Of a DNA stretch of 36,344 nucleotides, positions 1 to 36,344 are shown one piece after another. The position numbers were made by a program, and so were the translations under genes. The stretch spans positions 1-36,344 of IMG/VR virus record IMGVR_UViG_3300045950_000290; one strand, 5' to 3'. The notes under the pieces are model-generated. The model saw only the letters and a list, made by a program, of their open reading frames with translations. It ran no database searches and was not told the DNA's origin. The DNA comes from a virus. Each line of letters begins with the position of its first letter. The first letter of the stretch is position 1.

Positions 1-22
1 TTCATCCTAACCGACCGGGGCC

Positions 23-57
23 GGGGAAACTTTCCCCTCGTCGGCGGAAAATTTCCG
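23..57. promoter_or_regulatory. Pair of operator-like palindromes before the first early gene
   Basis: Two perfect odd-length palindromes stand side by side: GGGGAAA-C-TTTCCCC (23-37) and CGGAAA-A-TTTCCG (45-57). Their cores share GGAAA-N-TTTCC. Centres are at 30 and 51, exactly 21 bp apart, which is two helical turns, so two repressor dimers would bind the same face of the DNA. They end 19 bp before the GTG of the first gene. This fits a phage repressor or Cro operator controlling the early operon. The cognate regulator would lie left of the window. No convincing -35/-10 pair is visible in the 76 bp available. Confidence 0.55.
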
Positions 58-76
58 ACCAGGTTGGGGGTAACCC

Positions 77-409
77 GTGAGCGGCCAGGCGATCCGCCGG
101 GAAACGCGCGCCGACGACGAGGCGCGGCTGCGCCAGTTGATCGCCGACGAGACCAGCGCGGTGCCGGCCAAGGTGCTGGCGTTCGAGCGCAAGAAGCCGG
201 TCCGCACGGTCAAGGGCTGGCAGCGCGGCGAGCATCTTCCGCACGCGCTCGACGTGCTGTGGCTCGCGCGCCGCTTTCCGGCGATCCGCGAGTGGACGTT
301 CGAGTATCTCGCCGGCGCGCTCGACGTCGATCCCGCCGACACGAACCGTCTGCTCAACGAAATCTCGCGGCTGCTGTTTGCCGCCGATCGGAGGCGGGAC
401 CGGGAATGA
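77..409 (+). CDS. Small helix-turn-helix-like early protein
   Basis: 110 residues, GTG start at 77 behind a GGGGG stretch (66-70). Residues about 28-65 look like a compact helix-turn-helix: a helix around PAKVLAFERKK, a turn, then TVKGWQRGEHLP, which has the T-x3-W-x2-G pattern seen in phage XRE-like proteins, followed by a further helix LDVLWLARRFP. It is the first gene after the paired operator-like palindromes, so a role in early gene regulation is a reasonable inference. The C-terminal 40 residues carry no recognised motif. The end overlaps the next possible gene by ATGA. Exact family not identified. Confidence 0.7.
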   Translation: MSGQAIRRETRADDEARLRQLIADETSAVPAKVLAFERKKPVRTVKGWQRGEHLPHALDVLWLARRFPAIREWTFEYLAGALDVDPADTNRLLNEISRLLFAADRRRDRE

Positions 410-546
410 GCGCGGCATGGATCACCGACGAATTCGCGAGGGGCTCTTCCAGGGCGCGACCCGGCCGGCGCGCCAGCGAACCAAGTTCCGATGCCGCCGA
501 CCCCCTCGTTCGCCCCGGCTCCGTCGGGCGGATCACACGAGGCTAA
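406..546 (+). CDS. Hypothetical small protein (46 aa)
   Basis: An ATG at 406 overlaps the stop of the preceding gene in an ATGA junction, the arrangement used almost throughout this operon. The product is 46 residues, rich in Ser, Arg and Pro, with no recognisable domain or membrane segment. The only support is the coupled start and the operon context; the composition after residue 10 looks unstructured. It may be a remnant or spurious. A 39-bp gap with a run of six T follows before the next start. Confidence 0.35.
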   Translation: MSAAWITDEFARGSSRARPGRRASEPSSDAADPLVRPGSVGRITRG

Positions 547-585
547 TCGGAACAACCGGCCGAATTTTTTAAGCGGGTTCTCACG

Positions 586-687
586 ATGCGCGTCAAACCG
601 AAACGCATACTCGCCGACGCGCTGCTGACGGTCGCGAGCGCGTGGGCGGAGGCGATGCTCATGGTTTTCGGATTGGCAACCCCATGA
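586..687 (+). CDS. Hypothetical very small protein (33 aa), possible membrane-associated helix
   Basis: ATG at 586; stop TGA at 685-687 overlaps the ATG at 684 of the methyltransferase-like gene. The peptide begins with basic residues (MRVKPKR) and continues as a hydrophobic/amphipathic helix (ILADALLTVASAW, then MLMVFGLATP). It is the first member of an unbroken chain of 4-nt overlaps running to 8958, so it may act as a translational leader for the methyltransferase as much as a functional peptide. No family recognised. Confidence 0.4.
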   Translation: MRVKPKRILADALLTVASAWAEAMLMVFGLATP

Positions 688-1319
688 GTCGGAACGAATC
701 CACCGCGGTCGTGGCGCGGCGGGTCGAGCCGCGCGACAGCCTCGACGATTTTCCGACCCCGCCGTGGGGCGCGCGGGCCTGGGTCGAGCACGTCGTCGGG
801 CGGGCGGCCGTCGCCGGCAAGTTGGTTTGGGAACCTGCGGTCAACCGGGGCTTCCTGAAACGCGGGCTCGACGATTACGCGGGCCGGGTGATCGGGTCCG
901 ACATCCACGACTACGGGTTCGGCTATCCGGTCTACGATTTCACCCTGCCCCTGTTCGGCGACAGGGTGCCGGTTTTTCTTCCCCACCCGCCCGCCTGGAT
1001 CGTGACCAACCCGCCGTTCAAGGCGGCCCAGACGTTCGCCGCCCGCGCGCCCGGCATCGCGACCGAGGGCGTCGCGCTGCTGCTCCGCACCCAGATCCTC
1101 GAAGGCATCGAGCGGCACGAAAAAATATACGCGCCGCTGGCCGACCGATGGGCGTGGTCGCAGTTCGTGGAGCGGATTCCGATGGTGAGGGGACAGATTG
1201 ACGAAACCGCGTCGTCCGCGACGGCCTACGGCTGGCTCACCATCTGGCGGGAACCGCAGCACCCGGCGCCCGGCTGCGCCTGGAAACGCCGTCGCCGGCG
1301 GATGGGGGGCGCGCCGTGA
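684..1319 (+). CDS. Phage DNA adenine methyltransferase-like protein
   Basis: 211 residues from ATG 684 (an earlier in-frame ATG at 642 is disfavoured because 684 forms the ATGA junction used by all neighbours). Residues 48-57 (VWEPAVNRGF) match the SAM-binding motif I region of phage adenine methyltransferases, usually WEPAxGxGxM. G71-S72-D73-I74 followed by HDYG resembles the usual SDIYDYG segment. Residues 107-112 (VTNPPF) are the catalytic motif IV typical of N6-adenine methyltransferases. VALLLRTQILEG (130-141) is also typical of this phage family. Together they support SAM-dependent DNA methylation. The first glycine of motif I is replaced (A-V-N-R-G), so activity is not certain. The Arg-rich tail (200-206) could contact DNA. 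Target sequence unknown. Confidence 0.78.
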   Translation: MSRNESTAVVARRVEPRDSLDDFPTPPWGARAWVEHVVGRAAVAGKLVWEPAVNRGFLKRGLDDYAGRVIGSDIHDYGFGYPVYDFTLPLFGDRVPVFLPHPPAWIVTNPPFKAAQTFAARAPGIATEGVALLLRTQILEGIERHEKIYAPLADRWAWSQFVERIPMVRGQIDETASSATAYGWLTIWREPQHPAPGCAWKRRRRRMGGAP

Positions 1320-1582
1320 CGGAATCGCGCGACGCGGTATCGGATGAAGCGATGGCCGAGCACGTCGCCCGGGGCCGCGCCGATCCCGAAAGCGCGAGCG
1401 TGATCATTCACGCGCGCGCGCATTTCGCCGCCGGCGGCGCGCGCGAGGATTGCCCGTTCGAGGACCCCCGCGCGCGCGGCCGGTGGCTGTGGATGTTCAC
1501 GCTCGCGGCCGAGGCGGCTGCCGAAAAGCACGCCAAGGAACGGGCGCAAATGGCGTTGCAGGAAAGGATGGGGCTGCGATGA
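1316..1582 (+). CDS. RMF/CrpP-like small protein (tentative)
   Basis: 88 residues, GTG start overlapping the upstream stop (GTGA). The middle, residues about 32-65, reads HARAHFAAGG, then CPF, then RGRWLWMFTLAAE. The pattern G-x(n)-C-P-[FY]-x(n)-R-x2-W-x3-[FW] is characteristic of the ribosome modulation factor family and the related phage/plasmid CrpP-type proteins. RMF dimerises 100S ribosomes, but members found in phages are of unknown function, so a ribosome-directed role is only inferred. The N-terminal 30 residues are acidic and not diagnostic. The C-terminus is a charged helix. Confidence 0.5.
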   Translation: MTESRDAVSDEAMAEHVARGRADPESASVIIHARAHFAAGGAREDCPFEDPRARGRWLWMFTLAAEAAAEKHAKERAQMALQERMGLR

Positions 1583-1773
1583 GGGGGCGGCGGAATTTCG
1601 GCCTTAATACGGCGGGCTTCTGGCGCGCGCCGAGCGCCAATAAAAGAACGGTCCCGCCGGCCGCGCGCGCGGCGCGGCGCAAATGGCGCCTGGCGCTTTC
1701 CGCGCTGCTGCTCGGCGCGGCGCTGGCGGTTATCGGGGCGCTGGCCGCGTTCGGCGCGTTCGGCGCGCCGTGA
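1579..1773 (+). CDS. Small single-pass membrane protein
   Basis: 64 residues, ATG at 1579 in an ATGA overlap. The N-terminal 38 residues are basic with several Arg and Lys. They are followed by one strongly hydrophobic segment, residues about 41-61 (LALSALLLGAALAVIGALAAFG), ending at the C-terminus. By the positive-inside rule the basic N-terminus should be cytoplasmic. No homologous family is recognised. Position in the early operon suggests an accessory function at the host membrane, such as exclusion, but nothing in the sequence proves it. Confidence 0.55.
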   Translation: MRGRRNFGLNTAGFWRAPSANKRTVPPAARAARRKWRLALSALLLGAALAVIGALAAFGAFGAP

Positions 1774-2126
1774 CCGACATGCCCGCGATCGTTCATATCG
1801 GCCGCGCGGAACTGCCGGATCGGCGGCGCAACATGACCTTGGAGACGGTCTGGATCGACGCCCACGGCAACCCGCACCGGATCGAGGTATCGCCCGGGTT
1901 CTACAAGAACGGACGGATCGGCGAGGTGTTCGCGCGCACGGCGCGGCCGGACACGACGCTCGACACGCTGCTCGACGAGGGGTGCCAGTTGATTTCGCGC
2001 CTGCTGCAGCGCGGCTGCCCGCTTTCGGAAATCGTCCGGGGCATGGGCTTCGACGGCGCGGGCCGGGCCGAGACGCCGCTCGGGCTGGTGGTGAAGACCC
2101 TGATCGAATTGGAGGCGGGACGATGA
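1770..2126 (+). CDS. Stand-alone TSCPD-domain protein
   Basis: 118 residues from GTG 1770, which overlaps the previous stop (GTGA). An ATG three codons later (1779) is an alternative start. The body resembles the TSCPD domain found at the C-terminus of some ribonucleotide reductases and as separate small phage proteins. HRIEVSPGFYKNGRIGEVF corresponds to the strand-turn-strand with the G-x-[IP]-x-E-[VI]-F signature. The following region, T-T-L-D-T-L-L-D-E then ISRLLQRGCPLSEIVRGM, corresponds to the two helices with the Q-x-G-x-P-L-x-E motif. Function of stand-alone TSCPD proteins is not established; a link to nucleotide metabolism is by association only. Confidence 0.65.
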   Translation: MTDMPAIVHIGRAELPDRRRNMTLETVWIDAHGNPHRIEVSPGFYKNGRIGEVFARTARPDTTLDTLLDEGCQLISRLLQRGCPLSEIVRGMGFDGAGRAETPLGLVVKTLIELEAGR

Positions 2127-2545
2127 GCGGCCATGTTTTTTTGCCCGCGCCGGGCGAGGGCGCGGCGCGGCGTTTCCGGCATAGGAGCGGCGGGAATTCC
2201 GGCCGCCTTTTCCTTGCGCGCGTCCTGGCGGAGATCGGCGGATGGCGCTGGCCGTGGACGATCGTGGAACGCGATGCCCTCGATTACCTGAAAGCCGAGG
2301 CGGCGGAAGCGCGCGGCGCGGAAAACGCGGCCGAGTTCCGGGCGGCGGCGGCGGAGGCCAAGGCGCGCGGCGCGGAAGCGCGGGCGGCGCGGGCCCAAGT
2401 CCAGGCCGACGCGCTCGCGGCGGTGCTGGTCGCGCGTTCGGCCCGCGACGATTTTCGCGGCGACCCTGCGCCGGGCGCGCCGGCGGCCGTGGCGGGCGAG
2501 GGCCACATGGGGGCGCTGACGCCGTGGGGGACGACTAAATCATGA
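2123..2545 (+). CDS. Hypothetical Ala-rich coiled-coil protein
   Basis: 140 residues, ATG at 2123 in an ATGA overlap. An N-terminal stretch of about 45 residues contains GRLFLARVLAEIGGWRWPW. It is followed by a long Ala/Glu/Arg-rich segment (residues about 55-105) with heptad-like spacing that should form a helix or coiled coil. The C-terminus is Gly/Ala-rich and probably disordered. No domain recognised. It resembles the general type of small phage accessory proteins; no function is proposed. Confidence 0.6.
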   Translation: MSGHVFLPAPGEGAARRFRHRSGGNSGRLFLARVLAEIGGWRWPWTIVERDALDYLKAEAAEARGAENAAEFRAAAAEAKARGAEARAARAQVQADALAAVLVARSARDDFRGDPAPGAPAAVAGEGHMGALTPWGTTKS

Positions 2546-2676
2546 CCGGGCGGCAAATCCTCGCGTGCGCGATCGCCGGAGCGCTGCTGGCCGCCGGATC
2601 GTTCGGCGTCGCCGCATGGGCGCTGACCGGGATCAACGCGCCCTTCTGCGTCGCGTGGCGGTGGCCGATATCATGA
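2542..2676 (+). CDS. Small single-pass membrane peptide (44 aa)
   Basis: ATG 2542 and stop TGA 2674-2676 both sit in ATGA overlaps with the neighbours, which is the main reason for accepting so short a gene. Residues about 6-29 (ILACAIAGALLAAGSFGVAAW) form a hydrophobic segment after a short basic start (MTGRQ). It may be a signal anchor or a cleaved signal peptide. No family recognised. Any function is unknown; it also couples translation to the ASCH-like gene. Confidence 0.5.
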   Translation: MTGRQILACAIAGALLAAGSFGVAAWALTGINAPFCVAWRWPIS

Positions 2677-3137
2677 AAAAAGACGGCACCGCGATCGAAT
2701 GGGTGACGGCGCTGGCCCGCGCGACCGGCAAGCGCGCGGACGTGTGGAATCCGCAGGAGGGCTGCTCGCGCGCCGGGCGGATCGCCGTGCACGCGGCCAA
2801 GGGCATGACGCGGGGCGAATACGAAGACGCCGCCGACTTCATGCGGACCCTCGGCGTCGAATGCCCGCGGCCGGACGCGCTGATCCGGGGCGGGATCATC
2901 GGCGCGGTGACGGTCGAAGCGATCGTCAAGGAACATCCGAGTCCGTGGTTTTTCGGGCCGCGCGGGCTGGTGCTTTCGGGGGCCGAGGCGGTCGCGCCGA
3001 TCGCGGCGCAAGGCGCGCTCGGGTTTTTCTATTGGGACGCGGGCGGCGGCCTGGAAAAACCGCTGCCCTGGATGATCGCGTGGCTGGGTCGCGCGGCGAA
3101 GCCGTTGCCGCTGTTCGCCGGAAGCGGGGCGGCATGA
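2673..3137 (+). CDS. ASCH-domain-like protein
   Basis: 154 residues from ATG 2673 (ATGA overlap). The order of blocks is that of phage ASCH (PUA-like) proteins. GRIAVHAAKGMTRGEYEDAADF matches the RGxxxIHAxKG strand and following helix. ALIRGGIIGAVTVEAIV is the central strand pair, usually ARGAIVGxxxLxDxV. SPWFFGPRGLVL is the very common SPWFxGPxGxVL segment, and QGALGFFYW the final GxLGFF strand. ASCH domains are thought to bind modified nucleosides or RNA. The usual N-terminal QPWA...E/N-x-R-x-W block is degenerate (EWVTALARATG...WNPQEG), so the putative ligand pocket is altered. Confidence 0.68.
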   Translation: MKKDGTAIEWVTALARATGKRADVWNPQEGCSRAGRIAVHAAKGMTRGEYEDAADFMRTLGVECPRPDALIRGGIIGAVTVEAIVKEHPSPWFFGPRGLVLSGAEAVAPIAAQGALGFFYWDAGGGLEKPLPWMIAWLGRAAKPLPLFAGSGAA

Positions 3138-4609
3138 CCGCGGCCGGCACGATCAAAAGCCCCGACGAACTGCTGCGCCTGGTTTCGGCGCGGGCCGAGG
3201 CGGGCGAGCCGCTGACGGTGCGAAAACTGATGGCGTTTCCCGCGCCGCTGGTGGCGCGATTGTTCGACGAGGCCTTGATCGAGCGGAAGGAAACGCGGCT
3301 CGGCGTCGTGGTGGTGCCGAGCGCCGCGGCAAAATACCAGCCGGAAGCCGGCCAGCGCGCCGCGCCGCGGCCCGACGCCGCGCCGGCGGGCGCCTGGAGC
3401 CACGAGCAGCTCGAATATTTCCGCCGCGCCTATCCCGCCGGCGCGCCCTATCGCGAAATGATCCACGTGCTCGGCAAGACGGCCGACGACGTGCTGCGGG
3501 CGGCGTGGACCATGAAGCTCGATCGGCCGCGCCTCGGACGGCCGTGGCGATCGAGGCGCGCGCGCAACGCGCACGGCGGGGTCTTCGAAGTCGTCGCGCC
3601 GGCCTGGCGCATCCGCCGGTTCAGGCTGATGCTCGAGGAAGCCTGGGCGCGCGGCGGCAATCCGCGCGACGGCGGCGAGGGCCTGGATCATCGCGCCCTG
3701 CGGTCGGCGTTCGCGCGCGGGCGGAGCGCGGCCCAGGCCGCTGGCGCGTTCAAAAAATCGGGGCGCTACTTGCCGGACGAAGCGGCGGGCCTTCGGGAGT
3801 TGTTCAAACGGGGCCGTTCGCCCAAGCAGATCGCCGCGACGCTCGGGCGGGAATTGACCGGCGTTTATAAAAAACTGCGGGAACTCGGGCTCTATCTGCC
3901 GGACGACCGCTGGTCGTCGGACGAGGACGCGCGGCTGATTTCGGGCCTGCAGACGGGCCTGACGGCGAAGGAAATGACGCACTTCCTGCCCGGGCGGTCG
4001 CGGCAGGCGATCAAGAACCGCGGCTACGCCCTCTGGCCCGGCCGGGGCGCGGACATGTGGACCGAGGCGGAAAGCGCGCGGCTGGCCGAGGCCTACGCCA
4101 AGGGCGAGAACATCAAAAAGGTGGCGCTCGAGCTCGGCCGCGGCGTCTGTGGGTGCCGCTGGCGCGCGCGCTACCTGGGTCTGGTGCACCCCAACGCGGT
4201 GCGCGAATACACGCCCGCCGAGGATCGGATCATCCGCGCGGGGTTCAAGGCCGGGCGGCGGGTTTCGGAGATCGCCGACGAACTGGGGCGGGAAACGGCC
4301 GGAATCTACAACCGCGCCTTCAAGCTGGGCGTCAAGCATCGCAACATGCGGCCGTGGACGGACGCCGACCTAGCCCGGCTTAAGCACCTGGCCGAAAGCG
4401 GCGTGCCCGGGCCGGTCGCGGCGGCCGCGCTCGATCGCGAGGTCCACGCGGTCTACAAGTGCGCCGCCAAGCGCGGGTTCCATTTCCGGGCGAAGAAGAA
4501 CGGGCGGCGGAAACCGAAGCCCGTCGATCCGCGCTACGGCCAGCGGCGGCGCGGCGCCGAGGGCGACGGCGGCTGGCGCGCCCGGGCATCGGAAGGGGTG
4601 GCGGCGTGA
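3134..4609 (+). CDS. Tandem Myb/GcrA-like repeat DNA-binding protein
   Basis: 491 residues from ATG 3134 (ATGA overlap). At least six copies of a module of about 45 residues repeat roughly every 50 residues: 87-132, 212-256, 259-301, 308-352, 358-402 and 407-451. A more degenerate seventh lies at about 157-207. The shared pattern is W-[ST]-x2-E-x-A-R-L at the start, a middle G-x-[ST]-x2-[EQ]-[IM], then L-G-R, and Y-x2-[AL]-x2-L-G-[LV] at the end. This is the trihelical pattern of Myb/SANT-like HTH domains and closely resembles the N-terminal domain of GcrA. Residues 1-80 are a separate domain and 452-491 a basic tail. Multiple DNA contacts along a long site, or bridging, are inferred. No catalytic motif is seen. 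Confidence 0.75.
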   Translation: MTAAGTIKSPDELLRLVSARAEAGEPLTVRKLMAFPAPLVARLFDEALIERKETRLGVVVVPSAAAKYQPEAGQRAAPRPDAAPAGAWSHEQLEYFRRAYPAGAPYREMIHVLGKTADDVLRAAWTMKLDRPRLGRPWRSRRARNAHGGVFEVVAPAWRIRRFRLMLEEAWARGGNPRDGGEGLDHRALRSAFARGRSAAQAAGAFKKSGRYLPDEAAGLRELFKRGRSPKQIAATLGRELTGVYKKLRELGLYLPDDRWSSDEDARLISGLQTGLTAKEMTHFLPGRSRQAIKNRGYALWPGRGADMWTEAESARLAEAYAKGENIKKVALELGRGVCGCRWRARYLGLVHPNAVREYTPAEDRIIRAGFKAGRRVSEIADELGRETAGIYNRAFKLGVKHRNMRPWTDADLARLKHLAESGVPGPVAAAALDREVHAVYKCAAKRGFHFRAKKNGRRKPKPVDPRYGQRRRGAEGDGGWRARASEGVAA

Positions 4610-5184
4610 CGGCCGTGCTTCGATTCCCGGTGCGCCGGGCGAAGGAATTTCGCGGCGGCGCGCCGTGGGAGGCGTGCGAGGACCAGCACCTGGCGCGTCT
4701 CCGGCGCGCGGGGCTGACGTGCGGCCAGCTCGCCGCCGCGGTCCGGATCGTGGCCGAGGATTGGGGGCGCGCCGTGCCCGAGGTGTGCCGGCGGTTCGAT
4801 TTCCTGCTCGGCGCGGGCGCCGTGCGCGAAGGGCGGATGACCGTCACCGAGCGGGCGCTCTACGCGCTTGCGGGGCGCGCGGGGGAAAGCGCGGAAGCGC
4901 CGGGCGGCTTCGTCCTCGACGGGCGGATGGCGGAATGGCGCGACGTGGCGTGGCGCGAGGTCGGATCGGGTGAACCAGATGCGCGGGATTCTCTTTTCCG
5001 GGTACTGGAGCATGAACTAGACCTTGCCGAGCGCCGGGCTTGGGTTTCGCTCGCGCGCAACAAGTTCCAGATGTTCGGTTTTTGGGCGGCGATCTGGGTT
5101 CATCTCAACCGCGTCGGGGGATTGGGGAGGCCGAATCCGTTTGCCTCGGCGGTCGGACTGGCGCGCGAAAGGACCAAACCATGA
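4606..5184 (+). CDS. Hypothetical protein with one Myb/GcrA-like N-terminal module
   Basis: 192 residues, GTG start overlapping the upstream stop. Residues about 20-66 (WEACEDQHLARLRRAG, then LTCGQLAAAVRIV and VPEVCRRFDFLL) look like a single divergent copy of the helical module repeated in the preceding protein, so the pair may act together. The middle (70-140) has no recognised motif. The C-terminal 50 residues (ARNKFQMFGFWAAIWVHLN, then PNPFASAV) form an aromatic block that looks conserved and could be an interaction surface. No catalytic residues identified. Confidence 0.6.
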   Translation: MTAVLRFPVRRAKEFRGGAPWEACEDQHLARLRRAGLTCGQLAAAVRIVAEDWGRAVPEVCRRFDFLLGAGAVREGRMTVTERALYALAGRAGESAEAPGGFVLDGRMAEWRDVAWREVGSGEPDARDSLFRVLEHELDLAERRAWVSLARNKFQMFGFWAAIWVHLNRVGGLGRPNPFASAVGLARERTKP

Positions 5185-5384
5185 TGCCATCAATCAACGA
5201 CGCCAGGGCGCTGACGCAGAAAATGGGTCTCAAGGGAGCAATCATCGTCGGTTTCGCGCCGGACGGGAAATTCTCGGTGGCGTCATACGGCGCGACCAAG
5301 AATTTCTGCGCCGCGCTGCGCGGCCTTGTCGACCGCATCGCCGATCATCTCGCGAACGAAGGCGTTCCGGAGCCGCCGAAATGA
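5181..5384 (+). CDS. Hypothetical small phage protein (67 aa)
   Basis: ATG at 5181 overlaps the upstream stop (ATGA); a second ATG follows at once. The sequence alternates a helix (DARALTQKMG), two strands (GAIIVGFAPDGKFSVASYG) and a C-terminal helix (LRGLVDRIADHLANEG), suggesting a small alpha/beta fold. It is of a type often seen among small early proteins of alphaproteobacterial prophages, but I cannot name a family or function. Confidence 0.6.
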   Translation: MMPSINDARALTQKMGLKGAIIVGFAPDGKFSVASYGATKNFCAALRGLVDRIADHLANEGVPEPPK

Positions 5385-5467
5385 AACCCCAATGCAAGCG
5401 AAGCGGCAAGAACCTCGCGCGCCGGTGCCCGCTCGACGGCCGCGAGCACAGGGAGGTGCCGACGTGA
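5381..5467 (+). CDS. Hypothetical very small Cys-containing peptide (28 aa)
   Basis: ATG 5381 and stop 5465-5467 both lie in 4-nt overlaps (ATGA before, GTGA after), fitting the coupling pattern of the operon. The peptide is strongly basic with two Cys (MKPQCKRSG, then ARRCPLDG). It could be a very small nucleic-acid-binding peptide or only a coupling ORF. No independent support. Confidence 0.38.
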   Translation: MKPQCKRSGKNLARRCPLDGREHREVPT

Positions 5468-5664
5468 AATTCTCAAGAATCTTAGCGCTGCCGTTTGCGG
5501 CGGCGGCGGATATTCTCACGCTCGGCAACCTTGGCGGCCAGTCGTACACGTCGCAGATTTTCAATAACCAACGTCGTGATGACCAACATCGTCGCGACAT
5601 TGAAACCCTGAAAGCCGCTGCTCCGATCATCGCGGAGATTTTGAAATCCGAGCAGCCAAAATGA
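5464..5664 (+). CDS. Hypothetical small phage protein (66 aa)
   Basis: GTG start at 5464 (GTGA overlap). The N-terminus KFSRILALPFAAAADILTLGN is hydrophobic and may associate with membrane. It is followed by a strongly charged helix with QRRDDQHRRDIE and a C-terminal ETLKAAAPIIAEILKS helix. Base composition of 5460-5660 is a little less GC-rich than its surroundings. I recognise the general type from prophage early regions but know no function. Confidence 0.55.
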   Translation: MKFSRILALPFAAAADILTLGNLGGQSYTSQIFNNQRRDDQHRRDIETLKAAAPIIAEILKSEQPK

Positions 5665-5829
5665 CCGCAACCCCGACCAAGGAATACGAGCGCCGCGCCG
5701 ACGAGGCCGTTTGGCGAGCTTGCCACGCCGTTCGGCGGCGAGGACGCGCTCCGCCCGGCCAAGCGGGCGGGCGGGGCGGAATATCCGGACGGCGAGCGGC
5801 GTTGCGACACCTTAGGGCTTTATCCATGA
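5661..5829 (+). pseudogene. Small phage gene apparently split by a +1 frameshift
   Basis: The ATG at 5661 forms an ATGA junction with the preceding gene and reads MTATPTKEYERRADEAV, a natural-looking charged helix. From about 5711 the natural sequence continues in the +1 frame: FGELATPFGGEDALRPAKRA, then EYPDGERRCDTLGLYP, stopping at 5827-5829 exactly in an ATGA junction with the primase-like gene. The +1 frame alone has no ATG, GTG or TTG start, while the original frame runs into low-quality Arg/Gly-rich sequence and would fuse to the primase. A single-base indel or programmed frameshift around 5708-5714 (GCCGTTTGGC) would give one 55-residue protein with both junctions intact. Function unknown. 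Confidence 0.55.
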
Positions 5830-6884
5830 GCGGAAGCGTCATCGACATCAAGGACGTGGTCGACGGCCTGGCCGCGCGCATCGAGCCGCTGTGCCGCGAG
5901 CTGTTCCCGGCCGGGGTCAAGGAAGGGCACGAATTCCGCGTCGGTTCGCTGGCCGGCGAGAAGGGCCGGAGCATGGCCGTCAACCTCGGCGCCCGCGCGG
6001 GCGTGTGGAGCGATTTCGCCGCCGGCCGATCGGGCGACGCGCTCGACCTGGTGGCGGGCGCGTTGTTCGGCGGCGACAAGAAGAAGGCGTTTCAATGGGC
6101 CAAGCGGTGGCTCGGGCTGGAGGATTCTTCGATCGGGGCCTCGGCGGCGCGCCCCGACTTCGCCGAAATCGAGCGGCGCCGGAAGGTCGCCGAGGCGGCC
6201 AAGGCCCGCCAGGCGCGCGAGGACGAGAACAAGCGCGACCTGATCCGGCGCCTCTGGGATTCGTGCCGGCCGGAGATATCGGCGACGCCCGTCGACGATT
6301 ACCTGATGGGCCGCGGCATCGACCTCCGCGCGCTGGGAAGGCCACCGAGAGCGCTCCGGTTTCATCCGGCCTTGAAGGAGCCGGAGCAGGGGCGGCGGTT
6401 CCCGGCCATGGTCGCGGCGGTCGCCGGGCCGGACGGAACGCTGGCGGCCGTGCACCGGACGTTCTTGATGGGTCGGCCGGGGTCCGTGACCAAGGCGCCG
6501 ATGAACGATCCGAAAATGTCGCTCGGCCGGTTGGCCGGCGGATGCATTCCGATTTGGCGCGGGAATTCGGGCGAGCCGTTGCGCCGGGCCCACCCGGGCG
6601 AGGCCGTGGTGCTGACCGAGGGGATCGAGGACGCGCTGACGGTGGCGCTGGCGTGCCCGGGGCGGCGAGTGTTGTGCGCGGTCAGCCTCGCCAACATGGC
6701 GCGCGTCTGGCTGCCCGCCGCGATCAAGACGGTGGTGATCCACGCCCACAACGAGGACGGGCCGGAAGCGGAAGCGGCGCTGCTGAAGGCGGTCCGGTTC
6801 CACGCGGCGCAAGGGCGCGAGGTGCGGATCGCCCGCGCGCCCGGCGGCGCGAAGGATTTCAACGACGTGGTGAAAACCGCATGA
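5826..6884 (+). CDS. TOPRIM-domain primase-like protein
   Basis: 352 residues from ATG 5826, chosen over 5661 because the sequence between reads better in another frame. Residues 59-98 (GVWSDFAAGRSGDALDLV, then FQWAKRWLGL) are the N-terminal block of phage/plasmid primases of the CHC2-derived type lacking zinc cysteines. A charged linker at 110-145 precedes the central domain (150-225). The TOPRIM part is 260-352: AVVLTEGIEDALTVA holds the catalytic Glu (E265), and KDFNDVV is a typical ending. At 303-313 the usual D-x-D of VVIAxDxDxxG is replaced by VVIHAHNEDG, so metal binding may be weakened. It probably makes primers for the helicase-like neighbour. Confidence 0.75.
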   Translation: MSGSVIDIKDVVDGLAARIEPLCRELFPAGVKEGHEFRVGSLAGEKGRSMAVNLGARAGVWSDFAAGRSGDALDLVAGALFGGDKKKAFQWAKRWLGLEDSSIGASAARPDFAEIERRRKVAEAAKARQAREDENKRDLIRRLWDSCRPEISATPVDDYLMGRGIDLRALGRPPRALRFHPALKEPEQGRRFPAMVAAVAGPDGTLAAVHRTFLMGRPGSVTKAPMNDPKMSLGRLAGGCIPIWRGNSGEPLRRAHPGEAVVLTEGIEDALTVALACPGRRVLCAVSLANMARVWLPAAIKTVVIHAHNEDGPEAEAALLKAVRFHAAQGREVRIARAPGGAKDFNDVVKTA

Positions 6885-7060
6885 ACGCCCAAACTTGCGG
6901 GACCTGCCGATGGTTCGAACCCCGGCCGCGCCAGACCGCCGAGAACGATCTTGGCGAATGCCGGCGCCGCGCGCCGACATCCTCGAACGGCTGGCCTAAA
7001 ACGTGGCCCGCGGATTGGTGCGGCGATTGGCAGGGCGCGCCGACGGGGCGGATAAAATGA
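6881..7060 (+). CDS. Small zinc-ribbon-like Cys-rich phage protein (59 aa)
   Basis: ATG at 6881 (ATGA overlap); the stop also overlaps the next start. Cysteines are arranged as CGTCRWF, GECRR and WCGDW: C-x2-C near the N-terminus, one Cys in the middle, and one in a W-C-G-x-W block near the C-terminus. This small four-Cys pattern occurs repeatedly next to phage replication genes and probably binds zinc. It sits between primase-like and helicase-like genes, so a helper role in replication is inferred. No direct evidence. Confidence 0.6.
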   Translation: MNAQTCGTCRWFEPRPRQTAENDLGECRRRAPTSSNGWPKTWPADWCGDWQGAPTGRIK

Positions 7061-8958
7061 GCGAGGAAAAAAACAAAAGCGCGGCGGTGGTGAACCTGCA
7101 GATCGTCCGCCAGGCGGTGGACGGGGCGGTCGCGGTCAATGATGGGCGCGCGGCCGCGTCTTTAAGTGAGCCGCCGGCGCGGACAAGGGAAGCCCGCGGG
7201 CGCGATATCGAGGATCAATCGACCGCGCCGCCGCCGCCGGGGAAGAAGTCGCGGCTGCCGGACGGGTGCCCGGTGATCCCGCTCGGCCAGCTCGCCGACA
7301 CTTTTTTCTATCTCGACGCCGCGCACCAACTGGCGGCGCTCAAGGGCGAGAAGCACGGCAAACTGAACATCGCGACGTTGTTCGGCCGGATGAACTACCT
7401 GCTCGCGCAGCCGGGTTATTGGCCGCGGTTCGGCCGCGACGGCAAGGTCAACGGCTTCGCCGCCGACCACGCCGCCCACGACCTGATGGCCGCCGCGGCG
7501 GCCGAGGGGTTGTGGAAGCCGCAGGACAAGGTGCGCGGCCCCGGCGCCTGGGCGGGAACCAAGGGCGAGCTGATCCTCCATTGCGGGGACGTGATCTTCA
7601 TCCAGTCCTGCGGAGCGCGCGGGGATTCGCCCGCGCGCCTCGAATCCCACAAGCCGGGGATGATCGGCGGCAAGGTCTATCCCGCCGCCGAGGCCGGGCC
7701 CAGGCCGGCGCTCGAGCGCCAGCCGCCGGGCGAGGCCGGGCCGGGCGAGGCGCTGCTGCGATTCCTCCGCACCTGGCCGTGGAAGCGGCCCGAGGTGCAT
7801 CCCAACCTGATGCTCGGCTGGATCGTGGCGGCGCTCGCCGGCGGCGCGCTTAAATGGCGGCCGGTGGTCTGGATCACCGGCGGGCCAGGGACCGGCAAAT
7901 CGACGCTGCAGGAGGTTTTGCGCCACGTCCTCAACGACTGGCTGGTGAGCGTATCGGACGCGAGCGCGGCGGGGATCTGGCAGAAGCTCGGCTACGCCAC
8001 GTTGCCGGTCGCGCTCGACGAGATCGAGGCCGACGCCGACAACCGCCGCGCCGACGCGGTGATCAAGCTGGCGCGCCAGGCGGCGAGCGGCGGGCTGGTC
8101 TTGCGCGGCGGGCAGAACCACGAAGGGACCGAATTCGTGGCGCGGTCGTGTTTCCTGTTTTCCTCGATCGTGATTCCGCCGCTGGAACCGCAGGATTTGT
8201 CGCGGATGGCGATTTTGGAACTGATGGCCCTGCCGCAGGGATCGATCGTGCAAATGAAACGCGATTGGCTGCGCGGCCTCGGCCCGGCGTTGATTCGCCG
8301 CTTGGTCGACCAATGGGGGCGGATGGCGGAAACCATGGAAATATATCGCGCCGCGCTGGCCGAGGTCGGCCACAACGCGCGTGGATGCGACCAGTTCGGG
8401 ACGCTGCTGGCGTGCGCCGACCTGGCGCTCTACGACGCGGCGCCGGACGGCGAGCAGGCGCGCGCCACGGCGGCGCGGCTGGACGCCAAGCGCCTGGACG
8501 AATGGGCGGAGCAGGTTTCGGACGAATTCGCCATGCTCAACAAGCTGGTGACGTTCGCGATCGAGCCGCACCGGGGGGGATCGCGGCGATCGGTCGGCGC
8601 CTGGATCGAGCAGGCGGCGGGCTTGGGCGGCAACGCGGCGGCGGCCGAGGACGCGGAGACGTTGCTCCGCACCCATGGGCTTTCGGTTCACGGGGACGAG
8701 GGCGGCGCGACGTGGCTCGCCATGGCGAACGCGCACAGCGAACTCGAGAAGATTTTCGCGGGGACCAAATGGGCGGGCCGCGCGGGCAAGACCGGCGGCT
8801 GGCGGCAATCCGCGCGGAGGTTGCCGGGCGCGGTCGCCAGCCGGCAACCGATCTATTTCGGCGGGCCGAACCTGCGCGCCACGCTGATCCCGATCGAAAT
8901 CGTGTTACCCGGCCGGAAGGTGGAACCCCCGTCGGCGGCGGCCTTAAAAAAACCCTAG
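7057..8958 (+). CDS. P-loop replicative helicase-like ATPase
   Basis: 633 residues from ATG 7057 (ATGA overlap). The Walker A motif is GGPGTGKS at 275-282 and the Walker B-like motif VALDEIE at 318-324. RGGQNHEG and SCFLFSSIVIPPLEPQDLSR (about 352-388) look like the sensor-1/arginine region of SF3/D5-type phage helicases. Residues 70-190 form a separate N-terminal domain (NYLLAQPGYWPRFGRDG and HDLMAAAAAEGLW), and the C-terminal 170 residues are probably DNA-binding. With the TOPRIM protein it would form the phage primase-helicase pair. It is the last gene before the origin-like gap, as expected for an initiator or helicase acting in cis. Exact helicase superfamily not settled by eye. Confidence 0.78.
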   Translation: MSEEKNKSAAVVNLQIVRQAVDGAVAVNDGRAAASLSEPPARTREARGRDIEDQSTAPPPPGKKSRLPDGCPVIPLGQLADTFFYLDAAHQLAALKGEKHGKLNIATLFGRMNYLLAQPGYWPRFGRDGKVNGFAADHAAHDLMAAAAAEGLWKPQDKVRGPGAWAGTKGELILHCGDVIFIQSCGARGDSPARLESHKPGMIGGKVYPAAEAGPRPALERQPPGEAGPGEALLRFLRTWPWKRPEVHPNLMLGWIVAALAGGALKWRPVVWITGGPGTGKSTLQEVLRHVLNDWLVSVSDASAAGIWQKLGYATLPVALDEIEADADNRRADAVIKLARQAASGGLVLRGGQNHEGTEFVARSCFLFSSIVIPPLEPQDLSRMAILELMALPQGSIVQMKRDWLRGLGPALIRRLVDQWGRMAETMEIYRAALAEVGHNARGCDQFGTLLACADLALYDAAPDGEQARATAARLDAKRLDEWAEQVSDEFAMLNKLVTFAIEPHRGGSRRSVGAWIEQAAGLGGNAAAAEDAETLLRTHGLSVHGDEGGATWLAMANAHSELEKIFAGTKWAGRAGKTGGWRQSARRLPGAVASRQPIYFGGPNLRATLIPIEIVLPGRKVEPPSAAALKKP

Positions 8959-8964
8959 GGCGAC

Positions 8965-9242
8965 CGAAAAATCGTGCGCTGATCGTGCGAAAAATCGTGC
9001 GTCTAATATTCACGGATTTTCAAATTGTTATGAGTGAAATTAACCATTTCGCACGATTTTTCGACCTCCGAGCACTCTCATATATGCGTGCGCGCGTGCG
9101 CGCACGCGCGCGTATGGGCCCCGCCGGGACCGTGCGAACCGTGCGAACCCCGACCCTTTTTAATTATATATATTATTTTTCAAATACTTATATCTCGCAC
9201 GATTTCTCGCACGATAAGCGCACGGTCACGCACGATTTTAAG
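8965..9242. other. Iteron-type candidate replication origin
   Basis: This gene-free gap (8959-9277) is AT-rich in a very GC-rich genome and packed with ATCGTGCG units. Left, direct orientation: 8971-8978, 8982-8989, 8994-9001. Right, inverted: 9196-9203, 9208-9215, 9219-9226 (variant CGCACGGT), 9229-9236. Starts are 10-12 bp apart, one helical turn. A further inverted copy lies at 9050-9057. The longer unit CGAAAAATCGTGCG is exact at 8965-8978 and 8988-9001 and inverted at 9050-9063. A variant CGTGCGAAC is tandem at 9131-9148. An A/T tract (9158-9195) beside the right array could be the unwinding element. Position after the helicase gene supports an origin; a late-promoter control region is the alternative and may coexist. 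Confidence 0.65.
9079..9116. repeat. Z-DNA-prone alternating tract with 22-bp perfect palindrome
   Basis: From 9079 to 9116 pyrimidine and purine alternate without interruption for 38 bp. The inner 22 bp (9090-9111), GCGCGCGTGCGCGCACGCGCGC, form a perfect palindrome centred between 9100 and 9101. Such tracts readily adopt Z-DNA or cruciform structure under negative supercoiling. The palindrome lies almost exactly midway between the left and right iteron arrays (midpoint about 9103). It may help structure the candidate origin or act as a protein site. Confidence 0.7.
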
Positions 9243-9277
9243 CCAAGTATATGAATTAATTAAATAATAAGGTGAAA

Positions 9278-9817
9278 ATGACGAAAAAAAAATCAACCGG
9301 CGTGAAGTCGGCCTTGAGGATTGCCATGGATTCCACGCCGCCGCCGCCGCCAGCCGCGCGGCAGCTCCCGCTGCTCGCGCCACCGGAGCCGGTCGAGGCC
9401 GCCGGGCCGAAGGAACCGCCGCGCGGGCCTGGCCGCCCGCCGGGATCGATCAACAGGCGGACGAAGGATTTCGCCGATTATTTACTGAAAAGGTACGCGG
9501 ACCCGCGCGAGGTTCTAGCCGTGATGTATTCGCGCACGCCCGCGCAGTTCGCGGCCGAAATCGGGATCAAGAAGCCGTCGGCCGAACAACTCATTGAAAT
9601 TATTAGACTTCAAAAGAGCTGCGCCGAAGCCGTCGCGCCATACGTCGCCTCGAAAATGCCGGTCGCGGTCGAGGTTAGCAGCAAGGGAATCGTCCAGCTG
9701 GTGATCGAGCGGGCGGGCGAAAAGGCCCAGCCGATGGGCGCCGCCGCCGACCGGATTATCGACGTGACGCCGATCGCCGCCGGCGCCGAAGAAAAACAAG
9801 GAAAATCAGATGATTAA
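9278..9817 (+). CDS. Putative terminase small subunit
   Basis: 179 residues from ATG 9278, which follows AAGGTG at 9269-9274 at good spacing; the in-frame GTG at 9272 lies inside that Shine-Dalgarno sequence and is not preferred. The N-terminus is basic and proline-rich with a GPGRPPGSINRRT segment of AT-hook/HTH-linker type. Then come helices FADYLLKRYADPREVLAVMY and a long helix with IIRLQKSCAEAVAPYVASKMPVAVEV. This layout and its place just before the large terminase match small terminase subunits of T7-like prophages, which recognise phage DNA for packaging. Identification rests largely on context. Confidence 0.6.
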   Translation: MTKKKSTGVKSALRIAMDSTPPPPPAARQLPLLAPPEPVEAAGPKEPPRGPGRPPGSINRRTKDFADYLLKRYADPREVLAVMYSRTPAQFAAEIGIKKPSAEQLIEIIRLQKSCAEAVAPYVASKMPVAVEVSSKGIVQLVIERAGEKAQPMGAAADRIIDVTPIAAGAEEKQGKSDD

Positions 9818-10079
9818 CAGGAATGTCGCGCGCGGGGTTGGACGGATCGGGTTTGACAATTATCGAATAGACCAATGTTTCCGCGCCAATCAGCAGTTCG
9901 TGCCGCTGATAACCCATCAGCCGGTTCGACGTCGGCCGCACCCCACCCCCCATCTTTTGCCATCGATCCGATTTAGGGGGGGGTACCCCCCACGAACCCG
10001 CCTCCGTGTCCGCTCTCCGGGGGTCGGACAGGATGGAACCGCCGCGCCCTTTCAAAAATAAAGGGGGTCGGGGGGAACC
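9818..10079. other. 262-bp spacer before the large terminase, with palindromes
   Basis: No convincing gene is seen here. It contains a TTGACA hexamer (9853-9858) without a good -10 partner, a 14-bp perfect palindrome GGGGGGTACCCCCC (9978-9991), and a small hairpin CCCTTT-CAAAAAT-AAAGGG (10047-10065) just before the GGGGGG Shine-Dalgarno of the terminase. Homopolymeric G and C runs are far more frequent than in the surrounding DNA. It may hold a late promoter or cos/pac signals, or be a small inserted repeat element. None of these can be proved from one copy. Confidence 0.4.
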
Positions 10080-11633
10080 ATGAGCGACGGCATCATCCAT
10101 TGGCGCTCGCCGGGCCCGGTCGCCGAAGGGTTTCTGGACAGCCGCGCCTTCATCGTCGCGCTGATGGGCCCGGTCGGCTCGGCCAAGACCACGACCGCGC
10201 TCATGCGCCTGGTCGCGATCGCCAAGGAACAGGCGCCGAGTCCGAAAGACGGCATCCGCCGGTTCAAGGCGTGCGTGGTGTGCAAGACCTACCGCACGCT
10301 GTGGAAGAACCTGCTGCCGTCCTGGTGGCACATCATGTCGAAGGAAACGGGCACTTGGGCGGGGTCCGAGGGCGGCCCAGCGACCCACCGGATCGACTTT
10401 GGCGCCTCGCCCGACGCGGTCGAACTGGAATTCTGGATCGACTTCATCGCCATCGGCGACAACCGCGCCGAGGACGTGCTGCGCGGCTACGAACCCACCG
10501 TGTTCCTGCTGGAAGAAGCCGACCTGCTCGATTTCGACACGTTCCAATACTGCGTGTCGCGCGTCGGCCGCTATCCGAAGACCGACGACGGCGGACCCAC
10601 CTATCGCGGCGTGGCGCTGATCTTCAACGCGCCCGACACCGAAAACTACTGCTACCTGCTGTGCGTCGAGAAAAAAACCCCCGACGGCAAGCCGATCGAA
10701 ACCATCGCCATCACCGATCAAAAAACCGGCGCGAAGGAACCGCTGGCGGTCGAATTCTTCCGCCAGCCGGGCGGCCTTTCCGCCGGGGCGGAAAACCTCG
10801 CCAACCTCGACGGCGGGCGCGCCTACTACGAACGCATGTCCGCCGTGATGGAGGAATGGGCCGTGCGCCGCATGGTCCACAACCAGTTCGGCTATTCGCG
10901 CGACGGCAAGCCGGTTTTTCCCGAATACGACGACATTTTTCACGTCAGCCCGGTTCCGCTCGACCCCATCACCGGCCTGCCGCTGATCCTCGGCCTCGAC
11001 GCCGGCGGCTCGCCGGCGGCGGTGGTGAAGCAGCACCTGCCCAACGGCCAATGGCGCACGCTCCACGTGATGACCAGCGAACACGGAACCGGACCGGAAC
11101 GCTTCGCCGAAAATCTCAACCGCCTGCTCGCCGGCCGTTTTCCCGAATGGGCCGCCGCGCCCCGTCGGCCGTTCGCGCCCGGACGGTCCGAAGGCGCGGC
11201 GATCCTGGCCGCCGTCGATCCCTCGGCCTTTTTCGGCGGCGACAAGAAAAACCTCAACGACCGGGCGTGGGCGCAGAAGGTCGCGGCCGAGACCGGCCTC
11301 GCCCTTCGGCCCGCGCCGACCAACCTGCTGGTCCCGCGCCTGACCGCCGTGCGCCAGACCTTCATCCGGAACATCGACGGCCGCACGCCGGGCTACCTGA
11401 TGGATCCGCGCTGCGCCGTGCTGCGCAAGGCTTACGCGAGCGAATACCGCTACCTCCGCGTGCGCGCGCCGGGCGCCGCGCGTTTCCACGACGAACCGGA
11501 GAAGAACGACCATTCCCACCCGGCCGACGCCGACCAGTACGCCATGCTGACCTTCGGCGAATATCACGCCGCCATGGGCCGGCGCGAGGCGCGCCGCGGC
11601 GCGCCGCTGGCCGAAAGCGCGGAACTGGATTGA
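10080..11633 (+). CDS. terL: Terminase large subunit
   Basis: 517 residues, ATG 10080 after a G-rich Shine-Dalgarno. It is the motor and nuclease that packages phage DNA into proheads. The N-terminal ATPase has a Walker A variant GPVGSAKTT (30-38) and Walker B VFLLEEAD (141-148) with the catalytic Glu. The C-terminal RNase H-like nuclease has candidate metal-binding Asp in LGLDAGG (D307), AVDPSAF (D380) and HPADADQY (D483/D485). GYSRDGKPVFPEYDD before the nuclease domain is typical of podovirus and BPP-1-like large terminases. Length is normal and no break is seen. Confidence 0.93.
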   Translation: MSDGIIHWRSPGPVAEGFLDSRAFIVALMGPVGSAKTTTALMRLVAIAKEQAPSPKDGIRRFKACVVCKTYRTLWKNLLPSWWHIMSKETGTWAGSEGGPATHRIDFGASPDAVELEFWIDFIAIGDNRAEDVLRGYEPTVFLLEEADLLDFDTFQYCVSRVGRYPKTDDGGPTYRGVALIFNAPDTENYCYLLCVEKKTPDGKPIETIAITDQKTGAKEPLAVEFFRQPGGLSAGAENLANLDGGRAYYERMSAVMEEWAVRRMVHNQFGYSRDGKPVFPEYDDIFHVSPVPLDPITGLPLILGLDAGGSPAAVVKQHLPNGQWRTLHVMTSEHGTGPERFAENLNRLLAGRFPEWAAAPRRPFAPGRSEGAAILAAVDPSAFFGGDKKNLNDRAWAQKVAAETGLALRPAPTNLLVPRLTAVRQTFIRNIDGRTPGYLMDPRCAVLRKAYASEYRYLRVRAPGAARFHDEPEKNDHSHPADADQYAMLTFGEYHAAMGRREARRGAPLAESAELD

Positions 11634-11643
11634 AGGAAAAACG

Positions 11644-11847
11644 ATGTCCCGCCCGCGCAAAAAAACCAAGCTCACCCTCGCGCAGGTCGTCACGCTGCGG
11701 GGACGCGGCGTCGATTGGAAGCGGATCGAGAACATTTCCGGCATATCGCGCTGGACGTGGCAGCGATTGTTAAGAAATAAAAAAGATGGTGCAAAACCAG
11801 TTTTGCACCATCGCGCCGCTTGCGCGACCCCCCTCCCGCCGTTGTAG
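11644..11847 (+). CDS. Small helix-turn-helix protein (67 aa)
   Basis: ATG at 11644, ten bases after the terminase stop. Residues 11-45 (LAQVVTLRGRGVDWKRIEN, then ISGISRWTWQRLLRNKK) give a clear helix-turn-helix of the resolvase/Hin-like or small-terminase type, preceded by a basic N-terminus. The reading frame then passes through a perfect 28-bp hairpin (11785-11812), so the last 20 residues may not be part of the original domain. It might be a truncated regulator or an alternative terminase small subunit. Confidence 0.5.
   Translation: MSRPRKKTKLTLAQVVTLRGRGVDWKRIENISGISRWTWQRLLRNKKDGAKPVLHHRAACATPLPPL
11785..11812 (-). terminator. Perfect hairpin, terminator-like for the - strand
   Basis: GATGGTGCAAAAC-CA-GTTTTGCACCATC is a perfect inverted repeat with 13-bp arms. 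Read on the - strand the stem is followed by TTTTTTATTT, the classic rho-independent terminator form. On the + strand the A-run comes first and no T-run follows. No - strand gene is seen downstream, so it may block antisense transcription entering the terminase gene. Some bidirectional action is possible. Confidence 0.6.
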
Positions 11848-11879
11848 ACCGAATCCGTCGACGCTTCCCTGTTCCACTT

Positions 11880-11909
11880 CCGGCGGCGCGGACGCCGCCG
11901 GATTCTTTT
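11880..11909 (+). terminator. Likely rho-independent terminator after the terminase block
   Basis: CCGGCGGCG (11880-11888) pairs with CGCCGCCGG (11893-11901) around the loop CGGA, followed by ATTCTTTT. A 9-bp all-GC stem and a moderate T-tract fit a + strand intrinsic terminator. It stands between the terminase/HTH genes and the next head gene, so it would divide packaging from structural transcription, perhaps only partly. Confidence 0.55.
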
Positions 11910-11941
11910 CGAGGCCGCCCCACCATGAAGAAATCCGCGCC

Positions 11942-12151
11942 ATGAAAGCCTTAGCGCCCTCCACGCCGGCGCCGCCGCCGCCTCCGCCCCCGCCGCCGAG
12001 GATCGAGGACAACAGCGCGGCCGAGGAAGCGCGCCGCAAGGAGGAAGAAACGCAGCGCAAGCGCCGCGGCCGCCGCGCCATGGTGCTGACGTCCGGCGCC
12101 GGCGCCGCCGGCGACCCCAACGTCGCCACCAAGGTCTTGTTCGGGGAATAG
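11942..12151 (+). CDS. Hypothetical head-region protein with Pro-rich N-terminus
   Basis: 69 residues from ATG 11942. Residues 8-19 are almost entirely proline. A strongly charged helix follows (NSAAEEARRKEEETQRKRRG) and a C-terminal RRAMVLTS...VATKVLFG block. Small proteins with an EEARRKEEE...RRGRRATILT...KTLLG layout are common next to the portal gene in podovirus-like prophages, so a structural or assembly role is likely though unproven. Start chosen to exclude the upstream terminator region. Confidence 0.6.
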   Translation: MKALAPSTPAPPPPPPPPPRIEDNSAAEEARRKEEETQRKRRGRRAMVLTSGAGAAGDPNVATKVLFGE

Positions 12152-12154
12152 CCC

Positions 12155-12706
12155 ATGACCCATAAATTCCGGTTTGCCGCGCTCGCCGCGCTCGCGGCTT
12201 TCGCCGCGCCCGCCGTATTCGCCGCGTCCTCGCTCACCCAATCGCTCTCCAACCGCCTGGTCGCCATTTCGATCACGCCGACCATTTCCGGCGCGCCCGC
12301 GCACTCGGCGGGCGACTCGGTCGGCGGCAAGCTCGAACTGGCGAATGCGGTCGAGCGGGCGCGCGGCGCCGGCGTCATCCGCGACGTGACGCTCGCCGAT
12401 TCCACCAACGCGCAAGGCGCGATCGACGTGTTTTTCTTCGCCGCCGATCCCTCCGCATCGACGCTCACCGACAACGCCGCTGCGTCCTTCGCCGCCGCCG
12501 ACCTCGCCAACGCCATCGGCTTCGTCTCGATCACCAGCTATTCGTCCGGGGCGTCCCGCGCCTTGGGGCGCGGCGAGGCCAACCGCCCGCTCCATTTCGT
12601 CATCCCGTCGGGCACGTCGCTTTACGCGGCGATGGTGGCGCGCGGATCCATGACCCTTTCGCCCGCCGACGGCCTCACCCTTCGCGTCGTGATCGAGCGG
12701 AGCTGA
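12155..12706 (+). CDS. Phage structural-type protein with a Sec signal peptide
   Basis: 183 residues from ATG 12155, after GGGGAA. Residues 1-23 look like a Sec signal peptide: basic N-terminus MTHKFR, hydrophobic core AALAALAAFAAPA and a VFA cleavage box. The mature part resembles a phage beta-rich protein common beside portal and capsid genes, with GDSVGGKLELANAVERARG, VIRDVTLADSTN, FFFAADPSASTLTDNAA and a final SLYAAMVARGSMTLSPADGL strand block. Such relatives normally lack a signal peptide, so export to the periplasm would be unusual for a virion part. It may be a decoration or receptor-type domain re-used on the lysogen surface. Confidence 0.6.
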   Translation: MTHKFRFAALAALAAFAAPAVFAASSLTQSLSNRLVAISITPTISGAPAHSAGDSVGGKLELANAVERARGAGVIRDVTLADSTNAQGAIDVFFFAADPSASTLTDNAAASFAAADLANAIGFVSITSYSSGASRALGRGEANRPLHFVIPSGTSLYAAMVARGSMTLSPADGLTLRVVIERS

Positions 12707-12709
12707 CCC

Positions 12710-14344
12710 TTGACCCTGGTCGACGACATTATCCGCCGCGCCGATCGGCTCAAGGCCGACCGCTCGACCACCGAGGCGACGTGGCAGGAAATCCGCGACC
12801 TGATGTACCCCTCCGCCCCGGCGTTGACCGCGACCGAAAGCCCGGGCGCCAAGCAAGGCGCCAAGGTGCTCGACAACACCGGCGAACAGGCGGCCGAGCT
12901 GCTCGCCGCCGCGCTGTACGCCGGCCTCACCCACCCCGAACAACCGTGGTTCGCGATCCGCGCCCTCGGCCTCGAGCCCGGCCGCGACCGCGAGGCCGAC
13001 CTGTGGCTCGAAATCGCGACCCGGCGGCTGCTGGCGCGCTTCAACTCGCCGCTCGGCAACTTCGCGCCGCAGCAGGACGAAAAATTGATGGACCTGGTCA
13101 ACTACGGGTCCGGCTGCATGTTCATCGGCGAACGCCCCGGCCAAGGGCCGCTGTTCTCGACCCGCCCGATCGGCGAGTGCTATTTCGCCGAGGGTCCCGA
13201 GGGGAAGGTCGACACCGTCTACCGCCAATACGAACTCACCGCCGCCCAGGCGGTCGCCGAATTCGGTTCCGCCGCCGGCGACAAGACCGCCGCCAAGGCC
13301 GCCGACCCCAAGACCATGGATGAAAAAGTCGAAATGTGCCACGCGGTCTACCCGCGCCGCGACCGGGATTCTCAACGCGCGGACGCCGCCAACATGCCGT
13401 TCGCCAGCGTGTGGATCAACAAGACCGAAAAGCACCCGATCAAGCTCGACGGCTACCCCGAATTCCCGTACTCGTGCCCGCGCTGGCGCAAGCGCGCCGG
13501 CGAAACCTACGGCCGCGGCCCCGGCCACAAGGCCCTCGCCGACGTCAAGATGCTGCAACGGGGGATGAAAACCCAAATCCGCGGCGTCGAGAAGATCGTC
13601 GATCCGGCGCTGATGCTGCCCGACGACGGCGTTCTGAACACGCCCCGCCTCGGCTCGGGCAAGCTCAACTACGTCCGTCCCGACCTGATGACGGGGGCGG
13701 GCGATCCGATCCGCCCGATCCAGACCGGCGGCCGGCCCGACCTGGGCGAGGGCTTTCTCGAAAGCGTGCGCGAGCGCATCCAGTTCGCCTTCTTCACGCA
13801 TCTGATCCAGTTCGCGCGCGACCCGAAAATGACCGCGACCCAGTTCCTCGGCATCACCGAACAGACCATGCGCGTGCTGGCGCCGATCCTGGCGCGCCTG
13901 CAGGTGCAGGACGCGCAGCCGATGATCGAGCGCGTGTTCGCCATCGGCGCGCGTTCCGGCTGGTTTCCGCCGCCGCCCGAGTCGATCGCCAGCCGCGAAC
14001 TCCGGATCGAATACGTTTCGCCCATCACCAAGCAGCAGAACATCGGCGAGGCGCGCGCCTTCGCCCAAGCGATCGAAACCATGGTGCCGCTGTCCACCAC
14101 CAACCCCGAGGTGTTCGACAACTTCGACCTCGACGCCGGCGCGCGCGACTTGGGCGTCATCCTGGGGATGCGGACGAGCTGGATCCGCTCGATCGAGCAG
14201 GTCGGCGAAATCCGGCGCGCGCGGGCCGAGGCGACGCGCCAGGCCGCCGGCGCCGAGCGGGCCGAACGGCTCGCCGGGGCCGCGCACCAGGGCGCCAAGG
14301 CGCTCGCCGTCATTCGCGGGGGCCTGGCCGCCAATGCCGCATGA
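12710..14344 (+). CDS. Portal (head-tail connector), T7 gp8-like
   Basis: 544 residues, TTG start at 12710 behind GGAG (12697-12700). The start of the protein (DDIIRRADRLKADRSTTEATWQEIRDLMYP) and the following S-x-G-A-K-Q-G...LDNTG...ELLAAALYAGLTHP block are characteristic of podovirus head-tail connectors. So are LVNYGSGCMFIGE, the GRGPGHKALADVKMLQ segment and TATQFLGITEQTMRVLAPILARLQ near the C-terminus. Twelve copies form the vertex channel through which terminase pumps DNA and to which tail tubular proteins attach. Length is normal and the frame intact. Confidence 0.92.
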   Translation: MTLVDDIIRRADRLKADRSTTEATWQEIRDLMYPSAPALTATESPGAKQGAKVLDNTGEQAAELLAAALYAGLTHPEQPWFAIRALGLEPGRDREADLWLEIATRRLLARFNSPLGNFAPQQDEKLMDLVNYGSGCMFIGERPGQGPLFSTRPIGECYFAEGPEGKVDTVYRQYELTAAQAVAEFGSAAGDKTAAKAADPKTMDEKVEMCHAVYPRRDRDSQRADAANMPFASVWINKTEKHPIKLDGYPEFPYSCPRWRKRAGETYGRGPGHKALADVKMLQRGMKTQIRGVEKIVDPALMLPDDGVLNTPRLGSGKLNYVRPDLMTGAGDPIRPIQTGGRPDLGEGFLESVRERIQFAFFTHLIQFARDPKMTATQFLGITEQTMRVLAPILARLQVQDAQPMIERVFAIGARSGWFPPPPESIASRELRIEYVSPITKQQNIGEARAFAQAIETMVPLSTTNPEVFDNFDLDAGARDLGVILGMRTSWIRSIEQVGEIRRARAEATRQAAGAERAERLAGAAHQGAKALAVIRGGLAANAA

Positions 14345-15618
14345 ACCCCGCCCTGCCGATCTTCGCCTTTCTGCTGACCGTGCTCTATTGGCCGGGCGTC
14401 GCGGAATCCGCCGACACGCCGCGCTGGGCGATGATTTCGGCCGTGGCGCCGTTCCTGCTGCTGAACCGCGCGCCCCGGCTGACGCCGTGGGTCGCGCCGC
14501 TGCTCGGCGTCTTTCTCGCCTGGGCGTGGGCGTCGCTCCTGTGGACGCCGGCCTTGTGGGACGGGCTCGACCGCTGCTGGCGCTGGACGCTGGCCGCCGC
14601 GATGGTCCTGCTCGGCGCGACGCTGACGGACAAGGAATGGCGCTGGACGCTGATCGCGTTTTCGGCGGGCGTCGCGCTCAACGGCGCGCTCGCCCTCGGC
14701 CAGTATCTCCAATGGCAACCGGCGCTCGGACTGGTCGAACAGGTTTCACCGCCGGCGGGAACCTTCCTCAACAAGAACCGCCTCGCCGAGGCCGCCGCGC
14801 TGGCGCTGGCGGGACTGTTGGGAATGGGGTTGCGCGCCCGGGTGGTTTTTCCGCTGTTGGTTCCCGCCGCGTTGACGTTGGTCCTCGCGGGCTCGCGCAT
14901 CGCCGCGATCGCGGCGGCGGGCGCGGCGCTGATTTTTCTCTGGCCGAGGGCGCGAGTGCTCGCGATCGGATTGGGCTTGGCCTTGTTCGCGAACTTCGTC
15001 TTTTCGTTCCAGCCCGACACCTCGGTCGCCGCCCGGCTTTCCCTGTGGCGCGACACGCTCGCCAATCTCGCGCCGCTCGGGCGGGGCGCGGGATCGTGGG
15101 TCGCGCTCTACCCCTCGTTCACGACGGTCGGCTCGACCGCCGCCTATCGCTTCGGCACCTTGCCGGAACATCCGCACAACGAGGCGGTTTATCTGCTGTT
15201 CGAGCTTGGGCCGGCGGCGCTGGCGTTGCCCGCGCTGTTCGTTCTCGCCTGGCGGCGAGGGGCGGCCGATGACGACTGCCGTTTCGTTCTCGCCGCGTTC
15301 GGCCTCATCGCGCTCGCCGCTTTCCCTCTCGCGCTGCCGGCGTCGGTCGGACTTGCGGCGCTCGCTCTCGGCCGCGCTCTGCGCCGCCGGGATACTCTAC
15401 GCGGTTTCCCTGATGCGCGGCGAAGCGACCTACAAAGCGGCCCTCGATACCGCGAGTATTTCCGGGATCCTCTTAGGGACGATCGAGGCTTCGGCGGTTT
15501 TTCCGGCCTCGGCCCGTTTGCGCGAGGCGCGCGCCAATCTCGCCGCGCAAATGGCCCAGGTCGATCCGATTCTGGCGCTCGCGTTCCTCAAGAGCGCGCA
15601 GCGGGAGGCACCCCATGA
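14341..15618 (+). CDS. O-antigen ligase/polymerase-like membrane protein (probably frameshifted near its end)
   Basis: ATG 14341 overlaps the portal stop (ATGA). The frame stays open for 425 residues, but only the first 350 or so (to about 15390) look natural. They contain about 11 hydrophobic segments and one large loop before the last ones, with GRGAGSWVALYPSF, YRFGTLPEHPHNEAVYLLFELG and, earlier, AGSRIA. This is the signature of Wzy_C-type O-antigen ligases/polymerases (WaaL/Wzy), which join polysaccharide units in the inner membrane. After about 15390 this frame becomes Arg/Gly-rich, while the + 1 frame continues sensibly as a hydrophobic segment and TPR-like domain (see next entry). Position inside head genes marks it as a moron-type cargo gene for surface modification. 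Confidence 0.75.
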   Translation: MNPALPIFAFLLTVLYWPGVAESADTPRWAMISAVAPFLLLNRAPRLTPWVAPLLGVFLAWAWASLLWTPALWDGLDRCWRWTLAAAMVLLGATLTDKEWRWTLIAFSAGVALNGALALGQYLQWQPALGLVEQVSPPAGTFLNKNRLAEAAALALAGLLGMGLRARVVFPLLVPAALTLVLAGSRIAAIAAAGAALIFLWPRARVLAIGLGLALFANFVFSFQPDTSVAARLSLWRDTLANLAPLGRGAGSWVALYPSFTTVGSTAAYRFGTLPEHPHNEAVYLLFELGPAALALPALFVLAWRRGAADDDCRFVLAAFGLIALAAFPLALPASVGLAALALGRALRRRDTLRGFPDARRSDLQSGPRYREYFRDPLRDDRGFGGFSGLGPFARGARQSRRANGPGRSDSGARVPQERAAGGTP

Positions 15619-15769
15619 CCCAGTGCTCTGGTACTGGCGCGCCGTGTCCCATTTCCGCGCCGGCGACCGTCCTTCGGCCGCCGCCGCCCTCGATCGGCTC
15701 CGCGTCCTCGCGCCCGGCCACCCCGCGACCGAACGCCTCGAAACCCTATTGAAGGAGACCCCGCGATGA
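15269..15769 (+). CDS. TPR-like C-terminal part of the ligase, or overlapping small membrane protein
   Basis: This frame can start at ATG 15269 (166 residues, GAGGGG upstream) or at TTG 15353. Residues before about 15390 are Ser/Arg-rich and look like the shadow of the ligase frame. From there it reads AALCAAGILYAVSLMRGEATY, one hydrophobic segment, then a helical region with two TPR-like units (MAQVDPILALAFLKSAQ, VLWYWRAVSHFRAGDRPSAA). C-terminal TPR segments occur in Wzy_C proteins, so this is most simply the end of the ligase moved to +1 by an indel or by programmed frameshifting around 15380-15400. Its stop overlaps the next start (ATGA), as expected if ligase plus this part were one gene. 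A separate overlapping gene is the alternative. Confidence 0.6.
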   Translation: MTTAVSFSPRSASSRSPLSLSRCRRRSDLRRSLSAALCAAGILYAVSLMRGEATYKAALDTASISGILLGTIEASAVFPASARLREARANLAAQMAQVDPILALAFLKSAQREAPHDPVLWYWRAVSHFRAGDRPSAAAALDRLRVLAPGHPATERLETLLKETPR

Positions 15770-16242
15770 ATATCCGTTTCAAGACCGGCCTCGCCCTGCT
15801 CGCGTTCGCCCTGCCGCTCGCCGCCGGCGCGCTCGCGCAAACCCAATACCTGCCGATCCCCTCGGGGGTCGGCACCTCGGGCCAGGTGCTCGCCGTCACG
15901 TCCGACGGCAACAACGTGCAAGGCACCTCGGCGCCTTCGTTCGCGACATCGATCACCGTCGGCGCCGCCGGCACCGCGATCACCCAGATTCGCGTCTTTT
16001 CGCAAGGCGTGACGCCGGGCCAGGTCGGCGCCAACACCTGCGCCGAACAGACTTTCACCGTGACCGGCGTCGCCACCACCGACAAGCTGGTCTTGAACGG
16101 GGTCCCAGGCTGGTCGCCGGCGGCGACCTCGATCCGCCCGTCGGGCGCGAACACGGTCGCGGTCATGTTCTGCAACCCCGGCAACGGCGCCGCCTCGCCC
16201 GCGGCGGGCACCGTCAGCATCGTCGCCATCCGCAGCTCGTAA
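15766..16242 (+). CDS. Secreted phage beta-rich protein with signal peptide
   Basis: 158 residues, ATG 15766 in an ATGA overlap. Residues 1-24 form a clear Sec signal peptide (MNIRFK, hydrophobic core, cleavage after GALA). The mature protein begins with GTSGQVLAVTSDGNN, a phage fibre-type linker. It then has a compact beta domain (SITVGAAGTAITQIRVFSQG, TCAEQTFTVTGV, VAVMFCNPGNGAASPAAGTVSIVAIRS) with two Cys that could form a disulfide after export. Similar domains occur at the end of phage fibre and surface proteins. With the ligase and the gene at 12155 it suggests a small exported set. Function unknown. Confidence 0.62.
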   Translation: MNIRFKTGLALLAFALPLAAGALAQTQYLPIPSGVGTSGQVLAVTSDGNNVQGTSAPSFATSITVGAAGTAITQIRVFSQGVTPGQVGANTCAEQTFTVTGVATTDKLVLNGVPGWSPAATSIRPSGANTVAVMFCNPGNGAASPAAGTVSIVAIRSS

Positions 16243-16252
16243 CCGACCGGCC

Positions 16253-16552
16253 ATGAACGCGCTTTCCCCCATGACCCGGATACTGCCCGCGCATCGGCGC
16301 CGCGCCGCCGATTACCGCGCGGTTTTTTCCGGCCCGGCGGGAGAGCGCGTTCTCGCCGACCTGTTCGATTTCTGCGGCGTCGCGCGCGAATGCTCGCACC
16401 TCGACGCCGAGGGCCTTAACCGCCAGGAAGGCATGCGCCGGGTCGCGCTCCGCGTCGCGTCCTTTCTCAACCTCAAGGACGAGGAAATCGTCCGCCGCGC
16501 CATGAGCGCGAGCCCTTTCGCCGAACACCCCGAAGATGGAGATGAAACGTGA
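16253..16552 (+). CDS. Bbp19-like phage protein
   Basis: 99 residues, ATG 16253. The core ADYRAVFSGPAGERVLADLFDFCGV, the middle E-G-L-N-R-Q-E-G-M-R-R-V-A and the ending LNLKDEEIV agree with the Bbp19 family named after a gene of Bordetella phage BPP-1. Family members lie between portal and capsid genes, as here. The molecular role is not established; a head-assembly accessory function is inferred from constant position. The stop overlaps the GTG of the scaffold gene. Confidence 0.75.
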   Translation: MNALSPMTRILPAHRRRAADYRAVFSGPAGERVLADLFDFCGVARECSHLDAEGLNRQEGMRRVALRVASFLNLKDEEIVRRAMSASPFAEHPEDGDET

Positions 16553-17517
16553 CCGACAACGCCGCCGCCTCCGCCCCCGCCGCCGCAACCACCACCACGG
16601 CCACCACGGCCGCCACGACCACCGCCGCCGCGGCTGGCGGCGCCAACGGCTCCCATTGGGCCGACGCCCTCGGCCTCAATCCCGACCAGCTCGGCTTCGT
16701 CAAGAGCAAGGGCTTGAAGGGCATCCCCGAGACCGTCGACAGCCTGATCGGCGCCGAACGCGCCATCGGCGCCGACAAGATCGCGCTGCCGCCCAAGGAC
16801 AAGGACGGCAAGCGGGATTTCTCGAAATGGGACGGCTTCGAGGCGCTCGGCCGGCCCAAGACGGCGAAGGATTACGACCTGAAGGCGGTCAAGATGCCGG
16901 ACGGCATCACGCTCGACGCCTTCGACAAGGACGCCCTCGGCAAGTTCCTCGAGCGCGCGCACGCCGCCGGCGCGTCCCAGGCGGTGGTCGCCGACGCGCT
17001 CGGGTTTTACGGCGAGTACGCCGCCGGCCTGCTCGCCGCCCAGGCGGCCATGACCGAGGAACGCGCGGCCAAGGCCCACGACGCGCTGACCCAGAAATGG
17101 GGCCCGGCCTTCGCCAAGCGGTACGACCTGGCGCAGCGCGCGATCCGCGCCTTCGGCGGCGCGCCGCTGCTGCAGGCGTTCAAGAACGCTGGCGTTCTCG
17201 ACCGGGACGGCGCGCTGCTCGACGCCGATTTCGGCGATTTTCTCGCCCAGGTCGGGGCCAAACTGACCGGCGACACCCAAGAACCGGGCGGCAAGGGCGA
17301 TGCGTTCGGCGTGATGACGCCGGCCCAGGCCGAGGCCGAGCACAAGAAGATGCTGGCCGAAACCCACCAGGCGCAGCTCGCCGGCCAGTCGCATCCCGGT
17401 TGGGACCGCAATCATCCCGAATTCCAACTCTACCAGGAGAAGGCCAGTCGCCTGCTGCGTCTCGCCTATCCCGAACAAACGGCGGAGGGCGGCGCCAAGC
17501 CCGCCGCCGCCGCATGA
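16549..17517 (+). CDS. Capsid scaffold/assembly protein
   Basis: 322 residues, GTG start at 16549 (GTGA overlap). A low-complexity Ala/Thr N-terminus (1-35) is followed by a helical, charged protein. WADALGLNPDQLGFVKSKG, then the repeated [YW]-D-G-F-E-A-L-GRPKTAKDYDL segment and a long Ala/Glu/Lys-rich helical part fit scaffold proteins encoded just before podovirus major capsid genes. Near the C-terminus HPGWDRNHPEFQLYQEKAS may be the capsid-binding part. It guides prohead assembly and leaves before or during packaging. Family by context and composition. Confidence 0.78.
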   Translation: MTDNAAASAPAAATTTTATTAATTTAAAAGGANGSHWADALGLNPDQLGFVKSKGLKGIPETVDSLIGAERAIGADKIALPPKDKDGKRDFSKWDGFEALGRPKTAKDYDLKAVKMPDGITLDAFDKDALGKFLERAHAAGASQAVVADALGFYGEYAAGLLAAQAAMTEERAAKAHDALTQKWGPAFAKRYDLAQRAIRAFGGAPLLQAFKNAGVLDRDGALLDADFGDFLAQVGAKLTGDTQEPGGKGDAFGVMTPAQAEAEHKKMLAETHQAQLAGQSHPGWDRNHPEFQLYQEKASRLLRLAYPEQTAEGGAKPAAAA

Positions 17518-17705
17518 GCGAGGCGACCCGCATCGCCGCGCTCAAGGCCGCGGTCGAGTTCCGCGCCGGCGTCACCACGCCGGCCGACACGCTCGCCCTC
17601 GCCAAGACGTTCGACGAATTTTTGACGACCGGCGACCTGCCCAAGGAACCGAAAAAATCCCTTGCCGCGAAGGCGAAGGACTTGGTTTCCGGCAAGGCCG
17701 CTTGA
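17514..17705 (+). CDS. Hypothetical small protein before the capsid gene (63 aa)
   Basis: ATG 17514 overlaps the scaffold stop (ATGA). Residues 1-40 form two helices (IAALKAAVEFRAGV, TPADTLALAKTFDEFLTTG) and the C-terminus is Lys-rich (KKSLAAKAKDLVSGKAA). It has the size and position of small head-assembly helpers found between scaffold and capsid genes. No named family recognised. Confidence 0.6.
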   Translation: MSEATRIAALKAAVEFRAGVTTPADTLALAKTFDEFLTTGDLPKEPKKSLAAKAKDLVSGKAA

Positions 17706-17902
17706 AATCCGGGCGCCCCGCCGCCGTCCGCAAGGGCGAAGACGGGTCCGGTTGACCGATCGAAAGCGATCCGAAACGCGGGCGCGTGAAGCCCGAAGGA
17801 ACGGTCCGCTAGGTTGCCTTCGCTCGACTTCCGTCGAGCTACGGCGCGCCGACGCGGGCGCCCCTTCCGCCAGGTGCAACTTTCATCAGCGGAGGGACAA
17901 CC
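17706..17902 (+). promoter_or_regulatory. Leader region of the major capsid gene
   Basis: This 197-bp gap precedes the most highly needed structural gene. A TTGACC hexamer (17752-17757) is seen without a convincing -10. A perfect hairpin GCTCGAC-TTCC-GTCGAGC lies at 17822-17839. A strong GCGGAGGG Shine-Dalgarno stands before ATG 17903. The hairpin has no T-run, so it is more likely an mRNA-stabilising or processing element than a terminator. An internal promoter is possible but not shown. Confidence 0.4.
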
Positions 17903-18772
17903 ATGTCCACCCAAATCGCCACCGCCTTTACCCGGCAGTTCATGCCCGGCGTCCGCCTGCTCGCCCAGCAGAAGATGAGCCGGCTGTTCAGCGCCGTCGA
18001 CGTGGAAATGCTTTCCAGCGCCGACCGCGCCGCCTTCGACCAAATCGGCGCGACCGCCATGGCCGCGCTCACGACGCGCCACGCCGACACGCCCCAGGTC
18101 GACACCAGCCACGCCCGGCGCTGGGTGCTGCCCGATCCGTTCGCTTGGGCCGACTTCATCGACCACCCGGACAAGCTCCGCGCGGTCAACGGCGACCTGA
18201 TGACTTCGAAATACCAGCAGAACGTGGCCATGGCCGCCGGCCGCAAGATCGACGACGTGATCATCGCCGCCTTCTTCGCCACCGCCGTCACCGGGCAGAC
18301 CGGCACCGGCTCGGCGGCCTTCGACACGTCCGGCTACCAGATCGCCGCCGGCGGAACGGGCTTGACCCTCGCCAAGCTGCTGGAGGCGAAGGAAAAGCTG
18401 GATGCCGCCGAAAACGACCCGGACGATCCGCGTTTCCTCGCCTGTTCGGCGAAGCAGATCACCAACATGCTGAGCACGACCGAAGTCAAGTCGAGCGACT
18501 ACAACACGGTCAAGGCCTTGGCGCAGGGACAGATCGATACGTTCTGCGGGTTCAAGTTCATCCGCACCCAACGCCTCGCCGCCAGCGGCTCCAACCGCCG
18601 CGTCGCGGCCTGGCGGAAGCCGTCCATGCTGCTCGGCATGAACGAGAACATCGTCACCAAGGTCAGCGAGCGCGCCGACAAGAACTACCTGACGCAGGTC
18701 TACGCCCGCATCGACATCGGGGCGACCCGGATGGACGAAACCGGCGTGGTCGAGATCCTCTGCGCCGAATAA
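17903..18772 (+). CDS. Major capsid protein
   Basis: 289 residues, ATG 17903 after GGAGGG. Features typical of HK97-fold capsid proteins of BPP-1-like and related podoviruses are the start QIATAFTRQFMPGVRLLAQQKMSRL and the segment HARRWVLPDPFAWADFIDHPDKLR. Others are MAAGRKIDDVIIAAFF, the FLACSAKQITNML strand-helix and FCGFKFIRTQRL near the end. Hundreds of copies form the icosahedral shell. Placement after the scaffold and before the cement-like gene supports it. No break seen. Confidence 0.9.
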   Translation: MSTQIATAFTRQFMPGVRLLAQQKMSRLFSAVDVEMLSSADRAAFDQIGATAMAALTTRHADTPQVDTSHARRWVLPDPFAWADFIDHPDKLRAVNGDLMTSKYQQNVAMAAGRKIDDVIIAAFFATAVTGQTGTGSAAFDTSGYQIAAGGTGLTLAKLLEAKEKLDAAENDPDDPRFLACSAKQITNMLSTTEVKSSDYNTVKALAQGQIDTFCGFKFIRTQRLAASGSNRRVAAWRKPSMLLGMNENIVTKVSERADKNYLTQVYARIDIGATRMDETGVVEILCAE

Positions 18773-18856
18773 GTCTTCGATTGGGACGGCACGGGCCCGC
18801 CCGGATAAACGAGCCCGGCGCAGTCTCGCAACATCAAACCAAAGGAGGGCCATACC

Positions 18857-19369
18857 ATGGCCGTCGCCAACACCAAGTCCACCATCGTCACCAACGCCGA
18901 CGCGGCGCCGGTGACGCTCACCCCCGCCTACGTCAAGGACGGGCGCCTGCGCGAGCAGGCGGCCACCGTCGAAACCGCGGCGGCCGACGACGCGGGATCG
19001 GTCTATCGCCTGTTCCGCGTCCATTCGTCGTGGCGGATCAGCGACATCCTAATCGGCCACGACGCCATCACCAACATGACCACCGCCGACGTCGGTGTCT
19101 ACGACACCGCCGCCAACGGCGGGGCCGTGGTCAACGTCAGCCTGTTCGCCTCGGCGCTCAACATGAGTTCGGCCTCGGCCGGGCTGGTCAATCACACCTA
19201 CGAGGCGACCGCGACCAACATCGACAAGATCGAGAAACGGTTGTGGGAACTGCTCGGGCTTACGTCCGACCCGAACAAGGAGTACGACATCGCCGTCACC
19301 GCCACCACCAACGATCCCTCGGTGGCGGGGACGATCAGCGGCCTCTGCCGTTACGTCTCGAACGCGTAA
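18857..19369 (+). CDS. Probable capsid cement/decoration protein
   Basis: 170 residues, ATG 18857 after AAGGAGGG. It is beta-rich with RLFRVHSSWRISDILIGHD, TTADVGVYDTAANGGAVVN and a Trp-containing WELLGLTSD segment followed by DIAVTATTNDPSVAGTISG. In BPP-1 the gene after the major capsid protein encodes a jellyroll cement protein. Position, size and beta content here fit such a role. The assignment to that family is inference rather than a recognised motif. Confidence 0.65.
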   Translation: MAVANTKSTIVTNADAAPVTLTPAYVKDGRLREQAATVETAAADDAGSVYRLFRVHSSWRISDILIGHDAITNMTTADVGVYDTAANGGAVVNVSLFASALNMSSASAGLVNHTYEATATNIDKIEKRLWELLGLTSDPNKEYDIAVTATTNDPSVAGTISGLCRYVSNA

Positions 19370-19375
19370 ACCGTT

Positions 19376-19442
19376 CCGGGGCCCGCGCGCGCGGGGGTTC
19401 GCCCGCGCGTGAAGGCCCCGGACAACCGCGCCGGGTTTTTTT
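19376..19442 (+). terminator. GC-rich hairpin with T-run directly before the tail gene
   Basis: CCGGGGCC (19376-19383) pairs with GGCCCCGG (19414-19421), enclosing a second GC-rich stem around GTTCG. A run of seven T lies at 19436-19442. A shorter stem CCCGG...CCGGG (about 19418-19435) directly precedes the T-run and makes a terminator-like element. It lies between capsid/cement genes and tail genes, where partial termination would give more head than tail protein. The T-run ends one base before the ATG at 19444. Confidence 0.55.
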
Positions 19443-19443
19443 C

Positions 19444-20019
19444 ATGGCCGATTGGGTCGACATCGCCAACCTCGGGATCCGCCATCTGGGCGAGGACCGG
19501 ATTTCGAGCCTGACCGAGGACAGCGAGCGCGCCCGCGCGGTCAACGACGTGCACGAGACCGTGCGCGACCTCGTGCTCCGCAAGCACCCGTGGAACTGCG
19601 CCCTGGCGCAAGCCGTCCTCGCGCCCGCCGGCGCGGCGCCCGCCTTCGGTTTCGCTTATGCCTACGACTTCCCGACCGATCCCTATTGCCTGCGCGTGCT
19701 CGGCCTCGATTACGACCGGCACGGCAAGGCGCCGTGGAAGTCGCGCGCGCGCCAAATCCACACCGACGAGGGAACCGCCCTTTATATCCATTTCATCAAG
19801 CGCGTCGCCGACCCGGCGCAATTCGACGCCACCCTGGTCGAGGCGCTCGCCGCCGAGCTTGCCTATCGCGTCGCCTTCCGCCTGACCGGCAGCCGGTCGG
19901 CGGAAGCCGCGATGAAAGCGTGGGCGCGGGACGCCATCCTATCCGCCCGCGCCGCCGACGCCCAGGAAGGCACGCCCGACGATCCCGAGGAATCCGATTG
20001 GCTGGAGTCCCGCGCATGA
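19444..20019 (+). CDS. Tail tubular protein A (T7 gp11-like)
   Basis: 191 residues, ATG 19444. The start MADWVDIANLGIRHLGE, followed by RISSLTEDSERARAVNDVHE and VRDLVLRKHPWNCALAQAVL, is characteristic of podovirus tail tubular protein A, also called the gatekeeper. FGFAYAYDFPTDPYCLRVLG and VEALAAELAYRVAFRLTGS follow as usual. Twelve copies sit under the portal and form the upper tail ring. No Shine-Dalgarno is visible; a terminator-like T-run abuts the start. The stop overlaps the next start. Confidence 0.87.
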   Translation: MADWVDIANLGIRHLGEDRISSLTEDSERARAVNDVHETVRDLVLRKHPWNCALAQAVLAPAGAAPAFGFAYAYDFPTDPYCLRVLGLDYDRHGKAPWKSRARQIHTDEGTALYIHFIKRVADPAQFDATLVEALAAELAYRVAFRLTGSRSAEAAMKAWARDAILSARAADAQEGTPDDPEESDWLESRA

Positions 20020-22769
20020 CTCGCGCGACGCCGATCATCAATTCATTCGTCGCCGGCGAAGTGACCGAGGAATTGGCCGCGCGCGGCGGCATCGGCCAGG
20101 ACGGCGCGCGGCTCGGCTGGTATTACGCCGCCTGCCGCAAGCTCGAAAACATGATCGTCCGCCCGCAAGGCGGCGCCCGCCGTCGCGGCGGCACCCGCTT
20201 TGTCGCCGCGGTCAAGGACGCCGCCAGCCGCACCGCCCTGGTGCCGTTCGAGTTCTCGGTCTTGCAGGCGTACAAGATCGAGCTGGGCGGGTCTTACCTG
20301 CGGTTTTTCAAGGACCGCGGGCGCATCGCGATCCCCGACGTCGCGACCGCGATCGCCAACGGCACCTTCACCGGCTCGATCGCGTCGTGGTCGAACGCGT
20401 CCAGCGGCGCCGGATCGATTTCCCACGACGCGACCAACAACCGGCTCAACCTCGTTTCCGGCGGCACCACGGCGGCCGACATCGGCGCCGCCGAACAGAC
20501 CGTCACCGTCGCCGCCGGCGACCAGGCCAAGGAACACGTTCTCGCGTTCCGCGTCCTCGGCGCCGCTGGCGACAAGGGGCTGCTCAACGTCGGCACGTCC
20601 TCGGGCGGCGGGCAGCTCGTCAACGACCGCGAGTGTCATGTCGGCTGGCACTTGGTCGCCTTCACCCCGGGCGCGGGAACCGTCTACGTCCGTTTCAAGA
20701 ACAAGGGCGACGCCAACAACGTGTTCGTCGGTTACAACAAGACCCTCCAGCTCGCCGACGTGGCGTTTCTCGACAACCAGACCCTCGAAATCGCCTCGCC
20801 GTGGGCGCAAGCGTCGCTGTTCGATTCCGACAACCTGTTCCGCATCATGCTCGCCCAATCGGCGGACATCCTCTACTTCTGGCATCCGACCGTCGCGCCC
20901 TACAAGCTCGGCCGGTCCGGGCATACCACCTGGGCGCTGACCCTATTCCCGTTCGAGGACGGCCCCTACTACGAATCGAACACCACGGCGACCACCCTCA
21001 CGCCCGGCGCCGCGACCGGCGCCAACGTGTCCTTGACCGCGTCCTCGACCGTCGGGATCAACGGCGGCGCCGGGTTCAAGTCGACCGACGTCGGCCGACT
21101 GGTCGCGGTCAAGGAGGGCTCGACCTGGGGCTGGGGCATCATCGTGTCCCACACGTCCGCGACCGTGGTCGGCGTCGACATCCGCGCGACATTCACCAAC
21201 ATCAACGCCAAGGCGACGTGGCGGCTCGGCCTCTATTCCGACACCGACGGCTGGCCGGTGACGGCGACGTTTTTCGAGGAACGGTTCAACTCCGCCGGCG
21301 CCCTCGGCATCCCCAACCGATGGGACGGCTCGGCCTCGGGCGATTTCGAGAAGTTCACGCCCGGCACCGCCGACGGCGACGCGGTCGCGTTCACCATCGC
21401 GTCCAACCGGGTCGACGCCATCCGCTGGCTGGCGCCGGCGCAGAAACTCATCATCGGCACCCAGGCCGCCTGCGCCCCGATCAAGCCGCAACTCCCCGCG
21501 GGCGGCATTTTCGCCGCCTCGGGGCCGTCCTCGGGCGCGATCACGCCGACCACGGTCGAAGTCAAGGAGCAGACCGGCAACGTGGTGCTCCACATCGACC
21601 GCCACCGGCGCGATCTGATGGAAATCGCCTTTTCGTTCGAGGCCGACGGCTACGTCGCCGAGCCCATGACCATCCGCGCCGAACACGTCAGCCGCGGCGG
21701 ATTTATCGACATGGCCTGGCAGCGGAAACCCTTCGGCGTGCTGTGGCTGATCCGCGCCGACGGCCTTCTGATAGGCTTCACCTACCTCCGCTCGCAGCAG
21801 GTGACCGCCTTCCATCGCCATCCGATCGGCGGCAACGGCATCGTCGAGGCGATCGCCTGCATCCCCGGCGCCCAGCGCGACGAATTGTGGCTGATCGTGC
21901 GGCGCACCATCAACGGCGCCACCGTCCGCTACGTCGAAATCATGGAGGATCCGCTGCCCGACGACGAACCCGACCAGATCAAGGCGTTCTACGTCGATTC
22001 CGGGCTGACCTACGACGGCGCGGTCGCGGCCACCCTCACGCCCGGCGCCGGCGCCACGGTCGCGGGAACGACCGGCGTCACCTTCACCGCCGGATCGAGC
22101 GTGTTCGCCGCCGGCGACGTCGGGCGCGAAATCCGCTATCGCGTCGCCGCCGACCCGGACGCCAATCCGCCGGTGACGGGGATCGAGGCGCGCGCCGTCA
22201 TCACCGGCTACACCTCGGGCACCGTCGTGACCGCGACCGTCACCGGCGCGTTTCCGTCTCTTTCCGCGATCGCCTCCGGCGCCTGGCGCATGAGCGTCAC
22301 CACGATTTCCGGCGCCGGCCACCTGGAAGGGGAAACGGTGCAGATTCTCGCCGACGGCGCGGTGCACGCCGAGAAAACCGTCGTCGGCGGGGCGGTGACG
22401 CTGGACAAGCCCGCGACCTACGTCCACCTCGGTCTCAAGCAGACGTCGAAGCTCATGCCGGTCCGCGTCGAGGCGGGCGCGGCCGAGGGCACCGGCCAGG
22501 GCAAGCCGACCCGCGTCGCGCGGCTGGTGGCGCGGTTTCGCCGCACCCTCGGGGCCAAGGCGGGGCCCGACGAAACCCGCCTCGACCGCATTCGTTTCCG
22601 CGAGGGAAGCGATCCGGTCGGCGTCCCGCCGCCGCTGTTCACCGGCGACAAGGAATTCCCGTTCCCCGGCACGTCGTCGCGCGAAGCCGACATCCTGTTC
22701 GTGCAGGACCAGCCGCTGCCCATGGACCTGCTCGGCATCATGCCCGTGGTGCTGAAAGGGGACGGCTGA
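20016..22769 (+). CDS. Tail tubular protein B (T7 gp12-like nozzle)
   Basis: 917 residues, ATG 20016 in an ATGA overlap. The N-terminus (INSFVAGEVTEELAARGG, then CRKLENMIVRPQGGARRRGG and TRFV) is the typical beginning of podovirus nozzle proteins. FSVLQAYKIELGGSYLRFF, the central ADILYFWHPTVAPYKLGR and the C-terminal FRRTLGAKAGPDETRLDRI...READILFVQDQPLPMDLLGI are also typical. An inserted beta domain at about 113-245 (NGTFTGSIASWS...VYVRFKNKG) looks like a carbohydrate-binding-type module found in this family. It forms the tail nozzle through which DNA leaves. Confidence 0.88.
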   Translation: MTRATPIINSFVAGEVTEELAARGGIGQDGARLGWYYAACRKLENMIVRPQGGARRRGGTRFVAAVKDAASRTALVPFEFSVLQAYKIELGGSYLRFFKDRGRIAIPDVATAIANGTFTGSIASWSNASSGAGSISHDATNNRLNLVSGGTTAADIGAAEQTVTVAAGDQAKEHVLAFRVLGAAGDKGLLNVGTSSGGGQLVNDRECHVGWHLVAFTPGAGTVYVRFKNKGDANNVFVGYNKTLQLADVAFLDNQTLEIASPWAQASLFDSDNLFRIMLAQSADILYFWHPTVAPYKLGRSGHTTWALTLFPFEDGPYYESNTTATTLTPGAATGANVSLTASSTVGINGGAGFKSTDVGRLVAVKEGSTWGWGIIVSHTSATVVGVDIRATFTNINAKATWRLGLYSDTDGWPVTATFFEERFNSAGALGIPNRWDGSASGDFEKFTPGTADGDAVAFTIASNRVDAIRWLAPAQKLIIGTQAACAPIKPQLPAGGIFAASGPSSGAITPTTVEVKEQTGNVVLHIDRHRRDLMEIAFSFEADGYVAEPMTIRAEHVSRGGFIDMAWQRKPFGVLWLIRADGLLIGFTYLRSQQVTAFHRHPIGGNGIVEAIACIPGAQRDELWLIVRRTINGATVRYVEIMEDPLPDDEPDQIKAFYVDSGLTYDGAVAATLTPGAGATVAGTTGVTFTAGSSVFAAGDVGREIRYRVAADPDANPPVTGIEARAVITGYTSGTVVTATVTGAFPSLSAIASGAWRMSVTTISGAGHLEGETVQILADGAVHAEKTVVGGAVTLDKPATYVHLGLKQTSKLMPVRVEAGAAEGTGQGKPTRVARLVARFRRTLGAKAGPDETRLDRIRFREGSDPVGVPPPLFTGDKEFPFPGTSSREADILFVQDQPLPMDLLGIMPVVLKGDG

Positions 22770-23353
22770 TGACCGCGAGCAGGATCGTTTTCACCCCCTA
22801 CCGGCCGGAACACTACGCCGCGCTCCGACCCCAGCCGTCGCAGATGGACTTCGCGCCGACGGAACGGCCCGCCGACTACGCCGCCGCCCTCGGCCTCGGC
22901 GGTTTCACGACCACGGCGGTCGAATATTTCGCGCCTTCGTCGCCGCGGGCGGATTCGCCCTCGCGCGCCGGCCGCGCCTTTCCCATGAAAGCCCGCATCC
23001 TCGGCCTCGCCGGCATCCTGCCGCAAGGGGCGGGAAGGGCCGTCGCCTGGGCGATCCTCGCCGACCGGCCCGGGCGCCATTTCCTCGCCATGACCCGCCG
23101 CGCCAAACGCGGCGTCGATATGGCGCTGGAAACCTACGAGCGCATCGAAACCTACGTCGACGCCGAATGGCCGGCGGCGGTCATGTGGGCGCGCGCCCTC
23201 GGCTTCGAGCCGGAACGCCGCGCGCGGCGCTTCGCCCACGGCCGCGACGCGATCGTGTTCGTGAGGTTCGCGGAGGAACGGACACGGGAAAATTCGTCCG
23301 CCGAGGCCTCCGGCGGGCCCGTGCCGTCCCAATTAAAGGAACACGCCGCATGA
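22769..23353 (+). CDS. Phage GNAT-like / gp13-type protein
   Basis: 194 residues, ATG 22769 sharing one base with the previous stop (TGATG). Residues 70-170 contain a GNAT-like order of elements: ILGLAGILPQGAGRAVAWAIL (strands), RRAKRGVDMALETYERI (long helix) and WARALGFEPERRARRF (the typical LGF turn and last strand). The acetyl-CoA pyrophosphate loop is not well formed. GNAT-like proteins of the gp13 type are common between nozzle and ejection protein genes and are thought to have structural rather than enzymatic roles. Confidence 0.7.
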   Translation: MTASRIVFTPYRPEHYAALRPQPSQMDFAPTERPADYAAALGLGGFTTTAVEYFAPSSPRADSPSRAGRAFPMKARILGLAGILPQGAGRAVAWAILADRPGRHFLAMTRRAKRGVDMALETYERIETYVDAEWPAAVMWARALGFEPERRARRFAHGRDAIVFVRFAEERTRENSSAEASGGPVPSQLKEHAA

Positions 23354-23847
23354 GCGGATACGAAGGCCCGCTTTTGGCCGCGTCCCTGGGCTTGCAGGCG
23401 GTCGGCTTCGTCGCCCAAGGGGCGCAGGCCAAGGCCGCCGCCGATTACAACGCGCGGGTCGCGGAAAACGCCGCCGTCGCCGAACGGCAGCGGGCGGAGG
23501 TCGAGGTCGGCCGTCACCGCCGCCGCGCGCAACTCCTGCTGTCCTCGCAGCGCGCCGCCGCCGGCGCGTCCGGCGTGCAGTTCGAGGGCTCTCCCCTGCT
23601 GGTGATGGCCGAAAGCGCGGCCGAGGCCGAATACGACGCGCAGCTCATCCGCTACGGCGGCGAAACGCGCGCCACCAACCTTTACGCCCAGGCGGCGGCC
23701 GAGCGGATGCAGGGCCGCGCCGCGCGCATCGGCTCCTATTTCGGCGCGGCGAGTTCGCTGTTGAAGGCGGGGGCGGCGGCGTCCGGCAAGAGCGGCGGCA
23801 ACAAGATCCTGCTCGGCGATTCGAATTTCGATTCGGAGTACGCATGA
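23350..23847 (+). CDS. Internal virion protein, T7 gp14-like
   Basis: 165 residues, ATG 23350 in an ATGA overlap. Residues 1-30 include a hydrophobic segment (PLLAASLGLQAVGFVAQGAQ). A long helix follows with AADYNARVAENAAVAERQRAE and RHRRRAQLLLSSQRAAAGAS, then GVQFEGSPLLVMAESAAEAEYDAQLIRYGG. This is the usual pattern of gp14-type ejection proteins, which insert in the outer membrane as the first part of the DNA ejection channel. It begins the ejection block 23350-30550. Confidence 0.8.
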   Translation: MSGYEGPLLAASLGLQAVGFVAQGAQAKAAADYNARVAENAAVAERQRAEVEVGRHRRRAQLLLSSQRAAAGASGVQFEGSPLLVMAESAAEAEYDAQLIRYGGETRATNLYAQAAAERMQGRAARIGSYFGAASSLLKAGAAASGKSGGNKILLGDSNFDSEYA

Positions 23848-25895
23848 AAATCCCCGCCTACCGCTCGCAGGTCGAGGTGCCCGACGCCGGGCGGGGCTTG
23901 CCGCGCCTCGATCCGTCGGCCGCCGCCCGCGCCGGCGCCGGCCTGATCCAGGCGGCGGCGACGGCCGCCGACGCGGCGCAGATTCTCCGCCGCTCGAACG
24001 AGCACGCCGCCGCCCAGGAAGCCGCCCGCGCCGCCGCCGAGGCGCGTTCCGACTGGCTCGCGCGCCACGACGCCCTGCAGAACGAGGCGCCCGCGGGCGC
24101 GCCCGAGTTCACCCGCCGGGTGATGGAGGAATTCGACCGCGACCGGCAGAAACGGATCGAGGCCGTTTCGCCGCTCGCGCGCGATTATCTCGGCGTCGCG
24201 CTCGCCAAGGTCGGCCTCGCCCTCAAGGCCAAATCCATGGCGTTCGAGAGCGCGTCGCGGCTCGGCCAGCAGCTCCGCGACATCGACACCACCTTGAACG
24301 TCGAGATCAATTCGGTGCGCGCCGACGAGACGCAGTTCGACGCCGCCTACGCCAACGGCATGGCGGCGATCGCGGCCGCGCAAATCGACGCCGACAACAA
24401 GGCCAAGGTCGGCAAGGCCTTCGAGCGCGGCCTGGCGCGCGCCGTGTTCCGGGGCGCGATCGAGCGCGATCCGGCGGGCGCGCGCAAGCGCCTCGAAGCG
24501 GGCGAATTCGCGGGCGCCTTGCAGGAAGGCGACTACGATACCCTGCTCAACCAGGCGACCGCGCGGGCCGAACACCTGCGCGCGCTCGAGGCGGCCGAGG
24601 TCAAGTCGCTCGCGCGCGACCATATCGCCTCGATCCAGGAAACCGGCGAGGGGCTCAAGGGCGTGGTCGAGCGCGCCAAGGCGTCGTTTTCGCCGGCGGC
24701 CTTCGCCGAGCTGCTCAAGGCCGAGAAGTTCGCGCGCGACTACCACGCCGCCGCGATCGGGATCAATTTCGCGCCGCCCGACGCCATCGCCGCGACCGTC
24801 GCCCAATTCAAGCCCGCGCCCGGCTCGGACGGCTACGCCGACCGGCTGCGCCTGTACGAGGGGCTGGCGCGCCGCGCCGACCAGATCCTGAAATTCCGCG
24901 ACAAGGACCCGGCCGGCTACGCCATGACCTCGCCCGACGTGCGCGCGGCCTTCGAGCGCGCCGCCGCCGACCCGGCGGCCTACGAGCGCGCGCTGACCGC
25001 GCGCGTCGAGTTCCAGCAATCCATGGGCGCGGCGCCGAAAGTTCTTTCGGAAGCCGAAGCCAACGACGCCGCCGCCCGCGTCCTCGCGCTGCCCGCCGCC
25101 GAACGGGCGTCGGCGATGGGCCAGCTCATGGCCGGCTACGGCCGGCACGCCGCCCGCGCCCTCGGCCAGCTCGCCGAAGCGGGCCTCGACGCCCGCCACC
25201 AGGTGCTCGCGACGCTCGCCGGCGACCCGGTCGCGTCGGCGAAAATGGCGACCGCCATCGGCCTCGGCCACAAGGAACTCGCCGCCAACATTCCCGAGGA
25301 CGAGCGGAAGGCCGTCCACGAAACCCTGGCCGCCGACCTGGCGGCGTTCCGCCGCGTGTTCGAATGGTCGGATCCGTCGGGCGGCGCCGCGCCCGCGTTC
25401 AACAACATCGTCGCCGCGATCCGCGACCTGGCGCTGGTCGACGTGCGCGCCGGCGTTTCGGCCCAGGCCGCCGCCCGCGCCGCCGCCGAAGGCGTGATCG
25501 GGTCGCGCTACCACGTCATCGAATCGCGGCGCGTCAAGGCTTACGCGCCGAAGGCGATCGCGGGCGAGGTCATCGACCCGGGCGCGGTCGAAACGGCGGC
25601 GGCGGAACTGCTGACCGAGGAAAAAATACGCGCCTTCGAGCCGCTGCCGTTCGAGGACGGCGGCGGCGACGAACTCCTCGCGCGCGAGCGCACGGTGCGC
25701 GCGGCCGTGAACTCCGGCTTTTGGGCGACCGATTCGACCGGCGAAGGCATGGTGCTGATGGTGCCGTTCCGGGGCGGCGCCGCGCTGCCGTTGCTCGACA
25801 AGGCGCGGCGGCCCTACCGGCTCGCGTTCGCGGACACCAACGACATCCGCGAACGGATCGAGGCGGAGGAACGGGGGCGCGTGGCGGCGCCATGA
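23844..25895 (+). CDS. Internal virion protein, gp15-like
   Basis: 683 residues, ATG 23844 (ATGA overlap). Almost entirely helical and Ala-rich, starting IPAYRSQVEVPDAG as is usual in this family. It has many Arg/Glu helices and a C-terminal mixed region (FWATDSTGEGMVLMVPFRGG, then LPLLDKARRPYRL). In T7 the gp15 protein spans the periplasm as part of the ejection tube. Size, composition and position between gp14- and gp16-like genes support the call. No enzyme domain is seen. Confidence 0.72.
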   Translation: MKIPAYRSQVEVPDAGRGLPRLDPSAAARAGAGLIQAAATAADAAQILRRSNEHAAAQEAARAAAEARSDWLARHDALQNEAPAGAPEFTRRVMEEFDRDRQKRIEAVSPLARDYLGVALAKVGLALKAKSMAFESASRLGQQLRDIDTTLNVEINSVRADETQFDAAYANGMAAIAAAQIDADNKAKVGKAFERGLARAVFRGAIERDPAGARKRLEAGEFAGALQEGDYDTLLNQATARAEHLRALEAAEVKSLARDHIASIQETGEGLKGVVERAKASFSPAAFAELLKAEKFARDYHAAAIGINFAPPDAIAATVAQFKPAPGSDGYADRLRLYEGLARRADQILKFRDKDPAGYAMTSPDVRAAFERAAADPAAYERALTARVEFQQSMGAAPKVLSEAEANDAAARVLALPAAERASAMGQLMAGYGRHAARALGQLAEAGLDARHQVLATLAGDPVASAKMATAIGLGHKELAANIPEDERKAVHETLAADLAAFRRVFEWSDPSGGAAPAFNNIVAAIRDLALVDVRAGVSAQAAARAAAEGVIGSRYHVIESRRVKAYAPKAIAGEVIDPGAVETAAAELLTEEKIRAFEPLPFEDGGGDELLARERTVRAAVNSGFWATDSTGEGMVLMVPFRGGAALPLLDKARRPYRLAFADTNDIRERIEAEERGRVAAP

Positions 25896-27988
25896 CCTGG
25901 CTCACCCGCGAATTGCCCGACAACGAACCGCTCCGCCGTTTCGGCGGCGCGCGGCTGCCGGCGACCTTGGGCGAATCGGTTTCGGCCGCGTTCGACGATC
26001 CGACCTTGAGCCCGTCGACCTTGATCGCCCGGCAGATGGCCCTCGCCGCCGCGGCGGGCGCCCCGCCGCCGGACGACCTCGGGTTTTTCACGGTCGGCGC
26101 GCCGGCCGCGCCGGAGCCGTCGCCGCTGGTCGCGGCCGAGGACTTGAACCGCGAATTCGGCGCCCTCGGCCTTTCCTTCGACCGGCCGACCCGGCGCGCG
26201 GTCGCGGAGCTGCTGGCCGAAGGCAAGCGCAGCGAGCGCCTGCGCGCCGACATCGTCGCGCGCGGGCCGCAAGGGTTCTTTCCCGGCGCGGCGCGGCTCG
26301 GCGCGTCCTTCCTCGCCGCCGCGCTCGATCCCTTGAACGTCGCCTCGGCGTTCGTGCCGGTGGTGTCGCAAGCGCGCTTCGCCGGGTTCGTCGCGCGCCA
26401 CGGCGTCACCGGCGCGCGCCTCGCGCGCGGCGCGATCGAGGGCACGGCCGGCAACCTGATGGTCGAGCCGTTCGTGTTCGGCCTGACCTCCGCCCAGCGG
26501 CTCGATTACACCATGGCCGACGCCCTGGTGAACGTGGCCTTCGGCGGCCTGCTCGGCGCCGGCCTGCACGCCGGATTGGGCCGGATCGGCGACTGGCTCG
26601 ACCGCCGCCCGCCCGAAACGCGGGAAGCCGCCCTGCGATCCGCCGTCGCCCAGGCGGCGAGCGGGCGGGCGGTGGACGTCGATCCGATCCTGCGCGCGGA
26701 AGAAGCGGATTTGGCCCGCGCCTACGACGACGTGCGCGACCGCCCGATGGGGTTTGCCGACGATCCCTTGGTCCATATCACCCCCGCCGCCATCGAGAGC
26801 ACGATCATCGCCCGCGGCGGCTGGAAGAGCCTCGGCGACGCCGAGGTCGACGGCGCCGGCTGGGGGATGGTCAAGTTCATATGGCGTCACGGCGAAAAAT
26901 CTTCCAAGGCGCCGAACAAGCGCGTCACCCGCGACGACGTTATCGCGTTTCCGGCCATCATCCGCGAATACGAACCGACGCGGGTTCTCGATCAACGCGA
27001 ATGGGTGGTCGCGCGTCCCGACGGCGAGCGGGTGTTGTACGTGGATTCCCCCGTCGCCGGCCGTGAAGGCCGCCGCGTCGTCACCATTTATGTGCTGGAC
27101 GATCCCGGGGCGAGACAACTCTCCCCAAAAAGAAAAGCCGGCGCCGCTGGGTCTCCCGAAAGAGATTTTGCAGTCCCTTCCGGGGATACCGCGCGGGCGC
27201 CTTATGATCGGCGGCCCGGCGGCCAGCAGCAACCGGCCGAAAATATTGTAGGCCGGCCGAAGGGGATTTTCAATGCGCCCGCCGCCGCGCCCGCCGAACT
27301 GCCGCCGGCGGGGCGCGTCCTCGAAAACTACACCCTGCGCGAAGGCGACAAGCCCCACGTCCAGGCGGTCGCCGACGACGTGCTCATGTCCGATTCCGGC
27401 CACCGGCTCGCGGTCGACGATCCCTACGGCCCGGGCTCGACCGTGATCGCCGTGCCCGCCACCTCGCCGGCGTGGTTTCGGGACGCGAACAAGCGGCTGA
27501 AAGCGGCCGGCGACCCGCCCATGACCCGCGCGCTCGTCGAAACCGCCGCGCGCAAGCTGCTCGCGGGCGAGCCGTTGCACGCCGCCGAGGCCCGCGCCGC
27601 GGCCGAGCTGCTCGCCGCCGCGCGCGATCGCCGCCTAGCCGAGGCGCGCGACATGGCGCAATTCCGCGCCGACCGCGAGGCCCGCGCCGCCCGGGCGGAA
27701 AGCGAAAGCCTCGCCGCCGTCGCCCGGCGCGAGGCCGAATTCGACGCGCTCGCCGACCGCGACGCCGCCCAGGCCGCCCGCGCCGAGGCCGATCCGCCGA
27801 AAACCGGCGACGAATCGGCGGCGGTCGAACTGGATCACATCGCGGCGCGGATCGAGGGCTACCGCGCCGAAGGCGCGCTCGACGCGCGCGCCGAAAGGGA
27901 ACTCGCGGGCCTGGCCGCCCTCGACGGCGAGGCCGGCGCCTTGGGCCGCGCCGCCGCCGCCGCCGCCGACTGTCTCACCCGGATCTAG
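25892..27988 (+). CDS. Extra ejection-type protein with nuclease-like (PBECR-type) insert
   Basis: 698 residues, ATG 25892 (ATGA overlap). Residues 1-285 are helical with amphipathic/hydrophobic parts (FPGAARLGASFLAAALDPL, ADALVNVAFGGLLGAGLHAG) as in ejection proteins. Residues about 290-407 differ: WGMVKFIWRHGEKS, RVTRDDVIAFPAIIREYEP, REWVVARPDGERVLYVDS and RRVVTIYVLDDPG. These resemble the barnase-EndoU-ColicinE5/D-RelE-like nuclease domains (PBECR) found in phage polyvalent and MuF-like proteins. A linker rich in Gly, Pro and Gln (RRPGGQQQPAENI) follows, with weaker GC bias around 27110-27270. The rest (440-698) is charged helices. A toxin or RNase delivered with DNA is inferred. Confidence 0.65.
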   Translation: MTWLTRELPDNEPLRRFGGARLPATLGESVSAAFDDPTLSPSTLIARQMALAAAAGAPPPDDLGFFTVGAPAAPEPSPLVAAEDLNREFGALGLSFDRPTRRAVAELLAEGKRSERLRADIVARGPQGFFPGAARLGASFLAAALDPLNVASAFVPVVSQARFAGFVARHGVTGARLARGAIEGTAGNLMVEPFVFGLTSAQRLDYTMADALVNVAFGGLLGAGLHAGLGRIGDWLDRRPPETREAALRSAVAQAASGRAVDVDPILRAEEADLARAYDDVRDRPMGFADDPLVHITPAAIESTIIARGGWKSLGDAEVDGAGWGMVKFIWRHGEKSSKAPNKRVTRDDVIAFPAIIREYEPTRVLDQREWVVARPDGERVLYVDSPVAGREGRRVVTIYVLDDPGARQLSPKRKAGAAGSPERDFAVPSGDTARAPYDRRPGGQQQPAENIVGRPKGIFNAPAAAPAELPPAGRVLENYTLREGDKPHVQAVADDVLMSDSGHRLAVDDPYGPGSTVIAVPATSPAWFRDANKRLKAAGDPPMTRALVETAARKLLAGEPLHAAEARAAAELLAAARDRRLAEARDMAQFRADREARAARAESESLAAVARREAEFDALADRDAAQAARAEADPPKTGDESAAVELDHIAARIEGYRAEGALDARAERELAGLAALDGEAGALGRAAAAAADCLTRI

Positions 27989-27997
27989 GAGAACGCC

Positions 27998-30550
27998 ATG
28001 GCAAAAACCGCCGCCAAGTGCATCGCCGAAATCAAGGCCGCCGCCCGGGAAGGCTTGGGCCGCGACCTCGACGACGACGAGGTCGCGCAAATCGTCGAGG
28101 AACTGGAACGCCGGCGCGCGGAGAAGAACGCCCGCGCCGGCGCCAAGAGCGCGGCCGAGGCGACCCTGGAGGCCGCCGCCGACATGGGCCGCGCGGCGAT
28201 CGAGGCGGCCCGGATCGCCAAGCGCAACCGGATGCTCAACCTGATCGCGGCGATCGAAATCGACCGGCTCGCGGCGTTCGCCGATCGCGAGTACGGCGAT
28301 CCGTCGCTGGCGCTTCGCGCGCGCGTCGCCGGCGTCAACAAGCCGCTGCCGGGCGGTCGCCTGAGCGCGGACGCGCGACGGATCGCGATCCAGAACGGCT
28401 GGCTCGGCGGCATGATCGCGGACTTGAAGGACGCGGACCTGCTGGCGCGCTTCAATTCCGGCGACCACGACCGCGCCGTCGCGCGCGAGCTGGCCGAACT
28501 GTCCAAGCCCGACGGCCGGCCGGGGGTTTCCGGCGACCGCGACGCCCAGGCCATCGCCAAGATCGTCGACGTCTACCGGCGCGCCGCGATCGCGCGCGAG
28601 AACCGCGCCGGCGCCTGGATACGCCCGCTCCCGGGGTACGTCGTGTCGCAAAGCCACGATCCCCTGAAGCTGCACCGCGCCGGTTACGCCGCCTGGCGCG
28701 ACGCGATTTTGCCGCGGCTGGACGCCGACCGCACCTTCGCCGGCGCCGACGCCGAGGATTTCCTGAAGCGGACCTACGCGGCGCTGGTGTCGGGCCGCCA
28801 CCTGAAAGCCGAAGGCGAGGGCGACGCCCTCGGCCTCGCCTTCAAGGGGCCGGACAACCTCGCCAAGCGGGTGTCGCGGCACCGGGTCTTGCATTTCAAG
28901 GACGCCGACGCCTGGTTCGACTACAACGCCGAATTCGGGCTCAAGAGCCTGCGCGAGGCGGTCGTTTCCGACCTGGAACGCGCGGCGCGCAACACGGCGC
29001 TGATGGAATCGTTCGGCACCAACCCGCGCGCCGTGTTCGAGGCGGCCCTCGACCGGCTCAAGGACAAGCACCGGGTCGATCGGAAAAAGCTCGCGCGGCT
29101 CAACGAACGATCCCTGTCGAACCAGTTCGCCGAGGCCGAGGGGGCGACGCGCATCGCGGTCGATCCGACGTCGGCGTCGGTGACGGCAATCGTGATCGCG
29201 GTGCAGAGCATGGCGAAGCTCGGCGCCGCGGCCTTGAGCAGCGTTTCCGACCTCGCGACCAAGGCGACCGTCATCATGCGCGCGACCGGCGACAACATCC
29301 TCGCCGCCTGGGGCAAGAGCCTGTCGACCCTGGTCGAGGGGCTGGCGCCGGGCGACCGCGCCCGCGCCGCCGACCTGATCGCTGTCGGGCTCGAAGGCCA
29401 GGTCGGCGACGTGGCGGCGCGCTTTTCCGCCGACGACACGATGCCGGGCGCGATCGCGCGCGCGCAACGGCTGTTTTTCAAGCTCAACCTGCTCGGCCCC
29501 TGGACCGACGCCAACAAGCGCGGCCTCGGCCTGATGCTCGCGCGCGACCTCGCCCTCAAGGCCAGGAACGATTGGGCCGACCTCGACGCGCTCGCTCGCC
29601 GCAACCTCTCCCTCTACGGCTTCGACGCCGAACGTTGGAACGCGATCCGCGGCGCGACCCGGACCGAGGCCGACGGCCGCGACTACCTGATGCCCGACGC
29701 GATCGGCGAGCTGCCGGCGATCGCGTTCGCCCGCCTGACCGGCGGCCCGGCGACCGAGCGGCAGTTGCGCGGCCTCAAGGACGAGCTGACGACGAGCTTG
29801 CGCGCCTATTACCTCGACCTCGCCGACGAGGCGGTGCCGACCCCGGGCGCGCGCGAACGGGCGATCCTGCTGCAAGGGACGCAGCCGGGAACGCCCCTCG
29901 GCGTCGCCGCGCGCTTCGTCGCGCAATTCAAGGCGTTCCCGCTGACCATACTGACCAAGAACCTGGGGCGCCTCGCCGAGGCGGACACCACGGCGGAATT
30001 CTTCAAGAACCTGCTCGGCGGCAAGGGCGACATGGTCGGCCTCGCCAACCTGATGGTCGGCACCACGGTCATGGGCTACCTCGCCATGACGGCCAAGGAC
30101 CTGGTCAAGGGCAAGACCCCGCGCGACCCGACCGACCCGAAAACATTCGTCGCCGCCATGCTGCAGGGCGGCGGCCTCGGCATCTACGGCGACTTCGTGT
30201 TCGGCGAATACAACCGTTTCGGCCGCTCGCTGCTCGACACGCTCGTCGGCCCGACCCTCGGGTCCGTGTCCGACATGGCCGAACTGTGGGCGCGGTTCCG
30301 TTCCGGCGAGGACACGGCCGCCGCGGCGGTGCGCTTCATCGCCGCCAACACCCCCTACGCCAACCTGTTCTACACGCGCGCCGCGCTCGATTGGCTGTTT
30401 CTCTACCAGCTGCAGGAAACCCTCAACCCCGGGTTCCTGCGGCGGATGGAACGCCGGATCGAGCGGGAGAACAAGCAGACGTTCATCCTGCCGCCGAGCC
30501 AGGCGATTCCCCACGGCGGCGGCACGCGAATCATGGAGGCCGTGCGATGA
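27998..30550 (+). CDS. Large internal virion protein, gp16-like (no lytic domain)
   Basis: 850 residues, ATG 27998 after AGGAG. The protein is mostly helical. FVAQFKAFPLTILTKNLGRL, MVGTTVMGYLAMTAKDLVKG, and GGGLGIYGDFVFGEYNRFGRS with LLDTLVGPTLGS near the C-terminus are typical of the large podovirus ejection protein that spans the inner membrane. The C-terminal NTPYANLFYTRAALDWLFLYQLQE block is also usual. T7 gp16 has an N-terminal lytic transglycosylase; none is seen here. Peptidoglycan opening must come from another virion part or be absent. Confidence 0.78.
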   Translation: MAKTAAKCIAEIKAAAREGLGRDLDDDEVAQIVEELERRRAEKNARAGAKSAAEATLEAAADMGRAAIEAARIAKRNRMLNLIAAIEIDRLAAFADREYGDPSLALRARVAGVNKPLPGGRLSADARRIAIQNGWLGGMIADLKDADLLARFNSGDHDRAVARELAELSKPDGRPGVSGDRDAQAIAKIVDVYRRAAIARENRAGAWIRPLPGYVVSQSHDPLKLHRAGYAAWRDAILPRLDADRTFAGADAEDFLKRTYAALVSGRHLKAEGEGDALGLAFKGPDNLAKRVSRHRVLHFKDADAWFDYNAEFGLKSLREAVVSDLERAARNTALMESFGTNPRAVFEAALDRLKDKHRVDRKKLARLNERSLSNQFAEAEGATRIAVDPTSASVTAIVIAVQSMAKLGAAALSSVSDLATKATVIMRATGDNILAAWGKSLSTLVEGLAPGDRARAADLIAVGLEGQVGDVAARFSADDTMPGAIARAQRLFFKLNLLGPWTDANKRGLGLMLARDLALKARNDWADLDALARRNLSLYGFDAERWNAIRGATRTEADGRDYLMPDAIGELPAIAFARLTGGPATERQLRGLKDELTTSLRAYYLDLADEAVPTPGARERAILLQGTQPGTPLGVAARFVAQFKAFPLTILTKNLGRLAEADTTAEFFKNLLGGKGDMVGLANLMVGTTVMGYLAMTAKDLVKGKTPRDPTDPKTFVAAMLQGGGLGIYGDFVFGEYNRFGRSLLDTLVGPTLGSVSDMAELWARFRSGEDTAAAAVRFIAANTPYANLFYTRAALDWLFLYQLQETLNPGFLRRMERRIERENKQTFILPPSQAIPHGGGTRIMEAVR

Positions 30551-31485
30551 CCCGAACGACGACAACGGCGCGCTGGTCCCACACCGGCAACGGCGTGACC
30601 GCCGCGTTTTCCTACGGCAACCGGATTTTTCACGCCGACGACCTCAAGGTCTACGTCGACAACGCGCTCAAGACCCGCGTCGCCCATTACAACGTGTCCG
30701 GCGTCGGCGCGGCCGCCGGCGGCAGCGTCACCTTCACCGCCGGGAACATTCCCGCCAACGGCGCCGACATCCTGCTCGTCCAGGACACGCCCCAAACCCA
30801 GGAAACCGACCAGGATTCCCTGGGCGACTTCGACGGCGACGTGAACGAGACGGCGCTCGACCGCCTGGCCGCCCTGATCCAGCGCCTCGGCGACCGCGTC
30901 GGAAGGACGCTGCGCCAGGTCGACACCGACGGCTCGGCGATCGGGACGCTGCCGGCCAAGGCGAGCCGGGCGAGCAAGGCGCTCGGCTTCGACGCCAACG
31001 GCGACCCGGTCGCGATGGCGACGCCGTCGGGCACCTTGACGCTGCCCCTCCCGATCGCGGACGGCGGCAGCGGGGCGAGCACGGCGGCGTCGGCGCGCAC
31101 CAACCTCGGCCTTATCATCGGAACAGACGTTCAGGCTTATGACGCGGATACGCTCAAAGCCAATTTGGCCGACGTACTCACGGCCGGATTTGCCGGAACA
31201 CCATATAACGCGGGAACGAAATCGAGCGGGACATTTACCCCCAACGAAGCGAATGGGAATCTTCAATATGCCGTAAATGGCGGCGCCCACACGCTCGCGC
31301 CCCCGACAAATAACTGCACGATCATTATCCAGTACACCAATAACGCATCGGCCGGATCCGTCACGGTCAGCGGGTTCACCAAAGTTACGGGCGGCACGAT
31401 CACGACCACCAACGGCGACGACTTTTTCTTCTTCATCACCAAGCTCAACGGCTTTTCGCATCTTCACGTGCAGGCGCTGCAATGA
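30547..31485 (+). CDS. Tail fibre protein (T7 gp17-like N-terminus, swapped C-terminus)
   Basis: 312 residues, ATG 30547 (ATGA overlap). Residues 1-110 (GNGVTAAFSYGNRIFHADDLKVYVD, NIPANGADILLVQDTPQTQ, ETALDRLAALIQRLGDRVGR) are the T7 gp17-type tail-anchoring domain. After a linker with LPIADGGSGASTAASARTNLGL, typical of fibre repeats, the rest (about 195-312) is a beta-rich tip with lower GC and less biased codons. The tip should bind the host surface. The change in composition near 31110 points to exchange of the tip. Confidence 0.82.
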   Translation: MTRTTTTARWSHTGNGVTAAFSYGNRIFHADDLKVYVDNALKTRVAHYNVSGVGAAAGGSVTFTAGNIPANGADILLVQDTPQTQETDQDSLGDFDGDVNETALDRLAALIQRLGDRVGRTLRQVDTDGSAIGTLPAKASRASKALGFDANGDPVAMATPSGTLTLPLPIADGGSGASTAASARTNLGLIIGTDVQAYDADTLKANLADVLTAGFAGTPYNAGTKSSGTFTPNEANGNLQYAVNGGAHTLAPPTNNCTIIIQYTNNASAGSVTVSGFTKVTGGTITTTNGDDFFFFITKLNGFSHLHVQALQ

Positions 31486-32204
31486 CGTTCCCATTTCCAA
31501 TATTTTCTCCAAGTTTTGAAATCGATCCGTATTTTTCCAGCGTCGTTTTTCTATCGCACTTCGATGGGGCCGACGGATCGACGACGTTCATCGACCAAAA
31601 AAGCCACACGATTGCGGCGAACGGAAACGCGCAACTCGACACCGCCGATTTCAAGTTTGCCTCGGCGTCCCTACTGCTGGATGGAACGGGAGACCATGCC
31701 TCCGTCGCCGGAACGGCCGATTTTAATCTTAACGGCGACCTTACCGTGGAGGGGTGGGCGAAAACCTCGGCGGCGACTAACGCGAACGAAGTTATTTTCA
31801 CGCTTTCGACCGCCGCCGCCGACGGCGACGGCCCCGCGATAATTCTCTACTCGCGGCATTCCGGCGTCACAAATTCAGGCCCGCGACTTCGTACAACCAC
31901 GGGCGCTGGTGGAGCGGGTTTGACCACCATCGATCATGGCACCAGCATGGTTGGCGCGGGTTTTTATCACTGGGCGGTAACGCGCAGTGGAACCACTCTA
32001 CGGTTTTTCATCGGCGGAACGCTCGTCGGTTCCGCGACTCCATCCTGGCCGGCGTTCGCCAGTCCAGCGCTAACTATTGGCGCACAGGGCTCGACGGGTG
32101 GAAATAATTTCACGGGTTGGCTCGACGACGTTCGTATCACTAAGGATGTCGCTCGATACACGGCGAATTTCACTCCGCCAACTTCTCCGCATCCAGATCA
32201 ATGA
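31482..32204 (+). CDS. LamG/concanavalin-like receptor-binding protein
   Basis: 240 residues, ATG 31482 (ATGA overlap). SSVVFLSHFDGADGSTTF, ASLLLDGTGDHASVAG, LTVEGWAKTSA, GFYHWAVTRSGTTLRFFIGG and GGNNFTGWLDDVRIT followed by ARYTANFTPPT are the ordered strands of the Laminin_G_3 concanavalin-like fold. This fold binds glycans in many phage fibre-tip proteins. No signal peptide is present, so it is probably a virion adhesin attached to the fibre. GC is clearly lower than in the ejection genes, continuing the exchanged region. Confidence 0.75.
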   Translation: MTFPFPIFSPSFEIDPYFSSVVFLSHFDGADGSTTFIDQKSHTIAANGNAQLDTADFKFASASLLLDGTGDHASVAGTADFNLNGDLTVEGWAKTSAATNANEVIFTLSTAAADGDGPAIILYSRHSGVTNSGPRLRTTTGAGGAGLTTIDHGTSMVGAGFYHWAVTRSGTTLRFFIGGTLVGSATPSWPAFASPALTIGAQGSTGGNNFTGWLDDVRITKDVARYTANFTPPTSPHPDQ

Positions 32205-32211
32205 GGTGGCA

Positions 32212-32805
32212 ATGTACGCTATTGTTAACACACAATCCGGCCAAGTCTTACCGCAAAAAAACACCTCTATTCTCACGTTTACATCGCTCTCGCGTGTCGA
32301 TCTTCCTGACGGCACGGTTGTGTTCAATCCGGCGCCTGGATATGAGTTCGGGGTATATAAGTTATTTCCTGTCGCCATCGACAAATCCGGCGTCGGGTCT
32401 ATCGTCAGCGACAGCGCGCCGGTTTACGATGGAACGAACGTCATCGTCACGCGGATGTTGAGCAACCCGCCGACGACCGTCGCGGACGTGCGAACCGAAG
32501 CCGAACGTCGCATTTCCAAGGGCATTCTGGTCAACGGCAAGCCGTTTCGTTGCGACGACGGGTCGGTCCTGCGAATGCGGAACCTCAAGGACGCGCTCGC
32601 GACGGCTCCCGTTGGAACGACGCAGACATTCAACACGGCCGCAGGCGATACCTTCACGGTGAACGCGGCCCAAGCCGCCGCTATTTCGGACGCGCAAATC
32701 AATTGGCAGGGCGCGATCCTTGCCGCGTCGGCGTCGCTGCAAGCCAGCCCGCCGGCCGATCCGACGCTCGATCAGCATTGGCCGGTCCAAACGACGCTGC
32801 CGTGA
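32212..32805 (+). CDS. DUF4376-type protein, possible tail fibre assembly factor
   Basis: 197 residues from ATG 32212, behind GAGGTGG (32202-32208). The ATG at 32201, although it overlaps the previous stop, opens a poor frame. Residues 85-165 (VADVRTEAERRISKGILVNG, FRCDDGSVLRMRNLKDALAT, QTFNTAAGDTFTVNAAQAAAI) follow the DUF4376 pattern seen in proteins encoded after phage fibre genes. The N-terminal 85 residues resemble fibre-assembly proteins. A chaperone role for the fibre or LamG protein is inferred. Confidence 0.62.
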   Translation: MYAIVNTQSGQVLPQKNTSILTFTSLSRVDLPDGTVVFNPAPGYEFGVYKLFPVAIDKSGVGSIVSDSAPVYDGTNVIVTRMLSNPPTTVADVRTEAERRISKGILVNGKPFRCDDGSVLRMRNLKDALATAPVGTTQTFNTAAGDTFTVNAAQAAAISDAQINWQGAILAASASLQASPPADPTLDQHWPVQTTLP

Positions 32806-32853
32806 ACGACGCACCCAAGGAAAACCGGCGCGCCTACTGAAAAGGAAACGGAA

Positions 32854-33132
32854 ATGAGCCAATGGGTCGGAGAAGATCGCCGCTCGACGAAGTGGCACCT
32901 TAAACGCGAGGTTTCGGTCGGGCATATCATTTCGACCGCATCGTTCATCGCCATGATGACCGCCTGGGGAATATCGGTCGAAAAACGACTGGTGGTTTTG
33001 GAGACAACCACCGCCTCGCAAAACGAACGGGCCAACCGGACGGATTTGGCCGTCAATGAAAGTTTCAAGGACATAAAAAGCGCCCTTATCAGGATCGAGA
33101 ACAGATTGAACGCGATGGCGGGGCCGAAGTGA
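32854..33132 (+). CDS. Holin/spanin-like small membrane protein
   Basis: 92 residues, ATG 32854 after AAAGGAAACGG. A short charged start (SQWVGEDRRSTKWHLKREVS) is followed by one membrane segment at about 21-41 (VGHIISTASFIAMMTAWGISV). A charged coiled-coil-like helix continues to the end (EKRLVVLETTTASQ, FKDIKSALIRIENRL). This layout is common at the start of lysis cassettes in alphaproteobacterial podovirus-like prophages. Holin, anti-holin or inner-membrane spanin are all possible; the sequence does not decide. Confidence 0.6.
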   Translation: MSQWVGEDRRSTKWHLKREVSVGHIISTASFIAMMTAWGISVEKRLVVLETTTASQNERANRTDLAVNESFKDIKSALIRIENRLNAMAGPK

Positions 33133-33476
33133 TGCGCTATTTCGCCGTCTCATTATCAATCCTGCTCGCCGGGGGCGCCGCGCCCCAAGCGTGCTTCGCC
33201 CCGGATCGAGAAATCGCGGCATATCGAGATCGCGTCGTTTCCAGCGCCGACGGCATTAAGTACGCCGAACTGACGGACGCCGAGCGCAAAAACTACCTTC
33301 ATATGCTCAACAGCATACCCCCTTACACGGCGATGATGTACGAGGAAATCGGTTTTTTCTCGATTGACGGCTCGGACGTCGTGCTGGTGGTGCATGTCGA
33401 ACGCGGTTGCGTTTGGAGCGACGGCGTGATGCGTAGAGCGACATTCGACCGCGTTTCGCAAAGGGGTGGAACGTGA
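33132..33476 (+). CDS. Small secreted protein of the lysis region (unknown)
   Basis: 114 residues from ATG 33132, which shares one base with the previous stop (TGATG); the GTG just before it at 33129 is less likely. Residues 1-22 look like a Sec signal peptide (MRYFAVSLSILLAGGAAPQACFA). The mature part is charged, with IAAYRDRVVSSADGIKYAEL, YLHMLNSIPPY and a beta-rich end. No domain recognised. Placement between a holin-like gene and the endolysin suggests a periplasmic lysis or exclusion factor. Confidence 0.55.
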   Translation: MRYFAVSLSILLAGGAAPQACFAPDREIAAYRDRVVSSADGIKYAELTDAERKNYLHMLNSIPPYTAMMYEEIGFFSIDGSDVVLVVHVERGCVWSDGVMRRATFDRVSQRGGT

Positions 33477-33724
33477 GGGCATTGATCGCCGCATTTTCGT
33501 TGTCCGTCATTGCCGCGTTCGCGCACGCCCACGGCGACGCGGAATGGATCATGCGCGGGGAAAATTCATGGTGTTGTGGGCCTAAGGACTGCTTCGAAAT
33601 CGAGCACTCCGACGTGCGCCACATCCCGGCCGGAGAGTGGAGCTACTACCAAGTGAAATGGCGCGGTCGGACGTTCGACATTCCCGAGAGCGAAGCCAAG
33701 CGGTCCGAGCCGATGGGGGCTTAG
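33473..33724 (+). CDS. Small secreted CCGP-motif protein (83 aa)
   Basis: GTG start at 33473 (GTGA overlap). Residues 1-19 form a signal peptide ending AHA. The mature protein begins HGDAEWIM and contains SWCCGPKDC, with adjacent Cys plus a third four residues on, then HIPAGEWSYYQVKWRGRTF. Small exported proteins with the D-A-E-W-I and W-C-C-G-P-x-D-C motifs recur in alphaproteobacterial prophages. The Cys cluster could bind metal or form disulfides. Function unknown. Confidence 0.6.
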   Translation: MRALIAAFSLSVIAAFAHAHGDAEWIMRGENSWCCGPKDCFEIEHSDVRHIPAGEWSYYQVKWRGRTFDIPESEAKRSEPMGA

Positions 33725-33729
33725 TTTCA

Positions 33730-34227
33730 ATGAACGTCGGCCAGTTCCGCGGCTTCGTCGTCCGTCCCGCGCTGACGCATTTGGGCCTCTGGTCGCAGCC
33801 GGCGGAAAACCTCCTGGTCGGAACGGCGCTGCACGAATCGGGCGGGCTCCAGTTCATCGACCAGGACGACGATTTCAAGTGGCGACCGTCGGACCGGCTC
33901 GGCCCGGCGATCGGTTTCTATCAAATCGAGGAAGCGACCCTTAACGACCTGTTCGCCAACTTTCTCGACTACCGGCCGCTTTGGCGCGCGCGGCTGCTGG
34001 AATTCGCCGCGCCGGTGCCGAGCCGCGCCCTGCAGCTCGCGAGCAACCTCGGCTTCGCCACCGCCGTCGCGCGATTGATCTACTGGCGCGCGCCGGATCC
34101 GCTGCCCGCGGCCGAGGACATTTACGGCCTCGCGGACTACTGGAAACGACACTTCAACACCCACGCCGGCAAGGGCGACCCGGACGATTGGGCGCGCGCC
34201 TACCGCCGCCATCACCGGGAGACCTGA
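33730..34227 (+). CDS. Muramidase/transglycosylase-like endolysin
   Basis: 165 residues, ATG 33730. AENLLVGTALHESGGLQFIDQ carries the Glu (E36) in an H-E-S-G context expected for the catalytic acid of lysozyme-like enzymes, and GPAIGFYQIEEATLNDLF is the usual substrate-cleft block. LGFATAVARLIYWRAPDPLP and ADYWKRHFNTHAGKG complete a pattern common to endolysins of podovirus-like prophages. It would cut the glycan strands of peptidoglycan. No signal peptide or anchor is seen, so release through a holin is expected. Confidence 0.75.
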   Translation: MNVGQFRGFVVRPALTHLGLWSQPAENLLVGTALHESGGLQFIDQDDDFKWRPSDRLGPAIGFYQIEEATLNDLFANFLDYRPLWRARLLEFAAPVPSRALQLASNLGFATAVARLIYWRAPDPLPAAEDIYGLADYWKRHFNTHAGKGDPDDWARAYRRHHRET

Positions 34228-34228
34228 C

Positions 34229-34450
34229 ATGGCCCGCCGCATCGCTGTTCTGGTCGCCGTCCTGATGATCGCCGCCTGTTCGGCCGAGCGCCGCGCGGCA
34301 CTAACTTATGTCGACGAACAGGCCAAGGGCTACGAGGACACCAAGGCGGGCGTGCTGCTGCGAAGCCCTTGCGCCATCTCGATCGGCGCCTACTGGCGCG
34401 CGCTCGACGAACGCCGCCGCGCCGCCGTGGACGCGCTGTGCGGGAAGTGA
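34229..34450 (+). CDS. Small lipoprotein, possible outer-membrane spanin
   Basis: 73 residues, ATG 34229 two bases after the endolysin stop. MARRIAVLVAVLMIAAC is a lipoprotein signal with lipobox I-A-A-C, giving a lipidated Cys17. The mature part is short and charged with one further Cys in RSPCAISIGAYWRAL and one near the C-terminus (ALCGK). A small lipoprotein just after the endolysin suits an o-spanin (Rz1-like) role, with the membrane protein at 32854 a possible partner. Proline richness, usual in Rz1, is missing. Confidence 0.58.
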   Translation: MARRIAVLVAVLMIAACSAERRAALTYVDEQAKGYEDTKAGVLLRSPCAISIGAYWRALDERRRAAVDALCGK

Positions 34451-34454
34451 GCCC

Positions 34455-35084
34455 ATGATTTCGCCCGCCGAGTGCGCGCGCCTCGCCCAACGCGCCTACG
34501 CCGAGGCCACCTGGCGGACGCCGGGCGACGTCGAGGCGCTGCTGATCGACGACACCGGCTATCGCGCGACCGCCGTGCGCGGCTCGGAAACGGATTTCCG
34601 CGATTGGCTGCGCAACTTCCGCGTCGCGCCCTGGCGCGACTGGCAGCTCGGTTTCGTCCATAAAGGTTACTTGGAGGGCGCGCGGGCCTTGTGGCCGCTG
34701 GTCCGGGCGAAGATGGTGGAGGATCCCGATCCCCGGCCGAGGTTGATCGTCGGGCATTCCGCCGGCGGATCGATCGGGACCGTGCTCGCGGGCATGATGG
34801 CGGCGGCCGGGCGGGCGCCCGCGCTCCTTTGCACCTTCGGCGCGCCGCGCCCCGGCTTCGGAAAATTGGGGGCTACGCTTCGGGAAGCGCGCGTCGCCAT
34901 GTGGCGCTACGTCCACGGAATCGATTGCGTCCCCGACCATCCTTGGCCCGTCTGGGGCTATCGCCACCCGTGCGACGAAATTCGCGTGCGCGACGCTCTG
35001 ACCGCCGGCGACCGGATCAAGGATCACGCCGTCGCGAATTACGTCCGGGTTCTGTCAGCGGAAAGCGCCGGAATCGGCGCGTAA
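34455..35084 (+). CDS. Class-3-lipase-like alpha/beta hydrolase
   Basis: 209 residues, ATG 34455. LIVGHSAGGSIGTVLAG holds the nucleophile elbow G-H-S-A-G (S102). TFGAPRPG is the strand and turn after it, HGIDCVPDHPWPVWGYRH gives the Asp (D157 is the best candidate) and DRIKDHAVANYV gives His191. This order (FRDWLRN, FVHKGY, GHSAGG, FGAPRPG, D-x2-P, DH) is that of the lipase class 3 family. No signal peptide is seen. As last gene of the lysis block it may attack lipids during lysis, or be a lysogenic accessory. Confidence 0.72.
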   Translation: MISPAECARLAQRAYAEATWRTPGDVEALLIDDTGYRATAVRGSETDFRDWLRNFRVAPWRDWQLGFVHKGYLEGARALWPLVRAKMVEDPDPRPRLIVGHSAGGSIGTVLAGMMAAAGRAPALLCTFGAPRPGFGKLGATLREARVAMWRYVHGIDCVPDHPWPVWGYRHPCDEIRVRDALTAGDRIKDHAVANYVRVLSAESAGIGA

Positions 35085-35168
35085 AAACCGTCAGACTTTT
35101 AACGGATTTCCGGCATAAAACGGCGTTTTTTCGTTGGACCGCGCGCTGAAAAATAATAAATCCTGGCG

Positions 35169-35215
35169 GACTTTTAATCAGAGGGTCGCTGGTTCGATCC
35201 CAGCCGGGCTCACCA
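35169..35215 (+). other. attR: 3' part of a tRNA-Lys(UUU) gene
   Basis: The sequence begins GACTTTTAATCAGAGG. It contains anticodon loop CTTTTAA (35171-35177, anticodon TTT), the 3' anticodon stem strand, variable loop, a full T-arm GCTGG-TTCGATC-CCAGC (35188-35204), 3' acceptor strand CGGGCTC and ACCA ending at 35215, then six T. The bases 5' of 35169 (GGCG) do not pair as tRNA, so the 5' half is missing. A 3' fragment starting at the anticodon loop is the normal outcome of tyrosine-integrase insertion into a tRNA gene. The complete tRNA-Lys should be at the left end of the prophage. Not a functional tRNA by itself. Confidence 0.85.
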
Positions 35216-35315
35216 TTTTTTCGAGGGGTTGGCGATAGTCATAACTTGCTACCACGGGCTACCAACCTCTAGCAACTCACTCGGAAATCCTATCCGGGTA
35301 AGGGAGTAAACGTTG

Positions 35316-35615
35316 ATGGAATGGGCCTTTGGGAAAGCTCTTTATATAACTCTGGTAACAGCCGCCTTCATAGCATTATGGCTTGGGCTTGCTTGGCTTG
35401 ACGACAGGGGGTGGACAGATCGTATTGGCAATTTCTTCTGGGGAACGGTTTGTTTAATAGCCGCATTGTTCTCATTTCGGGAGATGATAGAAACTATTGA
35501 CTTCGACAAGCCGCTTTTCTTGTCCATATATTGGAGCACCCTCGGGTATTTTTTGCTTGCTGTCGTATTGGCTATAATGGGAATAGGGAGTTTTATTTCA
35601 CTGAAAAACCGATAA
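35316..35615 (+). CDS. Hypothetical membrane protein in AT-rich DNA (99 aa)
   Basis: ATG 35316 preceded by AAGGGAG (35300-35306). Three hydrophobic segments: about 8-28 (ALYITLVTAAFIALWLGLAW), 37-53 (GNFFWGTVCLIAALFSF) and 69-93 (LSIYWSTLGYFLLAVVLAIMG), separated by charged loops. Base composition is far less GC-rich than the rest of the window, and codon use is relaxed, indicating recent acquisition. It lies just outside attR, so it may be left from an earlier element using the same tRNA. No family recognised. Confidence 0.6.
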   Translation: MEWAFGKALYITLVTAAFIALWLGLAWLDDRGWTDRIGNFFWGTVCLIAALFSFREMIETIDFDKPLFLSIYWSTLGYFLLAVVLAIMGIGSFISLKNR

Positions 35616-35668
35616 TTATTTTCAAATATCTATGCCATATAGCAAAACCGGAACTTGGATGGCACTTT

Positions 35669-35860
35669 TTAAGTGAGGCAAATAACGTTTAGAGCCAACA
35701 CGTGAACGACAAGCACGTCGCGGCGCAGACCATAGATCACGCACCAATCCCCGACCCGAAGCCTGTAGCCGGGGCGTCCCTTGAGCGCCTTGACGTTGTT
35801 GTTCGGCGCGAAGGGGTCGATGGCCAAGCGCTCGATCTTGGTCCGGATGGTTCGGGCCGG
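35669..35860 (-). pseudogene. Truncated RelE/ParE-type toxin remnant
   Basis: Read on the - strand this stretch gives RTIRTKIERLAIDPFAPNN, then VKALKGRPGYRLRVGDWCVIYGLRR and DVLVVHVLAL, closely following RelE/ParE toxins (K-I-x-x-L-A-x-D-P, N-V-K-x-L-x-G, G-Y-R-L-R-V-G-D-[YW]-R-V-I-Y). The N-terminal helix is absent: the frame is closed upstream by a TGA at 35861-35863 and has no ATG or GTG. The C-terminal end differs from the usual R-x-x-Y-K, the usual Arg of GDWRVIY is Cys, and the frame stops at 35669. No antitoxin is visible on either side. It is host-side debris of a toxin-antitoxin pair. Confidence 0.72.
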
Positions 35861-35946
35861 TCAAGAAACGCCGCCCTTCCCGCGCCCGCCGGGCGGATTT
35901 GCAAACCCGCTCCTCGCCAGCTTGATTCCGGCCGGGCGCGCCAATA

Positions 35947-35976
35947 TTTACAGGGCACGCGGATTGTGGATATAAG
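35947..35976 (+). promoter_or_regulatory. Possible sigma-70-type promoter for the chemoreceptor-tip gene
   Basis: TTTACA (35947-35952) and TATAAG (35971-35976) are spaced by 18 bp and stand about 70 bp before the ATG at 36045, in a local AT-rich patch. An AAGGAT Shine-Dalgarno (36033-36038) precedes the start. Matches are fair rather than exact; other sigma factors are possible for a chemotaxis gene. Confidence 0.4.
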
Positions 35977-36044
35977 GCCGAGTCGTTTCGACCCGATCGC
36001 ATCGCCCCTCCGACGGGGTCGCGCGGGCGCAACAAGGATCACCG

Positions 36045-36344
36045 ATGAGCGTCGACAGCAAGCTTGCCGAAGTCCGCGCCGAGATCGAATCGCTCCAGGG
36101 CGAAATCGAAAAGGTCGGCCGGGTGGCGCAGGAAATCGACGCCATCGCCAAGCAGACCAATCTTCTGGCCCTCAACGCCACCATCGAGGCGGCCCGGGCC
36201 GGCTCGGCCGGCAAGGGGTTCGCCGTGGTCGCCGGCGAGGTCAAGAACCTCTCCGCCCAGACCGCCCGCGCGACCAAGGAAGTGTCCGAGGTCGTCGGCA
36301 CCCTGATGAACCGGGTCGACAGGCTGGCGATGCTCATCGACTGA
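36045..36344 (+). CDS. Stand-alone chemoreceptor signalling-tip protein (99 aa)
   Basis: ATG 36045 behind AAGGAT; the stop TGA is the last codon of the window. Residues 25-75 contain [20 protein letters not shown] and [19 protein letters not shown], the highly conserved hairpin tip of methyl-accepting chemotaxis proteins that contacts CheA and CheW. No membrane segment, sensor or HAMP domain is present. Only short coiled-coil arms flank the tip ([19 protein letters not shown] and [19 protein letters not shown]). Upstream sequence does not encode a longer receptor in this frame, so it appears to be a complete small gene. It might compete with or scaffold receptor arrays; being a fragment of a lost receptor is the alternative. 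Confidence 0.75.

Follow-up and report, generated by a model that had tools for sequence, protein, structure and literature searches.

The open reading frame at positions 3134-4609 of an IMG/VR virus record of 36,344 bp, here called the window, encodes a genuine tandem array of six Myb-like three-helix modules that are separated by short linkers. On balance the array protein is probably a D5-like DNA-binding phage regulator, which would be laid along consecutive major grooves. The reading frame is real, with an ATG at 3134 and a product of 491 aa. Its fold and family are already known, while the length of the array and the mosaic behavior of its modules are less known.

Table 1. Features of the array protein, its gene block and the downstream repeat cluster (positions are those of the window).
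Feature	Residues	Position	Strand	Remarks
Array protein	1-491	3134..4609	+	491 aa with a net charge of +39; six Myb-like three-helix modules in tandem
N-terminal region	1-86	3134..3391	+	helices 10-23 and 37-45 plus linker; low-confidence model
Module 1	87-132	3392..3529	+	weakest module by sequence; modeled with three helices
Half-module remnant	186-203	3689..3742	+	first helix and turn only; inside low-confidence region 133-211
Module 2	212-256	3767..3901	+	supported by HMM, model and leave-one-out
Module 3	259-301	3908..4036	+	supported by HMM, model and leave-one-out
Module 4	308-352	4055..4189	+	within the seven-module plasmid family, best match to position 5
Module 5	358-402	4205..4339	+	plasmid-family matches at positions 3 and 6
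Module 6	407-451	4352..4486	+	clearly of the type found C-terminally (position 7) in the plasmid family
C-terminal tail	452-491	4487..4606	+	net charge +9, predicted disordered
Upstream gene		2565..3137	+	phrog_3193, of unknown function; its stop overlaps the start of the array gene by 4 bp
Downstream gene		4606..5184	+	4-bp overlap with the array gene; no family match
Toprim primase		5661..6884	+	in the gene block of the array
Replicative primase/helicase-like ATPase		7003..8958	+	in the gene block of the array
Iteron-like cluster		8965..9242	.	7 TCGTGCG and 3 CCGTGCG, AT-rich; candidate origin or operator

To identify the modules independently of the array protein, an HMM was trained on five plasmid/phage-scaffold proteins from other organisms, with the array protein left out. 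This HMM scored the array protein at 152.9 bits, far above the 10.4 bits of the best of 1000 shuffles, and placed modules at residues 213-253, 259-296, 309-354, 357-404 and 406-452. The copies at 259-296 and 87-132 were weak, with only 9.1 and 3.3 bits, respectively. A second HMM was made from the protein's own copies in a leave-one-out scheme, with 1000 shuffles as a control. Here modules 2 to 6 each scored above all 1000 shuffles; module 1 was weaker and was matched by 3 of the 1000. In the AlphaFold2 model, which used a 15-sequence alignment, three helices each were observed at residues 90-126, 214-250, 262-300, 311-347, 361-398 and 410-446, with a local pLDDT of about 65-96 in the modules. 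The mean pLDDT of the whole protein was 66 and the pTM 0.29, values that suit a protein built like beads on a string; the single modules can be trusted, but not their mutual arrangement or their orientation on DNA.

The initial annotation, made from the sequence alone, had proposed six or seven tandem modules of a Myb/SANT- or GcrA-like type. Six of these seven copies were confirmed by the HMM, by the leave-one-out scores against shuffles and by the trihelical fold that the model of the whole protein shows in six places. The degenerate copy at residues 157-207 did not hold up as a folded module: the model contains helices of 16 and 23 residues at low confidence and not a three-helix module. 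Sequence likeness is confined to residues 186-203 (10.1 bits, best of 1000 shuffles 8.2), and only this 18-residue remnant is retained. A further module suspected in the gene at 4606 scored 1.0 bit, which was equalled by 51 of 1000 shuffles, and was rejected for that reason; the single-sequence structure model of its product, with a pLDDT of 46, is too low in confidence to inform.

Membership in the Myb family could be confirmed. The array protein scored 26.9 bits with Pfam Myb_DNA-binding (PF00249; cut-off 24.4), and in a phmmer search residues 255-387 aligned with the c-Myb R1R2R3-DNA structure 1h88 (E 9e-4). A profile made from the final three modules matched the Cbp1-type protein 2lvs (E 1.3e-9), the two solved modules of which align with modules 4-5 of the array. 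Foldseek searches of solved structures returned SNAPc, Reb1, c-Myb and Cbp1, all at E > 0.001, and the matches to predicted viral structures included a Vibrio phage D5 protein and phage GcrA. The array shares the tandem three-helix fold with the eukaryotic multi-Myb proteins c-Myb, SNAPc and Reb1, which are DNA-bound in solved structures, but sequence similarity is weak, and repeat number and spacing differ. Consecutive modules on DNA have an experimentally backed precedent in Cbp1 and c-Myb. With Cbp1, the CRISPR repeat-binding protein of the Sulfolobales, the array has in common that tandem HTH modules arose by domain duplication. However, Cbp1 has three modules, which align in order along the CRISPR repeat (PMC10883916), whereas the array has no CRISPR context and scored only 13.8 bits with the Cbp1 equivalog model NF040595 (cut-off 140).

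The GcrA part of the proposal did not stand. One array module resembles the N-terminal DNA-binding domain of GcrA, but the protein scored 20.0 bits with PF07750 (cut-off 26.9), only positions 9-49 of the 155 profile positions, its N-terminal third, were matched, and the C-terminal sigma70-interacting part is absent; GcrA also carries one copy of the module and the array six. A search of the whole record with the GcrA profile gave zero matches. Judged from its sequence, the array protein is thus not a GcrA, as the sigma-binding half is missing. Depletion of GANTC in the window (59 sites, 170 expected) was considered as a sign of GcrA/CcrM and discarded because patterns of the same composition are equally rare (GTNAC 54, CANTG 28). 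On another contig, the protein encoded at L017:7980-8831 combines a GcrA domain of full length (E 2e-18) with two array-type modules and could be a link from arrays to GcrA.

Among the closest characterised relatives is T5 D5, which is annotated as a DNA-binding protein required for replication as well as late transcription and is encoded between the ligase and helicase genes. The text of PMC7472727 mentions neither gpD5 nor late transcription. The top phage family for the array protein was phrog_323 (PHROG 323, D5-like transcriptional regulators; E 3.8e-37), which T5 D5 itself matches at 1.2e-71. This match alone proves little, because phrog_323 is not specific and had hits in 11 of 14 control genomes as well. 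Moreover, it is not a whole-length match: the best stretch of the array covers profile positions 92-199 of 319, against 3-270 for T5 D5. Better evidence for a kinship with D5 is the profile-profile comparison, in which the array family was aligned with five D5 proteins by hhalign and scored 95.9% (E 5e-9) over 173 columns and D5 residues 33-228, thus across several tandem modules, while 30 column-shuffled versions reached at most 1.0%. Plain BLAST did not connect the two proteins. Both have tandem three-helix HTH modules and are encoded in the replication region. D5, however, has 255 aa and fewer modules, and in T5 and its relatives its gene lies between DNA ligase B (ligB) and the DnaB-type replicative helicase gene, unlike that of the array. 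Going by these profiles, the array protein appears to be a distant relative of T5 D5, and an unannotated phage protein can now be tied to a regulator that is mechanistically poorly understood.

The initial annotation had taken multi-copy forms to be unusual, which was not borne out, since such arrays, with 2-7 modules, proved to be common in phages and plasmids; the six-module protein is thus of a known kind but unusually long. An uncharacterised seven-module version of about 410 aa was found in sphingomonad plasmids and genomes. It shares about 28% identity with the array protein and has the same modules, the same type of C-terminal module and a basic tail, but it has seven full modules, and in most of the plasmid and genome loci examined its gene is directly preceded by a gene for a HerA-like (DUF87) ATPase, which is absent from the window. 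This operon of HerA-like ATPase and seven-module array was observed at L001, L002, L004-L007, L009, L010, L012, L013 and L032-L049. An N-6 methylase-like gene is next at some of these loci, a GHKL-type ATPase gene is sometimes next or fused at the sphingomonad array loci, and the best PADLOC match of the sphingomonad HerA-like ATPase is mad8 (3e-17). The HerA-like neighborhood is shared by four seven-module IMG/VR records (L009, L010, L012, L013), which may be plasmids, and other IMG/VR contigs encode two or three modules. Single-protein queries of IMG/VR with the array protein and with the portal yielded no close relatives.

Global alignment suggested a one-to-one orthology with the seven-module family, but this was contradicted by position-specific HMMs. 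Only modules 4 and 6 kept their expected positions (5 and 7), whereas module 5 preferred position 3 and module 2 position 1. Because some modules match mixed positions of the plasmid family, the array looks like a mosaic relative of this family and not a strict orthologue. D5-, GcrA- and Cbp1-like proteins draw on one module, which phages, plasmids and archaea use in arrays with 2-7 copies.

The window belongs to a phage with a podovirus-type head-tail connector, a terminase and a major head protein, the portal and major head protein of which resemble those of Pelagibacter podoviruses. The array gene lies in a rightward, tightly packed block that leads from a DNA methyltransferase gene (642) via the array to the Toprim primase (5661) and the primase/helicase-like ATPase (7003). 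The methyltransferase (642-1319; phrog_799) carries an NPPF motif. The window's gene annotation contains no DNA ligase gene beside the array, and no phage RNA polymerase was identified among the window ORFs scanned or annotated.

The array protein would be made together with primase and helicase and would most likely bind phage DNA and thereby control transcription and/or replication of the phage, in the manner of D5 in T5. Successive modules are expected to sit in successive major-groove segments, as in T5 D5 and archaeal Cbp1, so that one molecule would cover a few turns of double-stranded DNA, with an estimated footprint of 20-45 bp. The analysis establishes the six modules, their predicted fold, the homology and the gene neighborhood, whereas the DNA binding, the footprint, the sequence preference and the regulatory effect of the array are inferred. 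That no phage RNA polymerase gene was seen among the annotated genes, the basic charge of the protein and the block shared with primase and helicase count for a D5-like regulator; against it count the gene's position away from a ligase, the unspecific phrog_323 and the weak first module. The initial suggestion of a protein that reads a long DNA segment or acts as a transcription switch is well supported by the homology to c-Myb, Cbp1 and T5 D5.

Alternatively, the array protein could be a sequence-nonspecific, cooperative coat on phage or host DNA that, like a nucleoid protein, shuts off or protects the DNA. The net charge with the basic tail fits such a coat, as does the finding that, apart from the iterons described below, no repeated operator could be identified in the window, where a window-wide search returned only codon-composition repeats. 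T5 D5, the characterised relative and a retron trigger, is toxic when expressed alone in E. coli (PMC13405049), and this toxicity also points in this direction. However, the clearly different third helices of the modules, together with position-specific types that are in part common to the plasmid relatives, suggest specific contacts, and the relatives Cbp1 and c-Myb are sequence-specific. A coat is therefore considered rather unlikely.

That the array is an ordered reader, in which six non-identical modules would each read a few bp and their order would spell a long address, is held to be improbable. If it were true, the protein would be retargeted as phages and plasmids, with their 2-7 copies, gain, lose and exchange modules among each other, and the arrays would offer a natural series in which to study the build-up of long binding sites.

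The right end of the window bears on the lifestyle of the phage. By our own reading, half of a lysine tRNA (the 3' half, which runs from the anticodon loop through CCA) is located at 35160-35216, for which ARAGORN and Rfam reported nothing, as for the rest of the window. The last 300 bp encode a fragment of a host-type chemotaxis receptor (PF00015, E 6.6e-28), and the half tRNA-Lys followed by the chemotaxis gene (35160-36344) corresponds to a right attachment site and host DNA. Because of this arrangement the element looks integrated, and the phage is probably an integrated prophage. That the array serves a temperate phage in regulating lysogeny or in counter-defence, and is not a D5-like lytic regulator, would agree with this integration and with the HTH repressor-like genes before the primase in phages with the same helicase, but it is very doubtful, as the window yielded neither an integrase nor a CI-like repressor, the array sits within the replication block and not next to a divergent regulator, and PADLOC gave no match for it.

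Equally slight is the chance that the array protein is a replication initiator that binds iterons and loads primase and helicase at the origin. Seven of the eight TCGTGCG copies in the window were identified within 264 bp of AT-rich intergenic DNA (8972-9235) directly after the helicase gene, a clustering that was never reproduced in 100,000 trials of random placement. Many copies are 9-12 bp apart and several 11-12 bp, and the array gene belongs to the same block. However, two phage scaffolds that share primase and helicase with the window have different iterons downstream of the helicase. L028 carries CGGTTCT x6 (9299-9556), and its 38-kb record shows no array over its entire length; L029 carries CGTTACC x8 (14768-15025) and only a two-module protein. 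Since both have iterons of their own without a long array, the iterons follow the helicase and not the array, which weakens them as an array target; more likely, and more simply, they are an origin that belongs to the replication enzymes. Within the window, the cumulative GC skew peaks at this cluster. Iteron-like clusters were also observed on two contigs that carry module proteins, with AGTTACC x10 at L026:14330-14616 and AGGTTCA x7 at L017:2213-2470.
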